Assembly (NCBI RefSeq): GCF_030435705.1 | Contig: NZ_CP129382.1 | Location: 1,984,001-2,048,000, forward strand | Reading direction: 5' to 3' | Origin: Rhizobium sp. SSA_523 | Lineage (GTDB): Bacteria > Pseudomonadota > Alphaproteobacteria > Rhizobiales > Rhizobiaceae | Length of the DNA stretch: 64,000 nt | Shown: piece by piece, positions 1-64,000 of the stretch | How positions within the stretch are numbered: position 1 is the first letter of the stretch | Layout: each line of letters begins with the position of its first letter | The notes under the pieces: model-generated | Databases searched by the model: none | Told to the model about the DNA's origin: nothing | What the model saw: the letters and a program-made list of their open reading frames with translations, nothing else | Position numbers and translations under genes: made by a program

Positions 1-1314
1 CAGGAAGCCGGAGAGCAGGATGGCGGCCGCCAGCCACCAGGCGCCGATATCGAGCGAGGCCTTGACCAGCATGATCTTCGGCCACAGCCCAGAAAAGGGT
101 GGCAGGCCGGAGACAGCCAGGAAAAGCGCCAGCGAGGCGAAGGCAAAGCCGGGCGCCAGCCGGTAGATCCCGCCGCCCTTGGTCAGGCTGACACTGCCGG
201 AAATGGCGGCGGCGCGACCAAAGACGAGATAGAGCGCCGTCATCGCCAGAATGGAATGGAGCGCGTAGAGCAGAGCGCCGGTCAGGCCCGCCACCGTTCC
301 GACGGCGATGCCGGCCAGCATGTTGCCGATGCCGACGATCACCGCATAGCCGGCCACACGGCGGATATCGTCCTGCGCCAGCATGCCAAGCGCCGCGATG
401 ATGAGAGTCAGCGCCGCCAGCACGCCGATCAGCAGGCTCAATTCCTCGCGCTGCAGCGGAAACAGCATCACCATGACCCGCATCAGGGCATAGATGCCGA
501 CCTTGGTCAGCAGCCCGCCGAACAGGGCGGAGACCGTGATCCGCGGCGTGTGATAGGAGGCCGGCAGCCAGAAATTGACCGGAAAGGATGCAGCCTTCAT
601 CGCAAAGGCCAGCACGAACAGCGCCGAAAGCGTCATCAGCGGCGCGCCTTCGATCTCGCGGGCCCGCAGCGCGATATCCGCCATGTTGAGCGTGCCGAAC
701 ACGCCGTAGAGATAGCCGACGGCGATCAGGAACAGGGTGGTGCCGATGAGGTTCAGGATCGCATATTTCAGCGCGCCGTCGATCTGCTCCCGCTCCGAGC
801 CCAGCACCAGCAGGCCGAAGGAGGAAATCAGCAGCACTTCGAACCAGACATAGAGGTTGAAGATATCGCCGGTCAGGAAGGCGCCCGAGACACCGGCCAT
901 CAGCAGCATCAGGAACGGAAAGAAGCCGTAGCGCCGGCCGCTGGCATTGATGTCCTTCAAGGCGCCTATGCCGGCGGCAAGCGCCACCAGCCCGGCCGCA
1001 AAGCACATCAGCGCGCCGAACAGGTCGACGGTGAAGGCAATGCCGAAAGGTGGCAGCCAGCGCCCCATGGTCATCGTCACCGGCCCGCCGGCAACGACCT
1101 TCACGAGCAGGGCGAAATCGACGAGCAGGAGGAGCACGAGCGCGGGGATCGCGATCCAGCCATGCAGGTGGATGCGATGGCGCACGGTCATCAGGACCGC
1201 ACCGGCGCAGATCATCAGCGCCGGCGGCAGGATGACGAGCCAGTCGCCGAGGGTGGACGGCGCCATGACGAAGGCGGCGGAGAGATCAACAGGGATCGAG
1301 GACGGTGCGGCCAT
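1..1314 (-). CDS. mrpD: Na+(K+)/H+ antiporter subunit D, MrpD/PhaD (partial, 3' end outside window)
   Basis: Proton-translocating membrane subunit of the multisubunit Mrp (rhizobial Pha) cation/proton antiporter, related to NuoM/NuoN of complex I. From the ATG at 1314, 438 codons are present before the gene runs off the left window edge, so the C-terminus is missing. The reading is an almost unbroken series of hydrophobic helices and contains the proton-antiporter stretches IFNLYVWFEVLLISSF and KAASFPVNFWLPASY, with the conserved lysine. It begins 14 nt after the mrpC stop and is the fourth gene of a tightly packed mrpABCD run, so co-transcription is very likely. Subunits E, F and G would be expected further left, outside the window. 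The start is chosen because no other in-frame ATG lies upstream. Confidence 0.95.
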   Translation of the reverse strand, partial: MAAPSSIPVDLSAAFVMAPSTLGDWLVILPPALMICAGAVLMTVRHRIHLHGWIAIPALVLLLLVDFALLVKVVAGGPVTMTMGRWLPPFGIAFTVDLFGALMCFAAGLVALAAGIGALKDINASGRRYGFFPFLMLLMAGVSGAFLTGDIFNLYVWFEVLLISSFGLLVLGSEREQIDGALKYAILNLIGTTLFLIAVGYLYGVFGTLNMADIALRAREIEGAPLMTLSALFVLAFAMKAASFPVNFWLPASYHTPRITVSALFGGLLTKVGIYALMRVMVMLFPLQREELSLLIGVLAALTLIIAALGMLAQDDIRRVAGYAVIVGIGNMLAGIAVGTVAGLTGALLYALHSILAMTALYLVFGRAAAISGSVSLTKGGGIYRLAPGFAFASLALFLAVSGLPPFSGLWPKIMLVKASLDIGAWWLAAAILLSGFL

Positions 1315-1328
1315 GATGTCTCGTCTTC

Positions 1329-1706
1329 TCAGTAGCCGCCGGGCGGCAAGGGATCATTCTTCGGCTCCGCCAGACGCATTTCGTCGGTATCGTCGGTGCC
1401 CAGTTCCTGGAAGGCGCGATAGGTGAGCACCAGAAGGAAGGCGAAGAATGAAAAGGAAATCACGATGGCGGTCAGGATCAGCGCCTGCGGCAGCGGATTG
1501 GCGGCGCCCGAAGGCAGCGTCGTCATGCTGGCGCCGATGATCGGCGGCACTTCCCGCGTCAGCCGGCCGGCGGTGAAGATCAGCAGATTGACGGCATTGC
1601 CGAGGATGACGATGCCGAGCAGCATACGCACCGTATGGCGGGACAGGATCAGATAGACGGCGGCAGCGAAGAAGGCGCCGACCAGAAGGGCGAGGATCGT
1701 TTCCAT
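1329..1706 (-). CDS. mrpC: Na+(K+)/H+ antiporter subunit C, MrpC/PhaC
   Basis: Small NuoK-like membrane subunit of the Mrp antiporter, 125 residues with three predicted membrane helices, the usual size of the family. Recognisable NuoK-type features are the first helix ILALLVGAFFAAAVYLIL, the loop GIVILGNAVNLLIF and the final helix ALILTAIVISFSFFAFLLVL, followed by a polar cytoplasmic tail. Its ATG overlaps the mrpB stop codon by one base (TGATG arrangement), which implies translational coupling. It functions only as part of the hetero-oligomeric antiporter, exchanging cytoplasmic Na+ or K+ for protons during alkaline or salt stress. Identification is firm from sequence and position. Confidence 0.95.
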   Translation of the reverse strand: METILALLVGAFFAAAVYLILSRHTVRMLLGIVILGNAVNLLIFTAGRLTREVPPIIGASMTTLPSGAANPLPQALILTAIVISFSFFAFLLVLTYRAFQELGTDDTDEMRLAEPKNDPLPPGGY

Positions 1707-2125
1707 CAGTCGTCATCCCTTTCTTCCAGCGCCAGCGCAATCGAGGTGATGGAGCCGACGACGACGAGATAGACGCCGACATCGAAGGACATCACCGTCG
1801 CCAGCGGCACTTCCACCCCGAAGACGGCAGGGTAGATCCAGAGGCCGGTCATGAAGGGCACGCCGAACAGGACCGAGATCATGCCGGACAGCGCCGCAAG
1901 CAGAAGGCCGGCGCCGGCAATCGACATGGGATGGAAGACGATCGCCCGCCGCACCGCCGCCACGCCATAGGCAATGCCGTAGATGGCGAAGGCCGAGGCG
2001 GCGATCAGCCCGCCGATGAAGCCGCCGCCGGGTTCATTATGCCCGCGCAGCAGCACGAAAATCGAGAAGATGATCATCAGCGCCGTGAGGAAGGGCGCTA
2101 CCGTGCGAAAGATCAGCGTGTTCAT
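1706..2125 (-). CDS. mrpB: Na+(K+)/H+ antiporter subunit B, MrpB/PhaB
   Basis: Membrane subunit B of the Mrp antiporter, 139 residues with four predicted helices. It carries the MrpB signature [15 protein letters not shown] just after the first helix and the conserved [20 protein letters not shown] near the C-terminus. The start is the ATG at 2125, which overlaps the mrpA stop in an ATGA arrangement. A much longer reading frame continues upstream, but that part lies entirely inside mrpA and is a shadow. The stop overlaps the mrpC start. MrpB is needed for assembly and activity of the complex and has no known separate catalytic role. Confidence 0.95.
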
Positions 2126-4473
2126 GGCCGGCTCCCTCCATTGCCGTCGGGATTGTTGTCGGCCGGCTTCAGCGGCCCGCCCGCCCTGACGCGGATGAGC
2201 GCCAGGATGGCAAGGCCGGTGATCATCACGACCGCGATCTCGCCCAGCGTATCCGTGCCGCGGAAGTCGACGATGATGACATTCACCACATTGGCGCCAT
2301 GGGCGATGATCTTGGAATGCGCGTTGAAGAATTCGGTCAGGGCATTGTTGAACGCGCCCTCGGTCGATTTCATCAGAAGCAGGGCAAAGCCGATACCGCA
2401 GGCAATGGCGATGCTGGCATCGAGCAGTCGCTGACCCATGGGGCGGTGGTCGGAGGGCGCAAGCCGCAGGCGCGTCATGACCAGCGCCAGGATGACCACC
2501 GACAGTGTCTCGACCATGAACTGGGTGAAGGAAAGATCCGGCGCGCCGAACAGAAGGAAAAGCACGGCGACAGCAAAGCCCTGGATCCCCAGCGCGGCGA
2601 TCGCCGTCAGCCGGTTCTTGGCGGTCAGCACGGCGAAAATGCCGAGGAGGCCGAGAGCGACGAAAGCCCATTCATGGATCAAGACATCCTTGGGAAAGGT
2701 CGGCCAGGCGGGCAGTTCACCATAGACGACGGGCGGCACCAGCAGCGTCAGCGCAATGAAGATGAAGGTCGCCGTCACATAGATTTCCATGCGGCCCGGC
2801 TGCGTCAGGCGGGTCACCGCGACGGCCAGGCGCACGAGGCCGCGGATCAGTGCATCGAAGGCCTTGTCCGGGCCAGGGCCGATCGAATCCAGGACATGCG
2901 TCATCGCCGCCCTTACCCGTGCGATCTGCAGGTAGACGAGAATGCCGAAAGCCACGGTGACGACCGACAGAAGAAGCGGCATGCCGAGATGCGGCAGGGT
3001 CGAGATCGTGACCTCGCTTGGCACGCCCTTGACCGCGCTCGTCATCGGCGACGAGATGAACCTGTGGGCAAGGCCGGAGAAGAGGCCGCCGAAGAGGCCG
3101 AGCACGGCCAGCACGCAGGGGCCGAGCGTGAGCAGGATCGGCCCTTCATGGGCATGTTTCGGCGTCTCGACCGGCTTTCCGAGAAAGGGCTTCAGCGCCA
3201 CGGCAAAGGCGGCGGCAAACATCAGGCCATTGCCGATGATGGCCACCAGCGTGAAGAGGATGGAGCGCAGATTGCCGCCGGCCAAAGCGTAATAGATCTC
3301 CTCCTTGGCGAGAAAGCCGAAGAAGAGCGGCAATCCGCCCATGGACAGCGCCGAAAGGACTGCTGCGGCGAAGGCTACCGGCATCAGGCGCGAAAGCCCG
3401 CCAAGGCGGGTCAGATCGCGCGTCCCCGCCTCGTGGTCGATAATGCCGGCGATCATGAAGAGGGCGCCCTTGAACAGCGAATGGGCGACCAGATAGAGCA
3501 CCGCCGCGGCAATCGCATGCTCCGAGCCGAAGCCCGTCAGCATGACCAGAAGGCCAAGCGAGGCCATGGTCGTATAAGCGAGCATCAGTTTCAGATCCGT
3601 CTGGCGCAGCGACAGAAGCGTGCCGACGATGAGCGTGATGCCGCCGAAGAAAGGCAGGAGGATTTCCCAGGCAGGCGTATCGCCCAGCGCCGGATTGAGG
3701 CGCATCAGGAGGTAGACGCCGGCTTTCACCATGGTCGCGGAATGAAGATAGGCCGATACGGGGGTCGGCGCCTCCATGGCATTCGGCAGCCAGGCATGGA
3801 AGGGAAATTGCGCGGATTTGGTGAAGCAGCCGCCCAGCACCAGCAGCAGGGTCGCCAGGTAGAAGGGGCTGGCGCGCAGGGCATCGCCCATATGGATGAT
3901 CAGCGACAGCTGCGTCACGCCGGTGATGTTCCACAGGAAGATCAGCCCTGCCAGGAGCAGCAGCCCGCCGCCGCCGGTGATCACGAGCGCCTGCAGCGCC
4001 GAGCGTCTTGCCGCGGCGCGCTCGTGGTCGAAACCGATCAGCAGGAAGGAGGTGATCGAGGTCAGCTCCCAGTAGACGAAGAGCATCAGGAAGCTGTCGG
4101 ACAGGACGAGGCCGAGCATGGCGCCCATGAAGAGCAGGATGAAACAGAAGAAGCGGCCCTGCTGCGGATGGCCCTTCATATAGCCGCCGGCATAAAGCAC
4201 GATCAGCGTGCCGATGCCGGTGATCAGCAGGGCGAAGGTGAGCGACAGGCCATCGATGAACCAGGAAAAGGAGAGGTTGAAGCTCGGCACCCACACATAG
4301 CCGCCGGTGACCACCTCGCCGGCCGCAATCTCGGGGAGGAAACCGGCGAAATGGGCGAAGGAGAAGGCCGGCGCGAGCGAAAGCAGCCAGGCGGCCTTAT
4401 GCGACAAGTGCCGCGTTGCAAAGGGTGCAAGGCCGGCAGCGATGAATGGCAGGAAAAGACACAATAAGGTCAT
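2122..4473 (-). CDS. mrpA: Na+(K+)/H+ antiporter subunit A, MrpA/PhaA
   Basis: Largest Mrp subunit, 783 residues, within the usual MrpA range (about 770-800). The N-terminal two thirds is a NuoL-like proton channel with the motif [20 protein letters not shown] and the lysine of [14 protein letters not shown]. The C-terminal third carries MbhD- and MbhE-like helices, including [17 protein letters not shown] and [20 protein letters not shown]. It is the first gene of the operon. No strong Shine-Dalgarno sequence is seen before the ATG at 4473. About 194 bp separate it from the divergent msrB, and that gap should contain the operon promoter. Probable role: cytoplasmic pH and sodium homeostasis. 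Confidence 0.95.
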
Positions 4474-4667
4474 CGATCTCGTCCCGGCCTTCCGGCTGCG
4501 CAGTATCGCATTCTGTACAACTCCCCCTCATCAAAATGTCACGACCGCGAATTGTTTACGGCATCAAATCCCCGGGCTCAACGTTGCTGAACAGGAAATC
4601 GACCTGCAGATGGCTTTTTCCGCCGAAGATGAATTCCTATTTACGCAGAAACGGAAAGGATCAACCA

Positions 4668-5075
4668 ATGTCGGGCACGATCACGAAGAAGGTGAACAAA
4701 AGTGATGCCGAATGGCGCGAGCAGCTGACGCCGGAGCAATATCGCATCCTGCGGCAGGCGGGCACCGAGCGCGCCTTTACCGGCCCTTACTGGGATAACA
4801 AGCAGGCCGGCATCTATCGCTGCGCCGGCTGCGACACGGCGCTGTTCGTTTCGGATACGAAATTCGATTCCGGCTGCGGCTGGCCGAGCTATTTCGAACC
4901 TGTGAGCCCGGGCGTCGTGACCGAACGACGCGACACGACGCATGGCATGCTGCGCACCGAAATCCGCTGCGCCACCTGCGACGGTCATCTCGGCCATGTG
5001 TTTCCGGATGGTCCGAAGCCGACCGGCCTGCGCTATTGCATCAATGGCTATGCCATGGTGTTCGAACCGGCCTGA
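4668..5075 (+). CDS. msrB: Peptide-methionine (R)-S-oxide reductase MsrB
   Basis: Reduces methionine-R-sulfoxide in oxidised proteins, using thioredoxin. The protein has 135 residues and the full MsrB domain: zinc-binding pairs CAGC (Cys52, Cys55) and CATC (Cys101, Cys104), the substrate-pocket stretch SGCGWPSYF, the HLGHVF motif near 107-112, and the catalytic cysteine of RYCIN at Cys124. The ATG at 4668 is preceded by GGAAAGGA at good spacing. The open frame continues upstream to 4446 but without family similarity, so the shorter start is preferred. It is divergent from mrpA and looks monocistronic. A repair enzyme for oxidative stress; identification is firm. Confidence 0.96.
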
Positions 5076-5157
5076 CCTTGCATGGCGACGCGCAGCCTCG
5101 GACAGGCTGCGCGCATCCCGGCGATCCGTGGATCATCAGGCAGGCATAGGCCGAGCA

Positions 5158-6309
5158 TTACCCGGGCAGATGCGGCAGGGTCTTGCGTTCGGGAAAGAGT
5201 TCTTCGGCAATGGTCATGACGATCAGCGACAGCGGCAGCGCCAGCATGGCGCCGACAGCGCCCCACATCCAGGTCCAGAACAAAATGGCGACGAAGACCA
5301 GGAAGGGATTTATCTCCCATTGACGGCCCATGACCGCCGGAAAGGCCAGGTTTTCCATGACCAGATGGATGACGAAGAAGATGATGGCCGGCAGAAGGCC
5401 CAGCATCAGCGTGTCATGAGTCAGGATCCCGGCGACGGCCACCGCGAAGGTCATCAGGGTAATGCCCAGGAAGGGGATGAAGCTGGAAATGAAGGCGAAG
5501 ACGCCCCACAGGACCGGCATGGGCAGGCCGCCGAGATAGGCGATCAGCGTCATCACCAGGCCGAGACCGGCATACATCAGGCTGGCCGTGGCGAAATAAT
5601 AGCCAAGCACTTCCTCGATCGCATTCATGATGCGGATGGTGAGCAGCCTTTGCCGCCGCGTGGGAAAGGCCATGATCAAGGTGCGGCGCAGCCGCAGACG
5701 TCCGTAGAGGAACAGCAGCAGGCCGGCAAAGAAGATCAGGCCCTGCGCTATGGCGGGCGTCAGACTGACGGAGAGCACGCTCAGCACATTGCCGCTGTTT
5801 TCGATCAGCTTCTCCATCGACATCGGGCCGCTCTGGAAGGTGGCGGGGCTGATATTGAGCCAGTGATGATCCGCCAGGAAGCCGGTGACACGTCCCAATA
5901 TGTCTTCCAGCACCCGCGGACCGTCGCTGATCAGCATGGACAGCGGGCCGATCAGCGCATTGATCAGCAGGAAGACGATCAGCATGACCAGGCCGGAGAG
6001 AATGAGCGCGATGCCGAAGCGCGGAATGCCCATCTCGCCCATCCGGTCGGCAACCATGCCGAGGATCATGCCGACGACGAGCGCCAGCGCGACGGGCTTC
6101 AGGATGAGCGACAATTGCTCGACGATCGCCATGCTGACGATCAGGAACAGGCCGATCACGGCCCAGGCCTTGGCGATTTCCAGCGCCTCGCGGCCGAGCG
6201 GCATGAACTCGGTCGCATCTCCATAGACGGCAACCTCCTCCTGGCGCGCGCCCTCATGTTCGATGACGCGGCGCTTGGTGCGGCCGTTGCGGCTATGGGT
6301 TGAGGACAT
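5158..6309 (-). CDS. AI-2E family transporter (PerM/YdiK-like membrane protein)
   Basis: 383-residue integral membrane protein of the AI-2E (autoinducer-2 exporter-like, PF01594) superfamily. A polar N-terminus of about 45 residues precedes paired hydrophobic helices, then a soluble-looking central segment, then helices with the characteristic glycine/proline-rich loops ISSFIPFLGITL and the terminal FWTWMWGAVGAMLALPLSLIVMTIAEEL. Members transport a range of substrates (autoinducer-2, or cations in exchange for protons), so the substrate cannot be read here. The neighbours, a convergent msrB and a VOC protein further upstream, give no functional hint. The family call is confident; the substrate is unknown. 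Confidence 0.88.
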   Translation of the reverse strand: MSSTHSRNGRTKRRVIEHEGARQEEVAVYGDATEFMPLGREALEIAKAWAVIGLFLIVSMAIVEQLSLILKPVALALVVGMILGMVADRMGEMGIPRFGIALILSGLVMLIVFLLINALIGPLSMLISDGPRVLEDILGRVTGFLADHHWLNISPATFQSGPMSMEKLIENSGNVLSVLSVSLTPAIAQGLIFFAGLLLFLYGRLRLRRTLIMAFPTRRQRLLTIRIMNAIEEVLGYYFATASLMYAGLGLVMTLIAYLGGLPMPVLWGVFAFISSFIPFLGITLMTFAVAVAGILTHDTLMLGLLPAIIFFVIHLVMENLAFPAVMGRQWEINPFLVFVAILFWTWMWGAVGAMLALPLSLIVMTIAEELFPERKTLPHLPG

Positions 6310-6388
6310 GGATGGCTGCTCTCCTGATCGACCACATCAACGCCCCAGGCAGCCGGCGGTTCCACAGGATCGGACGGCGAAGTCGCCG

Positions 6389-7390
6389 TCACGTCGCCTG
6401 CGTCGTCGGGGCGGTTGCGGAGGGTGCCTCGCCAAGGCTCAGGCCGATGCCCGAAGGATCGCGGAAGGACCAGCCGTCGCTCCTCCGATGGACCTCGATC
6501 TCCTGCTGTTCCAGGCTTGCCAGCACCTGGTTCAGCAAAGCCGTGTCGCTGAAGACCAGCCGGTAGTCGGCCAGGCCGGTCATGCCCTTTTCGCGTCGTT
6601 CCGCCCCGCGGCTGTTCCAGATATTGGCGGCCAGGTGATGGTGATAACCACCGGTGGCGAAGAAGCTCGCTCCGGGATAGCGCGCCATGATCTTCAGCCC
6701 GAGAACATCCCTGTAAAAGGCATCCGCCTGCGCAAGATCCCCCACCTGCAGATGGATATGCCCGATCGCCGTTCCTTCGGCCATGCCGGCGAAACGCTGC
6801 CGGGGCGCGCTGTCATAGAGTGCCTGCAGATCAAGGCGTTCCGTCGCCATCTGGACGGTGCCGTCGGCGAGATAGGTCCACTCGTCCGGCCTGCGGTCGC
6901 GATAGATCTCGATCCCATTGCCTTCCGGATCGGCCAGATAGAGCGCCTCGCTGACGAGGTGGTCGGAGGCGCCCTGCAGCGTCACGCCGTCATTGGCGGC
7001 ATGCGCGAGCCAGGCGGCGAGTTCTTGTCGGCCCGGCACCAGGAATGCGGTGTGGAAAAGGCCAGACGCGCCGCGCGGTGCGCGGGCCAGCATCCTGTCG
7101 GTGCTGAGAGTCAGAAGCGGCAGAGGACCAACCCCCAGCACGGCCCCCGAGGGCGATGACTGCAGGACCGACAGACCGATGATGTCGCGATAGAAGGCCA
7201 CCAGGCGATCCAGATCCTGCACCTGCAGATGCGCCTGCGCCACATGGGCGGGACGTGTCAGCGCAAAGCTCGTGGCCACCGCTGGCAAGCCGGGCTGCGT
7301 TATCGGGCCAGCAGGCGTCGGCGTCGGAGTTGGCGAGGTGGATGACAGGGGTGCGGGGGCAAGCGGCTGCATGGGAACGGCCTTTCTCAT
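6389..7390 (-). CDS. VOC-family protein, CatE/catechol-2,3-dioxygenase-like
   Basis: 333 residues with two vicinal-oxygen-chelate modules, the arrangement of CatE-type extradiol dioxygenases. Module one starts at about residue 50 (AHLQVQDLDRLVAFYRDIIGL) and includes DPEGNGIEIYRDR. Module two starts near residue 200 (IGHIHLQVGDLAQADAFYRDVLGL) and ends with FRDPSGIGLSLG. The paired HLQV histidines and the Glu of GIEIY are the kind of metal ligands used by this fold. The first 40 residues are proline/threonine-rich (SPTPTPTPAG) and probably disordered; ATG at 7372 is an alternative start. The actual substrate is not evident, and no aromatic-degradation genes are adjacent. Confidence 0.82.
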   Translation of the reverse strand: MRKAVPMQPLAPAPLSSTSPTPTPTPAGPITQPGLPAVATSFALTRPAHVAQAHLQVQDLDRLVAFYRDIIGLSVLQSSPSGAVLGVGPLPLLTLSTDRMLARAPRGASGLFHTAFLVPGRQELAAWLAHAANDGVTLQGASDHLVSEALYLADPEGNGIEIYRDRRPDEWTYLADGTVQMATERLDLQALYDSAPRQRFAGMAEGTAIGHIHLQVGDLAQADAFYRDVLGLKIMARYPGASFFATGGYHHHLAANIWNSRGAERREKGMTGLADYRLVFSDTALLNQVLASLEQQEIEVHRRSDGWSFRDPSGIGLSLGEAPSATAPTTQAT

Positions 7391-7568
7391 TCGTCTTGTT
7401 CATGATGTAGGCGCAGGCTGGCGTTCACGAAAGATGCGAGATTGGCGAAACAATGTTCACGATATTGAAACAGTCCTTCCACAGTCGATCCGCTAAATTT
7501 GACTTCGCTCAAGGCAGCCTGCGCGCAGGACGCGCACAGTGCCCCCATCACACATGGGGAGATGCATC

Positions 7569-7979
7569 ATGTACAAGAGCATTACGGTTGCCATCGACAT
7601 GGGCCAACTGGAACGGGGTGAACGTCTGTTGACCAAGGCGATGAGCCTTTTGGACAGTGGCGGCAGGATCGTCCTCGTGAATGTGGTGGAGGAAGTGCCC
7701 GGCTATCTGACCGTCGATATCCCGCTCGACCTGATGGGCCAGGCGCGCAAGGATGCGCTGTCGCATCTGACCGCGCTGCGTGACAAACTGTCCGCCGATG
7801 CGACGATCGATATCCGCCAGGGCGGCCCGGCGCATGAGATCCTGGCCAGCGCCGAAGCCAATAATGCCGATCTCATCATGCTCGCATCGCATGTGCCCGA
7901 TTTCTCGAACTATTTCATCGGCGCCACGGCAGACCGCATCGTCCGTCATGCCAAATGCTCGGTCCTGGTGGATCGCTGA
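7569..7979 (+). CDS. Universal stress protein, UspA family
   Basis: 136-residue single-domain universal stress protein with a Rossmann-like alpha/beta fold. It begins with the typical strand YKSITVAIDMG and ends with the Usp signature region FIGATADRIVRHAKCSVLVDR, although the nucleotide-binding glycine motif is looser than in ATP-binding members. The start at ATG 7569 follows GGGGAG closely; an in-frame ATG further upstream is less plausible. A dksA-like gene follows 16 nt downstream, so the two are probably one transcript of general stress genes. Physiological trigger unknown. Confidence 0.9.
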   Translation: MYKSITVAIDMGQLERGERLLTKAMSLLDSGGRIVLVNVVEEVPGYLTVDIPLDLMGQARKDALSHLTALRDKLSADATIDIRQGGPAHEILASAEANNADLIMLASHVPDFSNYFIGATADRIVRHAKCSVLVDR

Positions 7980-7995
7980 GCGAAGAAGGAAGAAA

Positions 7996-8319
7996 ATGAT
8001 GAACAGCGCCGATTACAAGGCCCGCCTGCAGGCGCGCCAGGCCGAATTGCGCCGGAGGCTGGAGCGGATCGAGACCGATCTCGACGAGCCGCGCAATCCC
8101 GACGACGATGACCGCGCCGTGGAGCGTAATAATGACGAGGTTCTGGAAGGGCTGGGAGATGCCGGCCAGCGGGAATTGATCGCGGTCGACGCGGCTCTCG
8201 GCAGGATTTCCGCCGGCACCTACGGCGTCTGCGCCAGATGCGGCGAGCCGATTTCCGAAAAGCGGCTGGACGCCGTCCCGCATGCCGCGCTTTGCGCCGA
8301 CTGCGCGGCCTCGGCCTGA
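7996..8319 (+). CDS. DksA/TraR-type C4 zinc-finger protein
   Basis: 107-residue protein with the DksA/TraR arrangement: an N-terminal coiled-coil hairpin rich in Arg/Glu (about residues 5-60) whose tip carries NPDDDDRAVERNND, then a C4 zinc finger CARC (79-82) and CADC (100-103) with the helix-breaking GEPISEKRLDAVP loop. Full DksA proteins are longer (about 140-150 residues), so this is a short paralogue of the kind that binds RNA polymerase through the secondary channel. Two adjacent ATGs (7996, 7999) follow AAGGAAG. It lies just after the uspA-like gene and may share its promoter. A role in stress-linked transcription control is inferred from the family. Confidence 0.88.
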   Translation: MMNSADYKARLQARQAELRRRLERIETDLDEPRNPDDDDRAVERNNDEVLEGLGDAGQRELIAVDAALGRISAGTYGVCARCGEPISEKRLDAVPHAALCADCAASA

Positions 8320-8650
8320 GGGGCACAGGCCTGAGGGGCATAGGCCCGAGACTGTCGTTCTTGAGCGGCGCCGTCTCTGAGAGGTACGGGGCCGGCTTGG
8401 GGCGCCCGGCAGCTGCCATGGCCTTCGCAGGTCAGCCAAGGTTACGGCGCACAACGGAATGTGATGGGCAAAACCGCCTGCCAGACGGTTGCGTCTTTGG
8501 CTGCGGAGCGGCATTGTTGCACCTGCGAGCGCTGGACGATGCGGAAGGATCGGAAAGGCGCTAGCATTTTCATGCTGGCGCGTGATCCTTTCGACTTTCA
8601 GTGCTCGGTCGGATCGCGCATCAGCGGGCGCATCATGCACGAGAGTTTTC
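8320..8650. other. Intergenic region between the dksA-like gene and the hemolysin III gene
   Basis: About 330 bp without a convincing gene. It starts with a short imperfect direct repeat of GAGGGGCA(C/T)AGGCC at about 8320-8350. Several open frames cross the region, but none has family similarity, a good ribosome-binding site or conserved-looking composition. The promoter of the downstream hemolysin III gene is probably here, but I cannot assign clear -35/-10 boxes. Confidence 0.5.
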
Positions 8651-9316
8651 ATGACCGACCTGTTCAGCTTCGGCCGAACCTATGACTTCCACGAGATTGT
8701 GGCCGACGGCGTGGTGCATGGCATCGGCCTCGTCCTGGCGCTGATCGGCGTCACGGCGCTGATTTTCTATGCGACGCTATGGTCCAATTCGGGCGGCCTC
8801 GTCGCCGCCTGGGTCTACGGCATTGGCCTGCTGCTCTGTCTCGCCACGTCCTTCACCTATAATATCTGGCCGCATTCCCGCACGAAATGGATCCTGCGGC
8901 GCTTCGATCATTCGGCGATCTTCGTGCTGATTGCCGCGACCTATACGCCATTTCTCGAGCGCGGCGCCTCCGAGCCGCTGATCCTCGCAATGCTGATCTT
9001 CGTCTGGTCGGCGGCGATCTTCGGCATCGTGCTGAAATGCGTCTTTCCCGGCCGCTACGACCGCCTGGCCATCCTGCTCTATCTCGGCATGGGCTGGAGC
9101 GGCGTCGTCGTCGTGCCGCATCTGGCGGAACTCCTGCATCCGGTGACCCTCTGGCTGATCGTCATTGGCGGCATCATCTATTCCTTGGGCGTGATCTTCC
9201 ATGTCTGGGAGAGGCTCCGCTTCCAGAACGCCATCTGGCACGCTTTCGTGATCGCCGCGGCCGCCGTCCACTATTCCGCGGTCCTTACCTGTTTCAGCCT
9301 GTCGGGCGGCGCCTGA
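8651..9316 (+). CDS. Hemolysin III family membrane protein (YqfA/PAQR superfamily)
   Basis: 221-residue polytopic membrane protein with seven hydrophobic segments, the size of bacterial HlyIII/YqfA proteins. Family marks are EIVADGVVHGIGLVLALIG at the N-terminus, FTYNIWPHSRTKWILRRFDHSAIFVLIAATYTPF in the middle (the conserved Ser/His/Asp of this superfamily), and FHVWERLRFQNAIWHAFVIAAAAVHY at the C-terminus, which supplies the two late histidines. The superfamily is related to ceramidases and adiponectin receptors and is thought to be a zinc-dependent membrane hydrolase, but the bacterial substrate is unknown. The start at ATG 8651 is preferred over a longer frame with no similarity. Confidence 0.9.
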   Translation: MTDLFSFGRTYDFHEIVADGVVHGIGLVLALIGVTALIFYATLWSNSGGLVAAWVYGIGLLLCLATSFTYNIWPHSRTKWILRRFDHSAIFVLIAATYTPFLERGASEPLILAMLIFVWSAAIFGIVLKCVFPGRYDRLAILLYLGMGWSGVVVVPHLAELLHPVTLWLIVIGGIIYSLGVIFHVWERLRFQNAIWHAFVIAAAAVHYSAVLTCFSLSGGA

Positions 9317-9477
9317 CATAGGCCCTGTCTCACGGCCTCTCCCGGCGTCTGCTGCCAGCCTCTGCTTGCCGCGCGCAACACGTCCCTTCTCCCGCCGGAT
9401 GCCGTCCCGACCGAATTTTACGGAACAGACGCCCGTCCTTCCTGTTGGTGTTGCATTGCCAAGGAAAGGAAGAGAGC

Positions 9478-9927
9478 ATGTCTCAACTTGCAGAGGAGTT
9501 TATCCGGGCGCTGAAGCGGCTGGAGGACAGCGGCGATGCCGACGCGATCGTCGCCCTGTTCGGTGCCAATGCAACCGTCTCCAACCCGCTCCTGAGCGAG
9601 CATGGGCAAACGGAGGGCGACCCGTCGAAGTTCTGGCGTGACTATCGCGGCAGCTTCGACAAGATCACCTCGGAGTTCAAGGCGGTGGTCAGCCAGGACG
9701 GCGCCTCGTTTCTGGAATGGGTGAGTGAGGGCACCCTGGACGGCAAGTCTTTCCGCTATGGCGGCGTTTCCGTCCTGGACGAGAAGGATGGCAAGATCGC
9801 CGCCTTCCGCACCTATTTCGATCCCCGCCAATTGCCGCCCGCGCAGAAGACCACGGATGGCCGCAGCGAACTCGACCGCGCCCAGCAGGAACTCGCAGAA
9901 CAGCGCGCCGAAGGCGGTTATGCCTGA
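9478..9927 (+). CDS. SnoaL/NTF2-like domain protein
   Basis: 149-residue protein with the cone-shaped NTF2/SnoaL-like fold: an N-terminal helix EEFIRALKRLEDSGDADAIVALFGANATVSNPL, then antiparallel strands ending with EKDGKIAAFRTYFDPRQL, a pattern typical of limonene-epoxide-hydrolase or SnoaL-like sequences. The family covers enzymes and small-ligand binders, so no reaction can be assigned. The polar tail after residue 120 (Gln/Glu rich) is probably a helix. AAGGAAAGGAAGAG precedes the ATG at 9478 and supports that start. Appears monocistronic; a GC-rich hairpin (9956-9979) lies downstream. Confidence 0.78.
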   Translation: MSQLAEEFIRALKRLEDSGDADAIVALFGANATVSNPLLSEHGQTEGDPSKFWRDYRGSFDKITSEFKAVVSQDGASFLEWVSEGTLDGKSFRYGGVSVLDEKDGKIAAFRTYFDPRQLPPAQKTTDGRSELDRAQQELAEQRAEGGYA

Positions 9928-10045
9928 GCGCCGAATTATGTGAGTGAAAACTAATGCGCGCCCGGAACTCTGGGCGCGCCCGGATGTTGGCACTGGCCAG
10001 GGGTTGGATGCGATCTGCACTCCTTCGGGCTGATGCCGGAGGGAA

Positions 10046-10405
10046 ATGGTCGCCACGCCAAACCACTTGCAACGCAATGATCGAGTGGAACCGACCATGC
10101 CTTCTTCGCGCACAAAAAGCCGCAACACCCGCAGCACAACCCGCCAGGCCGGGTCCGGCGACAGCGACCTGTTGAGCCGCAGCAATCTGCCCGACTGGAT
10201 CGTCCAGGCGTTGAAAGCCAATCGGATCCGGAGACTGAGCCAGCTGGCGCCTCTGTCCGACCGGCAGTTGCTGGCGCTCTCGGGCATTGGACAACGGGCC
10301 TCGCAGCATATCCGCGCAGCACTCGCCCGGCAGAAGGCCGCACTGCCGCAGGCCGGCAGCGCCCGGCCCGCCGATGACCACGGCTCGGCGACACTTGCGG
10401 ACTAA
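10046..10405 (+). CDS. Small helix-hairpin-helix protein, RNA polymerase alpha-CTD-like
   Basis: Protein of 119 residues (or 102 if the ATG at 10097 is used) with a basic, Ser/Thr-rich N-terminus and one recognisable domain: SNLPDWIVQALKANRIRRLSQL followed by LSDRQLLALSGIGQRASQHI. This matches the helix-hairpin-helix pattern of the alpha subunit C-terminal domain, with the GIG hairpin. Such small proteins may bind DNA, but no function is known to me. GGAGGG lies only two bases before the ATG at 10046, tight for a ribosome-binding site, so the start is unsettled. No operon partner: the upstream gene ends 118 bp before and the next begins 131 bp after. Confidence 0.55.
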   Translation: MVATPNHLQRNDRVEPTMPSSRTKSRNTRSTTRQAGSGDSDLLSRSNLPDWIVQALKANRIRRLSQLAPLSDRQLLALSGIGQRASQHIRAALARQKAALPQAGSARPADDHGSATLAD

Positions 10406-10536
10406 GGGTCAAGCCGTAAAACCCGATGGGTCAAACCATCTGCTGCGCGCAAGCCTTCTGGGCCCTGTGCGTCGCCTTGTCGCCCGAAAGTCTGTCTGCT
10501 ATAGGAGACGAAAGTCAATTATAGTGGAATGCCTCT

Positions 10537-11031
10537 GTGCAGCCTGTCATTCGTGATGCCGACGCCGCCGATCTTCCGGCCATCCTGGAGATCTATAATG
10601 ATGCGGTCGCCAACACGACGGCCATCTGGAACGACCGGCTGGTCGATCTGGAGGACCGGAAGGCCTGGTTCAAAGCGCGGCGCGAGCGCGGCTTCCCCAT
10701 TCTCGTCGCGGAAATCTCGGGCACGATCTGCGGCTATGCCGCCTATGGGGACTGGCGCGCCTTCGAGGGTTTCCGCCATACGGTCGAACATTCGGTCTAT
10801 GTGCACAGGGAGCATCGCGGCGCCGGAATTGGCAAGGCCCTGATGCAGGACCTGATCCTGAGAGCGCGCGCCGGCAATATCCATGTCATGATCGGCTGCA
10901 TCGAATCCGGCAATCTCGGCTCGCTCCGGCTGCATGAGAGCCTGGGCTTCCGCGAGGCGGGACATTTTCGCGAGGTCGGCACGAAATTCGGCCGCTGGCT
11001 CGATCTCACCTGCATGGAATTGCGGGTCTGA
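10537..11031 (+). CDS. GNAT N-acetyltransferase, phosphinothricin acetyltransferase-like
   Basis: 164-residue GNAT enzyme resembling the Pat/MddA group that acetylates phosphinothricin or methionine sulfoximine/sulfone. It opens with IRDADAADLPAILEIYNDAVANTTAIW, carries the acetyl-CoA pyrophosphate loop HREHRGAGIGKAL (about 91-102), and ends with SLRLHESLGFREAGHFREVGTKFGRWLDLTCMEL, the usual Pat C-terminal pattern. The start is a GTG at 10537, because the only nearby ATG is in another frame. The substrate is inferred from similarity; members often detoxify amino-acid analogues. It is a single gene and its 3' end faces the DUF930 gene. Confidence 0.85.
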   Translation: MQPVIRDADAADLPAILEIYNDAVANTTAIWNDRLVDLEDRKAWFKARRERGFPILVAEISGTICGYAAYGDWRAFEGFRHTVEHSVYVHREHRGAGIGKALMQDLILRARAGNIHVMIGCIESGNLGSLRLHESLGFREAGHFREVGTKFGRWLDLTCMELRV

Positions 11032-11110
11032 TGATCCGGCAGGCGTTTACGGCGATCGCTGTTCGGATCGCCGTAAAGCTCGCATCCTTTCGGACGCTGG
11101 ATCGGCAAGA

Positions 11111-11506
11111 TCAGTCGTAAAGATAATACTGCTGCCACTTGCCGCGCGGCACCTTGCCGCCGACCTTGTATTCGAAGGACAGGACTTTCAGTCCGTCTTC
11201 CGCGGTCACGCATCTGTATTTCAGGCGATACCATTCGCCCTTGCTGCGGAAGACCGCTCCGGGTGCCCGGAAGGAATTGCCCTTTTCGACGGTATCGCCG
11301 AACGTATAGGCGATGACCTTGTCCGGGCTGTAGCTTCCATCGGCTTTGGCGATGCGGCTCATGGCCTCCATGTCGCAGCGCTGCTCGCGCCTTTCCTCGG
11401 GCGTGAGGCGATCGAGTTGCTGGACGATACGATTGTCGAGGGCCAGCGCGGGAACTGCAATAGACAGGCAGAGACCTGCGATGGCGGTACGAAGAACGGG
11501 ATTCAT
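11111..11506 (-). CDS. DUF930 domain secreted protein
   Basis: 131-residue exported protein of unknown function. Residues 1-22 form a clear signal peptide (basic start, hydrophobic core, ALA-LD junction). The mature part has the DUF930-type motif RLTPEERREQRCDMEAMSRI with one conserved cysteine, then AYTFGD and a lysine-rich C-terminal half with a second cysteine, which could form a disulphide in the periplasm. The ATG at 11504-11506 gives the signal peptide; the longer frame upstream is discarded. No operon partner: the divergent S9 peptidase begins about 230 bp away. The DUF assignment is from memory of the motif. Confidence 0.75.
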   Translation of the reverse strand: MNPVLRTAIAGLCLSIAVPALALDNRIVQQLDRLTPEERREQRCDMEAMSRIAKADGSYSPDKVIAYTFGDTVEKGNSFRAPGAVFRSKGEWYRLKYRCVTAEDGLKVLSFEYKVGGKVPRGKWQQYYLYD

Positions 11507-11740
11507 GTCATTTCCATCCAATATGACTCGGACGCGGCGGAAACTAGAGGACGTGTATCCGCTTGACCACCCACCATGACGGGAAGAACCGTAAATGTGA
11601 TCAGCCATGAGGATGGGCCGATGTGATCGGGCTCCACCCGGCGCAATTGCCTTGTGGATTGTCCGTGGCCGCAAGGAAATCCCGCCGCCGCCTTGCCCTT
11701 GCCCCGGCCGCCGCTTATCTCTGGCCGATAGTCTCAGTTG

Positions 11741-13876
11741 ATGCGGGAGTTTATCTTGAGCCCTTTGCGGACCTCGTCCAAAGCCGTTTTCCACACGCTT
11801 CCAACGCCGCCCAAGGCCGACAAGAGGCCGCAGACGGATACCCGCCACGACATCACGCGCACCGACGACTACGCCTGGCTGCGCGCTGATAACTGGCAGG
11901 CCATGTTCAAGGATCCCTCCCTCCTCGATCCCGCCATCCGCAACCATCTGGAAGCGGAAAATGCCTATATGGACGCGGCTCTCGGCGATACGGCCGAATT
12001 GCAGAAGACCCTGTTTGCCGAGATGAAGGGCCGCATCAAGGAGGATGATTCCTCCGTGCCGATGAAGGACGGCGCCTTCGCCTATGGCACGCTCTATGTC
12101 ACCGGCGGCGAGCAGGCGCATTATTTCCGCACCCCGCGCGACGGTGGCGCGCGCGAGCTCCTGCTGGATGGCGACAAGCAGGCCGAAGGCAAGGATTATT
12201 TCCGCCTGTCCGGCCTCGACCACTGCAGCGATCACACGCGCGGCATCTGGGGCTATGACGACAAGGGGTCCGAATATTATACGCTGCGGGTGCGGGAATT
12301 CTCCACCGGCAGCGATCTACCCGATCGCGTCGAGAACACGGCCGGCGGCGGCGTCTGGGCTCCGGACGGCAAGAGCTTTTTCTACACGCTGCAGGACGAT
12401 AACCACCGTCCGTCCAAGGTCTTCCATCATATTCTCGGCCAGCCGCAATCGGCCGATCGCCTGGTCTACGAGGAAAGCGATCCGGGTTTCTTCATGGGCG
12501 TCGGCGGCTCGCTTCTCGACGATTTCATCTTCATCGACATTCACGATCACGAGACGTCCGAATACCGCATCCTGTCGACTCGCGATCTCGAGGCCGAACC
12601 GCAACTGGTGGCGCAGCGTCAGGAAGGCGTCGAATACGCGCTGACCGAAGGCGGCGATGTTTTCTTTATCCTGACCAATGACGACGGCGCGAAGGATTTC
12701 AAGATCATGATGGCGCCGGTCACGGCACCGGGCAAGGACAACTGGACGGAAGTCGTGGGCCACGAGCCGGGCCGGCTCATCCTCTCCCATGCGGCCTATG
12801 CCCGCCATCTCGTCTGGCTGGAGCGTCGCGACGGCCTGCCGCGGATCGTCGTCCGCGACCGCGCAAGCGGCGAGGAACATGCCATCGCCTTTGCCGAAGA
12901 GGCCTATGCGCTGGGTCTGCAGGGCGCCGCCGAATACGAGACCGATACGATCCGCTTCTCCTATTCCTCGATGACGACGCCGAGCCAGCTGTTCGATTAC
13001 AATATGGCGACACGCGAGCGCCGCCTGCTGAAGACACAGGAAGTGCCCTCCGGCCATAATCCGGACGATTATGTCACCCGCCGCGTCATGGCGACCTCCC
13101 ATGATGGTGCGCTCGTGCCCGTCTCGCTGCTCTACCGCAAGGATTGCCCGCTGGATGGATCGGCACCCTGCCTGCTCTACGGCTATGGCGCCTATGGCAT
13201 CAGCATTCCCGCCTCCTTCTCGACGAACGCGCTGTCGCTTGTCGATCGCGGTTTCGTCTATGCCATCGCCCATGTCAGGGGCGGCAAGGACAAAGGTTTC
13301 GACTGGTACGAGACCGGCAAGATGGCAATGAAGCAGAACACGTTCAAAGACTTCATCGCCGCCGCCGACCATCTGGTGACGCAAGGCTTCACCGCCTATG
13401 ACCGGATCATCGCCGAAGGCGGCTCGGCCGGCGGCATGCTGATGGGCGCGATCGCCAACATGGCGCCGGAAAAATTCGCCGGCATCATTGCTGCGGTGCC
13501 CTTTGTCGATGTCCTCAACACCATGCTCGACGATACGCTGCCGCTCACCCCGCCGGAATGGCCCGAATGGGGCAATCCGCTGGAGTCCGCAGAAGAGTAT
13601 CAATGGATCGCCGCCTATTCTCCCTATGACAATGTGGCGGACAGGCCCTATCCGCCAATTCTCGCGATTTCCGGCCTCACCGATCCGCGCGTGACCTATT
13701 GGGAACCGACCAAATGGGTTGCGCGGCTGCGGGACACCGCGCCCGAGGCCGGTCCCTATCTGTTGAAGACGAACATGGCCGCCGGCCATGGCGGCAAATC
13801 GGGAAGGTTCCAGCGGCTCGAGGAGATCGCCTTCGAATATGCCTTTGCGCTGAAGGTCGTCGGCCGCACCGCTTGA
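11741..13876 (+). CDS. S9 family oligopeptidase (oligopeptidase B-like, PtrB)
   Basis: 711-residue prolyl-oligopeptidase-family serine peptidase, most like protease II/oligopeptidase B, cleaving short peptides after basic residues. The N-terminal two thirds form the beta-propeller gate, and the alpha/beta-hydrolase domain follows. The catalytic triad is visible: Ser562 in GGSAGGML, Asp648 in SGLTDPRVTYWEP, and His683 in AAGHGGKSGR. The family sequence YGYGAYGISIPASFS precedes the hydrolase core. No signal peptide, so cytoplasmic. ATG 11741 is used; a TTG at 11756 is also possible, and the first 20 residues are poorly conserved. Single gene. Confidence 0.93.
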   Translation: MREFILSPLRTSSKAVFHTLPTPPKADKRPQTDTRHDITRTDDYAWLRADNWQAMFKDPSLLDPAIRNHLEAENAYMDAALGDTAELQKTLFAEMKGRIKEDDSSVPMKDGAFAYGTLYVTGGEQAHYFRTPRDGGARELLLDGDKQAEGKDYFRLSGLDHCSDHTRGIWGYDDKGSEYYTLRVREFSTGSDLPDRVENTAGGGVWAPDGKSFFYTLQDDNHRPSKVFHHILGQPQSADRLVYEESDPGFFMGVGGSLLDDFIFIDIHDHETSEYRILSTRDLEAEPQLVAQRQEGVEYALTEGGDVFFILTNDDGAKDFKIMMAPVTAPGKDNWTEVVGHEPGRLILSHAAYARHLVWLERRDGLPRIVVRDRASGEEHAIAFAEEAYALGLQGAAEYETDTIRFSYSSMTTPSQLFDYNMATRERRLLKTQEVPSGHNPDDYVTRRVMATSHDGALVPVSLLYRKDCPLDGSAPCLLYGYGAYGISIPASFSTNALSLVDRGFVYAIAHVRGGKDKGFDWYETGKMAMKQNTFKDFIAAADHLVTQGFTAYDRIIAEGGSAGGMLMGAIANMAPEKFAGIIAAVPFVDVLNTMLDDTLPLTPPEWPEWGNPLESAEEYQWIAAYSPYDNVADRPYPPILAISGLTDPRVTYWEPTKWVARLRDTAPEAGPYLLKTNMAAGHGGKSGRFQRLEEIAFEYAFALKVVGRTA

Positions 13877-13927
13877 TCGTCAACTGCCTGATCGCCAACT
13901 GCCTGATCGCGGAATGCCTGATCGCGA
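13873..13927. repeat. Short tandem repeat, about 15-bp unit, three to four copies
   Basis: Immediately after the peptidase stop codon, units close to AACTGCCTGATCGCC are repeated three times, with the first and last copies degenerate. There is no open structure and no T-run, so it is not a terminator. It resembles a slippage-prone microsatellite-like array. Confidence 0.7.
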
Positions 13928-14068
13928 GAGCAATGTGGCGCGTGGAACCCGTCCACGCGCCCCGGCGTTGATGGGTGAAACCCGCTGCAGCCGTGCCCGG
14001 AGGCGGCGCTGTGCCGCTTCGGGGCTTCAATCAGGCCGCGCCTCAACCGCGAATGACGATCGGAACAG

Positions 14069-15385
14069 ATGTTCATCAAGCAATGGTGGTTTCTAAAGCG
14101 GATGACGCGGCGGCTATGGTTCACCGCCACGCTCTATTGCCTGTTCGGCATTGGCGCCTCCCTCGCCGCCATCTGGTTCGCGCCTTATCTGCCGGAAGAC
14201 CTGCCGCGCACCTTCGGGGCTGAATCGGTTGATTCCATCCTCACCATCATTGCTTCCAGCATGCTGGCGGTGACCACCTTCTCGCTGACGACGCTGGTTT
14301 CGGCCACCACCGCCGCAGCCAGCAGCGCCACGCCGCGTGCCACCAGCCTGCTGCTGGAAGATCGCACCGCCCAGCGCGCCCTCTCGACCTTTCTCGGCGC
14401 CTTTCTGTTTTCGCTGATCGGCCTGATCGCGTTGAACACCGAACTTTATGGCGAAAGGGGCCGTTTCCTGCTTTTCCTGGCCACGCTGATCATGGTGGCC
14501 TTCATCGTCGTTACGCTGCTGCGCTGGATCGATCATCTGGCAGGGCTTGGCCGGGTGGCGGAAACCATTTCCCGCGTCGAGGATGTCGCCCGGCGGGCGC
14601 TCGACGCGCATCGCCGCGATCCCGGTCTGGGGGCCGCCGCCTGGTCGGGGCCGCCGGAGGCAGCCATCGGCATTTTCCACCCGCAAGTGGGCTATGTCCA
14701 GAATCTCGACATGGGATCGCTGAACCGGCTGGCAGAGGCGCTGAAGGCCCGGATCTACGTGAACCGGCGGCCCGGCAGCCAGTGCGATCCCTCCCGTCCG
14801 GTCGCCTATCTTGTACTGGAAGACACCGCCCAGACGCTGCCCGATACGGCGGCTGCGACGATCCATGCGGCCTTCGCCATAGGTCCGCGGCGCTCTTTCG
14901 ATCAGGATCCGCGCTTCGGTCTCATCACCCTGTCGGAAATCGGATCCAAGGCGCTGTCGCCCGGCATCAACGATCCCGGAACCGCCATCGACGTGCTGTC
15001 GACGCTGACACGGCTCCTGGCCCAGTCTCCTGCCCTGTCTCCGGCCCAGTCCCAGTCCCAGTCCCAGTCCCAGTCCCCGACCCGGGCCCCGGAGGCGAAA
15101 CCCGTCCGCTTCGAGCGGATCCACCTCCTGCCTTTGACGGAGGACGAATTGCTGGATGCGGCTTTCATGCCGATCTCGCGCGATGGCGCAGGCCTCGTCG
15201 AGGTGGCCCTGCGGCTGCAGAAATCGCTTGCCGCCATTGCCGCACAGGCGGAATCGGACCTGCGCGTGGCGGCGCGGCAGATGGCGGAACTGGCGCATGA
15301 CCGCGCTTTGGCAAGCCTCACCTTCGAAGAGGACCGCCAGCGGCTGAGCCGCGAGCACAAGCTGCTTTTCCCTGACCTTGCGTGA
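14069..15385 (+). CDS. DUF2254 family membrane protein
   Basis: 438-residue inner-membrane protein of the DUF2254 family. Four hydrophobic segments lie in the first 165 residues (WFTATLYCLFGIGASLAAIWF, IIASSMLAVTTFSL, FLGAFLFSLIGLIAL and LLFLATLIMVAFIVVTLL), followed by a soluble domain that begins with IDHLAGLGRVAETISRVED. The helical segment ALSPGINDPGTAIDVLSTL is a conserved family mark. Function is unknown in the literature I recall. Between residues 320 and 340 the protein has a low-complexity run of alternating Gln-Ser encoded by tandem CAGTCC units, probably a length-variable linker. A Shine-Dalgarno sequence before ATG 14069 is weak. Single gene. Confidence 0.85.
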   Translation: MFIKQWWFLKRMTRRLWFTATLYCLFGIGASLAAIWFAPYLPEDLPRTFGAESVDSILTIIASSMLAVTTFSLTTLVSATTAAASSATPRATSLLLEDRTAQRALSTFLGAFLFSLIGLIALNTELYGERGRFLLFLATLIMVAFIVVTLLRWIDHLAGLGRVAETISRVEDVARRALDAHRRDPGLGAAAWSGPPEAAIGIFHPQVGYVQNLDMGSLNRLAEALKARIYVNRRPGSQCDPSRPVAYLVLEDTAQTLPDTAAATIHAAFAIGPRRSFDQDPRFGLITLSEIGSKALSPGINDPGTAIDVLSTLTRLLAQSPALSPAQSQSQSQSQSPTRAPEAKPVRFERIHLLPLTEDELLDAAFMPISRDGAGLVEVALRLQKSLAAIAAQAESDLRVAARQMAELAHDRALASLTFEEDRQRLSREHKLLFPDLA

Positions 15386-15738
15386 CCGCCGGCCTGCCGG
15401 CCATTGCCTGCCTTCCATTGCCAGCCGGCCATTGCCTGCCATTGCCAGCCAGGACCAGCCAGCAACAGCCAGGGCCGGCAACCTTATGTTAACCCTCTCC
15501 GATGAGGATGCGGCGACGGGTTTGCCCGCGCGAAAGCGCCGCTTCCTGATTCGATCGGACGGCAACCCGGCGCACATCTGTGCTCCCCAATGTAGCGAAG
15601 CAGGGGATCGGGGCGGCACCCGGCAGAACAGTCTGCCTGTCAACGCCCATTCGGCGCCGATCGTGTCCAGACGCAAGCCTCGCGCAAGCTTCAGCGGTTA
15701 ACGAAGGATTAACACTTCGATTATCGCGAGCCAGCGCC
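15386..15738. other. Intergenic region with CCATTGCC-type low-complexity repeats
   Basis: About 350 bp. The first 95 bases (15388-15480) are built from degenerate repeats of GCCATTGCC, GCCGGC and CAGCCAG. The remainder holds no credible gene. GGTTAACGAAGGATTAACA at 15695-15715 is an AT-richer patch just before the next small gene and may belong to its promoter. Confidence 0.55.
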
Positions 15739-15990
15739 ATGCAGATTGAGAGCCGACTGAGTGGCTACGGTTACCCCGCAAAGCCACAGATCCACGAGCG
15801 GAAACCCGAAGCGGTCCAGGACAGGGCCGTCGAGACCCGCCGTTTTCATGATGGCGCCCTGACGGGCAGCAGCACGCTTCTGTCCTCCTCGCTCGCCAAT
15901 GCGCTCTGGGTGGTGGAAGAAAGCCGTCAGGCCGAAGGCGCAGCCGCCTCGACTGTGGCCCAGATCGAAGACATCTATTCCGAGTTCTAA
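15739..15990 (+). CDS. Small protein of unknown function
   Basis: 83-residue protein that I do not recognise. It begins MQIESRLSGYGYPAKPQIHERKP, followed by a polar middle and the more regular segment TLLSSSLANALWVVEESRQAEGA, then IEDIYSEF at the end. No membrane segment or signal peptide. Codon third positions are GC-rich and the composition is protein-like, which argues for a real gene. The ATG at 15739 has no strong ribosome-binding site. The frame is open for 160 bp further upstream, but that part overlaps repeat-like sequence. Function unknown. Confidence 0.5.
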   Translation: MQIESRLSGYGYPAKPQIHERKPEAVQDRAVETRRFHDGALTGSSTLLSSSLANALWVVEESRQAEGAAASTVAQIEDIYSEF

Positions 15991-16195
15991 AGAGTTCGCC
16001 GACCCCATGGCGGATCACGGCCTCTCCGAAAACCCCTGCGGTCCGGAACCAAGGTGCGGAACCGAGCCCTGAGACCCTGATCTAACCTCTGGATCCGAAG
16101 GCCTACCTACTCTGTGGCCCGGATGGCTGCCCGAAAGGGTAATGCCGTCCCTTCGAGCCGGCATCCCCTTTCTTCTCAATGTCCTTCAGTCTCCG

Positions 16196-16957
16196 TCAGG
16201 CATGGTCATGCGCATGCCCATGCCCATGTCCATGTCCATGTCCATGCGCCGAGGCTGGGCGTGGCGCATGCCCGCCGCAGCAGGCGTCTGCGGAATGGCC
16301 TTGGCCGCCATGATCATGCGGGTCCAGGTCCGGGTCGATCGTGCCGCCTGCCTGCCATTCCGCATAGGACTGTTTCAGGATCTGCACCGACGAGGTCAGG
16401 AAGAGCCCGGCCATCACGGCGGCCACGGCAAGATCCGGCCAGGCGGTTGCCGTTCCCCAGACACCCAGTGCCGCAATCATCACGATGACATTGCCGATGG
16501 CGTCATTGCGCGAGCAGAGCCAGACCGAGCGCACATTGGCATCGCCATCCTTGTAGCGCAAAAGCAGAAGCACGCTGACCAGATTGGCCACCAGAGCGAG
16601 AAAACCGATGACGCCCATGATGGGAGCCTCCGGCACGCCGACCACGAAGACGCGGTAGACGGTCGAGCCGAAGACGAACAGGCCCATCAGGAACAGGCTG
16701 ATGCCCTTGGCGGCGGCAGCCGTCGTGCGTACCCGCAGGGAAGCGCCGATCACTGCCAGCGAAATTCCGTAGGTCACCGCATCGGCAAAGAAATCCAGCG
16801 CGTCCGCCTGCAGGGCCTGCGACCCGGCAAGACGCCCTGCCGTCATTTCGACGGCGAACATCACTGCATTGATGACGATGACCGCCCAGAGCCTGCGCTT
16901 GTAATCGGCCGATAAACCTTCGAAGCTTGCCTTGTGGTCGCAGCAGCCCGCACTCAT
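16196..16957 (-). CDS. Cation diffusion facilitator, short form with His-rich tail
   Basis: 253-residue inner-membrane metal/proton antiporter of the CDF family. The N-terminus carries a Cys-Cys-Asp-His cluster (SAGCCDHK), followed by six hydrophobic helices. Metal-site motifs are ALQADALDFFADAVTYGIS in helix 2 and the SRNDAIGNVIVMIAALGVW stretch in helix 5. The usual cytoplasmic C-terminal domain is absent; instead the protein ends in GHSADACCGGHAP and alternating His-Gly/Ala. It probably exports a divalent metal such as Co, Zn, Cd or Pb. It is divergent from the merR-type gene, and a MerR operator with a 19-bp spacer lies in its promoter. ATG 16957 is chosen; an ATG at 16996 would place the start too close to the promoter. 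Confidence 0.88.
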   Translation of the reverse strand: MSAGCCDHKASFEGLSADYKRRLWAVIVINAVMFAVEMTAGRLAGSQALQADALDFFADAVTYGISLAVIGASLRVRTTAAAAKGISLFLMGLFVFGSTVYRVFVVGVPEAPIMGVIGFLALVANLVSVLLLLRYKDGDANVRSVWLCSRNDAIGNVIVMIAALGVWGTATAWPDLAVAAVMAGLFLTSSVQILKQSYAEWQAGGTIDPDLDPHDHGGQGHSADACCGGHAPRPASAHGHGHGHGHGHAHDHA

Positions 16958-16999
16958 GACGTCACCTTTTTTGTTGCAATCTGTCGATGACACCACAGA

Positions 17000-17030
17000 T
17001 AATCCCTCTAGTGACTAGAGGTTCAAGAGG
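17000..17030 (-). promoter_or_regulatory. MerR-type promoter/operator of the cation efflux gene
   Basis: The perfect dyad CCTCTAG-TGA-CTAGAGG (17005-17021) lies between TTGAAC (-35, read on the minus strand, 17020-17025) and TATCTG (-10). The spacer is 19 bp, the long spacing typical of promoters that MerR-family regulators activate by untwisting DNA. It lies between the efflux gene and the regulator gene, so both may be controlled from it. Confidence 0.85.
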
Positions 17031-17041
17031 TTTTTTCGGCA

Positions 17042-17455
17042 ATGTTCTCGATTGGTGACGTCTCCAGGCGGACCGGGGTGAAGGTCCCGACGATCCGCTA
17101 TTATGAGCAGATGGGCCTGATGGCGCCTTCGGAGCGCTCGGAGGGCAATCAGCGGCGCTACAGTGGCAGTGATGTGGAGCGCCTGACCTTCATCCGCCAT
17201 GCCCGCGATCTCGGCTTCGAGATCGAGCGGATTCGCGAGTTGATCGCGCTCAGCCGCCATCCGGACGCGCCATGCGACGGCGCCGACCGTATCGCCACCA
17301 ATCATCTCCTCGAGGTGCGGCAGAAGATCGACCAACTGAAGCGGCTGGAGGCGGAGCTGGAACGCATCGTCTCCCATTGCGGCGGCCATACGGTGGAGGA
17401 CTGCTATGTGATCCGCGCGCTCTCCGACCATGCCCTGTGCGAGCACGAGCATTGA
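17042..17455 (+). CDS. MerR family metal-responsive regulator (ZntR/CadR/PbrR-like)
   Basis: 137-residue MerR-family activator. Residues 1-70 form the winged helix-turn-helix (FSIGDVSRRTGVKVPTIRYYEQMGLM, then NQRRYSGSDVERLTFIRHARDLGF), and a dimerisation helix follows. Candidate metal ligands are Cys78 (DAPCDGAD) and Cys113/Cys121 with His116 (SHCGGHTVEDC), the three-cysteine layout of ZntR/CadR/PbrR sensors. The C-terminus adds Cys133 and three histidines (HALCEHEH), unusual extra ligands. It is divergently transcribed from the CDF transporter, and the operator with a 19-bp spacer lies between them. It most likely senses a soft or borderline divalent metal and activates the exporter. Confidence 0.9.
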   Translation: MFSIGDVSRRTGVKVPTIRYYEQMGLMAPSERSEGNQRRYSGSDVERLTFIRHARDLGFEIERIRELIALSRHPDAPCDGADRIATNHLLEVRQKIDQLKRLEAELERIVSHCGGHTVEDCYVIRALSDHALCEHEH

Positions 17456-17624
17456 GACGTGAAATGCCACGGAGCCGGAGCCAGCGCCTCTCGCTTCCTC
17501 CCGCCTCTTGACAGACCTTCAAAAGCGGCGCATGGATGACGCCATGATGATCGAACGCGCACCCATCTCCGTGACGTATTTTTGGGCCTACCGGTAACGG
17601 GCGGCTCGACAGATCACAATGTCA

Positions 17625-17650
17625 ACAAGCCGCCGTCAGGCGGCTTTGTT
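17625..17650 (+). terminator. Rho-independent terminator-like hairpin
   Basis: AAGCCGCC (17627-17634), loop GTCA and GGCGGCTT (17639-17646) make a perfect 8-bp stem followed by TGTTGT. It probably ends the merR-type transcript and lies before the acetyltransferase gene. Confidence 0.6.
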
Positions 17651-17698
17651 GTAACAAGACGGCACCTGACGGCACGAAACCACCAAAGGATGCCGCAA

Positions 17699-18187
17699 AT
17701 GCCTGAAGATACCGAAATCTCCCTCCTCCGCCCCTCGGTGATCAATATCCGGGTTGCCAAACCGCGCGACCTGCCCGAGCTGAACGACATGATCGCCCAG
17801 CTGGCCGCCCATCATGGCGACGCCTCGGCCATGACGCCGGAGGCTCTGGAGCGCGACCTGTTCGGCCCCATGCCCTGGATCCAGGCGCTGGTTGCCGATA
17901 GCGGCGATGGCCTGATGGGCTACGCCATTCTCGTGCCGCTCTACCGCGCCCAGGAAGCCAAGCGCGGCATGGATCTGCATCATCTTTTCGTCCGTGACGG
18001 CCATCGCGGCCATGGGATCGGCCAGCATCTGGTGGCCCGGGCCCGCGATTGCGCGCGCGCCCAAGGCTGCGATTTCCTCTCTGTCTCGGCCGCCACCGGC
18101 AATTTCGCCGCGCATCGCTTCTACGAGCAGATGGATTTCATTCCGCGCCCCGTCACCGGCATGCGCTTCCTGCAGCCGCTGGCCTGA
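17699..18187 (+). CDS. GNAT family N-acetyltransferase
   Basis: 162-residue acetyltransferase. INIRVAKPRDLPELNDMIAQLAAHHGD is the N-terminal GNAT strand-helix, LHHLFVRDGHRGHGIGQHLV is the acetyl-CoA-binding motif A, and NFAAHRFYEQMDFIPRPVTGMRFL is motif B. The pattern with a central LYRAQEAKRGMDLHHLFV resembles aminoalkylphosphonate/diamine-type acetyltransferases, but the substrate cannot be assigned. ATG 17699 is preferred because AAAGGA lies 8 nt upstream; ATG 17690 is the alternative. The PfpI-family gene starts 26 nt after the stop, so they probably form a two-gene operon. Confidence 0.85.
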   Translation: MPEDTEISLLRPSVINIRVAKPRDLPELNDMIAQLAAHHGDASAMTPEALERDLFGPMPWIQALVADSGDGLMGYAILVPLYRAQEAKRGMDLHHLFVRDGHRGHGIGQHLVARARDCARAQGCDFLSVSAATGNFAAHRFYEQMDFIPRPVTGMRFLQPLA

Positions 18188-18213
18188 CGATCCCTCTGGA
18201 TAAGGAACAGGAT

Positions 18214-18780
18214 ATGGCCCGCATCGCGATCGCCCTCACCCCCGATTATGCCGATTGGGAAATCGGCCTGCTGACCGCCGTTGCCCGCAGTTTCCTGCAG
18301 GCCGAAATCGTCACCGCTTCGCCGGATGGCGGGCCTGTCACCTCCATGGGCGGGCTGAGCGTCACCCCGGATTGCGCCTATGCCGATCTTGATGCGCAGG
18401 ATTTCGATGCGCTGGTCATTCCGGGCGGCATGAGCTGGGAAAACGGAACGGCGCCCGATCTTGGCCCGCTCACATCAGCCTTCCGCGCCAAGGGCAAGCT
18501 TATCGCCGGCATCTGCGCGGCCGCCGGCGCGCTGGCCGGTCTTGGCCTGCTGAACACGGTCGCGCATACCGGCAATGCGCTCCTCGCGCACAAGGCGCAG
18601 GCGGGCTATCGGGGCGAGGCACTCTATCGCGACCGGCCGCAGGCCGTCTCGGATGGCGGCGTGATCACCGCGCCCGGCACATCGCCCTTCACCTTCACGG
18701 TGGAGATCCTCAAGGCGCTGGACCTGTGGACGCCGGAGGCGCAGGCGGAAATGGCAGGCTTTGCCGCGGAACATGCCTGA
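18214..18780 (+). CDS. DJ-1/PfpI family protein (glutamine-amidotransferase-like)
   Basis: 188-residue protein with the DJ-1/PfpI flavodoxin-like fold. ALTPDYADWEIGLL at the N-terminus supplies the conserved acidic residue, DFDALVIPGGMSWENG the substrate loop, and AGICAAAGALAGLGLL the nucleophile-elbow cysteine (Cys101). The residue after Cys is Ala rather than His, as in several small bacterial members (YajL/ThiJ-related and glutamine amidotransferase-like). TAAGGA precedes the ATG at 18214. Probably co-transcribed with the upstream acetyltransferase gene. Members act as glyoxalases, chaperones or amidotransferases, so the reaction is left open. Confidence 0.85.
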   Translation: MARIAIALTPDYADWEIGLLTAVARSFLQAEIVTASPDGGPVTSMGGLSVTPDCAYADLDAQDFDALVIPGGMSWENGTAPDLGPLTSAFRAKGKLIAGICAAAGALAGLGLLNTVAHTGNALLAHKAQAGYRGEALYRDRPQAVSDGGVITAPGTSPFTFTVEILKALDLWTPEAQAEMAGFAAEHA

Positions 18781-18852
18781 TCGCAGTCATCGACGAGTGT
18801 CGCTCGGGGCCGTGCGTCAGCCTTCGCTGTGACCGGCGCGCGCCCTCGCCGT

Positions 18853-18893
18853 CTCTTGCCGCTCTTGCCGCTCTAGCCGCTCTTGCCGGCGCC
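18853..18893. repeat. 9-bp tandem repeat (TTGCCGCTC), about four copies
   Basis: CTCTTGCCG and CTCTAGCCG units are repeated in tandem between the PfpI gene and the 3' end of the yqaA-like gene. It lies in non-coding DNA and has no terminator features. Confidence 0.7.
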
Positions 18894-18897
18894 GGTC

Positions 18898-19485
18898 TCA
18901 GTGTTTCAGCATATAAAGCGCATAAAGGCCGATCAGCGCTGCGGCGGCGAGCGCCGATACCAGTTTCAGCCGTCGCTCGATGAACCGGCGCATCTCCTCG
19001 CCATAGGAGTTCAGAAGCCAGGCAAGGGCAAAGAAACGGGCGCCGCGGGCAATGACGGCGGAGGCGATGAAGAGGCCGAGGCTGAAATTGGCGACCCCCG
19101 CGAGAATGGTCACCACCTTGATCGGCGGCAGATGGGCGAGACCGGACGTCACCAGCAGAAGCAGGATGGTCTCTCCATGGATCGAGGCGGCGAGCTGGTC
19201 GAAAGTGTCGAGCTTGCCATAGAAACTGAGAACCGGCTTTGCCACCGCCTCAAAGGCATAATGGCCGATCATCCAGCCCAGAATGCCGCCCAGAACCGAA
19301 GCCGTCGTCGCGATCAACGCATAGAGATAGGCGCGCTTGGGCCGCGCCAGCACCATGGGAATGAACAGCACGTCTGCCGGCACGAGAAAGAACGAACTCT
19401 CTACGAAGGCAATCACGGCCAGCCACCAGGCGGCGGCCTTGCGGGCGGCAAGCGCCATGGTCCAGAGATAGAGTTTGCGCAACAT
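18898..19485 (-). CDS. YqaA family membrane protein (DedA/SNARE-associated superfamily)
   Basis: 195-residue inner-membrane protein of the YqaA branch of the VTT/DedA superfamily. The helix-rich sequence holds the family marks AFVESSFFLVPADVLFIPMVLARPKRAYLYALIAT (with the acidic-serine re-entrant motif), GGILGWMIGHYAFEA and TSGLAHLPPIKVVTILAGVANFSLGLFI. Superfamily members are thought to be lipid scramblases or transporters acting on undecaprenyl phosphate or phospholipids; for YqaA the substrate is unproven. The ATG at 19485 is the first Met before the first helix; the long open frame upstream is repetitive and not similar to the family. Monocistronic. Confidence 0.85.
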   Translation of the reverse strand: MLRKLYLWTMALAARKAAAWWLAVIAFVESSFFLVPADVLFIPMVLARPKRAYLYALIATTASVLGGILGWMIGHYAFEAVAKPVLSFYGKLDTFDQLAASIHGETILLLLVTSGLAHLPPIKVVTILAGVANFSLGLFIASAVIARGARFFALAWLLNSYGEEMRRFIERRLKLVSALAAAALIGLYALYMLKH

Positions 19486-19497
19486 GTCTGAGAGCTC

Positions 19498-19560
19498 CGG
19501 CGGGAATGGCGTGAGAAAGGCGTGAGAAAGGCGTGAGACGGGCGTGGGGATGACGGGGGT
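19498..19560. repeat. 11-12-bp tandem repeats (GGCGTGAGAAA)
   Basis: Upstream of the yqaA-like gene, GGCGTGAGAAA is repeated twice perfectly, followed by a degenerate GGCGTGAGACG and GGCGTGGGGA. No gene function is evident. Either slippage-derived or a spaced protein-binding array. Confidence 0.6.
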
Positions 19561-19763
19561 GGGACTGAAGGCGGGCTGGGGGCCGGCAGGTGGTGGCTGC
19601 CGCGGTAGCGCAAGAGCCGCGCCGGCGCAAGGCTTCGCCCGGACAGCTGACCATGAGCCTGCGCTGCGGCCGACCTGGCCGGCCCAGAAGCATGAGGATC
19701 GCATCCATTAGGCCAAAGGGCCTGTGGTTCTTGCAAAGACCAAGTCGTTTTGGCCCCGATGCG

Positions 19764-20240
19764 CTACCGCCGTTCGCTGGCCAGCCGGTCGCCGGCCTCG
19801 ATCAGGTTTGCCTGCAACTCCATCAGCCGGTCGCGAAGGGCAACAACCTCATCCAGACTGCAGCCGGTGGCGCGGGCAATGGCCGGCGTTATCTCGGCGG
19901 CCTTCTCCTGCAGCGCCCGGCCCGTCTGCGTCAGGGTGATCAGAACCTGCCGTTCATCCGCCTTGGCCCGCGCCCTCGCCAGAAGGCCCGCCTGCTCCAG
20001 CCGCTTCAGCAGCGGCGACAGCGTACCGCTGTCGAGGCCGAGGGCGTCCGACAGCGCCTTGACCGGCTGACCGTCCCGCTCCCAAAGGCTGATCATCACG
20101 AGATATTGCGGATATGTCAGTCCCAGCGGCTCCAGCAGCGGCTTGTAGGCCCGCGAAAAAGCATGCGCCGTACCATAGAGCGCAAAGCACAGCATCTGCT
20201 CCAGCCGGATGGTTGGATCCTTCGTCTTCTGGTCCGTCAT
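19764..20240 (-). CDS. ohrR: OhrR, MarR-family organic peroxide sensor/repressor
   Basis: 158-residue MarR-family repressor. The OhrR hallmark is the reactive cysteine in MLCFALYGTAHAF (Cys18), followed by TYPQYLVMISLWERDG and a winged helix (LSDALGLDSGTLSPLLKRLEQAGLLARARAKADERQVLITLT). Oxidation of Cys18 by organic hydroperoxides releases DNA. The gene is divergent from ohr, and palindromes rich in TTGTGCA/TGCACAA lie between them. This is the standard ohrR-ohr switch of rhizobia. ATG 20240 is chosen because it places Cys18 in the position expected for the family; the longer open frame upstream lies in the operator region. Confidence 0.93.
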   Translation of the reverse strand: MTDQKTKDPTIRLEQMLCFALYGTAHAFSRAYKPLLEPLGLTYPQYLVMISLWERDGQPVKALSDALGLDSGTLSPLLKRLEQAGLLARARAKADERQVLITLTQTGRALQEKAAEITPAIARATGCSLDEVVALRDRLMELQANLIEAGDRLASERR

Positions 20241-20327
20241 GGCACGCCTCCTGACTTCGATGCCGCCTGCCCTATATTTTTTAAGGGCGCACAGGCTTGA
20301 CGCCGAACTTCTATGCGCATAAATATA

Positions 20328-20349
20328 TTGTGCACAATCGAATTGTGCA
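20328..20349. promoter_or_regulatory. OhrR operator, overlapping palindromes
   Basis: TGCACAAT (20331-20338) and ATTGTGCA (20342-20349) form a perfect 8-bp inverted repeat around CGA. A second palindrome, TTGTGCACAA (20328-20337), overlaps its left arm. It lies between the divergent ohrR and ohr starts, about 70 bp before ohr, where OhrR is expected to bind. Confidence 0.8.
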
Positions 20350-20415
20350 ACAGCTTTTATCAAGCGATCGGCAAAGGCTGCGTCGCGCCGTACAGGTTCA
20401 ACCAAGGAGACGATC

Positions 20416-20838
20416 ATGGCTATACTCTACACCACCAAGGCTTCTGCCACCGGCGGTCGCGCCGGCCGCGCTCATTCCGACAATGGCGTTCTCGATGTCA
20501 CGCTGACGGTGCCGAAGGAACTCGGCGGCGATGGCGCAACCGGCACCAATCCCGAGCAACTGTTTGCTGCCGGCTATTCCGCCTGCTTCCTCGGCGCCTT
20601 GAAGAATGTCGCCGGCAAGGCGAAGGTGAAGATCCCCGAAGATGCCACGGTCACGGCCACGGTGGGCATCGGCCCGCGTGACGACGGCACCGGCTTCGGC
20701 ATTGAAGTCTCGCTCGTCGTGGATATTCCCGGCCTTGACCGCGAAACCGCGGAAGATCTGGTGGCCAAGGCGCATATCGTCTGCCCCTACAGCCACGCCA
20801 TGCGGACGTCGACCGAAGTTCCCGTCTCGGTCGCCTGA
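20416..20838 (+). CDS. ohr: Organic hydroperoxide resistance protein Ohr
   Basis: 140-residue OsmC-family peroxidase that reduces organic hydroperoxides, with lipoylated proteins as reductants. Catalytic features are visible: Arg18 (GRAGRAH), Glu47 ([16 protein letters not shown]), the peroxidatic cysteine Cys57 and the resolving Cys123 of [12 protein letters not shown]. The start follows AAGGAGA at proper spacing. Regulated by OhrR from the divergent gene through the palindromic operator upstream. A hairpin ends the transcript at about 20867-20891. Confidence 0.97.
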
Positions 20839-20866
20839 GCGGGCCTCACGGCAGAATTGCTTTTCG

Positions 20867-20891
20867 AAGGGTCGCGCAAGCGGCCCTTTCT
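20867..20891 (+). terminator. Terminator after ohr
   Basis: AAGGGTCGC, loop GCAA and GCGGCCCTT (one T-G pair) form a stem followed by TCTCCTG, 29 nt after the ohr stop. The T-run is short, so efficiency is uncertain. Confidence 0.55.
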
Positions 20892-20944
20892 CCTGTTTGA
20901 GACTGCATGGTCATCGAGATGGCATGTCCCGTCGCAAGATCCAG

Positions 20945-21391
20945 TCACCGGATCTGCGCCAGGCTCATCCGCAACCGGTCCGTTCCGCCCTCGCCCATCA
21001 CCATATCCACTTCGGCATGCGTGCGCGTCCAGATCGGCAGGGCCTGGAGAAGCAGCTCCCGCCCCTCCTCCGTCAGCGTCAAAAGCCGGCCGCGGGCATC
21101 CTTCGGATCCGGAACGACCTCCAGCAGCCCGCGCCGCTGCAAAGGCTTCAGCGCCGCCGTCAGCGTCGTGCGGTCCATGTCGAGAACCGATGCGACGGAG
21201 CCCATGGGGGCCGGCTGGGGACGGTTGAGCGACATCAGCAGCGAAAACTGGCCATTGGTCAGGCCCACCGGGCGCAAGGCCTGGTCGAAACGACGCGCCA
21301 ATGCGCGGGCCGCCCGCTGCACGTGCAGGCAGAGGCAGGTATCGCGCACATGAATGGTGGTTGAAAAGGGAATCACATTTATGTTTGACAT
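20945..21391 (-). CDS. MarR-family transcriptional regulator
   Basis: 148-residue MarR-family winged-helix regulator. The core is LTNGQFSLLMSLNRPQPAPMGSVASVLDMDRTTLTAALKPLQRRGLLEVVPDPKDARGRLLTLTEEG. Near the N-terminus it has Cys19 and Cys21 (RDTCLCLHVQRAAR), which could make it redox-sensitive, as in some MarR proteins upstream of DUF899 genes. It is divergent from the DUF899-DUF1579-VOC operon, and the perfect palindrome CGTTGAT-ATCAACG lies between the two starts (21402-21415), only 11 bp from its own ATG. It is therefore probably autoregulated and the local repressor of that operon. Confidence 0.88.
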   Translation of the reverse strand: MSNINVIPFSTTIHVRDTCLCLHVQRAARALARRFDQALRPVGLTNGQFSLLMSLNRPQPAPMGSVASVLDMDRTTLTAALKPLQRRGLLEVVPDPKDARGRLLTLTEEGRELLLQALPIWTRTHAEVDMVMGEGGTDRLRMSLAQIR

Positions 21392-21401
21392 GACCTATAT
21401 A

Positions 21402-21415
21402 CGTTGATATCAACG
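21402..21415. promoter_or_regulatory. MarR operator palindrome
   Basis: CGTTGATATCAACG, a perfect 14-bp palindrome with the TTGATATCAA core typical of MarR-family sites. It lies between the divergent marR-type gene (start 21391) and the DUF899 gene (start 21455). Confidence 0.8.
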
Positions 21416-21454
21416 CAATTGTCAAGTTTGGCCGGCGACATCTGGGAGGATATG

Positions 21455-22198
21455 ATGACGCAGAAGGCAATGCAGAATGCCGTTGTTTCGCGGCAGGAAT
21501 GGCTGAAGGCCCGGCAAGTCCTGCTTCAGCGCGAAAAGGAAATGACGCGGCTGCGCGATGCGATCAATCGCGAGCGGCTCCAGCTTCCCTGGGTGAAGGT
21601 GGAGGAGGACTATCGCTTCGCGACCCCGGCCGGCGAGAAAAGCCTGTCCGACCTCTTCGACGGTCGCAGCCAGCTGATTGTCTATCACTTCATGTTCGGG
21701 CCCGACTGGGAGGCCGGCTGCGAGGGATGTTCCTTCCTGGCCGACCATCTGGACGGCACGCTGCCGCATCTCAACCATCACGATGTGACGCTCGTCTGCG
21801 TTTCCCGCGCACCTCTGGACAAGATCGAAGCCTACAAGACCCGCATGGGATGGCGCTTTCCCTGGGTTTCCTCTTACGGCAGCCGCTTCAACCATGATTT
21901 CGGTGTGTCCTTCACCCCGGAGGAACTCGCCTCCGGCTCGGTCTTCTACAATTTCCGCGACACGCCCTCGGCCCAGGCGCATGATGAATTGCCGGGCCAG
22001 TCCGCCTTCTTCAAGGACGAGACCGGACAGATCTTCCACACCTATTCGTCCTATGCCCGCGGTGGCGAAGAGATGCTGGGCACGATGATGATCCTCGACC
22101 AGGCGCCGCTCGGCCGCAATGAAGACTCGACGATGAACTTCGTGAAGCGCCACGACGAATACGAGTCCGCGCCGAAGCCATCGGGCTGCTGCCACTAG
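21455..22198 (+). CDS. DUF899 family thioredoxin-like protein
   Basis: 247-residue DUF899 protein with a thioredoxin-like fold. It has the conserved KVEEDYRFATPAGEKSLSDLFDGRSQLIVYHFMFGP, then the CxxC-type motif AGCEGCSFLAD, and later RMGWRFPWVSSYGSRFNHDFGV, all typical of the family. The C-terminus ends in Ser-Gly-Cys-Cys-His, an extra thiol pair that is unusual. GGAGGA precedes the start; ATG 21455 is preferred over the adjacent 21452 on spacing. It heads an operon with the DUF1579 and VOC genes and faces a MarR regulator. Activity is unknown; redox or detoxification is inferred from the fold and context. Confidence 0.85.
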   Translation: MTQKAMQNAVVSRQEWLKARQVLLQREKEMTRLRDAINRERLQLPWVKVEEDYRFATPAGEKSLSDLFDGRSQLIVYHFMFGPDWEAGCEGCSFLADHLDGTLPHLNHHDVTLVCVSRAPLDKIEAYKTRMGWRFPWVSSYGSRFNHDFGVSFTPEELASGSVFYNFRDTPSAQAHDELPGQSAFFKDETGQIFHTYSSYARGGEEMLGTMMILDQAPLGRNEDSTMNFVKRHDEYESAPKPSGCCH

Positions 22199-22285
22199 TG
22201 GTTCGATCCGGATGGTCCAATCCATTCGCAGCACCGGCCAAGACCAAGACAACGCAGGATCCTGCGCTCCAGGGAGGAGAGACCA

Positions 22286-22759
22286 ATGGACATGACCATG
22301 CCGAAGCCGCGTGCCGAGCACGCCTTTCTGCAAAGGCTTGTCGGACGCTGGCAGGTTTCTGCCGCGGATATGACCGATGGCGAGGACTGGATCGAGGAGG
22401 TCCGGTCGCTGCACGATCTCTGGTTCGTGGCCGAAGGGCGCGGCAAGATGCCGGGCGGCGCTGCGGCCACGACGGTTCTCACCCTCGGCTACAACAGCCA
22501 GACCGGCCGCTATATCGGCAGCTGGATCGGCACGATGATGGAGCATATGTGGGTCTATGACGGCGACGTGTCCGAAGACGGCTCGACGCTCAGCCTCTAC
22601 ACGACCGGCCCGAGCTTTGACGACCCGTCCGTCACCCAGGCCTATCGCGAAGAGATCATCTTCACCGGTGACGATACCCGGATTTTCACCTCCAGCGCCA
22701 AACAGCCGGATGGCGGCTGGCACACCTTCATGCGCGCCGATTACAAGCGGCTCGCCTGA
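22286..22759 (+). CDS. DUF1579 family protein
   Basis: 157-residue soluble protein. It has the DUF1579-type layout: HAFLQRLVGRWQVSAADMTDGEDWIEEVRSLHDLWFVAEGRG near the start, LGYNSQTGRYIGSWIGTMMEHMWVYDGDVSEDGSTLSLYT in the middle and a C-terminal YREEIIFTGDDTRIFTSS segment, which suggests a lipocalin-like beta-barrel. No catalytic residues are evident. GGGAGGAGAG precedes the ATG. It lies 87 nt after the DUF899 stop and 101 nt before the VOC gene, in the MarR-controlled operon. Function unknown. Confidence 0.82.
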   Translation: MDMTMPKPRAEHAFLQRLVGRWQVSAADMTDGEDWIEEVRSLHDLWFVAEGRGKMPGGAAATTVLTLGYNSQTGRYIGSWIGTMMEHMWVYDGDVSEDGSTLSLYTTGPSFDDPSVTQAYREEIIFTGDDTRIFTSSAKQPDGGWHTFMRADYKRLA

Positions 22760-22860
22760 CGCAAGCTGACCGGCCCTGTCCGGCGTCACACGGATGTCAG
22801 GCAAGTCGCGTCTATGATGCGCCTGATCTCTCTCAACAGCCTCTGGCAAAGGATCGTTCG

Positions 22861-23655
22861 ATGCCCTCTCCCAACCATGGCACCTTCATCTGGTGCGAAC
22901 TGATGACGACCGACATGAACAAGGCCGCCGCCTTTTACGGCTCCGTCATCGGCTGGAACGCGAAGACAATGCCCATGCCCGATATGGAGGGCGAGGATTA
23001 CGGCATATTCGACACGCGGGCCGGCGACGAGGATTGCGGCGTGGCCGGCTTCATGACGCTTCCGCCGGAGATGGCGGGGCAGATCCCGCCGAATTGGACC
23101 GGTTATATCGGTGTGGACGATGTGGATGACATGGTGGCCCGCTTCAAGGCGGAGGGAGGCTCGGTGCGCAAGGAGGCTTTCGATGTCCCCGGCGTCGGGC
23201 GCATGGCGGTGGTGGCCGATCCGCACGGCGCGGTCTTGTGCATCATGACGCCGCTGCCGATGGACAATCCGCCGCCAATGGCGCCGATCGGGTCGCCCGG
23301 CACATTCGGGTGGCAGGAACTCTATGCCGGCGATGGCCGCGAGGCGCTGGCCTTTTACGGCAGGATGTTCGGCTGGACGCTGGACCATGCCATGCCGATG
23401 GGGGAAATGGGCGATTACCTGATCTTTTCCCATCAGGGACGCCAGGTCGGCGGCATGATGACGCGTCCGCCCACAGTGCCTGTGCCGTGCTGGTCCTATT
23501 ACATCAACGTGCCCTCCGTGACCGAGGCGGCCGAAAAGATCAGCAAGGGCGGCGGCACCGTGGTTTTCGGCCCGCAGGACGTGCCGGGCGGCAGCCAGAT
23601 CGTTCAGGCCATGGATCCGCAGGGCGCCTTCTTTGCCGTGGTCTCACCGGCCTGA
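22861..23655 (+). CDS. VOC family protein with two glyoxalase-like modules
   Basis: 264-residue protein of two vicinal-oxygen-chelate modules in tandem: residues about 6-125 (FIWCELMTTDMNKAAAFYGSVIGW ... VVADPHGAVLCIM) and about 135-260 (FGWQELYAGDGREALAFYGRMFGWTLD ... QAMDPQGAFFAVVSPA). This is the arrangement of hydroxylase- or CFP32-like members whose substrates are mostly unknown. Third gene of the MarR-controlled DUF899 operon, so it may act on the same compound. The stop overlaps the end of a decayed gene on the other strand. Confidence 0.85.
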   Translation: MPSPNHGTFIWCELMTTDMNKAAAFYGSVIGWNAKTMPMPDMEGEDYGIFDTRAGDEDCGVAGFMTLPPEMAGQIPPNWTGYIGVDDVDDMVARFKAEGGSVRKEAFDVPGVGRMAVVADPHGAVLCIMTPLPMDNPPPMAPIGSPGTFGWQELYAGDGREALAFYGRMFGWTLDHAMPMGEMGDYLIFSHQGRQVGGMMTRPPTVPVPCWSYYINVPSVTEAAEKISKGGGTVVFGPQDVPGGSQIVQAMDPQGAFFAVVSPA

Positions 23656-23829
23656 GGACAGCCCACCCGCCTCCCTTTGGCGCTCGCGCAGCGGCAGCAC
23701 GACGCCGCGCGAGGCGCAATAGGCCAGAAGCGACAGCATGATGGCCGCGCCCCAGAGCCAGAAGATCGCATGGCCGGGCTGAAGCGTTCAGGAACAAGAT
23801 CGAACATCAAGCCGGCAAGGAGAAGGACA
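23644..23829 (-). pseudogene. Decayed 3' remnant of a membrane-protein gene
   Basis: On the minus strand, two frames read as parts of one membrane protein. AFVLLLAGLMFDLVPERFSPA lies in one frame and HAIFWLWGAAIMLSLLAYC, with a tail LPLRERQREAGG, in another; the second frame has a stop just before it. One indel joins them, and no start or upstream part survives. It ends at 23644, overlapping the VOC gene. The remnant breaks off where the AT-rich leader of the next gene begins, which suggests an old rearrangement. Family not identified. Confidence 0.4.
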
Positions 23830-23893
23830 AAAGCGCAGGATCCCCTTGTATAGAAGGCAGCGAATCAGCCATTATACAGTAAATGGTTCGCTT

Positions 23894-23928
23894 ATATCTT
23901 CATATTACTGTTATATTTTTGAAGATAT
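23894..23928. promoter_or_regulatory. AT-rich inverted repeat in the leader of the first glycosyltransferase-like gene
   Basis: ATATCTTCA (23894-23902) and TGAAGATAT (23920-23928) are perfect 9-bp arms around a 17-nt AT-rich loop. It lies 22 bp before the start at 23951, within about 120 bp of sequence that is far more AT-rich than its surroundings. It could be an operator or an mRNA hairpin; no matching regulator is known. Confidence 0.5.
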
Positions 23929-23950
23929 TAGAATAAAATACAAGGAAGAT

Positions 23951-24829
23951 ATGACGCAGCTGCTTTTCTCCCTTCCCGTGCATGAACGGCCGGATATCGT
24001 CCGCGGGCAGATCGAAAACATCAATTTCTTCGCGCCGGGATCGCATATTGTCATTCACATTGCGCAGCTGGCGGCGGATCTGCGCGATGAATTCCTGCAG
24101 TTTTGCGCTTTCGACAATGTCACCATCAATCCCGCCTGCCTCGAAACCGTCTGGTCGAGCGGCATTCTGCACACCCATGTCAGCAATTTCGAGCATGCAA
24201 GGCAAATCGGCATCGGCTTCGACAAGATCGTCCTGATCTCCTCCAATGAAATGCTGATCAAGCCGGGGATCAGCGATTATCTGTCGCCCCTTCCGGTCGG
24301 CGCCCAGACCGAGGTCTTCGACGATGCGGAAGACTGGGCGGTGTTCGATCGTGACCATCTGGCGCTGCCTGCCATGCAGAAATTCCTGGCGAAGCTGGAT
24401 CTCCCTGTCTTTTTCGGCGGTCAGGCGGAAGGACAGTTCTTTCACGCCAATATCTTCGAGTTCATTTCCGAGCTCTACCAGGAATTCTTCCCCATGGGCC
24501 CGGTGGGGTTCCCGATCGAGGAAGTCGTTCCGCCGACCATTGCGGCGCGCCTGTCGCTCTTGGGCGTCGATATCGCGCCGCCGGTCACGCTGTGCGATTA
24601 TTGCATCGACACCAAGATCAACCCCGCCCTCATCGAGCAGATCCGCCGCGGAACCGGCACGATCTTCGGGCGGCGGACGCCGCGCATGCTCAAGCCGCCC
24701 CATCTCAACCGATCGCTGCTGGCAGGCGTTTTCAGCGTCAAGCGCGTGCCGCGCGAGGATTGCGAGCTGAGGCGCTATATTTGCGGGCTGATGCGCCATC
24801 CCGCCGATCCCGTCCTGCAGACCGCCTGA
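23951..24829 (+). CDS. Unassigned protein, glycosyltransferase-like (core-2/I-branching pattern), copy 1
   Basis: 292-residue soluble protein, closely related to the gene 200 bp downstream. I do not recognise a named family, but the layout resembles GT14 (core-2/I-branching) glycosyltransferases. LLFSLPVHERPDIVRGQIENI corresponds to the N-terminal strand-helix, ETVWSSGILHTHVSNFEHA to the conserved Trp region, DKIVLISSNEMLIKP to the acceptor-loop strand, and FFGGQAEGQFF with GFPIEEVVPPTIAA to the late Gly-Gln and acidic motifs. No signal peptide, so cytoplasmic. AAGGAAG precedes ATG 23951; the longer frame upstream is AT-rich leader. The facing nucleotidyltransferase/kinase/HAD operon suggests a role in building a surface glycan. 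Confidence 0.55.
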   Translation: MTQLLFSLPVHERPDIVRGQIENINFFAPGSHIVIHIAQLAADLRDEFLQFCAFDNVTINPACLETVWSSGILHTHVSNFEHARQIGIGFDKIVLISSNEMLIKPGISDYLSPLPVGAQTEVFDDAEDWAVFDRDHLALPAMQKFLAKLDLPVFFGGQAEGQFFHANIFEFISELYQEFFPMGPVGFPIEEVVPPTIAARLSLLGVDIAPPVTLCDYCIDTKINPALIEQIRRGTGTIFGRRTPRMLKPPHLNRSLLAGVFSVKRVPREDCELRRYICGLMRHPADPVLQTA

Positions 24830-25029
24830 GCGCGTGAGCGCGTGGACGCCTGAGCGCGGGCTGACGATGCCGCCCGCCGCCGCCTGTGCAAGGCGAAGGG
24901 AATCATCTAGCGTCGGCTTTGCTAATATCATGGCCGATGATGGTTTTCAGCGGCCCGCATCGATCATTGAAGAGGCGGGCATTCTTCTCGTTGGCATAGT
25001 CACGCTCTTGCAAACGATGAGGATATCGG

Positions 25030-25878
25030 ATGACGCGGTTGTTGTTCTCGCTACCCGTGCATGAAAAGCCGGACATTGTCCGGGACCAGATCGACAACAT
25101 CAATTATTTCGCGCCCGGCTCGCAGATCATCATCCACATTGCGCAGCTGGCGGCCGGGCAGCGGGACGAGTTTCTGCGGCATTGCGATGTCGAGAACGTC
25201 ACCTTCAATCCGGAGTCGCTGGAAACCGTCTGGTCGGGTGGAATCCTCCACACGCACATCAGCAACTTCGAACACGCGCAGGCGATCGACCTTCCCTTTG
25301 ACCGGATCGTGCTGATCTCGTCCAACGAATTGCTGGTGAAGGAAGGCATCGGCGCGTATATGGACACCTGCCTGATCGGCGCACAGACGGAAGTCTACGA
25401 GGATTCCGCCGACTGGGGCGTGTTTCGCGAGGCTCATCTGCAGCTGCCGGGCATGCAGCGCTTTCTCGCCAAGCTCAACCTGCCGCTTTTCTTCGGCGGC
25501 CAGGCGGAGGGCCAGTTCTTTCCCAAGAATATCTTCCAGATCCTGTCCAATACCTATCGCGAGTGCTTTCCCATGGGCCCGATCGGCTTTCCGATCGAGG
25601 AAGTGGTGCCCGCCACCGTGGCGGCGCGCTTCGCCTTTACCGGCGTCGACGTGGTGCCGCCCATTACCTTCTGCGATTACTGCACCAATCTCGAGATCGG
25701 ACCGGATTTCGTCGAGCAGATCCGCCGCGGAAACGGCAGCATCTTCGCGCGCAAGGTGCCGCGTGCGCTGCAATCGCCGCATGTCAACAAATCCGTGCTG
25801 AAGAGCGTCTTCAGCGTCAAGCGCGTGCCGCGGGAGGATTGCGATCTGCGCCGCTATATCCGCGGCCTGATGCAATAG
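25030..25878 (+). CDS. Unassigned protein, glycosyltransferase-like (core-2/I-branching pattern), copy 2
   Basis: 282-residue paralogue of the preceding gene, collinear over its whole length, with most positions identical by eye (LLFSLPVHEKPDIVRDQIDNINYFAPGS, ETVWSGGILHTHISNFEHA, FFGGQAEGQFF, GFPIEEVVPATVAA, FSVKRVPREDC). The conserved acidic, Trp and Gly-Gln positions match those of copy 1, so both copies could be active, perhaps with different donors or acceptors. The final segment VKRVPREDCDLRRYI is the best-preserved stretch between copies and may be a docking motif. It has its own start with an upstream GAGGAT. The two genes probably arose by tandem duplication and divergence. Confidence 0.55.
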   Translation: MTRLLFSLPVHEKPDIVRDQIDNINYFAPGSQIIIHIAQLAAGQRDEFLRHCDVENVTFNPESLETVWSGGILHTHISNFEHAQAIDLPFDRIVLISSNELLVKEGIGAYMDTCLIGAQTEVYEDSADWGVFREAHLQLPGMQRFLAKLNLPLFFGGQAEGQFFPKNIFQILSNTYRECFPMGPIGFPIEEVVPATVAARFAFTGVDVVPPITFCDYCTNLEIGPDFVEQIRRGNGSIFARKVPRALQSPHVNKSVLKSVFSVKRVPREDCDLRRYIRGLMQ

Positions 25879-25915
25879 CGCAGGCCTGGTTCGGACCGGA
25901 TCGGTTCGGTCCGGA

Positions 25916-26971
25916 TCAGTTCTCGAACCGCAGCTTCATGCCGAGCCGCGGATCGGAGGGCACGAGTTCCAGCGCATGGGCGGTCGAGAAGGGAACCGAT
26001 GCGTCCGGCGCGCTGACGATCCCGTAGCGCCCGAGCGGCAGGTCGAAAATGATGCGATCGACCGGCAGGCCGAGATCCGACAGGCGCGCCTGCGTCCGCT
26101 GGCGCTCGCTTTCCGGCCGGGTGGACAGAAAGACGATGGAATGGCCTTCCGCCAGCAATTGCCGGGTCGCCGCCACCGCTTCCTCGATAGCCGGAACCTG
26201 ATCGTAATGCGGCGCGAAATAGGCGCTGCCATGGCCGAAGATGAAGCCGTCGATCAGCACGAAATAGGTGTTCTGCCGCTGGAGCTTCTGCCGCCATTCG
26301 CGGATCGTCCCCCAATCCTCGTAGTCGCTGACGAAGCGGGTGGAGCAGAAGGCGCCACCGACGATCAGATGGGCGATGATATCGGAGGTATAGATCTCCC
26401 GCGGCGCCTGATCGCTCCCGCCGCTCAGGCTGCGATAGGCTTCCAGGTAATGCGCCGGATCGCGGAAAAAATAACCGCCGACCGAAAAGACATCGGAAAT
26501 CACCTGCTTCTCGACGATGGAGAGGATGAGGCCGGCCTCGTTGGTACGCACATAGCTCTTGTTGCGGGGATTGATACTGTCGAAATGGTTGAGCGATTCG
26601 ACGCTGACATAGTTATAGGCCTGCTCAATGTCGGAAAGCGCGAAACTATTGTCGCTGTCCTTGACGAGAAAGGGTTCCGAAAGACCCGTCTGCTGCAATG
26701 TCCTGGCCACCGTCTCGGGCTGGCTGGCGGTCGGCTGGTCCAGAACCACGACTTCGATCCGCCGCCCGAAGGCCGCCCGCAGGCCGGCGCGCGCATCATA
26801 TTTCTCGTCGTGCTCGCGAAGGATCGTGACGATCAGGTCGTCCAGATTGAAATCCAGCCGCCGCACGGCTTCGGTGATCATCGGGCGGCCATTGCTGCAG
26901 GGCAGCATCCATTTGGGCGCCATGCCGGGAAAGCGGCTGGAGCGGCCTCCGCAAGGAACGATCACTTTCAT
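25916..26971 (-). CDS. Nucleotidyltransferase fused to a HAD-like domain
   Basis: 351-residue two-domain protein. Residues 1 to about 230 form a sugar/alcohol-phosphate nucleotidyltransferase: GGRSSRFPGMAPKWMLP (8-24) is the NTP-binding loop with the catalytic lysine, FLVKDSDNSF the metal-binding aspartate region, and VEKQVISDVFSVGGYFF the product side. Residues about 240-351 look like a HAD/LNS2-type domain (VFLSTRPESERQRT then IIFDLPLG), but the expected DxDxT nucleophile site reads LIDGFIFGHG, so phosphatase activity may be lost. ATG overlaps the upstream kinase stop (ATGA). Likely product is a nucleotide-activated small precursor for glycan decoration; the true substrate is unknown. Confidence 0.75.
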   Translation of the reverse strand: MKVIVPCGGRSSRFPGMAPKWMLPCSNGRPMITEAVRRLDFNLDDLIVTILREHDEKYDARAGLRAAFGRRIEVVVLDQPTASQPETVARTLQQTGLSEPFLVKDSDNSFALSDIEQAYNYVSVESLNHFDSINPRNKSYVRTNEAGLILSIVEKQVISDVFSVGGYFFRDPAHYLEAYRSLSGGSDQAPREIYTSDIIAHLIVGGAFCSTRFVSDYEDWGTIREWRQKLQRQNTYFVLIDGFIFGHGSAYFAPHYDQVPAIEEAVAATRQLLAEGHSIVFLSTRPESERQRTQARLSDLGLPVDRIIFDLPLGRYGIVSAPDASVPFSTAHALELVPSDPRLGMKLRFEN

Positions 26972-27915
26972 AGTCTGTCTCCTGAAGTCCGCGCCAGAAG
27001 ATCTTCCAGCCGCGCCAGGACGAAATCCCGCTGCTGGGCCTCATGGGCATAGGGAATGATGCGGGCGAGGTGGATGCCGAGCAGCAGTTCCTTCAAGGGG
27101 CCGGCTGCGGCGCCGAACCGACTGCCGGCAAATCCGTTCAGCCGGTCCTGGACGTAATGCGTCACGCCAGCCGGCAGCGGCGGCGAATGGCGGGTGTACC
27201 AGCCGGCTTTCAGATCCTGTTCCAGCTTGGCCGCATCGGCCAGCCAGTGGTCGAAGAAACTGTCGAGAAGATCGATGAAGATCAGCTCGTTGCGATCGGT
27301 GATCAGGATGTTTTCCAGCGTCATGTCGCCATGGCAGGCGCTGGGCGCAAGCCGGTCCGGCATGTCGACCCGCTCGATCGCGTCCAGCAAACCATGCAGG
27401 GCCTGCTGCGCCCGCTGGTCGGCAGGGCCGGTCTTGTCGAGGATCTCCCGGCATTTCATCCGGGCGACCGTGCGGGGCGAAAACCCGCTGGTCAGATCCT
27501 CCATGCCCGAGAGGCGCGTGAGGCTTTCCAGCAGCCGGTCGACGACGCAGACGACATCGGGGAGATCGGCGCTGCGCAGAAAGGCGATGCCATCGCGGCC
27601 GCGCACGAATTCCATGTCGAAGAAATACAGGCCGGTTTCCAGAATGCCCTCATCCAGCACGCGCGGCGTGCGCGCGCAGCCATCCAGCAGGCCGGAGATC
27701 AGCCTCTGCTTGATGGCCTGGGCCTGCAGGCGGACATTGCCGGCCGGCGCGGCGGAGATCTTGCGGACAAATGCCTCCTGCCCCTCGCTGCGGATCAGCA
27801 GGATCCTCGCCCCGGAAAACCCCGTCAGTTCGATTTCCGCGCCGGGGCCGCTCTCGGCGGTGGCCGGCGCGGGTACCGGTCCGGCCGGCAGGCGGGGAGA
27901 GAGAGGATGTGCCAT
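26968..27915 (-). CDS. APH/choline-kinase-like phosphotransferase
   Basis: 315-residue kinase-fold protein of the aminoglycoside/choline phosphotransferase superfamily. The C-lobe has the Brenner-type motif SACHGDMTLENILIT (catalytic Asp, metal-binding Asn) followed by ELIFIDLLDSFFDHW (DFG-equivalent aspartate). The N-terminal part (LTGFSGARILLIRSEGQEAFVRKIS) resembles the nucleotide-binding glycine loop and lysine strand. Middle gene of the HAD-kinase-nucleotidyltransferase operon: the HAD gene ends one base before its ATG, and its own stop overlaps the nucleotidyltransferase ATG. Kinase plus nucleotidyltransferase recalls LicA/LicC (choline activation), an analogy only. Substrate unknown. 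Confidence 0.78.
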   Translation of the reverse strand: MAHPLSPRLPAGPVPAPATAESGPGAEIELTGFSGARILLIRSEGQEAFVRKISAAPAGNVRLQAQAIKQRLISGLLDGCARTPRVLDEGILETGLYFFDMEFVRGRDGIAFLRSADLPDVVCVVDRLLESLTRLSGMEDLTSGFSPRTVARMKCREILDKTGPADQRAQQALHGLLDAIERVDMPDRLAPSACHGDMTLENILITDRNELIFIDLLDSFFDHWLADAAKLEQDLKAGWYTRHSPPLPAGVTHYVQDRLNGFAGSRFGAAAGPLKELLLGIHLARIIPYAHEAQQRDFVLARLEDLLARTSGDRL

Positions 27916-28524
27916 TCATCGCCTCCAGGCCGGCAGGGCCAGCCGCACGTCGAAGACGGCCATGCCGGCTTTTGCGGCCGCCTGCACCCCGTCATCCATG
28001 TCCTCGAAGACAAGACAGCGGTCGGGCGACACCGACAGCGCCTCGGCGGCCTGCAGATAGCCTTGCGGATCCGGCTTGCCGCGCGTCACATCGCTGCCGG
28101 TCACCGTCACGCGGAAGATATCCGTCCAATTCAGGGCCGACAGCGTGATCTCGACGCTGCGCCGCGAGCCGGAGGAAACGAGCCCGATCGGATAGGCGCG
28201 GCCCAGAACCGGCAGCAGCAGCGCCGTCGGCAGCGGCCTTGGTGGCGTTTCCTGGAAAAGCCGCGCGGCGAGCGACACCTTCTGCGCATGGATCTCGTCC
28301 GCCGAGGCCGAACAGGAACGCCCCGCCACCAGCCGCGGAATGGTTTCCCGCGCCGCGCCGCCGGAGGCCGCCAGGAAATCCTCGAAGGCGAGGCTGAGCC
28401 CGTGATCGCCAAGCACGCGGCGATAGGCCTCGTAATGCAGAGGCATCGTATCCACCAAAGTGCCGTCAAGGTCGAACAAGATCGCCTCGATGGAGGTCTG
28501 CGAAAGCCGGCCGGCGAAATCCAT
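27916..28524 (-). CDS. HAD-superfamily phosphatase, beta-phosphoglucomutase-like
   Basis: 202-residue HAD-IA hydrolase. Motif I is AILFDLDGTLVDTMPLHYEAY, motif II lies in GLVSSGSRRSVE, and motifs III/IV in GSDVTRGKPDPQGYLQAAEALSVSPDRCLVFEDMDDGVQAAAKAGM. The cap insert between motifs I and II is the small helical type used by phosphoglucomutase or sugar-phosphate phosphatases. The ATG at 28524 is used; the TTG two codons upstream is possible. It is the first gene of the three-gene operon that runs through the kinase and nucleotidyltransferase, so it may dephosphorylate or isomerise the same phospho-intermediate. An imperfectly understood inverted repeat lies just upstream. Confidence 0.82.
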   Translation of the reverse strand: MDFAGRLSQTSIEAILFDLDGTLVDTMPLHYEAYRRVLGDHGLSLAFEDFLAASGGAARETIPRLVAGRSCSASADEIHAQKVSLAARLFQETPPRPLPTALLLPVLGRAYPIGLVSSGSRRSVEITLSALNWTDIFRVTVTGSDVTRGKPDPQGYLQAAEALSVSPDRCLVFEDMDDGVQAAAKAGMAVFDVRLALPAWRR

Positions 28525-28917
28525 CTGCAAATCACCAAAGATCAGGGCGTGTCATATGGGACACCTGGAATGAGTGATTGATACACAGAGCTTGCTCGAA
28601 GCTGTAGTGAAAGCGGGCATAAAACTATTCAACCATCTGCCGCGCTCAGATAAACCGCGCGAAACTATTGGACGGTTGCTGTAGAAAAATGCGAATTGGC
28701 ATTCATATACGAAGAATAAACGCATGATTTGCAGCATCGGCCGGCGCGCGTGCATCACGCGCACAACATCCTCGCCCGCCGGGGCAGTCGAAAGCCAGAT
28801 CTGCGGTCTTCAATGGCGCTGGACTTGCCTTGCGCAGCCGCATCTGGTCGGCGCCGGAGCCTATTGCCTGCCCGGCTTTCTCATCCCATATCGTTGAGAG
28901 GAAGGGGATAGATTGGC
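28525..28917. other. AT-rich intergenic region upstream of the glycan-type operon
   Basis: About 390 bp with an AT-rich core (28560-28745), unlike its neighbours. GTGTC (28549-28553) and GACAC (28560-28564) form a short inverted repeat about 25 bp before the HAD start, a candidate operator. On the plus strand, a GTG-initiated reading of 36 codons at 28574-28684 (begins MIDTQSLLEAVVKAG) looks protein-like but has no support; it may be a remnant. No named gene was found. Confidence 0.45.
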
Positions 28918-29274
28918 ATGGCCCGCAAATACAAGGAAAAGATTGAGGCCTGGTACCAGCCGCCCCAGCCGGTCATCTGTCCGCTCTGCGACCGGGAAAT
29001 TCCCGAGGATCAGAGGGATGAGCACCACCTTGTGCCGAAAAGCCGGGGCGGCCGCGAGACGCAGACGCTTCACCGCATATGCCACCGGCAGATCCACGCG
29101 CTGTTTTCCGAAGCCGAACTCGAAACCGATTATGCAAGTATCGAGGCTCTCCTCTCCCATCCCGAAATGGCAAAGTTCAAGGCCTGGATCTCCCGCAAGC
29201 CGCCCGGCTTTTTCGACGGGACACGCCGCAGCAAAAGGCGCCGGGAGATGGGAAATCCGGCCGAGCGCTGGTAG
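28918..29274 (+). CDS. HNH endonuclease family protein
   Basis: 118-residue protein with an HNH nuclease motif. The zinc-binding pair Cys21-Pro-Leu-Cys24 is followed by DEHHLVPKSRGGRETQTLHRICHRQIH (about residues 34-60), which supplies the catalytic His, the second zinc pair at Cys55 and the final His60. The C-terminus is basic (TRRSKRRREMG), consistent with DNA binding. HNH proteins of this size are common in rhizobial chromosomes, and many are not part of a mobile element or restriction system; no methylase or recombinase is adjacent. Activity on DNA is inferred. AGGAAGGGG precedes the ATG at 28918. Confidence 0.85.
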   Translation: MARKYKEKIEAWYQPPQPVICPLCDREIPEDQRDEHHLVPKSRGGRETQTLHRICHRQIHALFSEAELETDYASIEALLSHPEMAKFKAWISRKPPGFFDGTRRSKRRREMGNPAERW

Positions 29275-29354
29275 CGACGGCCTTTGACTTCCTGACCGCA
29301 TGCGCCTAAGGCGGCTTCAGGACGCTCTCAGGTCGGGCAAGAAGGACGACGCCA

Positions 29355-29657
29355 GTGGCAAGCAATGATGATGACTACATCTATGACGAAGTGAGCGGCG
29401 AATGGCGGCCGGCCTCGGAAATGAAGGCCGAGGCTGCCAAGGCAAGCGAAGTGCGGGATGCCGCCGGCAATCTGCTTGCCGATGGCGATAGTGTCGTCCT
29501 GGTCAAGGATCTGAAGGTGAAGGGCGCCGGGCAGACCCTCAAACAGGGAACGGTGATCCGCTCCATTAGGCTGACCGACAATCCGGACGAGATCGATTGC
29601 CGCCACGATACGATCAAGGGCCTTGTCCTGCGGACCGAATTCGTCCGCAAGCGCTAG
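29355..29657 (+). CDS. PhnA-domain protein (YjdM-like) lacking the N-terminal zinc ribbon
   Basis: 100-residue protein whose C-terminal 70 residues match the PhnA/YjdM domain: VRDAAGNLLADGDSVVLVKDLKVKGAGQTLKQGTVIRSIRLTDNPDEIDC. The YjdM proteins I recall start with a CxxC zinc ribbon. Here that part is replaced by an acidic stretch (SNDDDYIYDEVSGEWRPASEM) with no cysteines, leaving only one Cys near position 76. Despite the name, no link to phosphonate use is established for the family. The start is GTG 29355; the nearest ATG is out of frame. Single gene, followed by a RIME-like repeat. Confidence 0.8.
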   Translation: MASNDDDYIYDEVSGEWRPASEMKAEAAKASEVRDAAGNLLADGDSVVLVKDLKVKGAGQTLKQGTVIRSIRLTDNPDEIDCRHDTIKGLVLRTEFVRKR

Positions 29658-29660
29658 TTC

Positions 29661-29754
29661 TAGAGCAGGTCCAGCAAAACGGCGTTAGCGGTTTTGCATC
29701 CGGACTGCGTAAAGACAAAGAGATAGAGCACTTGATCCCGCTTTGACCGGAGAT
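29661..29754 (+). repeat. RIME-like intergenic repeat, copy A
   Basis: A 94-bp element with AGAGCAGGTCCAGCAAAA, GGTTTTGCATCCGGACTGC, AGAGATAGAGCA and GATCCCGCTTTGACCGG, in that order. The same blocks recur in the opposite orientation at 38562-38666. It resembles the rhizobial intergenic mosaic elements (RIME) described in Rhizobiaceae. It lies between the PhnA-domain gene and queC. Confidence 0.85.
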
Positions 29755-29809
29755 ACTCTAGAGGATTTTCGGTGAAAGCGGGATCCGCACCTCGATCGGC
29801 CAAACAGGC

Positions 29810-30499
29810 TCAACGTGCAATGGCCTCTGCCCAGAAATGGCGGTCCTCATAATCCGTCGGATCGTCAATGCCGGCAAGATGAAAGGCTTCGCGTCGCTCG
29901 ACGCAGGTGCCGCAGCGGCCGCAATGTCTGGCGCCGCCCTTGTAGCAGGACCAGGTTTCGGCAAAGGGCACCCGGTGCGCAGCGCCCTCCTGCACGATAT
30001 CGGCCTTGGAGCGTTCGACAAAGGGGGCCGCAAGCGCCACCTGCGCATAGCCATCCAGCGCATGCCTCTGCATGGCCGCGAAACTGTCGATAAAGTCCGG
30101 CCGGCAGTCGGGATAGATGAAGTGGTCGCCGCCATGAACGGCAATGGCCACGGCATCGGCCTTCTGCGCGGCGGCAAGGCCGAAGGCAATGGTCAGCATG
30201 ATCGCATTGCGGTTGGGCACCACCGTGATCTTCATGCTGTCCTCCGCATAATGGCCATCGGGAACCTCGACGGCATCGGTCAGCGCGGAGCCGCTGAGAA
30301 AGCCGCCCAGCCTCGAGAGATCGATCAGATGATGGGGAACCGCCAGACGTGCGGCGGCCTGGCCCGCAAAATCGAGTTCCTTGCGGTGGCGCTGGCCATA
30401 ATCGAAGGAGATCAGGCCAACCAGCTCCGCTTCGGCGGCCATCTTGTGGGCCAGCACGACGGAATCCAGTCCGCCGGAACAGACGATGAGTGTCTTCAT
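29810..30499 (-). CDS. queC: 7-cyano-7-deazaguanine synthase QueC
   Basis: Converts 7-carboxy-7-deazaguanine to preQ0 with ATP and ammonia, a late step in queuosine precursor synthesis. The 229-residue protein has the PP-loop SGGLDS (about 8-13), the substrate strand LISFDYGQRHRKEL, NRNAIMLTIAFGLAA and the zinc-binding cluster CYKGGARHCGRCGTCVERREAF near the C-terminus. A preQ1-I riboswitch (30508-30540) sits immediately upstream with the ribosome-binding site inside its pseudoknot, so product feedback is expected. queD and queE are not adjacent. Identification is firm. Confidence 0.97.
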   Translation of the reverse strand: MKTLIVCSGGLDSVVLAHKMAAEAELVGLISFDYGQRHRKELDFAGQAAARLAVPHHLIDLSRLGGFLSGSALTDAVEVPDGHYAEDSMKITVVPNRNAIMLTIAFGLAAAQKADAVAIAVHGGDHFIYPDCRPDFIDSFAAMQRHALDGYAQVALAAPFVERSKADIVQEGAAHRVPFAETWSCYKGGARHCGRCGTCVERREAFHLAGIDDPTDYEDRHFWAEAIAR

Positions 30500-30507
30500 T
30501 ACTTATT

Positions 30508-30540
30508 TCCTTGTTTTGACCGGGTAGGCTGCGACCGGAG
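30508..30540 (-). ncRNA. PreQ1-I riboswitch upstream of queC
   Basis: Read on the minus strand, CCGGTCGCAGCC is followed by TACCCGG and TCAAAACAAGGA. This is the compact preQ1 class I layout: stem P1 CCGG/CCGG, an invariant C-rich pocket loop, and an A-rich tail that forms the pseudoknot with the Shine-Dalgarno sequence AAGG 9 nt before the ATG. It closely resembles the translation-controlling type II preQ1 aptamers. Binding of preQ1 should hide the ribosome-binding site and shut off queC. Confidence 0.85.
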
Positions 30541-30939
30541 ACAGGCACGAGATACGACCGGCCCCTTTTTACGACCAAACCGGACCGAGGGAAACCGGCA
30601 GGATCGGGACCAGCGGCATTATCGGCCGGCCGCGACCGCACTTGGATCTCATGTGAACCGAAACCCGGCTTTTCGCGCTCAAGTAGCAGAGCCGGGCGCG
30701 CGATCGCATCGCCGCCTTGGCCTGGTCGCAAGGACTAAGGCATTATCCTGCACAAAATCAGAGACTTGCTCGCATCCTTCTCGCATTGGCTGATCGCGCA
30801 GGGGATGCAGGCAGTAAACTTGACTGCGCCTTCAATGTTAAGCGTATGTATTTCAATATAAAACGCAAAATGCGCATATATCTATATTCATTCAAAATTA
30901 AACCTTCTCCCCCAAGCTGCACGCTGAAGGGAGACTGGC
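30541..30939. other. Intergenic region between queC and the PDC-sensor gene
   Basis: About 400 bp without a supported gene. The right end (30830-30905) is an AT-rich stretch (TTCAATATAAAACGC, ATATATCTATATTC) just before the periplasmic sensor gene, likely its promoter region. The left part is the queC promoter and 5' leader. No other conserved element was noticed. Confidence 0.5.
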
Positions 30940-31551
30940 ATGAAGCAGCATTACTCGATCTTGGCGACCGCCTTCTTGTGTCTTGGCGCATCCTTTGCGC
31001 AGGCAGAACCTGCGAAACCGGATGCAAAGAGCTTGGTCTCACCCGAGCTCGTCAAGAATATCCAGAGCTTTATCGGATCCGATATTGTGCGCCTGTCCGT
31101 CGAGGCGCAGAACACGCGCCTGAAGGATCTGAAGCAGGAGGAGATCGATCAGCTCGACAAGCAATGGCGTGCCGAGCGCGAAAGCGCCGACAAGCCTTTG
31201 ATCGCTGCCACACTGTCCAGCCCGCTTTCTGTCTATCTCTCGCGCATCCAGGGCCGCTCGCTTGGCCTTTACGCGGAAATCTTCGTAATGGACAGGAATG
31301 GCCTCAATGTCGGCCAGAGCTCCGTCACCAGCGATTTCTGGCAGGGCGACGAGGACAAGTTCCAGAAGACCTTCGATGTCTCCGGCGATGCCATGTTCAT
31401 CGACGAACCCGAATGGGACAAGGACGCCCGCATCTGGCGCGGCCAGGTGAGCTTCACCGTCGTGGATCCGCAGACCAAGGCGGCCATTGGCGCCGTGACC
31501 GTGGAACTGAACCTGACGGAACTTGCCCGCCGCCAATCGCCGGGCGCCTGA
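30940..31551 (+). CDS. Secreted PDC/Cache-like sensor protein
   Basis: 203-residue exported protein. A signal peptide (residues 1-22, MKQHYSILATAFLCLGASFA, cut before EPAK) leads to a soluble domain with two sheets and a long helix, ending FVMDRNGLNVGQSSVTSDFWQGDEDKFQKTF and DARIWRGQVSFTVVDPQTKAAIGAVTVELNLTEL, the pattern of the PDC/dCache sensor fold (the aspartate of FVMDRNG and the ligand loop). No membrane anchor or output domain is present. The chemoreceptor gene starts 129 nt downstream and has a poor periplasmic sensor of its own, so this protein may bind the ligand and present it. GAAGGGAG precedes the ATG. Confidence 0.72.
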   Translation: MKQHYSILATAFLCLGASFAQAEPAKPDAKSLVSPELVKNIQSFIGSDIVRLSVEAQNTRLKDLKQEEIDQLDKQWRAERESADKPLIAATLSSPLSVYLSRIQGRSLGLYAEIFVMDRNGLNVGQSSVTSDFWQGDEDKFQKTFDVSGDAMFIDEPEWDKDARIWRGQVSFTVVDPQTKAAIGAVTVELNLTELARRQSPGA

Positions 31552-31680
31552 TCAAGCGGGATGGCAAACGGTGGGAGCGGTTTTCCGATCAACCTGCCGA
31601 ATGACCCGACCTGCCTGACCGAGACGCTGGATCGCGCCTTGCCCGGCGGCTGATCATTTTACCAAAATAAGGGGCCAACA

Positions 31681-33678
31681 ATGCTCAAGAACTTGTCCGT
31701 CAGCACCAAGGGGTTCATCGCCTTTGGCATCCTGGCCATCATTGCCGTCATCACGTCGCTGATGATCCATCAGAGCGCCGTGACGGCCGAAAGCGCCGTG
31801 CGCCAGAACGAGAAGCTCGATGGGGTTGCTCAAGCGGCCGCCACGCTGACCGATGACGTGACGAAGGCAACGCTGGCGCTGAAGAATTTCCTGCTGACGG
31901 GCGATCGCAACTTCCAGAACGACTATGCGACACTGACCGAACTGATCACCAAGGATGCCAGCCATCTCGACACCCTTCTCAAGGCAGCGGTGCCGGCCAG
32001 CCGGAAGGATTTCGAGCAGGCCATGGAGGCGATTGCAAGCTGGCGCGCCACCACCGCCGACAAGCAGATCCTCCTGATGCGCGACCCGATGACCGTCGAT
32101 CTGGCCCGCGCCATGGAACTGTCGCAAACCGGCAGCGCCCTGCAGCAGGCCTTCTACACCTCGATCAACGCCATGCGCGACGAGCTTGAGAAGCAATCGA
32201 CGGCAGCCGATGCCGCACAGCAGGCGGCCATTGGCTCCGTTGCCTTTATCAGCCTCGTTGCAGCGGGCCTGGTCGTCCTTGCCGCCATCGCCCTTGGCGT
32301 GCTGAATTTCCGCCTTGTGTCGCGGCCGCTTGGAAGGCTGACCGAGGCCACCTCGCGCCTCGCCCGGGGCGATCTCGATGTCGTCATCGATCAGGGCGGC
32401 AAGGATGAGATCGGTCGCATGGCGGCCGCCATGCAGATCTTCCGCGAGGCCGCCATTGCCAACCAGCGCCTGCAGGCGGAAGCGGAGGGCAACCGCGCCA
32501 AGGCCGAGGCCGACCGCCTGGCCGCACAGGAACAGGCGGAGGCCGATGCGGCCGAGCGCCTGCGCATTGCCACATCCGGTCTTGCCGGCGGATTGAAGCG
32601 GCTTGCGGAAGGCGATCTCGCATTCCAGCTGACGGAAGCCTTCGCGCCGGATTTCGAAGGTCTGCGCCACGATTTCAACCAGTCGGTCCGCCAGCTGAAC
32701 GCAACGCTGGCCTCGATCAACGACAGCATTGCCACGATGGAAACCGGCACGCGCGAGATCGCCAACGGCTCCGATCACCTCTCCAAGCGCACCGAGCAGC
32801 AGGCCGCGGCTCTGGAGGAAACGGCGGCGGCCGTCGAGGAAATTACCGCCAATGTGCAAAATTCGACGCAGCGCACCGAAGAGGCACGCCGCGTCGCCGG
32901 CCAGGCCAATTCCTCGGCCGATGCCTCGTCGCAGGTGGTCGCCCGCGCTGAAGAGGCGATGAAGAAGATCGAAACCAGCTCGCAGCAGATCTCCAACATC
33001 ATCGGCGTGATCGATGAGATCGCCTTCCAGACCAATCTTCTGGCGCTGAATGCCGGCGTCGAGGCCGCCCGCGCCGGTGAAGCCGGCAAAGGCTTCGCCG
33101 TCGTCGCCCAGGAAGTGCGCGAACTGGCGCAGCGCTCTGCCAATGCCGCCAAGGAAATCAAGCAGCTTATCCACAATTCCAGCCTGGAAGTGTCGAGCGG
33201 CGTGGATCTCGTGCGCGAGGCAAGCACGGCGCTGCGCACCATTGGCGGCTTCATCGTGGAAATGAACGCGCATATGGATGCCATTGCCGTCTCGGCGCGC
33301 GAACAGTCCACCGGGCTTGCCGAGGTCAACCAGGCGGTGAACGCCATGGATCAGACGACCCAGCAGAACGCCGCCATGGTGGAGGAATCGAACGCCGCCT
33401 CCAGCGCCCTCGCCCATGAAGCGGCCAAGCTGCGCGAACTGGTCTCGCATTTCACCATCGAGGCCAATGCCTCGGCGCAATCGTCAGCCCTGCGCCAGAC
33501 TGCCCAGAACATGGCCCGGAGTATGGCTCCCCAGAACAGGGCCCCCGCTGCCCGCGCCAATACAGCCGCCCGGCCCAATGCCTCCGAACGGCCCGCCGCC
33601 ATGCCAAGGGCTGCAGCACAGCCCGCCCGCGCCCATGGAAATACGGCGCTTGCCCAGGACAATTGGGAAGAATTCTGA
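31681..33678 (+). CDS. Methyl-accepting chemotaxis protein with CheR/CheB tether
   Basis: 665-residue chemoreceptor. N-terminal membrane helix (KGFIAFGILAIIAVITSL, residues 9-27), a periplasmic helical bundle (about 35-185) of the 4HB type, a second membrane helix (AFISLVAAGLVVLAAIALG), HAMP (RPLGRLTEATSRLARGDLDVVID, then a second HAMP-like coil), and the signalling hairpin with VIDEIAFQTNLLALNAGVEAARAGEAGKGFAVVAQEVRELA. The C-terminal tail is Ala/Pro-rich and ends NWEEF, the CheR/CheB-binding pentapeptide of the type seen in rhizobial chemoreceptors. AAGGGGCC precedes the ATG. The sensor-like gene upstream (129 nt) is probably in the same transcript. Ligand unknown. Confidence 0.95.
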   Translation: MLKNLSVSTKGFIAFGILAIIAVITSLMIHQSAVTAESAVRQNEKLDGVAQAAATLTDDVTKATLALKNFLLTGDRNFQNDYATLTELITKDASHLDTLLKAAVPASRKDFEQAMEAIASWRATTADKQILLMRDPMTVDLARAMELSQTGSALQQAFYTSINAMRDELEKQSTAADAAQQAAIGSVAFISLVAAGLVVLAAIALGVLNFRLVSRPLGRLTEATSRLARGDLDVVIDQGGKDEIGRMAAAMQIFREAAIANQRLQAEAEGNRAKAEADRLAAQEQAEADAAERLRIATSGLAGGLKRLAEGDLAFQLTEAFAPDFEGLRHDFNQSVRQLNATLASINDSIATMETGTREIANGSDHLSKRTEQQAAALEETAAAVEEITANVQNSTQRTEEARRVAGQANSSADASSQVVARAEEAMKKIETSSQQISNIIGVIDEIAFQTNLLALNAGVEAARAGEAGKGFAVVAQEVRELAQRSANAAKEIKQLIHNSSLEVSSGVDLVREASTALRTIGGFIVEMNAHMDAIAVSAREQSTGLAEVNQAVNAMDQTTQQNAAMVEESNAASSALAHEAAKLRELVSHFTIEANASAQSSALRQTAQNMARSMAPQNRAPAARANTAARPNASERPAAMPRAAAQPARAHGNTALAQDNWEEF

Positions 33679-33838
33679 GCCGAACCGGCAAAACAGCCCT
33701 CTCTGTCAGCGGCGCGGACGTAAAAACCGCGCCGCCTTTGCCTTCCCCCTGCGGACAAGCCTGCAGAGCCGCGTGGTTCGGTTTCGGCATCCGCATCCGT
33801 CCGCAGCACCTGCAAGAGCGATAGTTGAACCCATTCCA

Positions 33839-34110
33839 CTAGGGTCTGTTGACATTCAGGGTTTGGAACGTGGTTTGCGAGAAAACGGCCCAGTTTCAGA
33901 AGCGAAGCCGCAGGAAGGGCCAACCCCTTTCAAGGCTTCGCGACGCCAAAATGGGCCGTTCTTCTCCAAATCCTGCGGACGCGTCGGATTTGCCCGCTGA
34001 ATGCGTTGAGAATGCTCGTGATACATTGGGTATCCCTTGCGCTTTTCGCCTGTTCAGCAACCAAATCCGACACGCGCCACGTCCGAAACCTGATTGTCAA
34101 CAGACCCTAG
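33839..34110. mobile_element. MITE-like element, copy 1 (about 272 bp)
   Basis: The ends CTAGGGTCTGTTGACA and its inverse (TGTCAACAGACCCTAG) form an imperfect inverted repeat of about 34 bp (both ends continue toward ACGTGG), and CTAG lies at each end. No transposase inside. A relative with different end sequence is at 57992-58262: the internal block AGCGAAGCCGCAGGAAGGGCC and the phrase TTTCAAGGCTT(C/T)GCGACG are shared. It probably moved with an IS5-type transposase encoded elsewhere. The short peptides encoded inside ([20 protein letters not shown]) recur in copy 2 but are not counted as genes. Confidence 0.8.
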
Positions 34111-34181
34111 TGCATCCGGCGAGCCCCGGTGATATTGAGCATGGCAAGCTGGCGCGATCAGGCCGGCCAAGGAGGTCATCC

Positions 34182-35261
34182 ATGCTCGCAGGTTCCGATA
34201 TCGTCGTCATTGCGCTTGTCGCTTTCGTGGTGCTTGTCCTCTTTGCCGGGATCAAGACGGTGCCGCAGGGCTATCGCTACACGGTCGAACGCTTCGGCCG
34301 GTACACGCGCACGCTCGACCCGGGCCTGAACCTGATCGTCCCCTTCATCGAGCGCGTGGGTTCGCGCATGAACGTGATGGAGCAGGTTCTCGACATTCCC
34401 CGCCAGGAAGTGATCACCAAGGACAATGCCAGCGTGGCGGCGGATGCCGTCGCCTTCTACCAGGTGTTGAACCCCGCCCAGGCCGCCTATCAGATCGCCA
34501 ATCTCGAGCAGGCCGTGCAGAACCTCACAATGACCAATATCCGCTCCGTGATGGGCTCGATGGATCTCGACGAGCTTCTGTCCAACCGCGACATTATCAA
34601 TGAACGCCTGCTGCGGGTGGTTGACGAGGCCGTGCATCCTTGGGGAATCAAGGTCACGCGCATCGAGATCAAGGATATCCAGCCGCCCGCGGATCTGGTG
34701 GCCTCCATGGCCCGTCAGATGAAGGCCGAGCGCGAAAAGCGCGCCCAGATCCTGGAGGCGGAGGGCTCGCGCAATGCGCAGATCCTGCGTGCCGAGGGCG
34801 CCAAGCAGGCCGCCGTGCTGCAGGCGGAAGGCGAACGCGAGGCCGCCTTCCGGGAGGCCGAGGCCCGCGAGCGCCTGGCCGAGGCGGAGGCCAAGGCGAC
34901 GCAGATGGTCTCCGTCGCGATCGCTGCCGGCGATGTGAACGCCATCAACTATTTCGTTGCGCAGAAATATACCGAGGCCATGGCCGCGATCGGCACGGCC
35001 AACAATGCCAAGATCGTGCTGATGCCGATGGAGGCCTCCGCCCTGATCGGCTCGCTGGGCGGCATTGGCGCGCTCGCCCGCGAAGTCTTCGGCGAAGGCG
35101 GCGATGCGGCAGCGCCCGCGACCCGGCGGGTGACCCCGCCGCGCAGCAAGCCGAGCACGACAGGGGGCACGACAGGGGGCATGACAGGGGGCACCGGCGC
35201 CTCCGCCTCGTCGACCGGCGTGCCCATCAATCCCTTCGACCCGACCCGAACCGAGCGCTGA
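34182..35261 (+). CDS. SPFH/stomatin-like membrane protein (QmcA/PHB domain)
   Basis: 359-residue SPFH/prohibitin-domain protein. One N-terminal membrane helix ([20 protein letters not shown], about residues 4-23) is followed by the PHB domain ([34 protein letters not shown] ... [19 protein letters not shown]) and an Ala/Glu/Arg-rich coiled coil (residues about 180-250). The C-terminal tail is Gly/Thr/Ser-rich ([20 protein letters not shown]). AAGGAGG precedes ATG 34182, which decides the start; the frame is open far upstream through the MITE. The NfeD gene starts 3 nt after, the well-known stomatin/NfeD pair. Probable role: membrane microdomain organisation. Confidence 0.92.
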
Positions 35262-35264
35262 TCC

Positions 35265-35726
35265 ATGATGGCCGCCTTGATCCTCGACCTCGGACCGTGG
35301 AGCTGGTTCATTCTCGGCCTGGCGCTTCTTGCCGCCGAACTTGCCGTACCCGGCATGTTCCTGATCTGGATCGGGCTTGCCGCCATCGTCGTCGGCGGCA
35401 TCTCCCTCATCCTGTGGGATCTGGCCTTCTGGAGCTGGCAGTTGCAACTCGTGCTCTTTGCCATTCTCGCAATCGCCATCACCCTGGCCGGGCGCCGCTA
35501 TTTCGACAGGCCCGACAACAGCAGCGACGAGCCGCTTCTCAACCGCCGCGGCGAGAGCCTCGTCGGACGCACCGCAACGCTCAAGGAGCCGATCACCAAT
35601 GGGCGCGGGCGCATTCGCCTGGATGATACCTGGTGGTCGGTCACCGGCCCGGACCTTGCCGCCGGCATGACGGTCCGGGTGGCGGAATGGACGGGCAATG
35701 AACTGATCGTCGAGCCCGTCGCCTGA
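35265..35726 (+). CDS. NfeD family membrane protein
   Basis: 153-residue short-form NfeD protein (no N-terminal ClpP-like protease domain). Three hydrophobic segments (AALILDLGPWSWFILGLALLAAELAVPG, MFLIWIGLAAIVVGGISLILW, and WQLQLVLFAILAIAITLA) precede a soluble OB-like domain (NRRGESLVGRTATLKEPITNGRGRIRLDDTWWSV...). NfeD partners the SPFH protein encoded just upstream, and coupling through overlapping translation is likely (3-nt spacing). The pair probably forms a membrane-microdomain scaffold; precise function unproven. Confidence 0.92.
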   Translation: MMAALILDLGPWSWFILGLALLAAELAVPGMFLIWIGLAAIVVGGISLILWDLAFWSWQLQLVLFAILAIAITLAGRRYFDRPDNSSDEPLLNRRGESLVGRTATLKEPITNGRGRIRLDDTWWSVTGPDLAAGMTVRVAEWTGNELIVEPVA

Positions 35727-35732
35727 GCCAGG

Positions 35733-36728
35733 TCAGGCCACGCCAATCCGCAGCAGATCGTGAAAATGCACCAGGCCGAGGGGACGCTTTTCGGCATCCA
35801 CCACGATCAGCGCGCCGATACTGTTCTTCTGCAGCATGGCAAGCGCCGCCGTCGCCAGCGTATCGGGTCCGATCGTTTTCGGCGACGTGGTCATCACATC
35901 GTCGACGACGAGATCCCCCAGATTGCGCGTCAGGTTGCGGGCGAGATCGCCATCGGTGATGATGCCGGCCAGGCGGCCGTCCTCTTCCATGACCAGCACG
36001 CAGCCGAAATGCTTGTGCGACAGCGTCGACACCGCATCGCGCATCGGCGTGCCGCGGGCCACCAGCGGCAGGCGCTCGCCGGTATGCATGATGTCCTTCA
36101 CATGAGTTAGGCTGGCGCCGAGTTTTCCGCCGGGATGGAAGGTGTGGAAATCGGTTGCGGTAAAGCCGCGCGTTTCCAGAAGCGCGATCGCCAGAGCGTC
36201 GCCGATCGCCAGCTGCATCAGGGTGGAGGTGGTGGGCGCCAGGCCATGCGGGCAGGCCTCCTGCTCGTTTGGCAGCAGGAAGACGAGATCCGAGGCGCGC
36301 GACAATGTCGAATGCGCCGAGCAGGTCAGCGCGATCAGCGGGATCGAGAAACGCCGCGTATAGGCAACGATGCTGCGCAATTCCGCGCTTTCGCCGCCCT
36401 TGGACAGCGCGATCACCAGATCATTGCCGGCAATCATGCCGAGATCGCCATGATTGGCTTCCGCGGCATGGACGAAGGAGGCCGGCGTGCCGGTGGATGC
36501 GAATGTGGCAGCCAGCTTGACGCCGATATGGCCACTCTTGCCGACGCCTGTGACGATCACCCTGCCCGAAATGGCCGAGATCATGGCGACAGCCTGCCGG
36601 AGCGTATCGCCAAGGCCGTTGCCCAGCGCCTCCTCGAGCGCCTCAAGTCCGCGCCTTTCCATGGCGATCGTTCTGAGCGCGGACTGGATGGGATCGACCG
36701 GAGCGGAAGAAAGAGCCGTATTGTTCAT
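35733..36728 (-). CDS. kdsD: Arabinose-5-phosphate isomerase, KdsD/KpsF-like
   Basis: 331-residue sugar-phosphate isomerase converting ribulose-5-phosphate to arabinose-5-phosphate for Kdo synthesis (lipopolysaccharide core). SIS domain with GVGKSGHIGVKLAATFASTGTPASFVHAAEANHGDLGMI and the conserved ALSKGGESAEL, then two CBS domains in the C-terminal third (EDGRLAGIITDGDLARNLTRNL and EKRPLGLVHFHDLLRIGVA). ATG 36728 is chosen; the extra 16 residues of a longer frame have no similarity. It stands alone, 3' to NfeD and divergent from the outer-membrane barrel gene. GutQ-type enzymes are the alternative. Confidence 0.93.
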   Translation of the reverse strand: MNNTALSSAPVDPIQSALRTIAMERRGLEALEEALGNGLGDTLRQAVAMISAISGRVIVTGVGKSGHIGVKLAATFASTGTPASFVHAAEANHGDLGMIAGNDLVIALSKGGESAELRSIVAYTRRFSIPLIALTCSAHSTLSRASDLVFLLPNEQEACPHGLAPTTSTLMQLAIGDALAIALLETRGFTATDFHTFHPGGKLGASLTHVKDIMHTGERLPLVARGTPMRDAVSTLSHKHFGCVLVMEEDGRLAGIITDGDLARNLTRNLGDLVVDDVMTTSPKTIGPDTLATAALAMLQKNSIGALIVVDAEKRPLGLVHFHDLLRIGVA

Positions 36729-36966
36729 GGCGGAGCGATAGCCTGCCTTGGCAAAAAAGTCCATCGCAGAGGTCAAGCGCCGATCTCAACCAATCATTAA
36801 CCAGACCGCTTTACCTTTGGGTAAGCATTGTTCCACCTGCGTCGCGACGGTCGACCGCATCACAGGCGGAATGGCCAGGCGTTTCGATGCGGAGCAATGC
36901 GCGAAGGCCAACACTATTCCTTACCGATGCCCCCGATCCATGCCCTTTTTTCGCCAGGCAGTCAGA

Positions 36967-38562
36967 ATGAGCAAGAAGACACACTCCGGCGAACGCCCCG
37001 CCCGGCTCCTCGGGCCGGCCGCTCTTCTTGTTGCCTCGGCAGCCCTGCTCGTCCCGCATATGGCGGATGCCCAGAGCACCTACCGGGCCGGCACATCCCG
37101 TCAGAGCAATGGCGACATCTACGGGACGGACAGCAATTCCCGGACCGATCCCGGGCTTGGCGCCGATAGCGGGGCAGCGCTCGGCGACCGAAGCCGCAAC
37201 ACGTTCGATAACGGGCGGGAGGACGATCTCAGCGCCGGCAATCCCTATGGCACGACGGCAGCCACCGCCACGCCCGGTTCGCCGCTGAGCGCCACCGGCC
37301 TGCGCAGCGGCAGCATGCTGCAGGGAACGCCGCTTCCCCAGGCCGACAGCCTGGATGCCGATGACCTGAACACTCTCATCGATGCCGAGCAGAACCCGGC
37401 CGAAGGTCCCCTCGATCCGGGCGAGGCGCCGGTCACCCGCACCGATGACGGCCTGGGCCTGCGCCTGGGTTCCTTCAGGCTGCGCCCATCGGTGAACGAG
37501 AGCATCAATACCGAAACGACTCGAAGCGGCGGAGGGAAATCCACCCGCACCTATCTCTCGACCACCGGCAATTGGGACCTGCGCTCCGACTGGTCCCGCC
37601 ATGCCCTGACAGTGGTCGGCGAAGGCACTTTCGAGCGCAATATCAGCGGCCGCGGCGCAACCGATCCCCAGGCCCGCATCGACGGCACGCTGCGGCTCGA
37701 TCTCGCCGACGATACGATCGCCAATCTCACCGCCGGCTACGCCTATCAGCGCGAGGATGCCAATGATCCCAACGCCATTGCCGATGCCCTCGACCAGGCG
37801 GATGTGAACCGCTTCACCGGCGGCGCCGCGCTGGTGCGCGATCTCGGCCTGATCCGCGGAACCGCCGGCATTGCCGTGACCCGCACCACCTATGGCAGCG
37901 TGCGGCTCAGCGATGGCCGCTCTCTCAGCCTTGCCGATCGCGACCGCACGGCGATCGAGGGACGGCTTCGGCTCGGCTATGAAATCTCGCCGGCGATCAT
38001 CCCCTTCGTGGAAGCCACGATCGGCCAGGCCGATTACGACTCCTCCGTTGATTTTGCCGGCTATGCGCGCTCTTCCAACAGCTATGCCGGTCGGGCCGGC
38101 ATCGAGCTTGATCTCGGCGAGAAACTGCGCGGCGAACTGGCGCTCGGCTATGCCGCTGTCGATTACGAGGATCGACGGCTGACGACGATCGACGCCTTCA
38201 CCGCCGATGGCGCGCTTGCCTGGTCGCCGCAACGCGGCACCGTTCTCGATCTCGGCCTGCGCACGACCGTGCAGGATTCGACGGCGCCCGGCGCCAGTGG
38301 CTGGGTGGATTACCAGCTCACCTCCAGCCTGTCGCATGTCATCCTGCAAGACCTGACGGGGCGCCTGACCGGCTCCGCCACGCTGCGCGACTTCCCGACC
38401 TCGCAGAACGAGTTGAACTGGCAGCTGGGCGCAGGCTTGATCTGGACCATCAACCGCTATTTCGACGTGACCGCCAATCTCGGCTACGAACATACAGACA
38501 GTGCCAGCGGCGCCGACAGCAATCTGGTCAGGGCCGGAGTGGGTCTGACGCTGCGTCGCTAG
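36967..38562 (+). CDS. Outer-membrane beta-barrel protein
   Basis: 531-residue secreted protein. A signal peptide (residues 1-36, hydrophobic core LGPAALLVASAALLVPHMADA) is followed by a low-complexity, Asp/Ser/Gly-rich region (about 38-180) with several DR/DP repeats, then about fourteen alternating beta-strand segments ending LGYEHTDSASGADSNLVRAGVGLTLRR, closing on aromatic/Arg residues as outer-membrane barrels do. It resembles the rhizobial outer-membrane proteins named BBP2_2 but I cannot name it more exactly. Placed next to kdsD and galU, so an envelope-polysaccharide role is conceivable but only by context. The stop is followed at once by a RIME-like repeat. Confidence 0.78.
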   Translation: MSKKTHSGERPARLLGPAALLVASAALLVPHMADAQSTYRAGTSRQSNGDIYGTDSNSRTDPGLGADSGAALGDRSRNTFDNGREDDLSAGNPYGTTAATATPGSPLSATGLRSGSMLQGTPLPQADSLDADDLNTLIDAEQNPAEGPLDPGEAPVTRTDDGLGLRLGSFRLRPSVNESINTETTRSGGGKSTRTYLSTTGNWDLRSDWSRHALTVVGEGTFERNISGRGATDPQARIDGTLRLDLADDTIANLTAGYAYQREDANDPNAIADALDQADVNRFTGGAALVRDLGLIRGTAGIAVTRTTYGSVRLSDGRSLSLADRDRTAIEGRLRLGYEISPAIIPFVEATIGQADYDSSVDFAGYARSSNSYAGRAGIELDLGEKLRGELALGYAAVDYEDRRLTTIDAFTADGALAWSPQRGTVLDLGLRTTVQDSTAPGASGWVDYQLTSSLSHVILQDLTGRLTGSATLRDFPTSQNELNWQLGAGLIWTINRYFDVTANLGYEHTDSASGADSNLVRAGVGLTLRR

Positions 38563-38666
38563 ATCATTTCCGGTAAAAACGGGATCACCTGAAATGCTCT
38601 ATCTCTCTGTTTTTCAAGCAGTCCGGACGCAAAACCGCTGACGCACTTTTGCTGGACCTGCTCTAG
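38562..38666 (-). repeat. RIME-like intergenic repeat, copy B
   Basis: 105-bp element starting at the stop codon of the outer-membrane barrel gene. Read on the minus strand it has AGAGCAGGTCCAGCAAAA, GGTTTTGCGTCCGGACTGC, GAGATAGAGCA and GATCCCGTTTTTACCGG, the same order as copy A at 29661-29754. Copies A and B are in opposite orientation and 9 kb apart. Confidence 0.85.
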
Positions 38667-38731
38667 GGTCTGGCCGGTCAGGTCCAAACCAAAGTGCCTT
38701 CGGCCATCCAGACAGGGGAAGGCCATTCATG

Positions 38732-38768
38732 AAAAAGGCCCTGCCGCTTTTGCCGCAGGGCCTTTTTT
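38732..38768. terminator. Strong bidirectional terminator
   Basis: GGCCCTGC (38737-38744) and GCAGGGCC form a GC-rich stem with AAAAA upstream and TTTTTT downstream, so it can end transcription from both sides. It serves galU (minus strand, stop at 38813) and possibly the outer-membrane gene. Confidence 0.85.
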
Positions 38769-38812
38769 CTTATGTTGCTGGCCGCCGGGCGCCGATGGTC
38801 CGGGACAGCCGC

Positions 38813-39694
38813 TCAGAGCTTCGACGTGATGTCCTTCAGCGGTCCCTGGATCAGCGGGCGGATATCGTCGCGCTTCAGCGCGAAGGCGAGGTTGGCAAGG
38901 ATGAAGCCGTCCTTGGCGCCACAGTCATAGGTTTCGCCCTTGAAGTGATAGGCGGCGAAATCCTGATCCTTTGCCAAAGCCAGCATGCCGTCGGTCAGCT
39001 GGATCTCGTTGCCGGCACCACGTTCCTGCGTTTCCAAAATCTTGAAGATCTCCGGCTGCAGGATGTAGCGGCCATTGATGAAGAAGTTGGACGGTGCCGT
39101 GCCCTTGGCCGGCTTTTCCACCATCTGCGTGATCTTGAAGCCTTCGCTGCCCACTTTGTCGCCCACGCCGACAATGCCGTATTTATGGGCGAGTTCGGGA
39201 TCGCACTCCTCCACCGCCAGCACATTGCCGCCGGTCTGCTCATAGAGCTCGACCATGCCCTTGAGGCAGCTCTTCTCCGAGGCCATGATCATATCGGGAA
39301 GCAGGACCGCAAAGGGCTCATTGCCGACGATATCGCGCGCGCACCAGACCGCATGGCCAAGCCCGAGCGGCACCTGCTGGCGGGTGAAGCTGGCTGTGCC
39401 CGCCTTCGGCAGAAGATCCGCCAGGAGCGTCAGCTCGGCATTCTTGTTGCGCTCGCGCAGCATCTGCTCCAGCTCGTACTGGATATCGAAATAATCCTCG
39501 ATGACGCCCTTGCCGCGTCCGGTGACGAAGACGAAGTGCTCGATGCCGGCTGCCGCGGCCTCATCGACGACGTATTGAATGACTGGCTTGTCGACAACCG
39601 TCAGCATTTCCTTCGGAACGGCCTTCGTCGCAGGCAGGAAGCGGGTTCCCAGACCTGCAACAGGAAATACGGCTTTACGGATCTTTTGTCCCAC
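38813..39694 (-). CDS. galU: UTP-glucose-1-phosphate uridylyltransferase GalU/ExoN
   Basis: Makes UDP-glucose from UTP and glucose-1-phosphate, the precursor for exopolysaccharide, LPS and cyclic glucan. 293 residues. The N-terminal [30 protein letters not shown] is the NTP-binding loop with the conserved lysine, VLLPDMIM the metal-binding acidic motif, [21 protein letters not shown] the substrate part and [14 protein letters not shown] the C-terminal mark. The start is GTG 39694, since TAGGAGG lies 5 nt upstream and the nearby ATG is in another frame. A rho-independent terminator follows the stop. Confidence 0.96.
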
Positions 39695-39904
39695 TCATGC
39701 CTCCTAAGCACAAACAATCATCGCGGTGCGATGCACCGCGGGCAGCTATTGAAGATTCCCTACCATTTCACAAACGATGACAGAAGCGTGTTCACATGGT
39801 AAAGACATTATTGACAACTCCTGTCCTATCCTCTCGTCACGCCAGGGATGTCCAATTCAATCCTGGCGAAGTTGAGACGGAATAAACCAGGGACACGACC
39901 GCTG

Positions 39905-41119
39905 ATGAAGTTTGCCAAGTCACATCGCCTCGCGCTCTCCACCATCGCCGCCATGATGGTCGCGACAACTCCGATAAATGCCCGTGCCGACACGGGTTTC
40001 AAGTCATGGGTTGCCAAATTCTACGAAACCGCGGCTGCGAGCGGTATCAGCCGGTCAACCTACAACAAGGCATTTGCCGGCATTACCGGTCCGGATGCGG
40101 ATGTTCTGGAGAAGGCCCGCTACCAGCCGGAATTCAAGTCGCAGATCTGGGACTACCTGGATTCGCGCGTCAATCCCTATACCGTCAAGGTCGGCCGCGA
40201 AATGCTGGCTCGCCATGGGCGGACGCTGGCAGTGCTGGAAAAGCATTTCGGCGTCGACAAGCACATCCTGCTGGCCATCTGGTCGATGGAATCCAATTAC
40301 GGGGCCGTTCTGGAAAACCGCGATCGCCTTCACCATGTGCCCCAGGCGCTTGCGACCCTGGGCTGGGGTGATCCGAAGCGCGCCAAATTTGCCCGTACGC
40401 AGCTGATCGCGGCCCTGAAGATCCTCCAGAGCGGCGATGTGACGCCCAGCCATCTGACCGGCTCCTGGGCCGGGGCCATGGGCCATACGCAGTTCATTCC
40501 CACCAGCTATCTGCTCTATGCGGTGGATGCCGATGGCGATGGCCGCCGCGACATCTGGGATTCGGTTCCCGATGCGCTGGCAACCTCGGCCAATCTGCTT
40601 GCCAAGAATGGCTGGCAGACCGGCAAGACCTGGGGCTATGAGGCCGTGATGCCCGCGGGCGCCGCCAAGCTGAGTGGCAAGACGAAGACACTGGGCGAAT
40701 GGGAGCGGCTCGGCTTCCGGCGGCCCGACGGCAAAGGCTTTCCGCGCTCTTCCGATCGCGCCGAGCTGAAGCTCATGGCCGGCGCGAACGGGCCGGCTTT
40801 CCTGATGGTGAAGAACTTCTTCGTCATCAAGCGGTACAATGCGGCCGATTCCTACGCGCTGGCTGTCGGCCTGCTGGCAGACCAGATCGCCGGCTATGGC
40901 GGCGTGTCGCAATCCTGGCCCCGCCCGCATAATACGCTCGACATCACCGAAAAATTCGAGCTTCAGAGCAAGCTGAAGGAACTCGGTTATTACGACGGGG
41001 AGATCGACGGCAATTTCGGCTCCGGCTCGAAGGCGGCGATCAGCGCCATTCAGGCGCGGCTCGGCATGGAAAACACCGGCGAGCCGTCCAAGACACTCCT
41101 GCGGGCTCTGCGCAACTGA
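39905..41119 (+). CDS. Lytic murein transglycosylase, MltB-type with PG-binding domain
   Basis: 404-residue periplasmic enzyme that cleaves peptidoglycan between MurNAc and GlcNAc. A signal peptide (residues 1-28, ending ARA) leads to the family-3 transglycosylase domain (GFKSWVAKFYETAAASGISRSTYNKAF ... AIWSMESNYGAVLENRDR with the catalytic Glu129 ... GSWAGAMGHTQFIPTSYL) and a C-terminal peptidoglycan-binding domain (LQSKLKELGYYDGEIDGNFGSGSKAAISAIQARLGMENTGEPS). ATG 39905 is preferred over 39848 because it gives a standard signal peptide. The SGNH gene follows on the same strand, 94 nt after. Confidence 0.92.
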   Translation: MKFAKSHRLALSTIAAMMVATTPINARADTGFKSWVAKFYETAAASGISRSTYNKAFAGITGPDADVLEKARYQPEFKSQIWDYLDSRVNPYTVKVGREMLARHGRTLAVLEKHFGVDKHILLAIWSMESNYGAVLENRDRLHHVPQALATLGWGDPKRAKFARTQLIAALKILQSGDVTPSHLTGSWAGAMGHTQFIPTSYLLYAVDADGDGRRDIWDSVPDALATSANLLAKNGWQTGKTWGYEAVMPAGAAKLSGKTKTLGEWERLGFRRPDGKGFPRSSDRAELKLMAGANGPAFLMVKNFFVIKRYNAADSYALAVGLLADQIAGYGGVSQSWPRPHNTLDITEKFELQSKLKELGYYDGEIDGNFGSGSKAAISAIQARLGMENTGEPSKTLLRALRN

Positions 41120-41213
41120 CGGATCCCGCACAACAGGATGATCCGTCCTGAGCGGGCGGATCCGGCTGCGGCATGAGAGCCGCAGCAACAGAGGCGATGA
41201 AAAGAGGAAGAGC

Positions 41214-42395
41214 ATGGCGGGACACTCGCGGATATGGCGCGGCCTTGGGGCCGTCTTCTGCGCCGTCACCCTTCTCCTGGCCGATTTCGCCCCGGTCCTG
41301 GCGCAGGAGCGGCGTACCCTTTTCGACATGCTGTTTCGCAATGAACGGCGCCAGCCGCGCGCCAATCCCTCGATCATCCAGATGCAGCAGCCGCGTCCCC
41401 GCGTGCGCCAGCCGCGTTCGGTGACGCGCACGCCGGCACCTGCCCAGCCGCGCGCCGAAGTTGCCGCCGAGCCGGCCGTCGAGAAGCGCGAGGATGCCCG
41501 CAAGATCCTGGTCGTCGGCGATTTCACCGCCGCCAGTCTCGGCACCGGGCTGGAGGCGAGTTTCGCGGATGATCCGTCAGTGGTCGTCGTCAATGAGGGA
41601 TCGGGCTCGTCCGGGCTCGTCCGGCAGGATTTCTTCAACTGGCCGGTGGAATTGCAGAACCAGATCGAGACGCTCAAGCCGGCGCTCGTCGTCGTGATGA
41701 TCGGCGCCAATGACCGGCAATCCATGGTGATCGGCGAGCAGCGGGAGCGGTTCAAGACCGAGGCCTGGCTGAAGGAATATGAACGGCGGGTGGCGGAACT
41801 GGCCGGGATCGTCTCGACGCGCAGCCTGCCGCTCCTCTGGGTCGGCCTTCCGGCCTTCCAGTCGACAGCGCTGACGGCGGATGCGGTGACCATGAACGGC
41901 ATCTATCGGCAGAATGTCGAGAAACTGGGCGGCCAGTTCGTCGATGTCTGGGACGGCTTCGTCAGCGAAGAAGGCCAGTTCATCATCACCGGCTCGGACA
42001 TCAACGGCCAGCAGGTCAGGCTTCGCAGCGCCGACGGGATCGGCTTCACCGAAGCCGGCAAGCGCAAGCTTGCCTTCTACGTCGAAAAGCTCGCGCGCCG
42101 GCAATTGGGCGATGTCACGCTGGAATCGCTGACACGGCTGGATTCCGGTGACCTTCCGCTGCTCGGCAGCCTGCCGCCGGAGGCCGAGGCAAGTGTCCCG
42201 ACCCAGCCGATCAGCCTCTCCGATCCGCAACTGGACGGCGGCGACGTGCTTCTCGGATCTTCTGCGCCGGCGCCGAACCGGGCCATGTCACCGCGCACGC
42301 TCCTGCTGACGAAGGGAGAAGTCCCAGACGCCCCTGTCGGCCGGGTGGACAATTATCGCCTGACGCCCCAGCCGGAGCCCGGCGCCGCGCAGTAG
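41214..42395 (+). CDS. DUF459/SGNH-hydrolase-like secreted protein
   Basis: 393-residue exported protein. A signal peptide (residues 1-30, core GLGAVFCAVTLLLADFAPVLAQ) is followed by a basic, Pro/Arg-rich stretch, then an SGNH-like domain: KILVVGDFTAASLGTGLEASFADD at block I and VVVMIGANDRQSMVIGEQRERF at block III. In block I the family serine (GDS) is replaced by phenylalanine (GDF), so hydrolysis by the classic mechanism is doubtful. The C-terminus is disordered. GAGGAAG precedes the ATG. Downstream of the transglycosylase, so a wall-associated role is possible. Confidence 0.8.
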   Translation: MAGHSRIWRGLGAVFCAVTLLLADFAPVLAQERRTLFDMLFRNERRQPRANPSIIQMQQPRPRVRQPRSVTRTPAPAQPRAEVAAEPAVEKREDARKILVVGDFTAASLGTGLEASFADDPSVVVVNEGSGSSGLVRQDFFNWPVELQNQIETLKPALVVVMIGANDRQSMVIGEQRERFKTEAWLKEYERRVAELAGIVSTRSLPLLWVGLPAFQSTALTADAVTMNGIYRQNVEKLGGQFVDVWDGFVSEEGQFIITGSDINGQQVRLRSADGIGFTEAGKRKLAFYVEKLARRQLGDVTLESLTRLDSGDLPLLGSLPPEAEASVPTQPISLSDPQLDGGDVLLGSSAPAPNRAMSPRTLLLTKGEVPDAPVGRVDNYRLTPQPEPGAAQ

Positions 42396-42479
42396 GCCAT
42401 TAAAGCCCTGCCCCCCGGCAAACCGGGGAGCGGGCCCGGCACCGGACCCGACCCTGGATTGGGTGCTTTGCCGCGATCC

Positions 42480-43934
42480 TCAGGCGGGAAGCACGGTCGC
42501 GCCCATCAGCGCTTCATCCACGGCGCGAGCCACCTGACGACCTTCGCGGATAGCCCAGACGACCAGCGACTGGCCGCGGCGCACATCGCCCGCCGTCCAC
42601 AGCTTGTCGACCGAGGTGCGGTAATCGCGATCATTGGCAACGACATTGGTCGAGCCGCGGCGATCGACGTTCAATTGCAGCCTGTCGCCCAGATCCTTCA
42701 AGACGCCGTCCTGGAAGGGACCGGAAAAGCCGATGGCGATGAAGGCGAGATCGGCCTTGATGATGAAATCCGTGCCGGCAATCGGCTGGCGCCGCTCATC
42801 CACCTGGCAGCAGCGAACGCCGGTCAGATGTCCGTCTTCGCCGACGAATTCCAGCGTCGCAACCTGGAATTCGCGCACGGCGCCTTCCGCCTGCGAAGAG
42901 GAGGTGCGCATCTTGGTTGCCCAGAAGGGCCAGACGGCGAGCTTGTCTTCCCGCTCCGGCGGCATGGGCCGGATGTCGAGCTGCGTGACCTTCACGGCGC
43001 CCTGACGGAATGCGGTCCCGACGCAGTCCGAGGCCGTATCGCCACCGCCGACAACGACGACATGCTTGGCGCCGGCCAGGATCGGATCGGAGGGCCAGCC
43101 GACGCTGTCGATGTTCTCGCGGCCGACGCGGCGGTTCTGCTGCACCAGATAGGGCATGGCATCATGCACGCCATGCAGGTCGACGCCCGGGATTCCGGCA
43201 GGGCGCGGCGTTTCCGAACCACCGCAATAGATGACGGCGTCATGCTCGTCGAGAAGCGTCTGCATCGGCATGTCGACGCCGACATTCACGCCGCAATGGA
43301 AGGTGACGCCCTCGCCGGTGATCTGCTCGACGCGCCGGTCGATGAAGTTCTTCTCCATCTTGAAATCGGGAATGCCGTAGCGCAGCAGGCCGCCCGGCTT
43401 GGTCTCGCGCTCGAAGACATGCACGTCATGGCCGGCACGACCCAGCTGCTGGGCCGCGGCAAGGCCGGCCGGGCCGGAACCGATGACCGCGATCTTCTTG
43501 CCGGTCTTCACCGTGGCGGGCTGCGGCGCGATGAAACCGAGCTCATAGGCCTTGTCGGCGATCGCCTGCTCGACCGTCTTGATGGCCACCGGCGCATCTT
43601 CGAGGTTCAGCGTGCAGGCCTCCTCGCACGGGGCGGGACAGACGCGGCCGGTAAATTCCGGGAAGTTGTTCGTGGAATGCAGGTTGCGGATCGCCTCTTC
43701 CCACTTGTTGCTGTAGACGAGGTCGTTCCAGTCGGGGATCTGGTTATGGACCGGGCAACCCGTCGGCCCGTGGCAGTAGGGAATGCCGCAATCCATGCAG
43801 CGCGCCGCCTGCTTGGTCACTTCCGCATCCGACATCGGGATGAGGAACTCGCGGAAATGGCGAATGCGGTCAGAGGCCGGCTGATACTTCGCCACCTGCC
43901 GGTCGATTTCCATGAAACCCGTAACCTTGCCCAT
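42480..43934 (-). CDS. gltD: Glutamate synthase (NADPH) small subunit GltD
   Basis: 484-residue NADPH-dependent small subunit that passes electrons to GltB for glutamate synthesis (GOGAT). N-terminal iron-sulphur segment (ARCMDCGIPYCHGPTGCPVHNQIPDW and later GRVCPAPCEEACTLN), FAD motif KIAVIGSGPAGLAAAQQLGRAGHDVHVFE, NADPH motif HVVVVGGGDTASDCVGTAFRQGA, and the final FAD motif KLWTAGDVRRGQSLVVWAIREGRQVARAVDEAL. Paired with gltB upstream, but a vapBC module is inserted between the two genes (24 nt before gltD). If transcribed from gltB, the mRNA would run through vapBC. Confidence 0.97.
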   Translation of the reverse strand: MGKVTGFMEIDRQVAKYQPASDRIRHFREFLIPMSDAEVTKQAARCMDCGIPYCHGPTGCPVHNQIPDWNDLVYSNKWEEAIRNLHSTNNFPEFTGRVCPAPCEEACTLNLEDAPVAIKTVEQAIADKAYELGFIAPQPATVKTGKKIAVIGSGPAGLAAAQQLGRAGHDVHVFERETKPGGLLRYGIPDFKMEKNFIDRRVEQITGEGVTFHCGVNVGVDMPMQTLLDEHDAVIYCGGSETPRPAGIPGVDLHGVHDAMPYLVQQNRRVGRENIDSVGWPSDPILAGAKHVVVVGGGDTASDCVGTAFRQGAVKVTQLDIRPMPPEREDKLAVWPFWATKMRTSSSQAEGAVREFQVATLEFVGEDGHLTGVRCCQVDERRQPIAGTDFIIKADLAFIAIGFSGPFQDGVLKDLGDRLQLNVDRRGSTNVVANDRDYRTSVDKLWTAGDVRRGQSLVVWAIREGRQVARAVDEALMGATVLPA

Positions 43935-43958
43935 CTTACATCCCTTACTTCTTCGCTG

Positions 43959-44354
43959 CTAGCGCAGCCAATTTTCAACCTTCAACCCCGGCACGCGGGA
44001 AAACTCATTCTCATTGTTCGTCACCAGCACAGCATCCAGTGCCACTGCATGTGCCGCGATCCAAAGGTCGTTTGGACCGATGGTCTTTCCTTGTCTCAGC
44101 GCCAGCCGGATCTCGGCATACCGCCGATCGGTCGGCATCTGCAGCGGCGCCACATAGAGCCGGCGGGTCACCGCCGAAACTTTGCGCGCCAACTCCTCGG
44201 AGCCGCTTTTCATTACGCCGTACCAGATCTCACCATGGGTGATGATGCTGATGAAGGCATTCTCTTCCCCGATCTCCAGAAGTCGTTCGAGGACCTTTCC
44301 ACGCGGATCCCTGACAATCGCCGAGACGATGTTGGTATCAAGCATGTACCGCAT
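43959..44354 (-). CDS. vapC: VapC-type PIN-domain toxin ribonuclease
   Basis: 131-residue PIN-domain RNase, the toxin of a type II toxin-antitoxin pair. MRYMLDTNIVSAIVRDP provides the first catalytic Asp (Asp6), ISIITHGEIWYGVMKSG the Glu, and GKTIGPNDLWIAAHAVALDAVLVTNNENEFSRVPGLKVENW the Asp pair. The pattern TNIVSAIV ... GPNDLWIAAHA is typical of the tRNA-fMet-cleaving VapC group. Its ATG overlaps the vapB stop, and the 24-nt gap to gltD is very short. Function inferred from the motif set. Confidence 0.93.
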   Translation of the reverse strand: MRYMLDTNIVSAIVRDPRGKVLERLLEIGEENAFISIITHGEIWYGVMKSGSEELARKVSAVTRRLYVAPLQMPTDRRYAEIRLALRQGKTIGPNDLWIAAHAVALDAVLVTNNENEFSRVPGLKVENWLR

Positions 44355-44626
44355 CAGATCTCGACCTCACGGAGCGGTTCCAGATCATCGTCATTGCTGA
44401 CGAACTCTTCCCCACTCCAGGCTTCCGCCTGCTTGAGATACTCGATCAGGCCGGCGGTCACCGCCGTTCGCATCAGGATCGATCCATCCGGCAGTTGCAC
44501 CAAGACGGCGCGATCACCTTCGAATTCGAACTCCTTCGGTATGCGAACCGCCCGGCTTCGACCGTTCTTGAAGATGGCGACCGCGACCTCGCCATCTCCA
44601 TTTGCGTCTTTCACATGCTCGTTCAT
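44354..44626 (-). CDS. vapB: VapB-type antitoxin, AbrB/SpoVT domain
   Basis: 90-residue antitoxin with an AbrB-like swapped-hairpin DNA-binding domain: EVAVAIFKNGRSRAVRIPKEFEFEGDRAVLVQLPDGSILMRT. The C-terminal segment GLIEYLKQAEAWSGEEFVSNDDDL is the flexible part that blocks the toxin. The start is ATG 44626, with GGAGG at good spacing; a longer frame (with a further 13 residues) lies in the operator. The 17-bp operator palindrome immediately upstream (44646-44662) fits autoregulation. It is translationally coupled to vapC (ATGA overlap). Confidence 0.9.
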   Translation of the reverse strand: MNEHVKDANGDGEVAVAIFKNGRSRAVRIPKEFEFEGDRAVLVQLPDGSILMRTAVTAGLIEYLKQAEAWSGEEFVSNDDDLEPLREVEI

Positions 44627-44645
44627 CTCTGCCTCCGCTGTTGGC

Positions 44646-44662
44646 ATATGCTGGCAGCATAT
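44646..44662. promoter_or_regulatory. Operator palindrome upstream of vapBC
   Basis: ATATGCTG-G-CAGCATAT, a perfect 8-bp inverted repeat with a 1-nt spacer, 20 bp upstream of the vapB start and about 20 bp after the gltB stop (gltB ends at 44685). It is the expected VapB or VapBC autoregulatory site, placed between gltB and vapB. Confidence 0.7.
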
Positions 44663-44684
44663 CACAACAACGGGGCAAGTCGAA

Positions 44685-49403
<4,719 letters not shown>

Positions 49404-49842
49404 GTCTCTCCTTATCGGCCGCCGGACACGAGACCTGGCGGGCAAGGTTGTCGGACGCAGGCCGCTTTCCGCCGCCCACTGCACTACACGTCGCAAGTGA
49501 ACCGCAGAAGACAGCCACCTTCAAGGGGAAGGTTAACGGTTTTCTGCGGCTTGCGGCTCAAATTAGGACAGGATGACTGTCCTAGTTCTCGCTTTTCTAT
49601 GACAGAAATTCCGGCGGCGCGCAAGGGAGATGCAGGGAAAAACACGGCCGCTTTTGCCCGAAAATGTCGGAGAAATGCGAGCATGCGTAATAAAATTTCG
49701 CAAAGGCCATCGGACGGATCGACTTTGCTGCTTGGGGGATGGGACCAGCCTGATCCAGGGCAAAAATGGGTTGAACCTTGCAGCCATCGGCTTATACCAA
49801 AGCGCGGCGCTTGCCGAACCCATCTTTCGTGAGTTCATTTTC
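49404..49842. other. gltB upstream region with nested hairpins
   Basis: About 440 bp without a gene. CCGCAGAA (49502-49509) pairs with TTCTGCGG (49542-49549), and ACCTTC with GAAGGT inside it, which makes a nested hairpin about 100 nt upstream of the gltB start on the minus strand. TAGGACAG (49564-49571) and CTGTCCTA (49577-49584) form another perfect inverted repeat. Either may be in the gltB leader or act as an operator; no known riboswitch was recognised. The threonine aldolase promoter is at the right end. Confidence 0.55.
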
Positions 49843-50895
49843 ATGTTCTTTGCCTCGGATAATTGGGCGGGTGCTCATCCCGCCATCAACGAACGCCTGT
49901 TGCGGGAATCCACCCGCTTCGCCGCCGCCTACGGCACGAGCGATCTGGACCGCGCCATCGAGCGCAGGTTCAACGAGATCTTCGAACGGGACGTGGCGGT
50001 GTTTTTCGTCGCGACCGGCACGGCGGCCAATTCGCTGGCGCTGGCAAGCCTTGCCAAGCCGGGCGGCGTGATCTTTGCCCATTCCGAAGCGCATGTGATC
50101 GAGGATGAATGCGGCGCGCCGGATTTCTTCAGCGGCATGCGGATCTGCCCGGTGGAAGGCCCGCGCGGCAAGATGGATCCGAAGCATCTGAAAAACCGCA
50201 TCTCCCGCTATCCGCAGGACGCCATCCATCATGGCCGGGCCACGGCGGTGACGATGACGCAGGCGAGCGAAGTCGGCACGATCCACACGCTGGACGAGAT
50301 CGAGACGCTTGCCGCCATCGCCAAGGAGGCGGGTCTGCCGCTGCACATGGACGGTGCCCGCTTTGCCAATGCGCTGGTCGAACTTGACGCCTCCCCTGCC
50401 GAAATGACGTGGAAACGCGGCGTCGACGTCCTCTCCTTCGGCGGCACCAAGAATGGCTGCTGGTGCGCGGAAGCCATCGTCTTCTTCGATCCGCAAATGG
50501 CGAAGGAACTCCCCTTCCTGCGCAAGCGCTCCGCCCAGCTCTTCTCCAAGTCGCGCTTCATAGCCGCCCAGTTCGAGGCCTATCTGCAGGACGATCTCTG
50601 GCTCGACCTGGCGCGTCACGCCAATGCCATGGCCAATCGGCTGCGGGCCGGGCTCGACGCCTCCAACAGCGCCCGCCAGGCCTGGCCGACCACGTCCAAC
50701 GAGGTTTTCGCGGTCATTCCCAAGGCAACGGCCAAGGCTGCGGAAGACAAGGGCGCCAAATTCTATGACTGGCTGGAGCCGCATGACATGTCGGAACCGG
50801 TTGCGGATGGTGACATGCTGATCCGCCTCGTCACGAGCTTTGCCACCGAGCCGCAGGATGTCGACGCTTTCCTCGACGTGATCGCCGCCGGCTGA
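49843..50895 (+). CDS. Low-specificity threonine aldolase / beta-eliminating lyase family
   Basis: 350-residue PLP enzyme of the threonine aldolase family (GLY1/LtaE type) that cleaves threonine or allo-threonine to glycine and acetaldehyde. MFFASDNWAGAHPAINERLL at the N-terminus, VFFVATGTAANSLAL the PLP phosphate loop, GLPLHMDGARFANALVEL the aspartate region, and VLSFGGTKNGCWCAEAIVF with the PLP lysine (Lys203). The start follows no strong Shine-Dalgarno; ATG 49843 is used because the frame upstream has no similarity. Some family members act on other beta-hydroxy amino acids, so the exact substrate is open. Confidence 0.87.
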   Translation: MFFASDNWAGAHPAINERLLRESTRFAAAYGTSDLDRAIERRFNEIFERDVAVFFVATGTAANSLALASLAKPGGVIFAHSEAHVIEDECGAPDFFSGMRICPVEGPRGKMDPKHLKNRISRYPQDAIHHGRATAVTMTQASEVGTIHTLDEIETLAAIAKEAGLPLHMDGARFANALVELDASPAEMTWKRGVDVLSFGGTKNGCWCAEAIVFFDPQMAKELPFLRKRSAQLFSKSRFIAAQFEAYLQDDLWLDLARHANAMANRLRAGLDASNSARQAWPTTSNEVFAVIPKATAKAAEDKGAKFYDWLEPHDMSEPVADGDMLIRLVTSFATEPQDVDAFLDVIAAG

Positions 50896-50945
50896 GGCGG
50901 CGATCCGCAACGGCAGGCGGCGCGCGGCGCGCACCGCCTCTTTCG

Positions 50946-51800
50946 CTATCCCTGCGGGGTGATGCGCTGGGCAATCAGGCTGGACAGGGCCTCCGTCAGC
51001 GCCGCATCGGCGCCGCGGCGCGACACCAGAACGAATTCCACATCCTCCAGCGCCGGGAGACGGCCGCCTGTCACTTCGCGCAGGCCCTCCGGCGCCATGC
51101 TGCGCGGCTGCACCAGAAGGCCGAGCCCCGCCCGCGCCGCCGCTGTCAAGCCGGCAAGGCTGCCGCAGGTACAGGTGATCCGCCAGGCCAGTTTGGCCCG
51201 GTCCAGCGTTTCCTGCGCCACCCGGCGGGTAATGGAGGGCGGCGGGAAGGCGATCAGCGGCACCGGCTGCTCCGGCTCCAGACGCAGGAGATCCGGATCG
51301 CGCGCCAGCCACACCAGCGGCTCGCGATACAGGAGGCGGCCGTGGGTCTCGCCGATATGCCGCTTGGCGAGGACCAGATCGAGATCGCCCACATCCTGCA
51401 TCTGGTAGAGCGTCGCGCTGAGCGCCACCGTCAATTCCAGATCCACCAGCGGATAGAGGCGGGTGAAATCCTCCAGAATGGCCGTGAGCCGGTTGGCGAC
51501 GACATCTTCCGACACACCCAGGCGCAACCGCCCCCGCAGCCGGCCTTCGCCGAACAGCGACATGACCCTGCCATTCATGTCCAGCATGGCCCGCGCATAG
51601 CCCAGAAGCGCCTCGCCCTCCGTCGTCAGCTTGACCCGATGCGTGGTGCGGTCGATCAGCTGCCGCCCGAGACTGCGCTCCAGACGCTGGATGTGATGGG
51701 TGACCGTGGACTGGCCGATCCCCAGCTGGTCCGCCGCCAGGGTAAAGCTGCCGGTCTCGTTGAGGCGCAGGAAGGTGGCAAGATGAGTGAGGTTCAACAT
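50946..51800 (-). CDS. LysR family regulator
   Basis: 284-residue LysR-type regulator. The N-terminal helix-turn-helix reads NLTHLATFLRLNETGSFTLAADQLGIGQSTVTHHIQRLERSLGRQLIDRTTHRVKLTTEGEALL, and the C-terminal effector domain begins about residue 90 (GRLRLGVSEDVVANRL). It is divergent from the transporter gene 95 bp away, and TTATC-N9-GATAA overlaps its start, so it probably regulates both. The effector is unknown; the target is predicted to be the transporter. ATG 51800 is used rather than the GTG two codons earlier. Confidence 0.9.
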   Translation of the reverse strand: MLNLTHLATFLRLNETGSFTLAADQLGIGQSTVTHHIQRLERSLGRQLIDRTTHRVKLTTEGEALLGYARAMLDMNGRVMSLFGEGRLRGRLRLGVSEDVVANRLTAILEDFTRLYPLVDLELTVALSATLYQMQDVGDLDLVLAKRHIGETHGRLLYREPLVWLARDPDLLRLEPEQPVPLIAFPPPSITRRVAQETLDRAKLAWRITCTCGSLAGLTAAARAGLGLLVQPRSMAPEGLREVTGGRLPALEDVEFVLVSRRGADAALTEALSSLIAQRITPQG

Positions 51801-51818
51801 TATCACGAAACTCGATAA
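51800..51818. promoter_or_regulatory. LysR-type inverted repeat, TTATC-N9-GATAA
   Basis: TTATC (51800-51804) and GATAA (51814-51818) make a 5-bp inverted repeat with the T-N11-A geometry of LysR binding boxes. It overlaps the first base of the regulator start codon, so the site may work in autoregulation. Confidence 0.45.
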
Positions 51819-51894
51819 CTGTTAGTCTTTGCATTCTGCTTCATGATCAGGCAGGCGTAAAGCCACTCCTTCCCTTTGCCGTCGAGACCCTGTG

Positions 51895-52887
51895 ATGCGC
51901 CGTTTCCTTCCCGACACTTTCACGCTGCTGCTGCTGGCCACCGTGGTGCTCGCCTCGCTATTGCCCGCCGACGGCGCCTTCGCGCTCTATTTCGGCTATC
52001 TGACCGACTGCGCCATCGCGCTCCTGTTCTTCCTGCACGGTGCGAGATTGTCGCGCGACGTGGTGATTGCCGGCGTGCTGCACTGGCGCCTGCATCTGAC
52101 GATCCTGGCGGTGACCTATGCCATCTTTCCGCTGCTTGGTCTGGCGGGCGACCTGATCCCGGAGACGATCCTGAAGCCGGAACTCTATGCCGGCCTGCTT
52201 TTCCTCTGCGTCCTGCCCTCCACCGTCCAGTCCTCGATCGCCTTCACCTCGATTGCCGGCGGAAACGTGCCGGCGGCGATCTGCGCCGCCTCGGCCTCCA
52301 ACCTCTTCGGCATGTTCCTGACGCCGCTGCTTGTCGGCCTGTTGATGACGACCAGCGGCACGGCCGGCTTTTCGCTGGATGCGCTGGAGACGATCCTGCT
52401 CCAGCTGCTCGCCCCCTTCGTGCTCGGCCAGATCCTGGAGCCCTGGATCGGCAAGTGGATCCGCTCGAAGAAGAAGCTGCTGACGCCGGTCGACCGCGGT
52501 TCGATCCTGATGGTCGTCTATCTCGCCTTTTCGGAATCGGTGAACGAAGGCCTGTGGCAGACCTTTTCGATCACCGATATCGGCGTCGTCATCGCGCTGG
52601 ATATCCTGCTTCTGGCGATCGTGCTGACGATCACCATGGTCGGCAGCCGCCTTCTGGGCTTCAACAAGGAAGACGAGATCACCATCACCTTCTGCGGCTC
52701 GAAGAAAAGCCTGGCCTCCGGCGTGCCCATGGCGGGTGCGATCTTTGCCGGGCAGAGCATTGGCGCCATCGTGCTGCCGCTGATGCTGTTCCATCAGATC
52801 CAGCTGATGATCTGCGCGGTCATCGCCCAGAAATACGCAAAACGCCTGACCGTGGCGCAACCGGATACGGCGCCGGCCGTCGTGTGA
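51895..52887 (+). CDS. Bile acid:sodium symporter family transporter (YfeH-like)
   Basis: 330-residue integral membrane protein of the BASS superfamily, YfeH/SLC10A7-like branch, with ten hydrophobic segments. Marks are DCAIALLFFLHGARLSRDVVIAG near the N-terminus, PSTVQSSIAFTSIAGGNVPAAICAASASNLFGMFLTPLLVGLL (helix 4-5 crossing region with polar residues) and CGSKKSLASGVPMAGAIFAGQSIGAIVLPLMLFHQIQLMI in the late helices. Substrate unknown; bacterial relatives import or export organic anions. ATG 51895 is used; a GTG one codon upstream is possible. Divergent from the LysR gene, probably its target. Confidence 0.87.
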   Translation: MRRFLPDTFTLLLLATVVLASLLPADGAFALYFGYLTDCAIALLFFLHGARLSRDVVIAGVLHWRLHLTILAVTYAIFPLLGLAGDLIPETILKPELYAGLLFLCVLPSTVQSSIAFTSIAGGNVPAAICAASASNLFGMFLTPLLVGLLMTTSGTAGFSLDALETILLQLLAPFVLGQILEPWIGKWIRSKKKLLTPVDRGSILMVVYLAFSESVNEGLWQTFSITDIGVVIALDILLLAIVLTITMVGSRLLGFNKEDEITITFCGSKKSLASGVPMAGAIFAGQSIGAIVLPLMLFHQIQLMICAVIAQKYAKRLTVAQPDTAPAVV

Positions 52888-52904
52888 CCACCAGGGTCTC
52901 CACG

Positions 52905-52935
52905 AAAAAAGGCCCCTCCCGGCGGGGGAGAGGCC
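52905..52935 (-). terminator. Terminator of hsp20
   Basis: Read on the minus strand, GGCCTCTCC pairs with GGGAGGGGCC (loop CCCGCC, one mismatch) and is followed by TTTTTT. It lies 40 nt after the hsp20 stop. Confidence 0.75.
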
Positions 52936-52975
52936 CAATCGAAAACTGGCATCAAGCCGGTCTAGCAGCGAGGGG

Positions 52976-53458
52976 TCAGTTGACCTTCTGCGGATCCGGC
53001 TGAGCCTCGATCGTCTTCGGCGTGCTGACGGCGTCGGCGGCAATCGAGATGCGGCGCGGCTTCAGCGTTTCGGGAATATTGCGCAGAAGATCGATATGCA
53101 GCAGACCGTTCTTCAGCGAGGCATCGCGCACCTCAACGTGATCGGCGAGCTGGAAGCGACGCTCGAAAGCGCGCTTGGCAATGCCGCGATACAGAAACTC
53201 GGTCTTGTCTGCGGTGTCGTCTTCCGACTTCTCGCCCTTGACGGTCAGCATATGGGCATGTGCCTCGATGCTGAGTTCGGTTTCATCGAAACCGGCGACC
53301 GCCATGGTGATGCGATAGGTGTTTTCGCCAGTGCGCTCGATATTGTAGGGCGGGTAGGTCTGGGCCTGCTCGGGCTGGCCGACACCGTCCAGCATGGAAA
53401 AGAGCCGGTCAAAGCCGACGGTCGAACGATAGAGCGGCGAAAAATCGATATGACGCAT
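52976..53458 (-). CDS. Small heat shock protein, Hsp20/IbpA family
   Basis: 160-residue small heat shock protein that holds unfolding proteins until Hsp70 acts. It starts MRHIDFSPLYRSTVGFDRLFSMLDG, the form typical of rhizobial IbpA-type proteins. The alpha-crystallin domain runs from YNIERTGENTYRITMAVAGFDETELSIEAHAHMLTVKG to GLLHIDLLRNIPE (the conserved GxL and IPE). Transcription is probably from the sigma-32 promoter at 53589-53617 and translation is controlled by a ROSE element. ATG 53458 is chosen because it follows the ROSE AGGAGG; an ATG 12 codons upstream lies inside the thermometer. Confidence 0.94.
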   Translation of the reverse strand: MRHIDFSPLYRSTVGFDRLFSMLDGVGQPEQAQTYPPYNIERTGENTYRITMAVAGFDETELSIEAHAHMLTVKGEKSEDDTADKTEFLYRGIAKRAFERRFQLADHVEVRDASLKNGLLHIDLLRNIPETLKPRRISIAADAVSTPKTIEAQPDPQKVN

Positions 53459-53461
53459 AGT

Positions 53462-53581
53462 GTCCTCCTGTGAAGCGACGTGTGCGGTTGTCATCTGCTG
53501 TTTGTCTTCCTGCGATCGAAAGCCGTTGCCCCTGAAAGTGGCGGCGCCGGCTGTCGTGCAACGGACCCTTTCGGCGTCCGT
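53462..53581 (-). ncRNA. ROSE-type RNA thermometer in the hsp20 leader
   Basis: Read on the minus strand, the last hairpin before the ATG is GTCGCTTC, loop ACA, GGAGGAC (53462-53479). It sequesters the Shine-Dalgarno AGGAGG and leaves one G bulged within TCGCT, which matches the conserved U(U/C)GCU motif of ROSE elements. A further hairpin ACGGAC/GTCCGT (53561-53581) lies near the 5' end. At high temperature this should melt and expose the ribosome-binding site. Confidence 0.8.
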
Positions 53582-53588
53582 GGAGAAG

Positions 53589-53617
53589 AGATGGGAGCTG
53601 GCTCGCGCCGGTTCAAG
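53589..53617 (-). promoter_or_regulatory. Sigma-32 (RpoH) heat-shock promoter of hsp20
   Basis: On the minus strand, CTTGAA (53612-53617) and CCCATCT (53589-53595) are separated by 16 bp, close to the alphaproteobacterial RpoH consensus. The implied start point near 53582 gives a leader of about 125 nt, the length of a ROSE 5' UTR. Confidence 0.65.
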
Positions 53618-53814
53618 ACCTTTTTTTCACGATCCTGCAGCAGCGCCTGCGCGCTGCGTCTCCGGCTTCTTGAGGCCCTCTCCGGCAGTCTGGCATGAAC
53701 CGCATATGAACCGCCGGTTCCGCCGCCATTCAGCCGGAGGGCGGCATTCTGCGCCGGTCGGTCGGGTCTGCCGCCGACGGCCGGAGCCCGTCCCTTCACT
53801 TCGGCCATTCTATG

Positions 53815-53851
53815 GCCGGCCTGGGCATTCGCCCAGCCGGCTTTTTTCTTT
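53815..53851 (+). terminator. Orphan intrinsic terminator
   Basis: GCCGGCCTGGGC, loop ATTC and GCCCAGCCGGC form a strong stem followed by TTTTTT on the plus strand. No plus-strand gene ends before it: the upstream 200 bp lead back to the hsp20 promoter. It may end a small RNA. The hydrolase gene begins 57 nt downstream. Confidence 0.7.
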
Positions 53852-53907
53852 GACGCGAGACCGGTCAGCCCCTATCGCTTCGATCATTGAGGGAGCGCGG
53901 CGCAGCC

Positions 53908-54876
53908 ATGGACGACATCCTTTTCTCGACACTCGATAATCCCGTGCCGGACAATCACACCGCGGGCTTCTTCGAGGGCGCCCAGAAGATGAAGCTGCGC
54001 TATGCGCTCTTCCGGTCGAAGATCTCGCCGGCGCGCGGCACCGTGGTGCTGCTGCAGGGCCGCAATGAATTCATCGAGAAGTACTACGAGACCATTCGCG
54101 ATCTGAACGCCATGGGCCTCTGGGTGGCCACTTTCGATCTGCGCGGCCAGGGCGGCTCGCAGCGCCTGCTGAAGGATCCGCGCAAGGGCCATGTCCGGCG
54201 GTTCAGCGATTACGAGAGGGATCTCTCGCATTTCCTCGAACATGTCGTCCTGCCGGATGCGCGCCTGCCCTTTTTCCTGGTGGCGCATTCCACCGGCGCC
54301 CTGATCGCGCTTTCCGCCGCGCCCATGCTCTCCAATCGCATCGACCGCATGGCGCTTGCCGCGCCCTTTGTCGGTCTTGCGCATGAAAGCCTGTCGCAGG
54401 CGGGGGTCCTGCGGCTGTCCACCGTCCTGTCGCGCATCGGGCTTGGCGCAACCTCCATGGGCAAGGATCACAGCCAGCGCGCCTTTGCCGGCAATCCCCT
54501 GACATCGGATCGCGCCCGCTTCGACCGCAATGCCGCATTGATGACGGCAAGGCCGGACCTGACGATCGGCCCGCCCACGGCCCGCTGGCTCTATGAGACC
54601 CTGACGGCCGCCGAACGCGCGTCGCAACAGGCGCATCTCACCCGCGTCACCATTCCGACACTGATTCTCGCACCCATGCTGGACGGCGTGGTGCCCTATC
54701 TGGCGCAGGAAAGACTGTCGCGCAATTTCCGCGCCGGCCAGTTGATCACCCTCACCGGCGCCCGCCATGAATTGTTCCAGGAGCGCGATCTGTTTCGCGC
54801 CCAGGCGCTGGCGGCCATAGAGGCCTTCATGCCGGGCAGCGAACCCATGCCGGACGTGGCGGAAGGCGTGGCCTGA
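53908..54876 (+). CDS. Alpha/beta hydrolase, monoacylglycerol lipase-like (PldB-type)
   Basis: 322-residue serine hydrolase. The sequence reads as the lysophospholipase/monoacylglycerol-lipase type: VVLLQGRNEFIEKYYETIRDLNAMGLWVATFDLRGQGGSQRLL, then the nucleophile motif VAHSTGALI (Ser128, usual GxSxG replaced by AHSTG), and later TLILAPMLDGVVPYLAQERLSRNF with the Asp, and GARHELFQERD with the His. No signal peptide, so cytoplasmic or membrane-peripheral. ATG 53908 is used; the possible TTG at 53887 would add seven unsupported residues. It ends 6 nt before the 3' end of the convergent hisN-like gene. Substrate not determined. Confidence 0.85.
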   Translation: MDDILFSTLDNPVPDNHTAGFFEGAQKMKLRYALFRSKISPARGTVVLLQGRNEFIEKYYETIRDLNAMGLWVATFDLRGQGGSQRLLKDPRKGHVRRFSDYERDLSHFLEHVVLPDARLPFFLVAHSTGALIALSAAPMLSNRIDRMALAAPFVGLAHESLSQAGVLRLSTVLSRIGLGATSMGKDHSQRAFAGNPLTSDRARFDRNAALMTARPDLTIGPPTARWLYETLTAAERASQQAHLTRVTIPTLILAPMLDGVVPYLAQERLSRNFRAGQLITLTGARHELFQERDLFRAQALAAIEAFMPGSEPMPDVAEGVA

Positions 54877-54882
54877 CAGGCG

Positions 54883-55656
54883 TCACCCCTGAAGCAGCGC
54901 CCTCGCCTCGTCATAGACGGCGCGGCTGCCGGCGGCGATGATATTGCCGCCCTGCTCCGGCCGATCGCCGTCCCAGGTGGTGATGATGCCGCCGGCCTGC
55001 TCGATCAGCGGGATCAGCGCCCCCACATCATAGGGCTTCAGCCCGTTTTCGATGACCAGATCCACATGCCCCGCCGCCAGCATGGCATAGGCATAGCAAT
55101 CGACTCCATAACGGAAGAGGCGCACCGTCTCCTCCACGGCGCGGTAACGCCTCAGCTCGTCGGGGGCAAAAATATGCGGCGATGTGGTGAAGAGGATGGC
55201 ATCGGCCAACCGGCCGCAATCGCGCACATGGATCTGCCGCTCGCCATCCGGGCCGCGATACCAGGACCGGCTGCCATCGGCGAAAAAGCGCTCGCCGGTA
55301 AAGGGCTGATCCATCATGCCCATATGGCCGCGGCCGTTCTGGTAGAAGCCGATCAGCGTACCCCAGACGGGAATGCCCGCGATGAAGGCCCGCGTGCCGT
55401 CGATCGGATCGATCACCCAGACATGCTCGCGATCGAGCCCGAAACTTTCATGCTCTTCCCCCAGGAGACCGTGCGCGGGGAAGCGCGCCGAAACCAGATC
55501 GCGAATCGCCAGTTCGGCCGCCTGATCCGCCTCGGTCACCGGGTCGAAGCCGCCGGCAAGCTTGTTGGTGATCGACGTGCCGGTCCTGAACCGCGGCAGG
55601 GTCTGCTCCCGCGCGGCATCGGCAAGCTGGTCGAAGAAGGCGCGATCCGGCAACAT
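54883..55656 (-). CDS. hisN: Histidinol-phosphatase (inositol monophosphatase family)
   Basis: 257-residue magnesium phosphatase of the inositol monophosphatase superfamily, HisN type, dephosphorylating histidinol-phosphate. It has GGFDPVTEADQAAELAIRDLV, GLLGEEHESFG (metal Glu), WVIDPIDGTRAFIAGIPVWGTLIG (the DPIDGT loop), and GLKPYDVGALIPLIEQAGGIITTWDG at the C-terminus. Start: ATG 55656 preceded by GGAG; GTG two codons upstream is an alternative. The MmgR-type sRNA lies 200 bp upstream on the other strand. SuhB-like inositol phosphatase is the alternative, since the motif set is shared. Confidence 0.85.
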   Translation of the reverse strand: MLPDRAFFDQLADAAREQTLPRFRTGTSITNKLAGGFDPVTEADQAAELAIRDLVSARFPAHGLLGEEHESFGLDREHVWVIDPIDGTRAFIAGIPVWGTLIGFYQNGRGHMGMMDQPFTGERFFADGSRSWYRGPDGERQIHVRDCGRLADAILFTTSPHIFAPDELRRYRAVEETVRLFRYGVDCYAYAMLAAGHVDLVIENGLKPYDVGALIPLIEQAGGIITTWDGDRPEQGGNIIAAGSRAVYDEARALLQG

Positions 55657-55827
55657 GGGCACTCCATCTGGTTTGCGGCAGGCGATGCGTCAGCAATGTT
55701 CCTTCTAGCCGATTGGCCGCGATGGGCAAGATGGCGGCCCGCCGATCCTCTCCGGCGGCCATATCACGGCGCGCCGATCCTGCGCAGACGAGGCACTGCC
55801 TTCATATTAGTCAGGCGCAATTGTTGC

Positions 55828-55856
55828 TTGACATTTGTGCAGATCGGCTCTAGGGT
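55828..55856 (+). promoter_or_regulatory. Promoter of the MmgR-type sRNA
   Basis: TTGACA (55828-55833) and TAGGGT (55851-55856), 17-bp spacing, a sigma-70-type promoter. The first transcribed base is expected near 55858, 2-3 nt before the conserved 5' hairpin. Confidence 0.7.
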
Positions 55857-55857
55857 C

Positions 55858-55939
55858 ACATTACAGTCTTCTGACTGTAAATGCCCTCCTTGGGTGTTTC
55901 CTCCCTAGACTTAGCCGCGCCTCGAGCGCGGTTTTTTTT
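55858..55939 (+). ncRNA. mmgR: MmgR / alpha-r8 (suhB motif) small RNA
   Basis: An 82-nt transcript with the hallmark blocks of the rhizobial MmgR family: the 5' hairpin TTACAGTCTTCTGACTGTAA, the conserved core CCCTCCTTGGGTGTTTCCTC then CCTAGACTTAGCC, and the terminator CCGCGC-CTCGA-GCGCGG followed by eight T. In Sinorhizobium meliloti the homologue limits polyhydroxybutyrate accumulation and binds Hfq. It is located upstream of a hisN/suhB-like gene, as expected for the family named after suhB. Function here is by homology. Confidence 0.88.
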
Positions 55940-56066
55940 GCTCCCAATGCGCTTGCTTGTCCCGGCGGTAGCGCATCGGGTTGACGAAAAACGGGATCCA
56001 CACCCCATGCTCTGAGGGAGAGGGAGATCATAGACGGGAAGACGCGGCTTCGCCGGAGAGGCGGCT

Positions 56067-56951
56067 CTACTCGGCCGCCAGCGCCAGGTCGAGGCTGATG
56101 TCGCCGGCGACATCCACCATCTTGCGCATGAAGGTTGTCAGCGCGGCGCCCACCAGCTCGAATTCCGGCTTCTTGTCGAGCGTCATCTCGTCCACATAGA
56201 GGGCGCGGTTGATTTCGATCTGCAGGGCGTGCAGACCGCGCACCGGGCGCCCGTAATGTTCGGTGATGAAGCCGCCGGCATAGGGCTTGTTACGCACGGC
56301 GTGGAAGCCCATGTCTTCCAGGATATGCAGGGCGGCGCGCGACAATTCGGCCGAGGCGCTGGTCCCATAGCGGTCGCCGATGATGAAATCCGGCCGAAGA
56401 TCCGAACCGGACAGACGGATATTGCCGGGCATGGAATGGCAATCGATCAGCACCGCCATGCCGAAGCGGGCATGGGTGCGGGCGATCAGCCGCCGCAGGC
56501 AGGCATGATAGGGTTTGTAGATCGCCTCGATGCGCGCCAGCGCCTCCGAGACCGGCAGCCGGTGCCGGTAGATCTCCATGTTTTCCGCGACGATTCGCGG
56601 CACCGTGCCCAGCCCGCCGGCCACCCGCATGGAGCCGATATTGGCATAGGACGGCAAGGCGCTCTCGAACATGCGCGGATCGAGCTCATAGGGCTCGCGA
56701 TTGACATCGAGATAGGCGCGGGGAAAATGCGCCGCCAGAAGCGGTGCGCCAAGCAGCGGCGCATCGGCGAAAAGTTCGTCGACAAAGTGGTCTTCCGATC
56801 GCCTGATGGCGAGTGCATCGAGCCTGGACGCCTGCAGAAAGGCCTGCGGATAGACGCGCCCGCTATGCGGCGAGTTGAAAACGAAGGGGATGGTCTGCGC
56901 AACAGGCTCCCGCACCTCGAAGGGGTCAAAATCGCCCGTCAACCAATCCAT
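56067..56951 (-). CDS. N-formylglutamate amidohydrolase family protein
   Basis: 294-residue zinc-dependent amidohydrolase of the N-formylglutamate deformylase (HutG-type) family. Marks: IPFVFNSPHSGRVYPQAFLQ (metal His), EDHFVDELFADAP, AYLDVNREPYELDPRMFESALPSYANIGSMRVAGGLGTVPRIV, IDCHSMPG and GGFITEHYGRPVRGLHALQIEINRALYVDE. The alternative start with 22 extra residues is dropped; ATG 56951 begins the conserved part. Some members act on other N-acyl amino acids. No hut genes are adjacent, so a link to histidine use is not shown. Divergent from cpdR. Confidence 0.87.
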   Translation of the reverse strand: MDWLTGDFDPFEVREPVAQTIPFVFNSPHSGRVYPQAFLQASRLDALAIRRSEDHFVDELFADAPLLGAPLLAAHFPRAYLDVNREPYELDPRMFESALPSYANIGSMRVAGGLGTVPRIVAENMEIYRHRLPVSEALARIEAIYKPYHACLRRLIARTHARFGMAVLIDCHSMPGNIRLSGSDLRPDFIIGDRYGTSASAELSRAALHILEDMGFHAVRNKPYAGGFITEHYGRPVRGLHALQIEINRALYVDEMTLDKKPEFELVGAALTTFMRKMVDVAGDISLDLALAAE

Positions 56952-57128
56952 CCGGCCTTTACCATGTCGCAAACTCGTTGATTGTCCATGTTGCCAGTTG
57001 CAGGACGGGAAGTCCATACTATCTCCACCTCAACGAGCGATGCTGCGCGCCCGCCATTCACCGCTTTTTTACTGCGGAACGGCTAGTGTGAGAGCTTCCG
57101 GAACCACGAAAAGCCAAAAACGGTCCTG

Positions 57129-57491
57129 ATGATGCAAAAAATCCTTCTCGCCGAAGATGACAATGATATGCGCCGCTTCCTGGTCAAGGCGCTGGAAAAG
57201 GCCGGTTACAAGGTGATTTCCTTCGACAACGGAGCAAGCGCCTATGACCGCCTGCGCGAGGAGCCCTTTTCCCTTCTGCTCACCGATATTGTGATGCCGG
57301 AAATGGACGGCATCGAACTGGCACGCCGCGCGACCGAACTCGATCCCGACCTGAAGGTGATGTTCATCACCGGATTTGCCGCCGTTGCGCTGAACGCTGA
57401 TTCGAAAGCGCCGAAGGATGCCAAGGTTCTGTCCAAACCCTTCCACCTGCGTGACCTGGTCGACGAGGTAAACAAGCTCCTGGCAGCCTGA
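57129..57491 (+). CDS. cpdR: CpdR single-domain response regulator
   Basis: 120-residue stand-alone receiver domain with the CpdR sequence: KILLAEDDNDMRRFLVKALEKAGYKVISFDNGASAYDRLREEPFSLLLTDIVMPEMDGIELARRATELDPDLKVMFITGFAAVALN. Asp53 (LLTDIVMP) is the phosphorylation site; unphosphorylated CpdR delivers PopA/CtrA-related substrates to ClpXP and controls the alphaproteobacterial cell cycle. It ends in Ala-Ala, typical of a ClpXP degron. ATG 57129 keeps the standard length; 57132 is possible. Monocistronic. Confidence 0.96.
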   Translation: MMQKILLAEDDNDMRRFLVKALEKAGYKVISFDNGASAYDRLREEPFSLLLTDIVMPEMDGIELARRATELDPDLKVMFITGFAAVALNADSKAPKDAKVLSKPFHLRDLVDEVNKLLAA

Positions 57492-57711
57492 TTCTCGGAA
57501 GGCTTTGAACGGGGCCAGGCCAGGACCCGATGGTCCAGGCTCGTTTTTGCGCGCTTTCGCCCCGGCATTCGTCCCGGCATTTGGGGCGCTTCGGGGCGGG
57601 CCGGATCGCGGCCCGCGAACCTTTCCCCGGCGACGTTAAAAAAAGCGTCACATGAGGAAAAAAAGCGGTTGACGGCTCGGCCGCTTTTATGGTCTATCCG
57701 CCGCCACGGAA

Positions 57712-57786
<75 letters not shown>

Positions 57787-57991
57787 TTCCACCTAAGACG
57801 ACTGAGAAATCCGCTGCGGCGGATTTTTCCGTTTCAGGGGATCAGATCCTGGATACGGTCGGGAACGCGCCCGACGCCCCGGCGAAACCTCCGCCGGAAC
57901 TGCCGGACCTCTCCACGAATCGCCTTCCGGGTGATGAATTTTTCCGCCCCTCTTCCTATCTGCATCGGCACGCAAGCGAAGCGCCACAAGT

Positions 57992-58262
57992 CTAGGGTCA
58001 AAACTCAGTCAGGATTTGGCGCGTGGTATGCGAGAAAATCGTTCAGTTTTAGGAGCGAAGCCGCAGGAAGGGCCAACCTCTTTCAAGGCTTTGCGACGAC
58101 AAAATGGGCGATTTTCGCTATATCCCTGCGGGACGCGGCGGATTTTGCCTGCGAAAGCGTCGAAAAGGCTTTGTGGAGTTTCGCTCCACGGCAGCCTCTT
58201 CTCCTATTCGCAAACAAAATCCGCTCGCGCCACGCCCGAAACCTGATTGAGTTTTGACCCTA
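57992..58262. mobile_element. MITE-like element, copy 2 (about 271 bp)
   Basis: Ends CTAGGGTCAAAACTCAGTCAG and the complement at the right (CTGATTGAGTTTTGACCCTAA) make an imperfect inverted repeat of about 30 bp. CTAG flanks the left end and CTAA the right. The interior shares AGCGAAGCCGCAGGAAGGGCC and TTTCAAGGCTTTGCGACG with copy 1 at 33839-34110, but the ends differ (TCAAAACTCA instead of TCTGTTGACA). No transposase inside. It sits 41 bp before the PH-domain gene. Confidence 0.8.
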
Positions 58263-58303
58263 ACGCTTGCAGTCAAGGATGCGCGGCAGCGCCGGAGGAT
58301 GTG

Positions 58304-58684
58304 ATGGGACTTTTTGATAGCCTGCTTGGCCATGGATCGAGCGTCGATCCCAATGATCTTTCCAAACGCCTGGACGGCGTGCTGATCGAGGGAGAGCAGC
58401 CGCAATTGGCCTTCCGGATCGTCCGGGACTTCTTCGTCTTCACCCAGCACCGGCTGATCCTTGTCGATATCCAGGGCCTCACCGGCAGCAAGGTCGATTA
58501 CACCACCATTCCCTATCGGGCGATCACCTGCTTTTCCGTCGAGACGGCCGGCACATTCGATCTCGATTCCGAATTGAAGATCTGGATTTCCGGAAGCGCC
58601 ACGCCACTCAGCCGGACGCTCGGCAAGGGCAGCGATGTGCGTGGCATCCAGCGCGCGCTCGCCACGGGCGTCTGCCGGTCATAG
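58304..58684 (+). CDS. PH domain protein (bacterial bPH_1)
   Basis: 126-residue protein of the bacterial pleckstrin-homology-like family. LIEGEQPQLAFRIVRDFFVFTQHRLILVDIQGLTGSKVDYTTIPYRAITCFSVETAGTFDLDSELKIWISG matches the bPH_1 strand-turn pattern, ending in a C-terminal helix (LGKGSDVRGIQRALATGVC). No membrane segment. Function unknown. The start at ATG 58304 has GGAGGATG upstream. A MITE ends about 41 bp before the start, so its native promoter may have been disrupted or replaced. Confidence 0.85.
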   Translation: MGLFDSLLGHGSSVDPNDLSKRLDGVLIEGEQPQLAFRIVRDFFVFTQHRLILVDIQGLTGSKVDYTTIPYRAITCFSVETAGTFDLDSELKIWISGSATPLSRTLGKGSDVRGIQRALATGVCRS

Positions 58685-58973
58685 CCATTGCCGGTCATAG
58701 CCCTTGCCGGTCCGGGGGCCTGCGGGTCAAGGCGCTGATCGGCCGGGATGCTCTCGCGGCTGCTTGTGGAAAGACGGGTGGTCATGACGATATAGCGCCG
58801 GCGGCGTCCTTCGGCGGGCTTCTCCGGCATGGCGACTTGAAAGCCTGGAACAGGGGCCCATTTCCCCCTTGCGCGACCGGTCCAAGTCTGCTTCCAGACG
58901 TGGCATCGCAAATGCGCCAGGGGGACTTCCGGTCGGGCCCTTCAAGGAGCGGCCAGAGGTCTGGCAGCAGCAT

Positions 58974-60791
58974 ATGTTCGGATTGAGAATGCGTTCGGTT
59001 GAGACCCTCTCCCCAGTCCCGCTTTTCAAGGCAGCGCAGGCCCGCCTGAAGCTGGTGAAGAGAAAGGCCTTCGCCCGTGGCAGCGAGATCGGCCTCATTC
59101 TGTCGAGCATGGCCATCGGCGTGGCCGCCGGAGCCGCCGTCAGCGGCATGAGCTGGATCTCCCGCGCCATGCACAGCCTGATCTTCGGCATCGAAATGTC
59201 CGACTGGCTGAGCTCCTCGCAGATCGACAACAAGATGATCCTGCTGATGTCGCCCATTTGCGGCGGCATCCTTCTCGGCATCTTCCTCTATATCCTGGCA
59301 CGCCGGCGCAGACGCCAGATCGTCGACCCGATCGAGGCGAATGCGCTGTATGGCGGCCGCATCTCCTTGACCGACAGCCTGATCGTGGCGGCGCAGAACC
59401 TGATCTCCAACGGTTTTGGCGCCTCCGTCGGTCTCGAGGCCGGCTATACGCAGCTGTCCGCCGGCATCGGCTCCAAGATAGGCACGAAGCTGAAGCTTCG
59501 CCGCGAGGACATGCGCATCCTCGTCGGCTGCGGCGCCGCAGGAGCCATTGCCGCAGCCTTCAACGCGCCCTTGACCGGCGCCTTCTATGCCTTCGAGCTG
59601 ATTATCGGCACCTACAGCATGATTGCCCTGGCGCCGGTGGTGATCTCCGCCATCATCGCCACCTTCGTCGCCCGCGCCCTGTCGGGCAACAGCTTTATCA
59701 TCGAAGTGGGCGAGATCGGCATCATCACGCCGGCGGATTACGTGCCCGCCATTCTGCTGGGGGCCATCTGCGCCGGAATCGGCATCGTGATCATGCAGGG
59801 CGTCGCTTCCATCGAGGAACTGGCCCGCAAGAGCTCCATCCCCCCTTATGTCCGCCCGGCGATCGGCGGCATCATCGTCGGCCTGCTCGGCATGGTGACG
59901 CCGCAGGTTCTCTCGGCCGGCCACGGCGCCCTGCATCTGAACCTCGACAGTGACGCGCCGGTGCAGATCCTGATCGGCATCTTCCTGCTGAAATCCGTTG
60001 CCTCGGCCGTTTCCATCGGCTCCGGTTTCCGCGGCGGCCTGTTCTTCGCCTCGCTGTTCATGGGCGCCCTGATCGGCAAGATCTTCGGCACGCCCGCCGA
60101 CCTGATCACCACAGGCTCGCTGACCCCGACAGTGCTTGCCGTCGTCGGCATGAGCGCGCTGGCGGTCGCAATCATCGGCGGGCCGCTGACCATGACCTTC
60201 CTGGCGCTGGAAATCACCGCCGATTTTCCCATCACCGCGCTCGTGCTGGCTGCCGTGATCACCTCCTCCGTCGTGGTCCGCACGACCTTCGGCTATTCCT
60301 TCGCCACCTGGCGCTTCCACCTGCGCGGCGAGAGCATTCGCAGCGCTCATGATGTCGGCTGGATCCGCAATCTCACCGTCGACAAGCTGATGCGTGCCGA
60401 TGTGAAATGCGCCAAGCTCGGCTCCACGCTCGAGGAATTCCGCGAGGCCTTTCCGCTGGGCTCGGCAAAGCGGGTGATCCTGCTGGACGACAATGAGCGC
60501 TATGCCGGCATCATCTCCCTCCCGGATGTCTATGCCGACGAGGAGGAGGCCAGCCGTCCACGCACCGAACTCGGCGATTTCATCAGCCATGACAACGATT
60601 TCCTGCTGCCGCAGATGAATGCGCGCCAGGCTGCGGCCATCTTCGACCAGAGCCATGCCGAAGCGCTCGCCGTGATCAACAACCTGATCGAGCGCAAGGT
60701 GATCGGCCAGTTGAGCGAGGCCCATACGCTTCGCCGCTATAGTGAGGAACTGGACCGCCAGCGGCGCGAGGCGCTGGGCGAAGTCGCCTGA
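58974..60791 (+). CDS. ClC-type chloride channel/antiporter with CBS domains
   Basis: 605-residue ClC-family membrane protein. About ten membrane helices carry the family motifs: a GSxP-equivalent near NGFGASVGLEAGYTQLSAGIGSKIG (E present where GxEGP is expected), AAAFNAPLTGAFYAFELI, and SAVSIGSGFRGGLFFASLFMGALIG (GxFxP-like). The C-terminal cytoplasmic part (about 440-590) has two CBS domains (VDKLMRADVKCAKLGSTLEEFREAFP ... AEALAVINNLIERKVIGQLSEAHTLRRYSEEL). The start is uncertain; ATG 58974 is used, with weak ribosome-binding site. Chloride or fluoride transport is inferred. Confidence 0.85.
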   Translation: MFGLRMRSVETLSPVPLFKAAQARLKLVKRKAFARGSEIGLILSSMAIGVAAGAAVSGMSWISRAMHSLIFGIEMSDWLSSSQIDNKMILLMSPICGGILLGIFLYILARRRRRQIVDPIEANALYGGRISLTDSLIVAAQNLISNGFGASVGLEAGYTQLSAGIGSKIGTKLKLRREDMRILVGCGAAGAIAAAFNAPLTGAFYAFELIIGTYSMIALAPVVISAIIATFVARALSGNSFIIEVGEIGIITPADYVPAILLGAICAGIGIVIMQGVASIEELARKSSIPPYVRPAIGGIIVGLLGMVTPQVLSAGHGALHLNLDSDAPVQILIGIFLLKSVASAVSIGSGFRGGLFFASLFMGALIGKIFGTPADLITTGSLTPTVLAVVGMSALAVAIIGGPLTMTFLALEITADFPITALVLAAVITSSVVVRTTFGYSFATWRFHLRGESIRSAHDVGWIRNLTVDKLMRADVKCAKLGSTLEEFREAFPLGSAKRVILLDDNERYAGIISLPDVYADEEEASRPRTELGDFISHDNDFLLPQMNARQAAAIFDQSHAEALAVINNLIERKVIGQLSEAHTLRRYSEELDRQRREALGEVA

Positions 60792-60858
60792 GCCATTCCG
60801 ATTCCCGTCCAGCCATCCGCCACGGCAAACACCCGACCCGTCCGCCGGACATAGAAAA

Positions 60859-60888
60859 CGGCACCGGATTGCTCCGGTGCCGTCGTCG
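60859..60888 (-). terminator. Terminator of glnII
   Basis: On the minus strand, CGGCACCGG and CCGGTGCCG (loop AGCAAT) form a perfect 9-bp stem followed by TTTTC. It lies 21 nt after the glnII stop. Confidence 0.75.
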
Positions 60889-60908
60889 GTCAAATCGAAT
60901 GTGCCGGA

Positions 60909-61943
60909 TCAGGCTGCCGCGGAGGCAGCGAGCGGAACTTCGGCAATCGTTGCCAGAACCCGCGAAGCGATCGCATAGGGGTCCCCTTGCGAGTTCGGGC
61001 GGCGATCTTCGAGATAGCCGCGATAGCCGTTGTTGACGAAGGAATGCGGGACGCGGATCGAGGCGCCGCGATCGGCCACGCCGTAGGAGAACTTGTTCCA
61101 CGGAGCCGTTTCGTGCTTGCCGGTCAGGCGCAGATGGTTGTCCGGACCGTAGACGTCGATATGCTCTTTCCAGTTCTTGGCAAAGGCCGCCATGAGGGCT
61201 TCGAAATACTCCTTGCCGCCCACTTCGCGCATATACTGCGTGGAGAAGTTGCAGTGCATGCCCGAACCGTTCCAGTCGGTGTCGCCGAGCGGCTTGCAAT
61301 GGAATTCGACGTCGATGCCGTATTTTTCGCAGAGGCGCAGCAGCAGGTAGCGGGCGATCCAGATCTGGTCGGCGGCCTTCTTGGAGCCCTTGCCGAAGAC
61401 CTGGAATTCCCACTGGCCCTTGGCCACTTCGGCATTGATGCCTTCGTGGTTGATGCCGGCTTCGAGGCAGAGATCAAGGTGCTCTTCAACGATTTCGCGG
61501 GCGATGGAGCCGACATTCTTGTAGCCGACGCCCGTGTAATACGGGCCCTGCGGCGCCGGATAGCCCTGCTCGGGGAAGCCGAGCGGACGGCCGTTTTCGT
61601 AGAAGAAATATTCCTGTTCGAAGCCGAACCAGGCGCCTTCATCGTCCAGAATGGTGGCGCGGCTGTTGGAGGCATGCGGCGTGACGCCATCCGGCATCAT
61701 GACTTCGCACATCACCAGGACGCCGTTCGTGCGGGCCGGGTCGGGATAGACGGCAACCGGCTTGAGAACGCAATCCGAGCTATGACCTTCCGCCTGCATG
61801 GTCGACGACCCGTCGAAGCCCCAGAGCGGGAGCTGGTCCAGCGTCGGGAATTCTTCGAATTCCTTTACCTGGGTCTTGCCACGGAGGTTCGGCACCGGCT
61901 TGTAACCATCGAGCCAAATATACTCGAGCTTGTACTTTGTCAT
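60909..61943 (-). CDS. glnII: Glutamine synthetase II, GlnII
   Basis: 344-residue eukaryote-like glutamine synthetase, a second enzyme in rhizobia beside GlnA. LEYIWLDGYKPVPNLRGKTQVKEF and WGFDGSSTMQAEGHSSDCVLKPVAVYPDPAR at the N-terminus, then GAWFGFEQEYFFYENGRPLGFP (catalytic Glu), FEFHCKPLGDTDWNGSGMHCNFST (equivalent region), and PWNKFSYGVADRGASIRVPHS are type II marks. A sigma-54-like promoter lies at 62034-62049, so it is NtrC dependent, and the divergent gstI product is known to inhibit its translation. Monocistronic with a terminator downstream. Confidence 0.97.
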   Translation of the reverse strand: MTKYKLEYIWLDGYKPVPNLRGKTQVKEFEEFPTLDQLPLWGFDGSSTMQAEGHSSDCVLKPVAVYPDPARTNGVLVMCEVMMPDGVTPHASNSRATILDDEGAWFGFEQEYFFYENGRPLGFPEQGYPAPQGPYYTGVGYKNVGSIAREIVEEHLDLCLEAGINHEGINAEVAKGQWEFQVFGKGSKKAADQIWIARYLLLRLCEKYGIDVEFHCKPLGDTDWNGSGMHCNFSTQYMREVGGKEYFEALMAAFAKNWKEHIDVYGPDNHLRLTGKHETAPWNKFSYGVADRGASIRVPHSFVNNGYRGYLEDRRPNSQGDPYAIASRVLATIAEVPLAASAAA

Positions 61944-62033
61944 AGGTCTCTCTCGTTTCTACGCTGCGAGGTGTGAGCAGATCCCGGTCCGCCGCGCCCA
62001 TCATGGCGCCGCCACCGGAACTGCAAAGGCAGA

Positions 62034-62049
62034 TGCATAATGCGTGCCA
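62034..62049 (-). promoter_or_regulatory. Sigma-54 promoter of glnII
   Basis: On the minus strand TGGCACG-CATT-ATGCA, one mismatch from TGGCACG-N4-TTGCA, correct -24/-12 spacing. It lies about 90 nt upstream of the glnII start. Confidence 0.85.
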
Positions 62050-62250
62050 GTTCGAGCGCCGCGCGGGCAAAAGCTGAAAAAGTCGCGGTTTTGTGACCCT
62101 GGAGCCTCCATGGTCAGGCTTTGGCCGCTTTCCGGCACCGGTTGTGGAACGCCGCCAGCGCCAGACCGTTTGCCTCTGAAGCGAAGACCCATGTTCGGGC
62201 GATGGCGTAGAGACACACCCACCGAATGATCTTGCAAGAAGTCTAGAAAA

Positions 62251-62302
62251 TGTGCATATTGCACAGGAAGACAGCAGACGGTTCGATGCAAAGGAATGCA
62301 TC
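62251..62302. promoter_or_regulatory. Palindromes between gstI and glnII, candidate NtrC sites
   Basis: TGTGCA-TAT-TGCACA (62251-62265) and GATGCA-AAGGAA-TGCATC (62285-62302). Both carry the TGCA half-site found in NtrC operators, 200-250 bp upstream of the sigma-54 promoter and 60-110 bp before gstI. Proximity to both start sites suits NtrC control of glnII (activation) and gstI (repression), but the fit to the NtrC consensus is imperfect. Confidence 0.5.
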
Positions 62303-62360
62303 AAGCCTAAATTTTATGCAGAAATGATCCGGATTGGACGAATGAACGAAGGATAAGGCC

Positions 62361-62564
62361 ATGAACGCATCCCATGAGAGACCGACCGCAACCATCATAC
62401 CATTTCCCGCAGGCGGGCTTCGCCAGCGTCGGGCTGTGGCGGATCAGCGGGGCTCGACGGTGGACGTTCAGCCTGCGCGCTACAGCGACCTGGCCTTCGG
62501 CGGCGCCTGGTATCACGATGAGGCCATCCGCGAGAAAAATGATTCGCCGGCCAAGCTCAGCTGA
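62361..62564 (+). CDS. gstI: GstI, glutamine synthetase translational inhibitor (DUF2735)
   Basis: 67-residue DUF2735 protein: NASHERPTATIIPFPAGGLRQ, then DLAFGGAWYHDEAIREKNDS. Its place, divergent from glnII, and the length match gstI of Rhizobium leguminosarum, whose product inhibits translation of glnII mRNA when nitrogen is sufficient. GGATAAGG precedes the ATG. The hairpin at 62611-62648 is a likely terminator. Function by homology and synteny. Confidence 0.88.
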   Translation: MNASHERPTATIIPFPAGGLRQRRAVADQRGSTVDVQPARYSDLAFGGAWYHDEAIREKNDSPAKLS

Positions 62565-63077
62565 GCGCACTGCACAATATCTAGGCAAAATCGATGAAAT
62601 CTTGGGCGATAGCCTGTCTGGTAAGCATTGCCGGGCAGGCTTTGTCTTAACAGGCCGCCAACCGGCCTGAAGAACGCCCGCCTTTGCGGCATCAGCGGCA
62701 AATCTGGGCATTGGCGGTCTCACCAGCCACTGCCGCGGCCGCGGCTCCAGGCTTGCCGGCGAAACCACGCTATGTCACGCGCCCGCCTTGCGCGATCCAG
62801 CCCCGTCGCAGATGCGCCACGGCGCGCTCCACGATTGTCTTACCCACCCTGTTCCTTCGCAGTTTCAGAGGCTTGGCGCGGCTATGGCGCCAGTCTGGAG
62901 AAAGGCTGATGCGGCCTGGCAGGGCTGGCGCCGCAGTGCCTCGCCTCCGCCGCCAGCCGGCTTTAACCGCCGGCCTGCAAACAATCTTGCTTTATTGCCC
63001 CGCATTGCACAAACTCGACCCCTTCTTTCAGGCGCAGCGCCGTACAAACGGTCCATCAAGGGCTTTCAAGGGGTTCT
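62565..63077. other. Intergenic region after gstI
   Basis: About 510 bp. AGCCTG (62611-62616) and CAGGCT (62636-62641), with TTTGTCTT after it, form a terminator-like hairpin for gstI. The remaining sequence (62650-63077) has open frames without similarity and no clear structure. The promoter of the transglutaminase-family gene must lie near the right end. Confidence 0.55.
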
Positions 63078-64000
63078 ATGTCGATCAAGGCCAGCATCTA
63101 TCATCTGACGCATTACACCTATGACCGCCCCGTCCGGCTCGGACCCCAGATCATCCGCCTCAAACCGGCAGCGCATTCCAGGACGAGGGTCCTCAGCCAC
63201 TCCCTGAAAGTTTCGCCCAGCCAGCATTTCGTCAACCTGCAGCAGGATCCCTACGGCAATTACCTTGCCCGCTACGTCTTTCCCGAGCCGGTGACCGAGC
63301 TGAAGATCGAGGTGGACCTCGTCGCCGACATGACGGTCTACAACCCGTTCGATTTCTTCGTCGAGGAAGAGGCGACCTTCTGGCCCTTCGCCTATCCGGA
63401 CATTCTGGCCGACGATCTCTCCATCTATCGCCGACCGGAGCCGCCTGGCCCCCTGCTGACCGATTTCCTGGCGACGATCGAGCGGGAGCCGCAGCCGACG
63501 GTCGATATGGTGGTTGGCCTGAACGCCCGCCTTCAGCGCGAGATCGGCTATGTGATCCGCATGGAGCCTGGCGTGCAGACGCCGGAGGAGACGCTGAAGA
63601 GCGCCCGTGGCTCCTGCCGCGATACCAGCTGGCTGCTGGTGCAGATCCTGCGCCATCTGGGCTTTGCCGCCCGCTTCGTCTCCGGCTACCTGATCCAGCT
63701 GACGCCGGACCTCAAGGCGCTCGACGGCCCCTCGGGCACCGCGGTCGATTTCACCGACCTGCATGCCTGGGCGGAAGTCTATCTGCCGGGCGCTGGCTGG
63801 GTCGGCCTGGATCCGACGTCGGGGCTCCTGACCGGCGAAAGCCATATTCCTTTGGCTGCGACCCCGCATTACCGCAATGCCGCGCCCATCTCCGGCGGCT
63901 ATTTCGGCGAGGCAAAGACCGATTTCGATTTTGCCATGACGGTGACCCGCGTGGCGGAGCATCCGCGCATCACCAAGCCATTCTCCGACGAAAGCTGGGA
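63078..64000 (+). CDS. Transglutaminase-family protein (partial, 3' end outside window)
   Basis: Bacterial transglutaminase-like protein, 307 codons present. Residues 1-80 form the N-terminal beta region (SIKASIYHLTHYTYDRPVRLGPQIIRLKPAAHSRTRVLSHSLKVSPSQHFVNLQQDPYGNYLARYVFPEP) typical of this family, and the papain-like core has Cys180 (ARGSCRDTSWLLVQILRHLGFAARFVSGY), His229 (DLHAWAEVYLPGAGWVG) and Asp245 (GLDPTSGL). Such N-terminal domains are often followed by a large DUF2126 domain in the same protein, which would lie outside the window. AAGGGG precedes the ATG. Likely protease or peptide cyclase; true reaction unknown. Confidence 0.88.
   Translation, partial: MSIKASIYHLTHYTYDRPVRLGPQIIRLKPAAHSRTRVLSHSLKVSPSQHFVNLQQDPYGNYLARYVFPEPVTELKIEVDLVADMTVYNPFDFFVEEEATFWPFAYPDILADDLSIYRRPEPPGPLLTDFLATIEREPQPTVDMVVGLNARLQREIGYVIRMEPGVQTPEETLKSARGSCRDTSWLLVQILRHLGFAARFVSGYLIQLTPDLKALDGPSGTAVDFTDLHAWAEVYLPGAGWVGLDPTSGLLTGESHIPLAATPHYRNAAPISGGYFGEAKTDFDFAMTVTRVAEHPRITKPFSDESW

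Follow-up and report, generated by a model that had tools for sequence, protein, structure and literature searches.

The locus holds five open reading frames at the coordinates and on the strands given by an earlier note made from the sequence alone: two paralogues, A and B, face an oppositely oriented E-D-C operon. We call the whole stretch of DNA analysed, 64,000 nucleotides, the window. Its features here are:

23683-23781, - strand: 33-codon gene remnant, scar at the left edge of the island (70% by tblastn over 33 aa)
23845-23950, + strand: AT-rich leader of gene A (GC 0.29)
23951-24829, + strand: gene A, putative GT14-like glycosyltransferase paralogue, 292 aa
25030-25878, + strand: gene B, putative GT14-like glycosyltransferase paralogue, 282 aa
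25916-26971, - strand: gene C, sugar-1-phosphate-type nucleotidyltransferase domain plus a HAD domain without nucleophile
26968-27915, - strand: gene D, APH/choline-kinase-like small-molecule kinase, 315 aa
27916-28524, - strand: gene E, HAD phosphatase of the beta-PGM/YqaB type, 202 aa
28918-29274, + strand: HNH-like gene (HNH_5, slightly below cut-off), right flank, insertion-site marker

Genes D and C overlap by 4 bases, and E and D abut directly. AT-rich leaders had been claimed for the cassette; this holds for A and fails for B (GC 0.60), with the leader of E at 0.48. The decayed gene at the edge was borne out: the remnant is the C-terminus of a 431-aa gene that is open over its full length at the same site in the relative G035 (4810-6102 of locus L027). 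By eye, this 431-aa gene is MFS-like. Of 40 genomes of the genus, 26 hold relatives of the HNH-like gene on the right flank. A single chromosomal site carries different cassettes while the transferase stays, and the accessory status proposed for the cassette was supported.

A and B are 67% identical, in agreement with their description as close relatives, and have no further matches in their own genome. In pairwise comparisons (A with B, A and B each with G035, and C, D and E each with locus L008), dN/dS (NG86) was 0.16-0.28 at dS values of 0.9-1.6, near saturation. Pfam and NCBIfam scans of A and B gave no match. PF02485 (Branch) is the Pfam family of GT14, which includes core-2/I-branching GlcNAc-transferases and peptide O-xylosyltransferases; it was absent from A and B even at E 1, matched 0 of 40 members of the A/B family, and had no match in a search across their own genome. 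There was likewise no significant profile match to GT14 for the C-terminal half alone or with a GT14 profile built from 3 sequences, and a sequence search of the PDB with profile A1 had no match. Structure prediction upheld the transferase fold that had been proposed: in the models, the chain adopts the GT14 variant of the GT-A fold across nearly its whole length, and we rejected the view that the fold of A and B is unknown. Other points of likeness to GT14 are a Glu in the catalytic position, a C-terminal motif with basic residues, and N-terminal stretches resembling LxVH and LSGxDxPL in register. Gene A carries the Glu pair in FPIEEVVPPT, and also FSVKRVPRE. A two-step alignment placed E191 in register with the catalytic Glu of C2GnT-L, E320; against this, it is E190 that is invariant among 40 family members, E191 being only nearly so. 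K264/R265 sit at the basic diphosphate-binding place (K401), and hhalign pairs R265 with K401. Unlike known GT14 enzymes, however, A and B lie below Pfam detection, at 11-12% identity to solved members, are short, and are associated with nucleotidyltransferase cassettes.

E matches PF13419 (E 4e-27) and TIGR02009 (127 bits, under the cut-off); the NCBIfam equivalog matches listed, including MupP for E, are below their cut-offs. D matches PF01636 (E 7e-11) and has the motifs HGDxTxEN and ID. The N-terminal domain of C (residues 1 to about 230) has its best matches in 4evw, UDP-glucose pyrophosphorylases and GlmU, and resembles sugar-1-phosphate nucleotidyltransferases. These matches of D and C agree with the kinase plus nucleotidyltransferase logic of the earlier note. 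The HAD domain it had seen fused to C is present and looks catalytically dead: the place of the motif I nucleophile is occupied by L, and none of the 115 homologues with a recognisable motif has Asp there (120 matches listed, own protein included). We rejected this domain as the working phosphatase of the cassette, since it lacks the nucleophilic Asp.

A parallel with LicA/LicC had been drawn. In a pathway of this type D would phosphorylate an amino alcohol or polyol, C would form a CDP derivative, and what A and B transfer would be a phospho-group instead of a sugar. D does match choline kinase 4r77, weakly (E 1.2e-4, with ACAD11 ranking first), and its substrate could be a non-sugar. The parallel is weak overall because C resembles sugar-1-phosphate nucleotidyltransferases. 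No LicD was noticed among the neighbouring genes, and we consider this reading improbable. The operon could also be a salvage pathway like MupP-AmgK-MurU, placed beside A and B by chance in an insertion hotspot. AmgK is an APH-family kinase, and the two systems share their activities: a HAD phosphatase, an APH-type kinase and a nucleotidyltransferase. Moreover, E-D-C occurs with no A/B gene in view at loci L065 and L066. However, C differs in its apparently dead HAD domain, the operon is associated with glycosyltransferases, A/B and E-D-C recur together in three genomes in differing gene order (the window, L008 and L013/L064), and none of the 15 A/B genomes lacks a cassette. A chance neighbourhood is an explanation to which we give little credence.

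The co-occurrence at L008 and L013/L064 confirmed that A/B and E-D-C are found together elsewhere and led us to reject the opposite proposition. That they form one system needs qualification: they do co-occur, but the association is not obligatory, with a different cassette in place of E-D-C in 13 of the 15 A/B genomes. The second cassette is N1-N2-HAD-U. Its U protein gave no Pfam match in three homologues, with GDPD at E 0.054 in one; it looks GDPD-like by eye. Among 19 A/B loci, a cassette is adjacent in only 5, and a partial one lies 5 kb away in 1; the other 13 have none within the surrounding stretch examined. Cassettes without A/B were found in G006, G017 and G033. In G407 the A/B gene is split in two pieces, with no N2 or C match. 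The genus count leaves out, as not representing cassettes, the weak N2 rows of G001, G002, G015 and G022 (E 1e-4 to 5e-4) and that of G009 (E 6e-7 over 120 residues); the family count keeps all 9 A/B rows, including weak G142 and split G407, and treats two draws of 394 genomes as identical. The genome counts overlap, several genomes entering both under a G handle and through a locus. Across the phylum, A/B matches occurred in 2 of 299 genomes, own included. The phage records searched held no A/B match, while three viral contigs carry A/B relatives at 26-27% identity. PHROGs gave 3 matches for 8 members plus distant relatives (E 0.069-0.088), which we judged to be chance.

What do A and B modify? 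A surface glycan had been suggested as the acceptor; a giant repeat protein may take its place. If the cassette makes an unusual NDP-sugar, A and B may use it to put side branches on LPS, capsule or exopolysaccharide, a possibility we hold tentatively. At L065, E-D-C lies inside an exopolysaccharide-type cluster that includes genes of the Wzx and Wzz families, and L066 is alike by eye; at L067, a WavE gene stands on either side of D-C and an ABC transporter is present; and in Caballeronia a distant A/B relative adjoins WavE, glf and ABC transporter genes. However, searches of the L065-L071 stretches found no A/B matches, and no polysaccharide gene was recognised next to A and B when the open reading frames of the window were read, few of them being scanned.

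Protein O-glycosylation is about as tentative an alternative. Here GT41 (OGT-like) would start Ser/Thr glycans on a giant ALTTAQ-repeat protein, and A and B would extend or branch them with the cassette-made unit, as a bacterial counterpart of mucin core-2. On a P. flavum plasmid, A/B, N1, N2, HAD, U, Glf, a hypothetical gene, GT41 and ALTTAQ form one run over the record start. The end of an ALTTAQ gene lies 36 bp ahead of A/B in Neorhizobium alkalisoli, and in Rhizobium sp. BK376 a distance of 12 kb separates A/B and E-D-C from genes for Glf, GT41 and ALTTAQ. The type-2 cassettes of G1097, G1098, G1100, G1101, G006 and G017 also adjoin ALTTAQ and GT41 genes. In several relatives GT41 neighbours a giant repeat protein, a setting that recalls HMW1C/GT41, the cytoplasmic glycosylation of large adhesins. 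In contrast to that system, A and B are GT14-like, and in the 1,551,550 of 5,475,343 bases searched of their own genome neither ALTTAQ nor GT41 nor Glf had a match. Nor was there such a match in the stretches surrounding the other A/B loci (L009-L015, L017-L027, L077, L079/L191) or the cassettes of G035, G221, G033, G1094, G1096, G1099, G1102, G1103 and G1104. A/B is absent from G006 and G017, although both carry a cassette, GT41 and ALTTAQ. ALTTAQ proteins occur commonly: 57 plasmid records have one, N2 is also present in 2 of these, and ALTTAQ-GT41 pairs occur at L193 and L197 with neither A/B nor cassette in view.

We favor, with a probability of about 0.6, the reading that A and B are GT14-type transferases supplied with an activated unit by an exchangeable E-D-C cassette. 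A and B would be soluble GT-A glycosyltransferases of the GT14 structural type, inverting and independent of metal, with sequences beyond the reach of the Pfam Branch model. E would dephosphorylate a phosphorylated precursor and so release the substrate of D, which would add a phosphate, probably on the anomeric carbon. The nucleotidyltransferase domain of C would then join this compound to a nucleotide, while the C-terminal HAD domain would be a relict, its former role now filled by E. The product, probably a sugar, would serve as the donor of A and B, and E-D-C could be swapped for N1-N2-HAD-U with the transferase staying. The acceptor may be a surface glycan or, to judge from the linkage in some relatives, a Ser/Thr-rich ALTTAQ-repeat protein that GT41 has modified beforehand. 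A literature search found the set of A/B plus cassette undescribed among the matches listed (top matches for GT14-bacterial/capsule and WavE-nucleotidyltransferase); in passages of PMC12887879, the text matches for GT14 are the word GT140.

A and B would represent a Pfam-invisible bacterial branch of a fold family known chiefly from animals, where it acts in mucin core-2 branching and proteoglycan initiation, with a genomic setting that predicts the donor pathway. A fused HAD domain that has lost its nucleophile alongside a separate HAD gene leads to a predicted division of labour. Different donor cassettes occupying one site beside a constant transferase amount to a natural experiment on donor specificity, and the linkage to GT41 and ALTTAQ in some relatives means that a protein O-glycosylation system can be put to a direct test. 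More speculatively still, this could be bacterial mucin-type branching, in which GT41 primes Ser/Thr residues of giant surface proteins with ALTTAQ repeats and a GT14-like enzyme, older than or convergent with animal core-2 transferases, adds a unit whose nature depends on the exchangeable cassette. If this is true, strains would change the type of their glycan when one cassette replaces another at the fixed site.

The genome around the window comprises 5.48 Mb in four contigs. The genes considered here are as follows.

23951-24829, plus strand: A, GT14-like putative glycosyltransferase
25030-25878, plus strand: B, paralogue of A
28524 to 25916, minus strand: operon E-D-C, faced by A and B; HAD phosphatase (E), APH/choline-kinase-like kinase (D), and nucleotidyltransferase with a fused HAD domain (C)

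A and B are 67% identical to each other, and we found no further match to either in their own genome. Although neither has a match in Pfam or NCBIfam, both are very probably GT14-like transferases. In the operon, E directly abuts D, and D and C overlap by four bases. Pfam identified E as a HAD_2 phosphatase (E-value, 4e-27), D as an APH kinase (7e-11), and a nucleotidyltransferase domain in C (PF12804, 3e-6), with weak HAD matches. The dN/dS ratio was 0.16-0.28 at dS of 0.9-1.6 (NG86; A, B, and their homologue in genome G035 compared pairwise, and C, D, and E against locus L008). We favor a model in which E-D-C supplies the donor used by A and B, with a probability of about two in three.

A scan of genome contigs returned 19 loci with a homologue of A or B (A/B). 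Outside the window, E-D-C (type-1 cassette) adjoins A/B in Rhizobium sp. BK376 (L008) and R. alvei (L013, the same locus as L064). A second candidate supply set, the type-2 cassette, consists of N1 (nucleotidyltransferase-like), N2 (double nucleotidyltransferase, 497 aa, by Pfam in the copy scanned from L011), a HAD gene, and U. This set adjoins A/B in L009, L010, L011, L027 (G035), and plasmids of R. rosettiformans (L077) and P. flavum (L078/L192). In all, a cassette is adjacent at 5 of the 19 loci, and a partial type-2 cassette lies 5 kb from A/B at one, in Acetobacter; the other 13 hold single or tandem A/B with no cassette within the stretch examined. In L012, A/B (1473-2315) has neighbors also seen in L009-L011 and no adjacent cassette; its genome carries a type-2 cassette at another location.

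RefSeq plasmid records label N2 (L077, 11662-13155; L190, 15396-16880) "glycosyltransferase family 2 protein," probably a misannotation. A conserved protein of ~235 aa accompanies type-2 cassettes (L177, 9245-9967; L190, 13242-13949; L209, 13264-13968), with no Pfam match in the single copy scanned (L190). Toxin-antitoxin genes at L078 7041-7747 and L077 16988-19041, the latter also with an integrase, adjoin plasmid-borne A/B loci. Viral contigs L031, L032, and L033 carry distant A/B relatives (26-27%), with an APH-like stretch 2 kb away in L031.

At the level of whole genomes, all 15 genomes carrying the 19 loci hold a cassette somewhere: kinase D in two (BK376 and R. alvei) and N2-type genes in the remaining 13 (6 full, 6 split, and 1 half). 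Matching longest-contig sizes in the protein lists (4347, 24332, 29939, 88659, and 471366) point indirectly to five more contigs that may combine A/B, C, and D. Across the family, A/B matched in 9 of 394 genomes (one weak, one split) and the C query in 26, with seven in common (Fisher P = 8e-8, with no correction for relatedness; a single genus accounts for five of the nine A/B genomes). The split homologue, in G407 (C1:2679631-2683296), is in two pieces ~2.8 kb apart, and that genome has no N2 or C match. Within the window's own genus, A/B occurs in 4 of 36 genomes, all four with a cassette; a type-2 cassette was found in 3 of the 32 genomes without A/B (G006, G017, and G033; P = 6e-4). Four of five plasmid records with A/B fall among the 28 with N2; in the fifth, from Caballeronia, an N2-like ORF lies immediately upstream. 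From these counts, the transferase seems to require the cassette but not vice versa.

Different cassettes occupy one chromosomal site. On both its left and right sides, the window locus is flanked by sequence that matches G035 at 74-82% identity; at this site in G035, a single A/B gene (77% to B) faces a type-2 cassette. Its product matches an Allorhizobium pseudoryzae protein at 279 of 281 positions. In G018, G012, G006, and G017, the flanking MFS-like and HNH-like genes are direct neighbors, and neither A/B nor cassette genes have a match at this site; in the window, the MFS-like gene is reduced to 33 codons. A, B, and the G035 gene group in a single clade (100/100) without a resolved branching order, and cassette type changes at least three times on the A/B tree.

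An ALTTAQ-repeat protein is a possible acceptor. In N. alkalisoli, the gene for one such protein of 1,686 aa (PF20080, 61 stretches) stops 36 bp short of A/B. The P. flavum plasmid carries, consecutively, A/B, N1, N2, HAD, U, UDP-galactopyranose mutase (Glf), a hypothetical protein, a TPR-GT41 (OGT-like) protein (PF13844, 5e-67), and an ALTTAQ protein. BK376, with the window's cassette type, carries Glf, GT41, and ALTTAQ genes at a distance of 12 kb from A/B, and ALTTAQ and GT41 genes adjoin the type-2 cassettes of G1097, G1098, G1100, G1101, G006, and G017. In A. pseudoryzae, an ALTTAQ gene is on another replicon, and neither GT41 nor Glf was found within 14 kb of it. By a crude estimate, chance would place ALTTAQ near A/B with a P of 8e-4 (two ALTTAQ clusters, 20 kb each side, 5 Mb, 3 of ~12 A/B lineages), the cluster and lineage numbers being set by judgment and the examined flanks being unequal in size. 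Against this, we found no ALTTAQ, GT41, or Glf match in 1,551,550 of 5,475,343 bases searched of the window's own genome, in the stretches examined around the remaining A/B loci, or in those near the cassettes of G035, G221, G033, G1094, G1096, G1099, G1102, G1103, and G1104. Just 2 plasmid records are common to the 57 with ALTTAQ and the 28 with N2, and L193 and L197 hold ALTTAQ-GT41 pairs without A/B in view. We regard an ALTTAQ protein as a possible, though less likely than not, acceptor of A/B in relatives.

Giant ALTTAQ-repeat proteins are encoded in L177 (10818-14999), L016 (4902-9962), L192 (6433-9864), and L190 (21107-25759), with PF20080 in the two scanned and 24-27% Ser plus Thr in the three measured. 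Several have a TPR-GT41 protein and Glf alongside, an arrangement suggestive of a general cluster for protein glycosylation.

The HAD domain of C would be a relict. In E-holding loci (window, L008, L064, L065, and L066), its motif-I nucleophile is L or S, with Asp in 0 of 5, whereas Asp is present in all six loci without E in the stretch examined (L067-L071 and L108; five genomes, L071 at a contig end). Among the 120 of 357 C homologues listed, own protein included, motif I was recognized in 115, with Asp in none. Since the two sets also diverge in sequence (~48% or more identity to C versus 30-34%), the difference may reflect a single event. The catalytic motif is kept in L067, L068, L069, and L070, where ORFs of one kind flank each D-C pair on both sides; the scan of both such ORFs in L067 and of one in L068 identified all three as WavE (PF07507). 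L067 has an ABC transporter in addition. L065 sits within a cluster of the exopolysaccharide type that includes genes of the Wzx and Wzz families, and L066 is similar by eye. These settings tie D-C chemistry to surface glycans.
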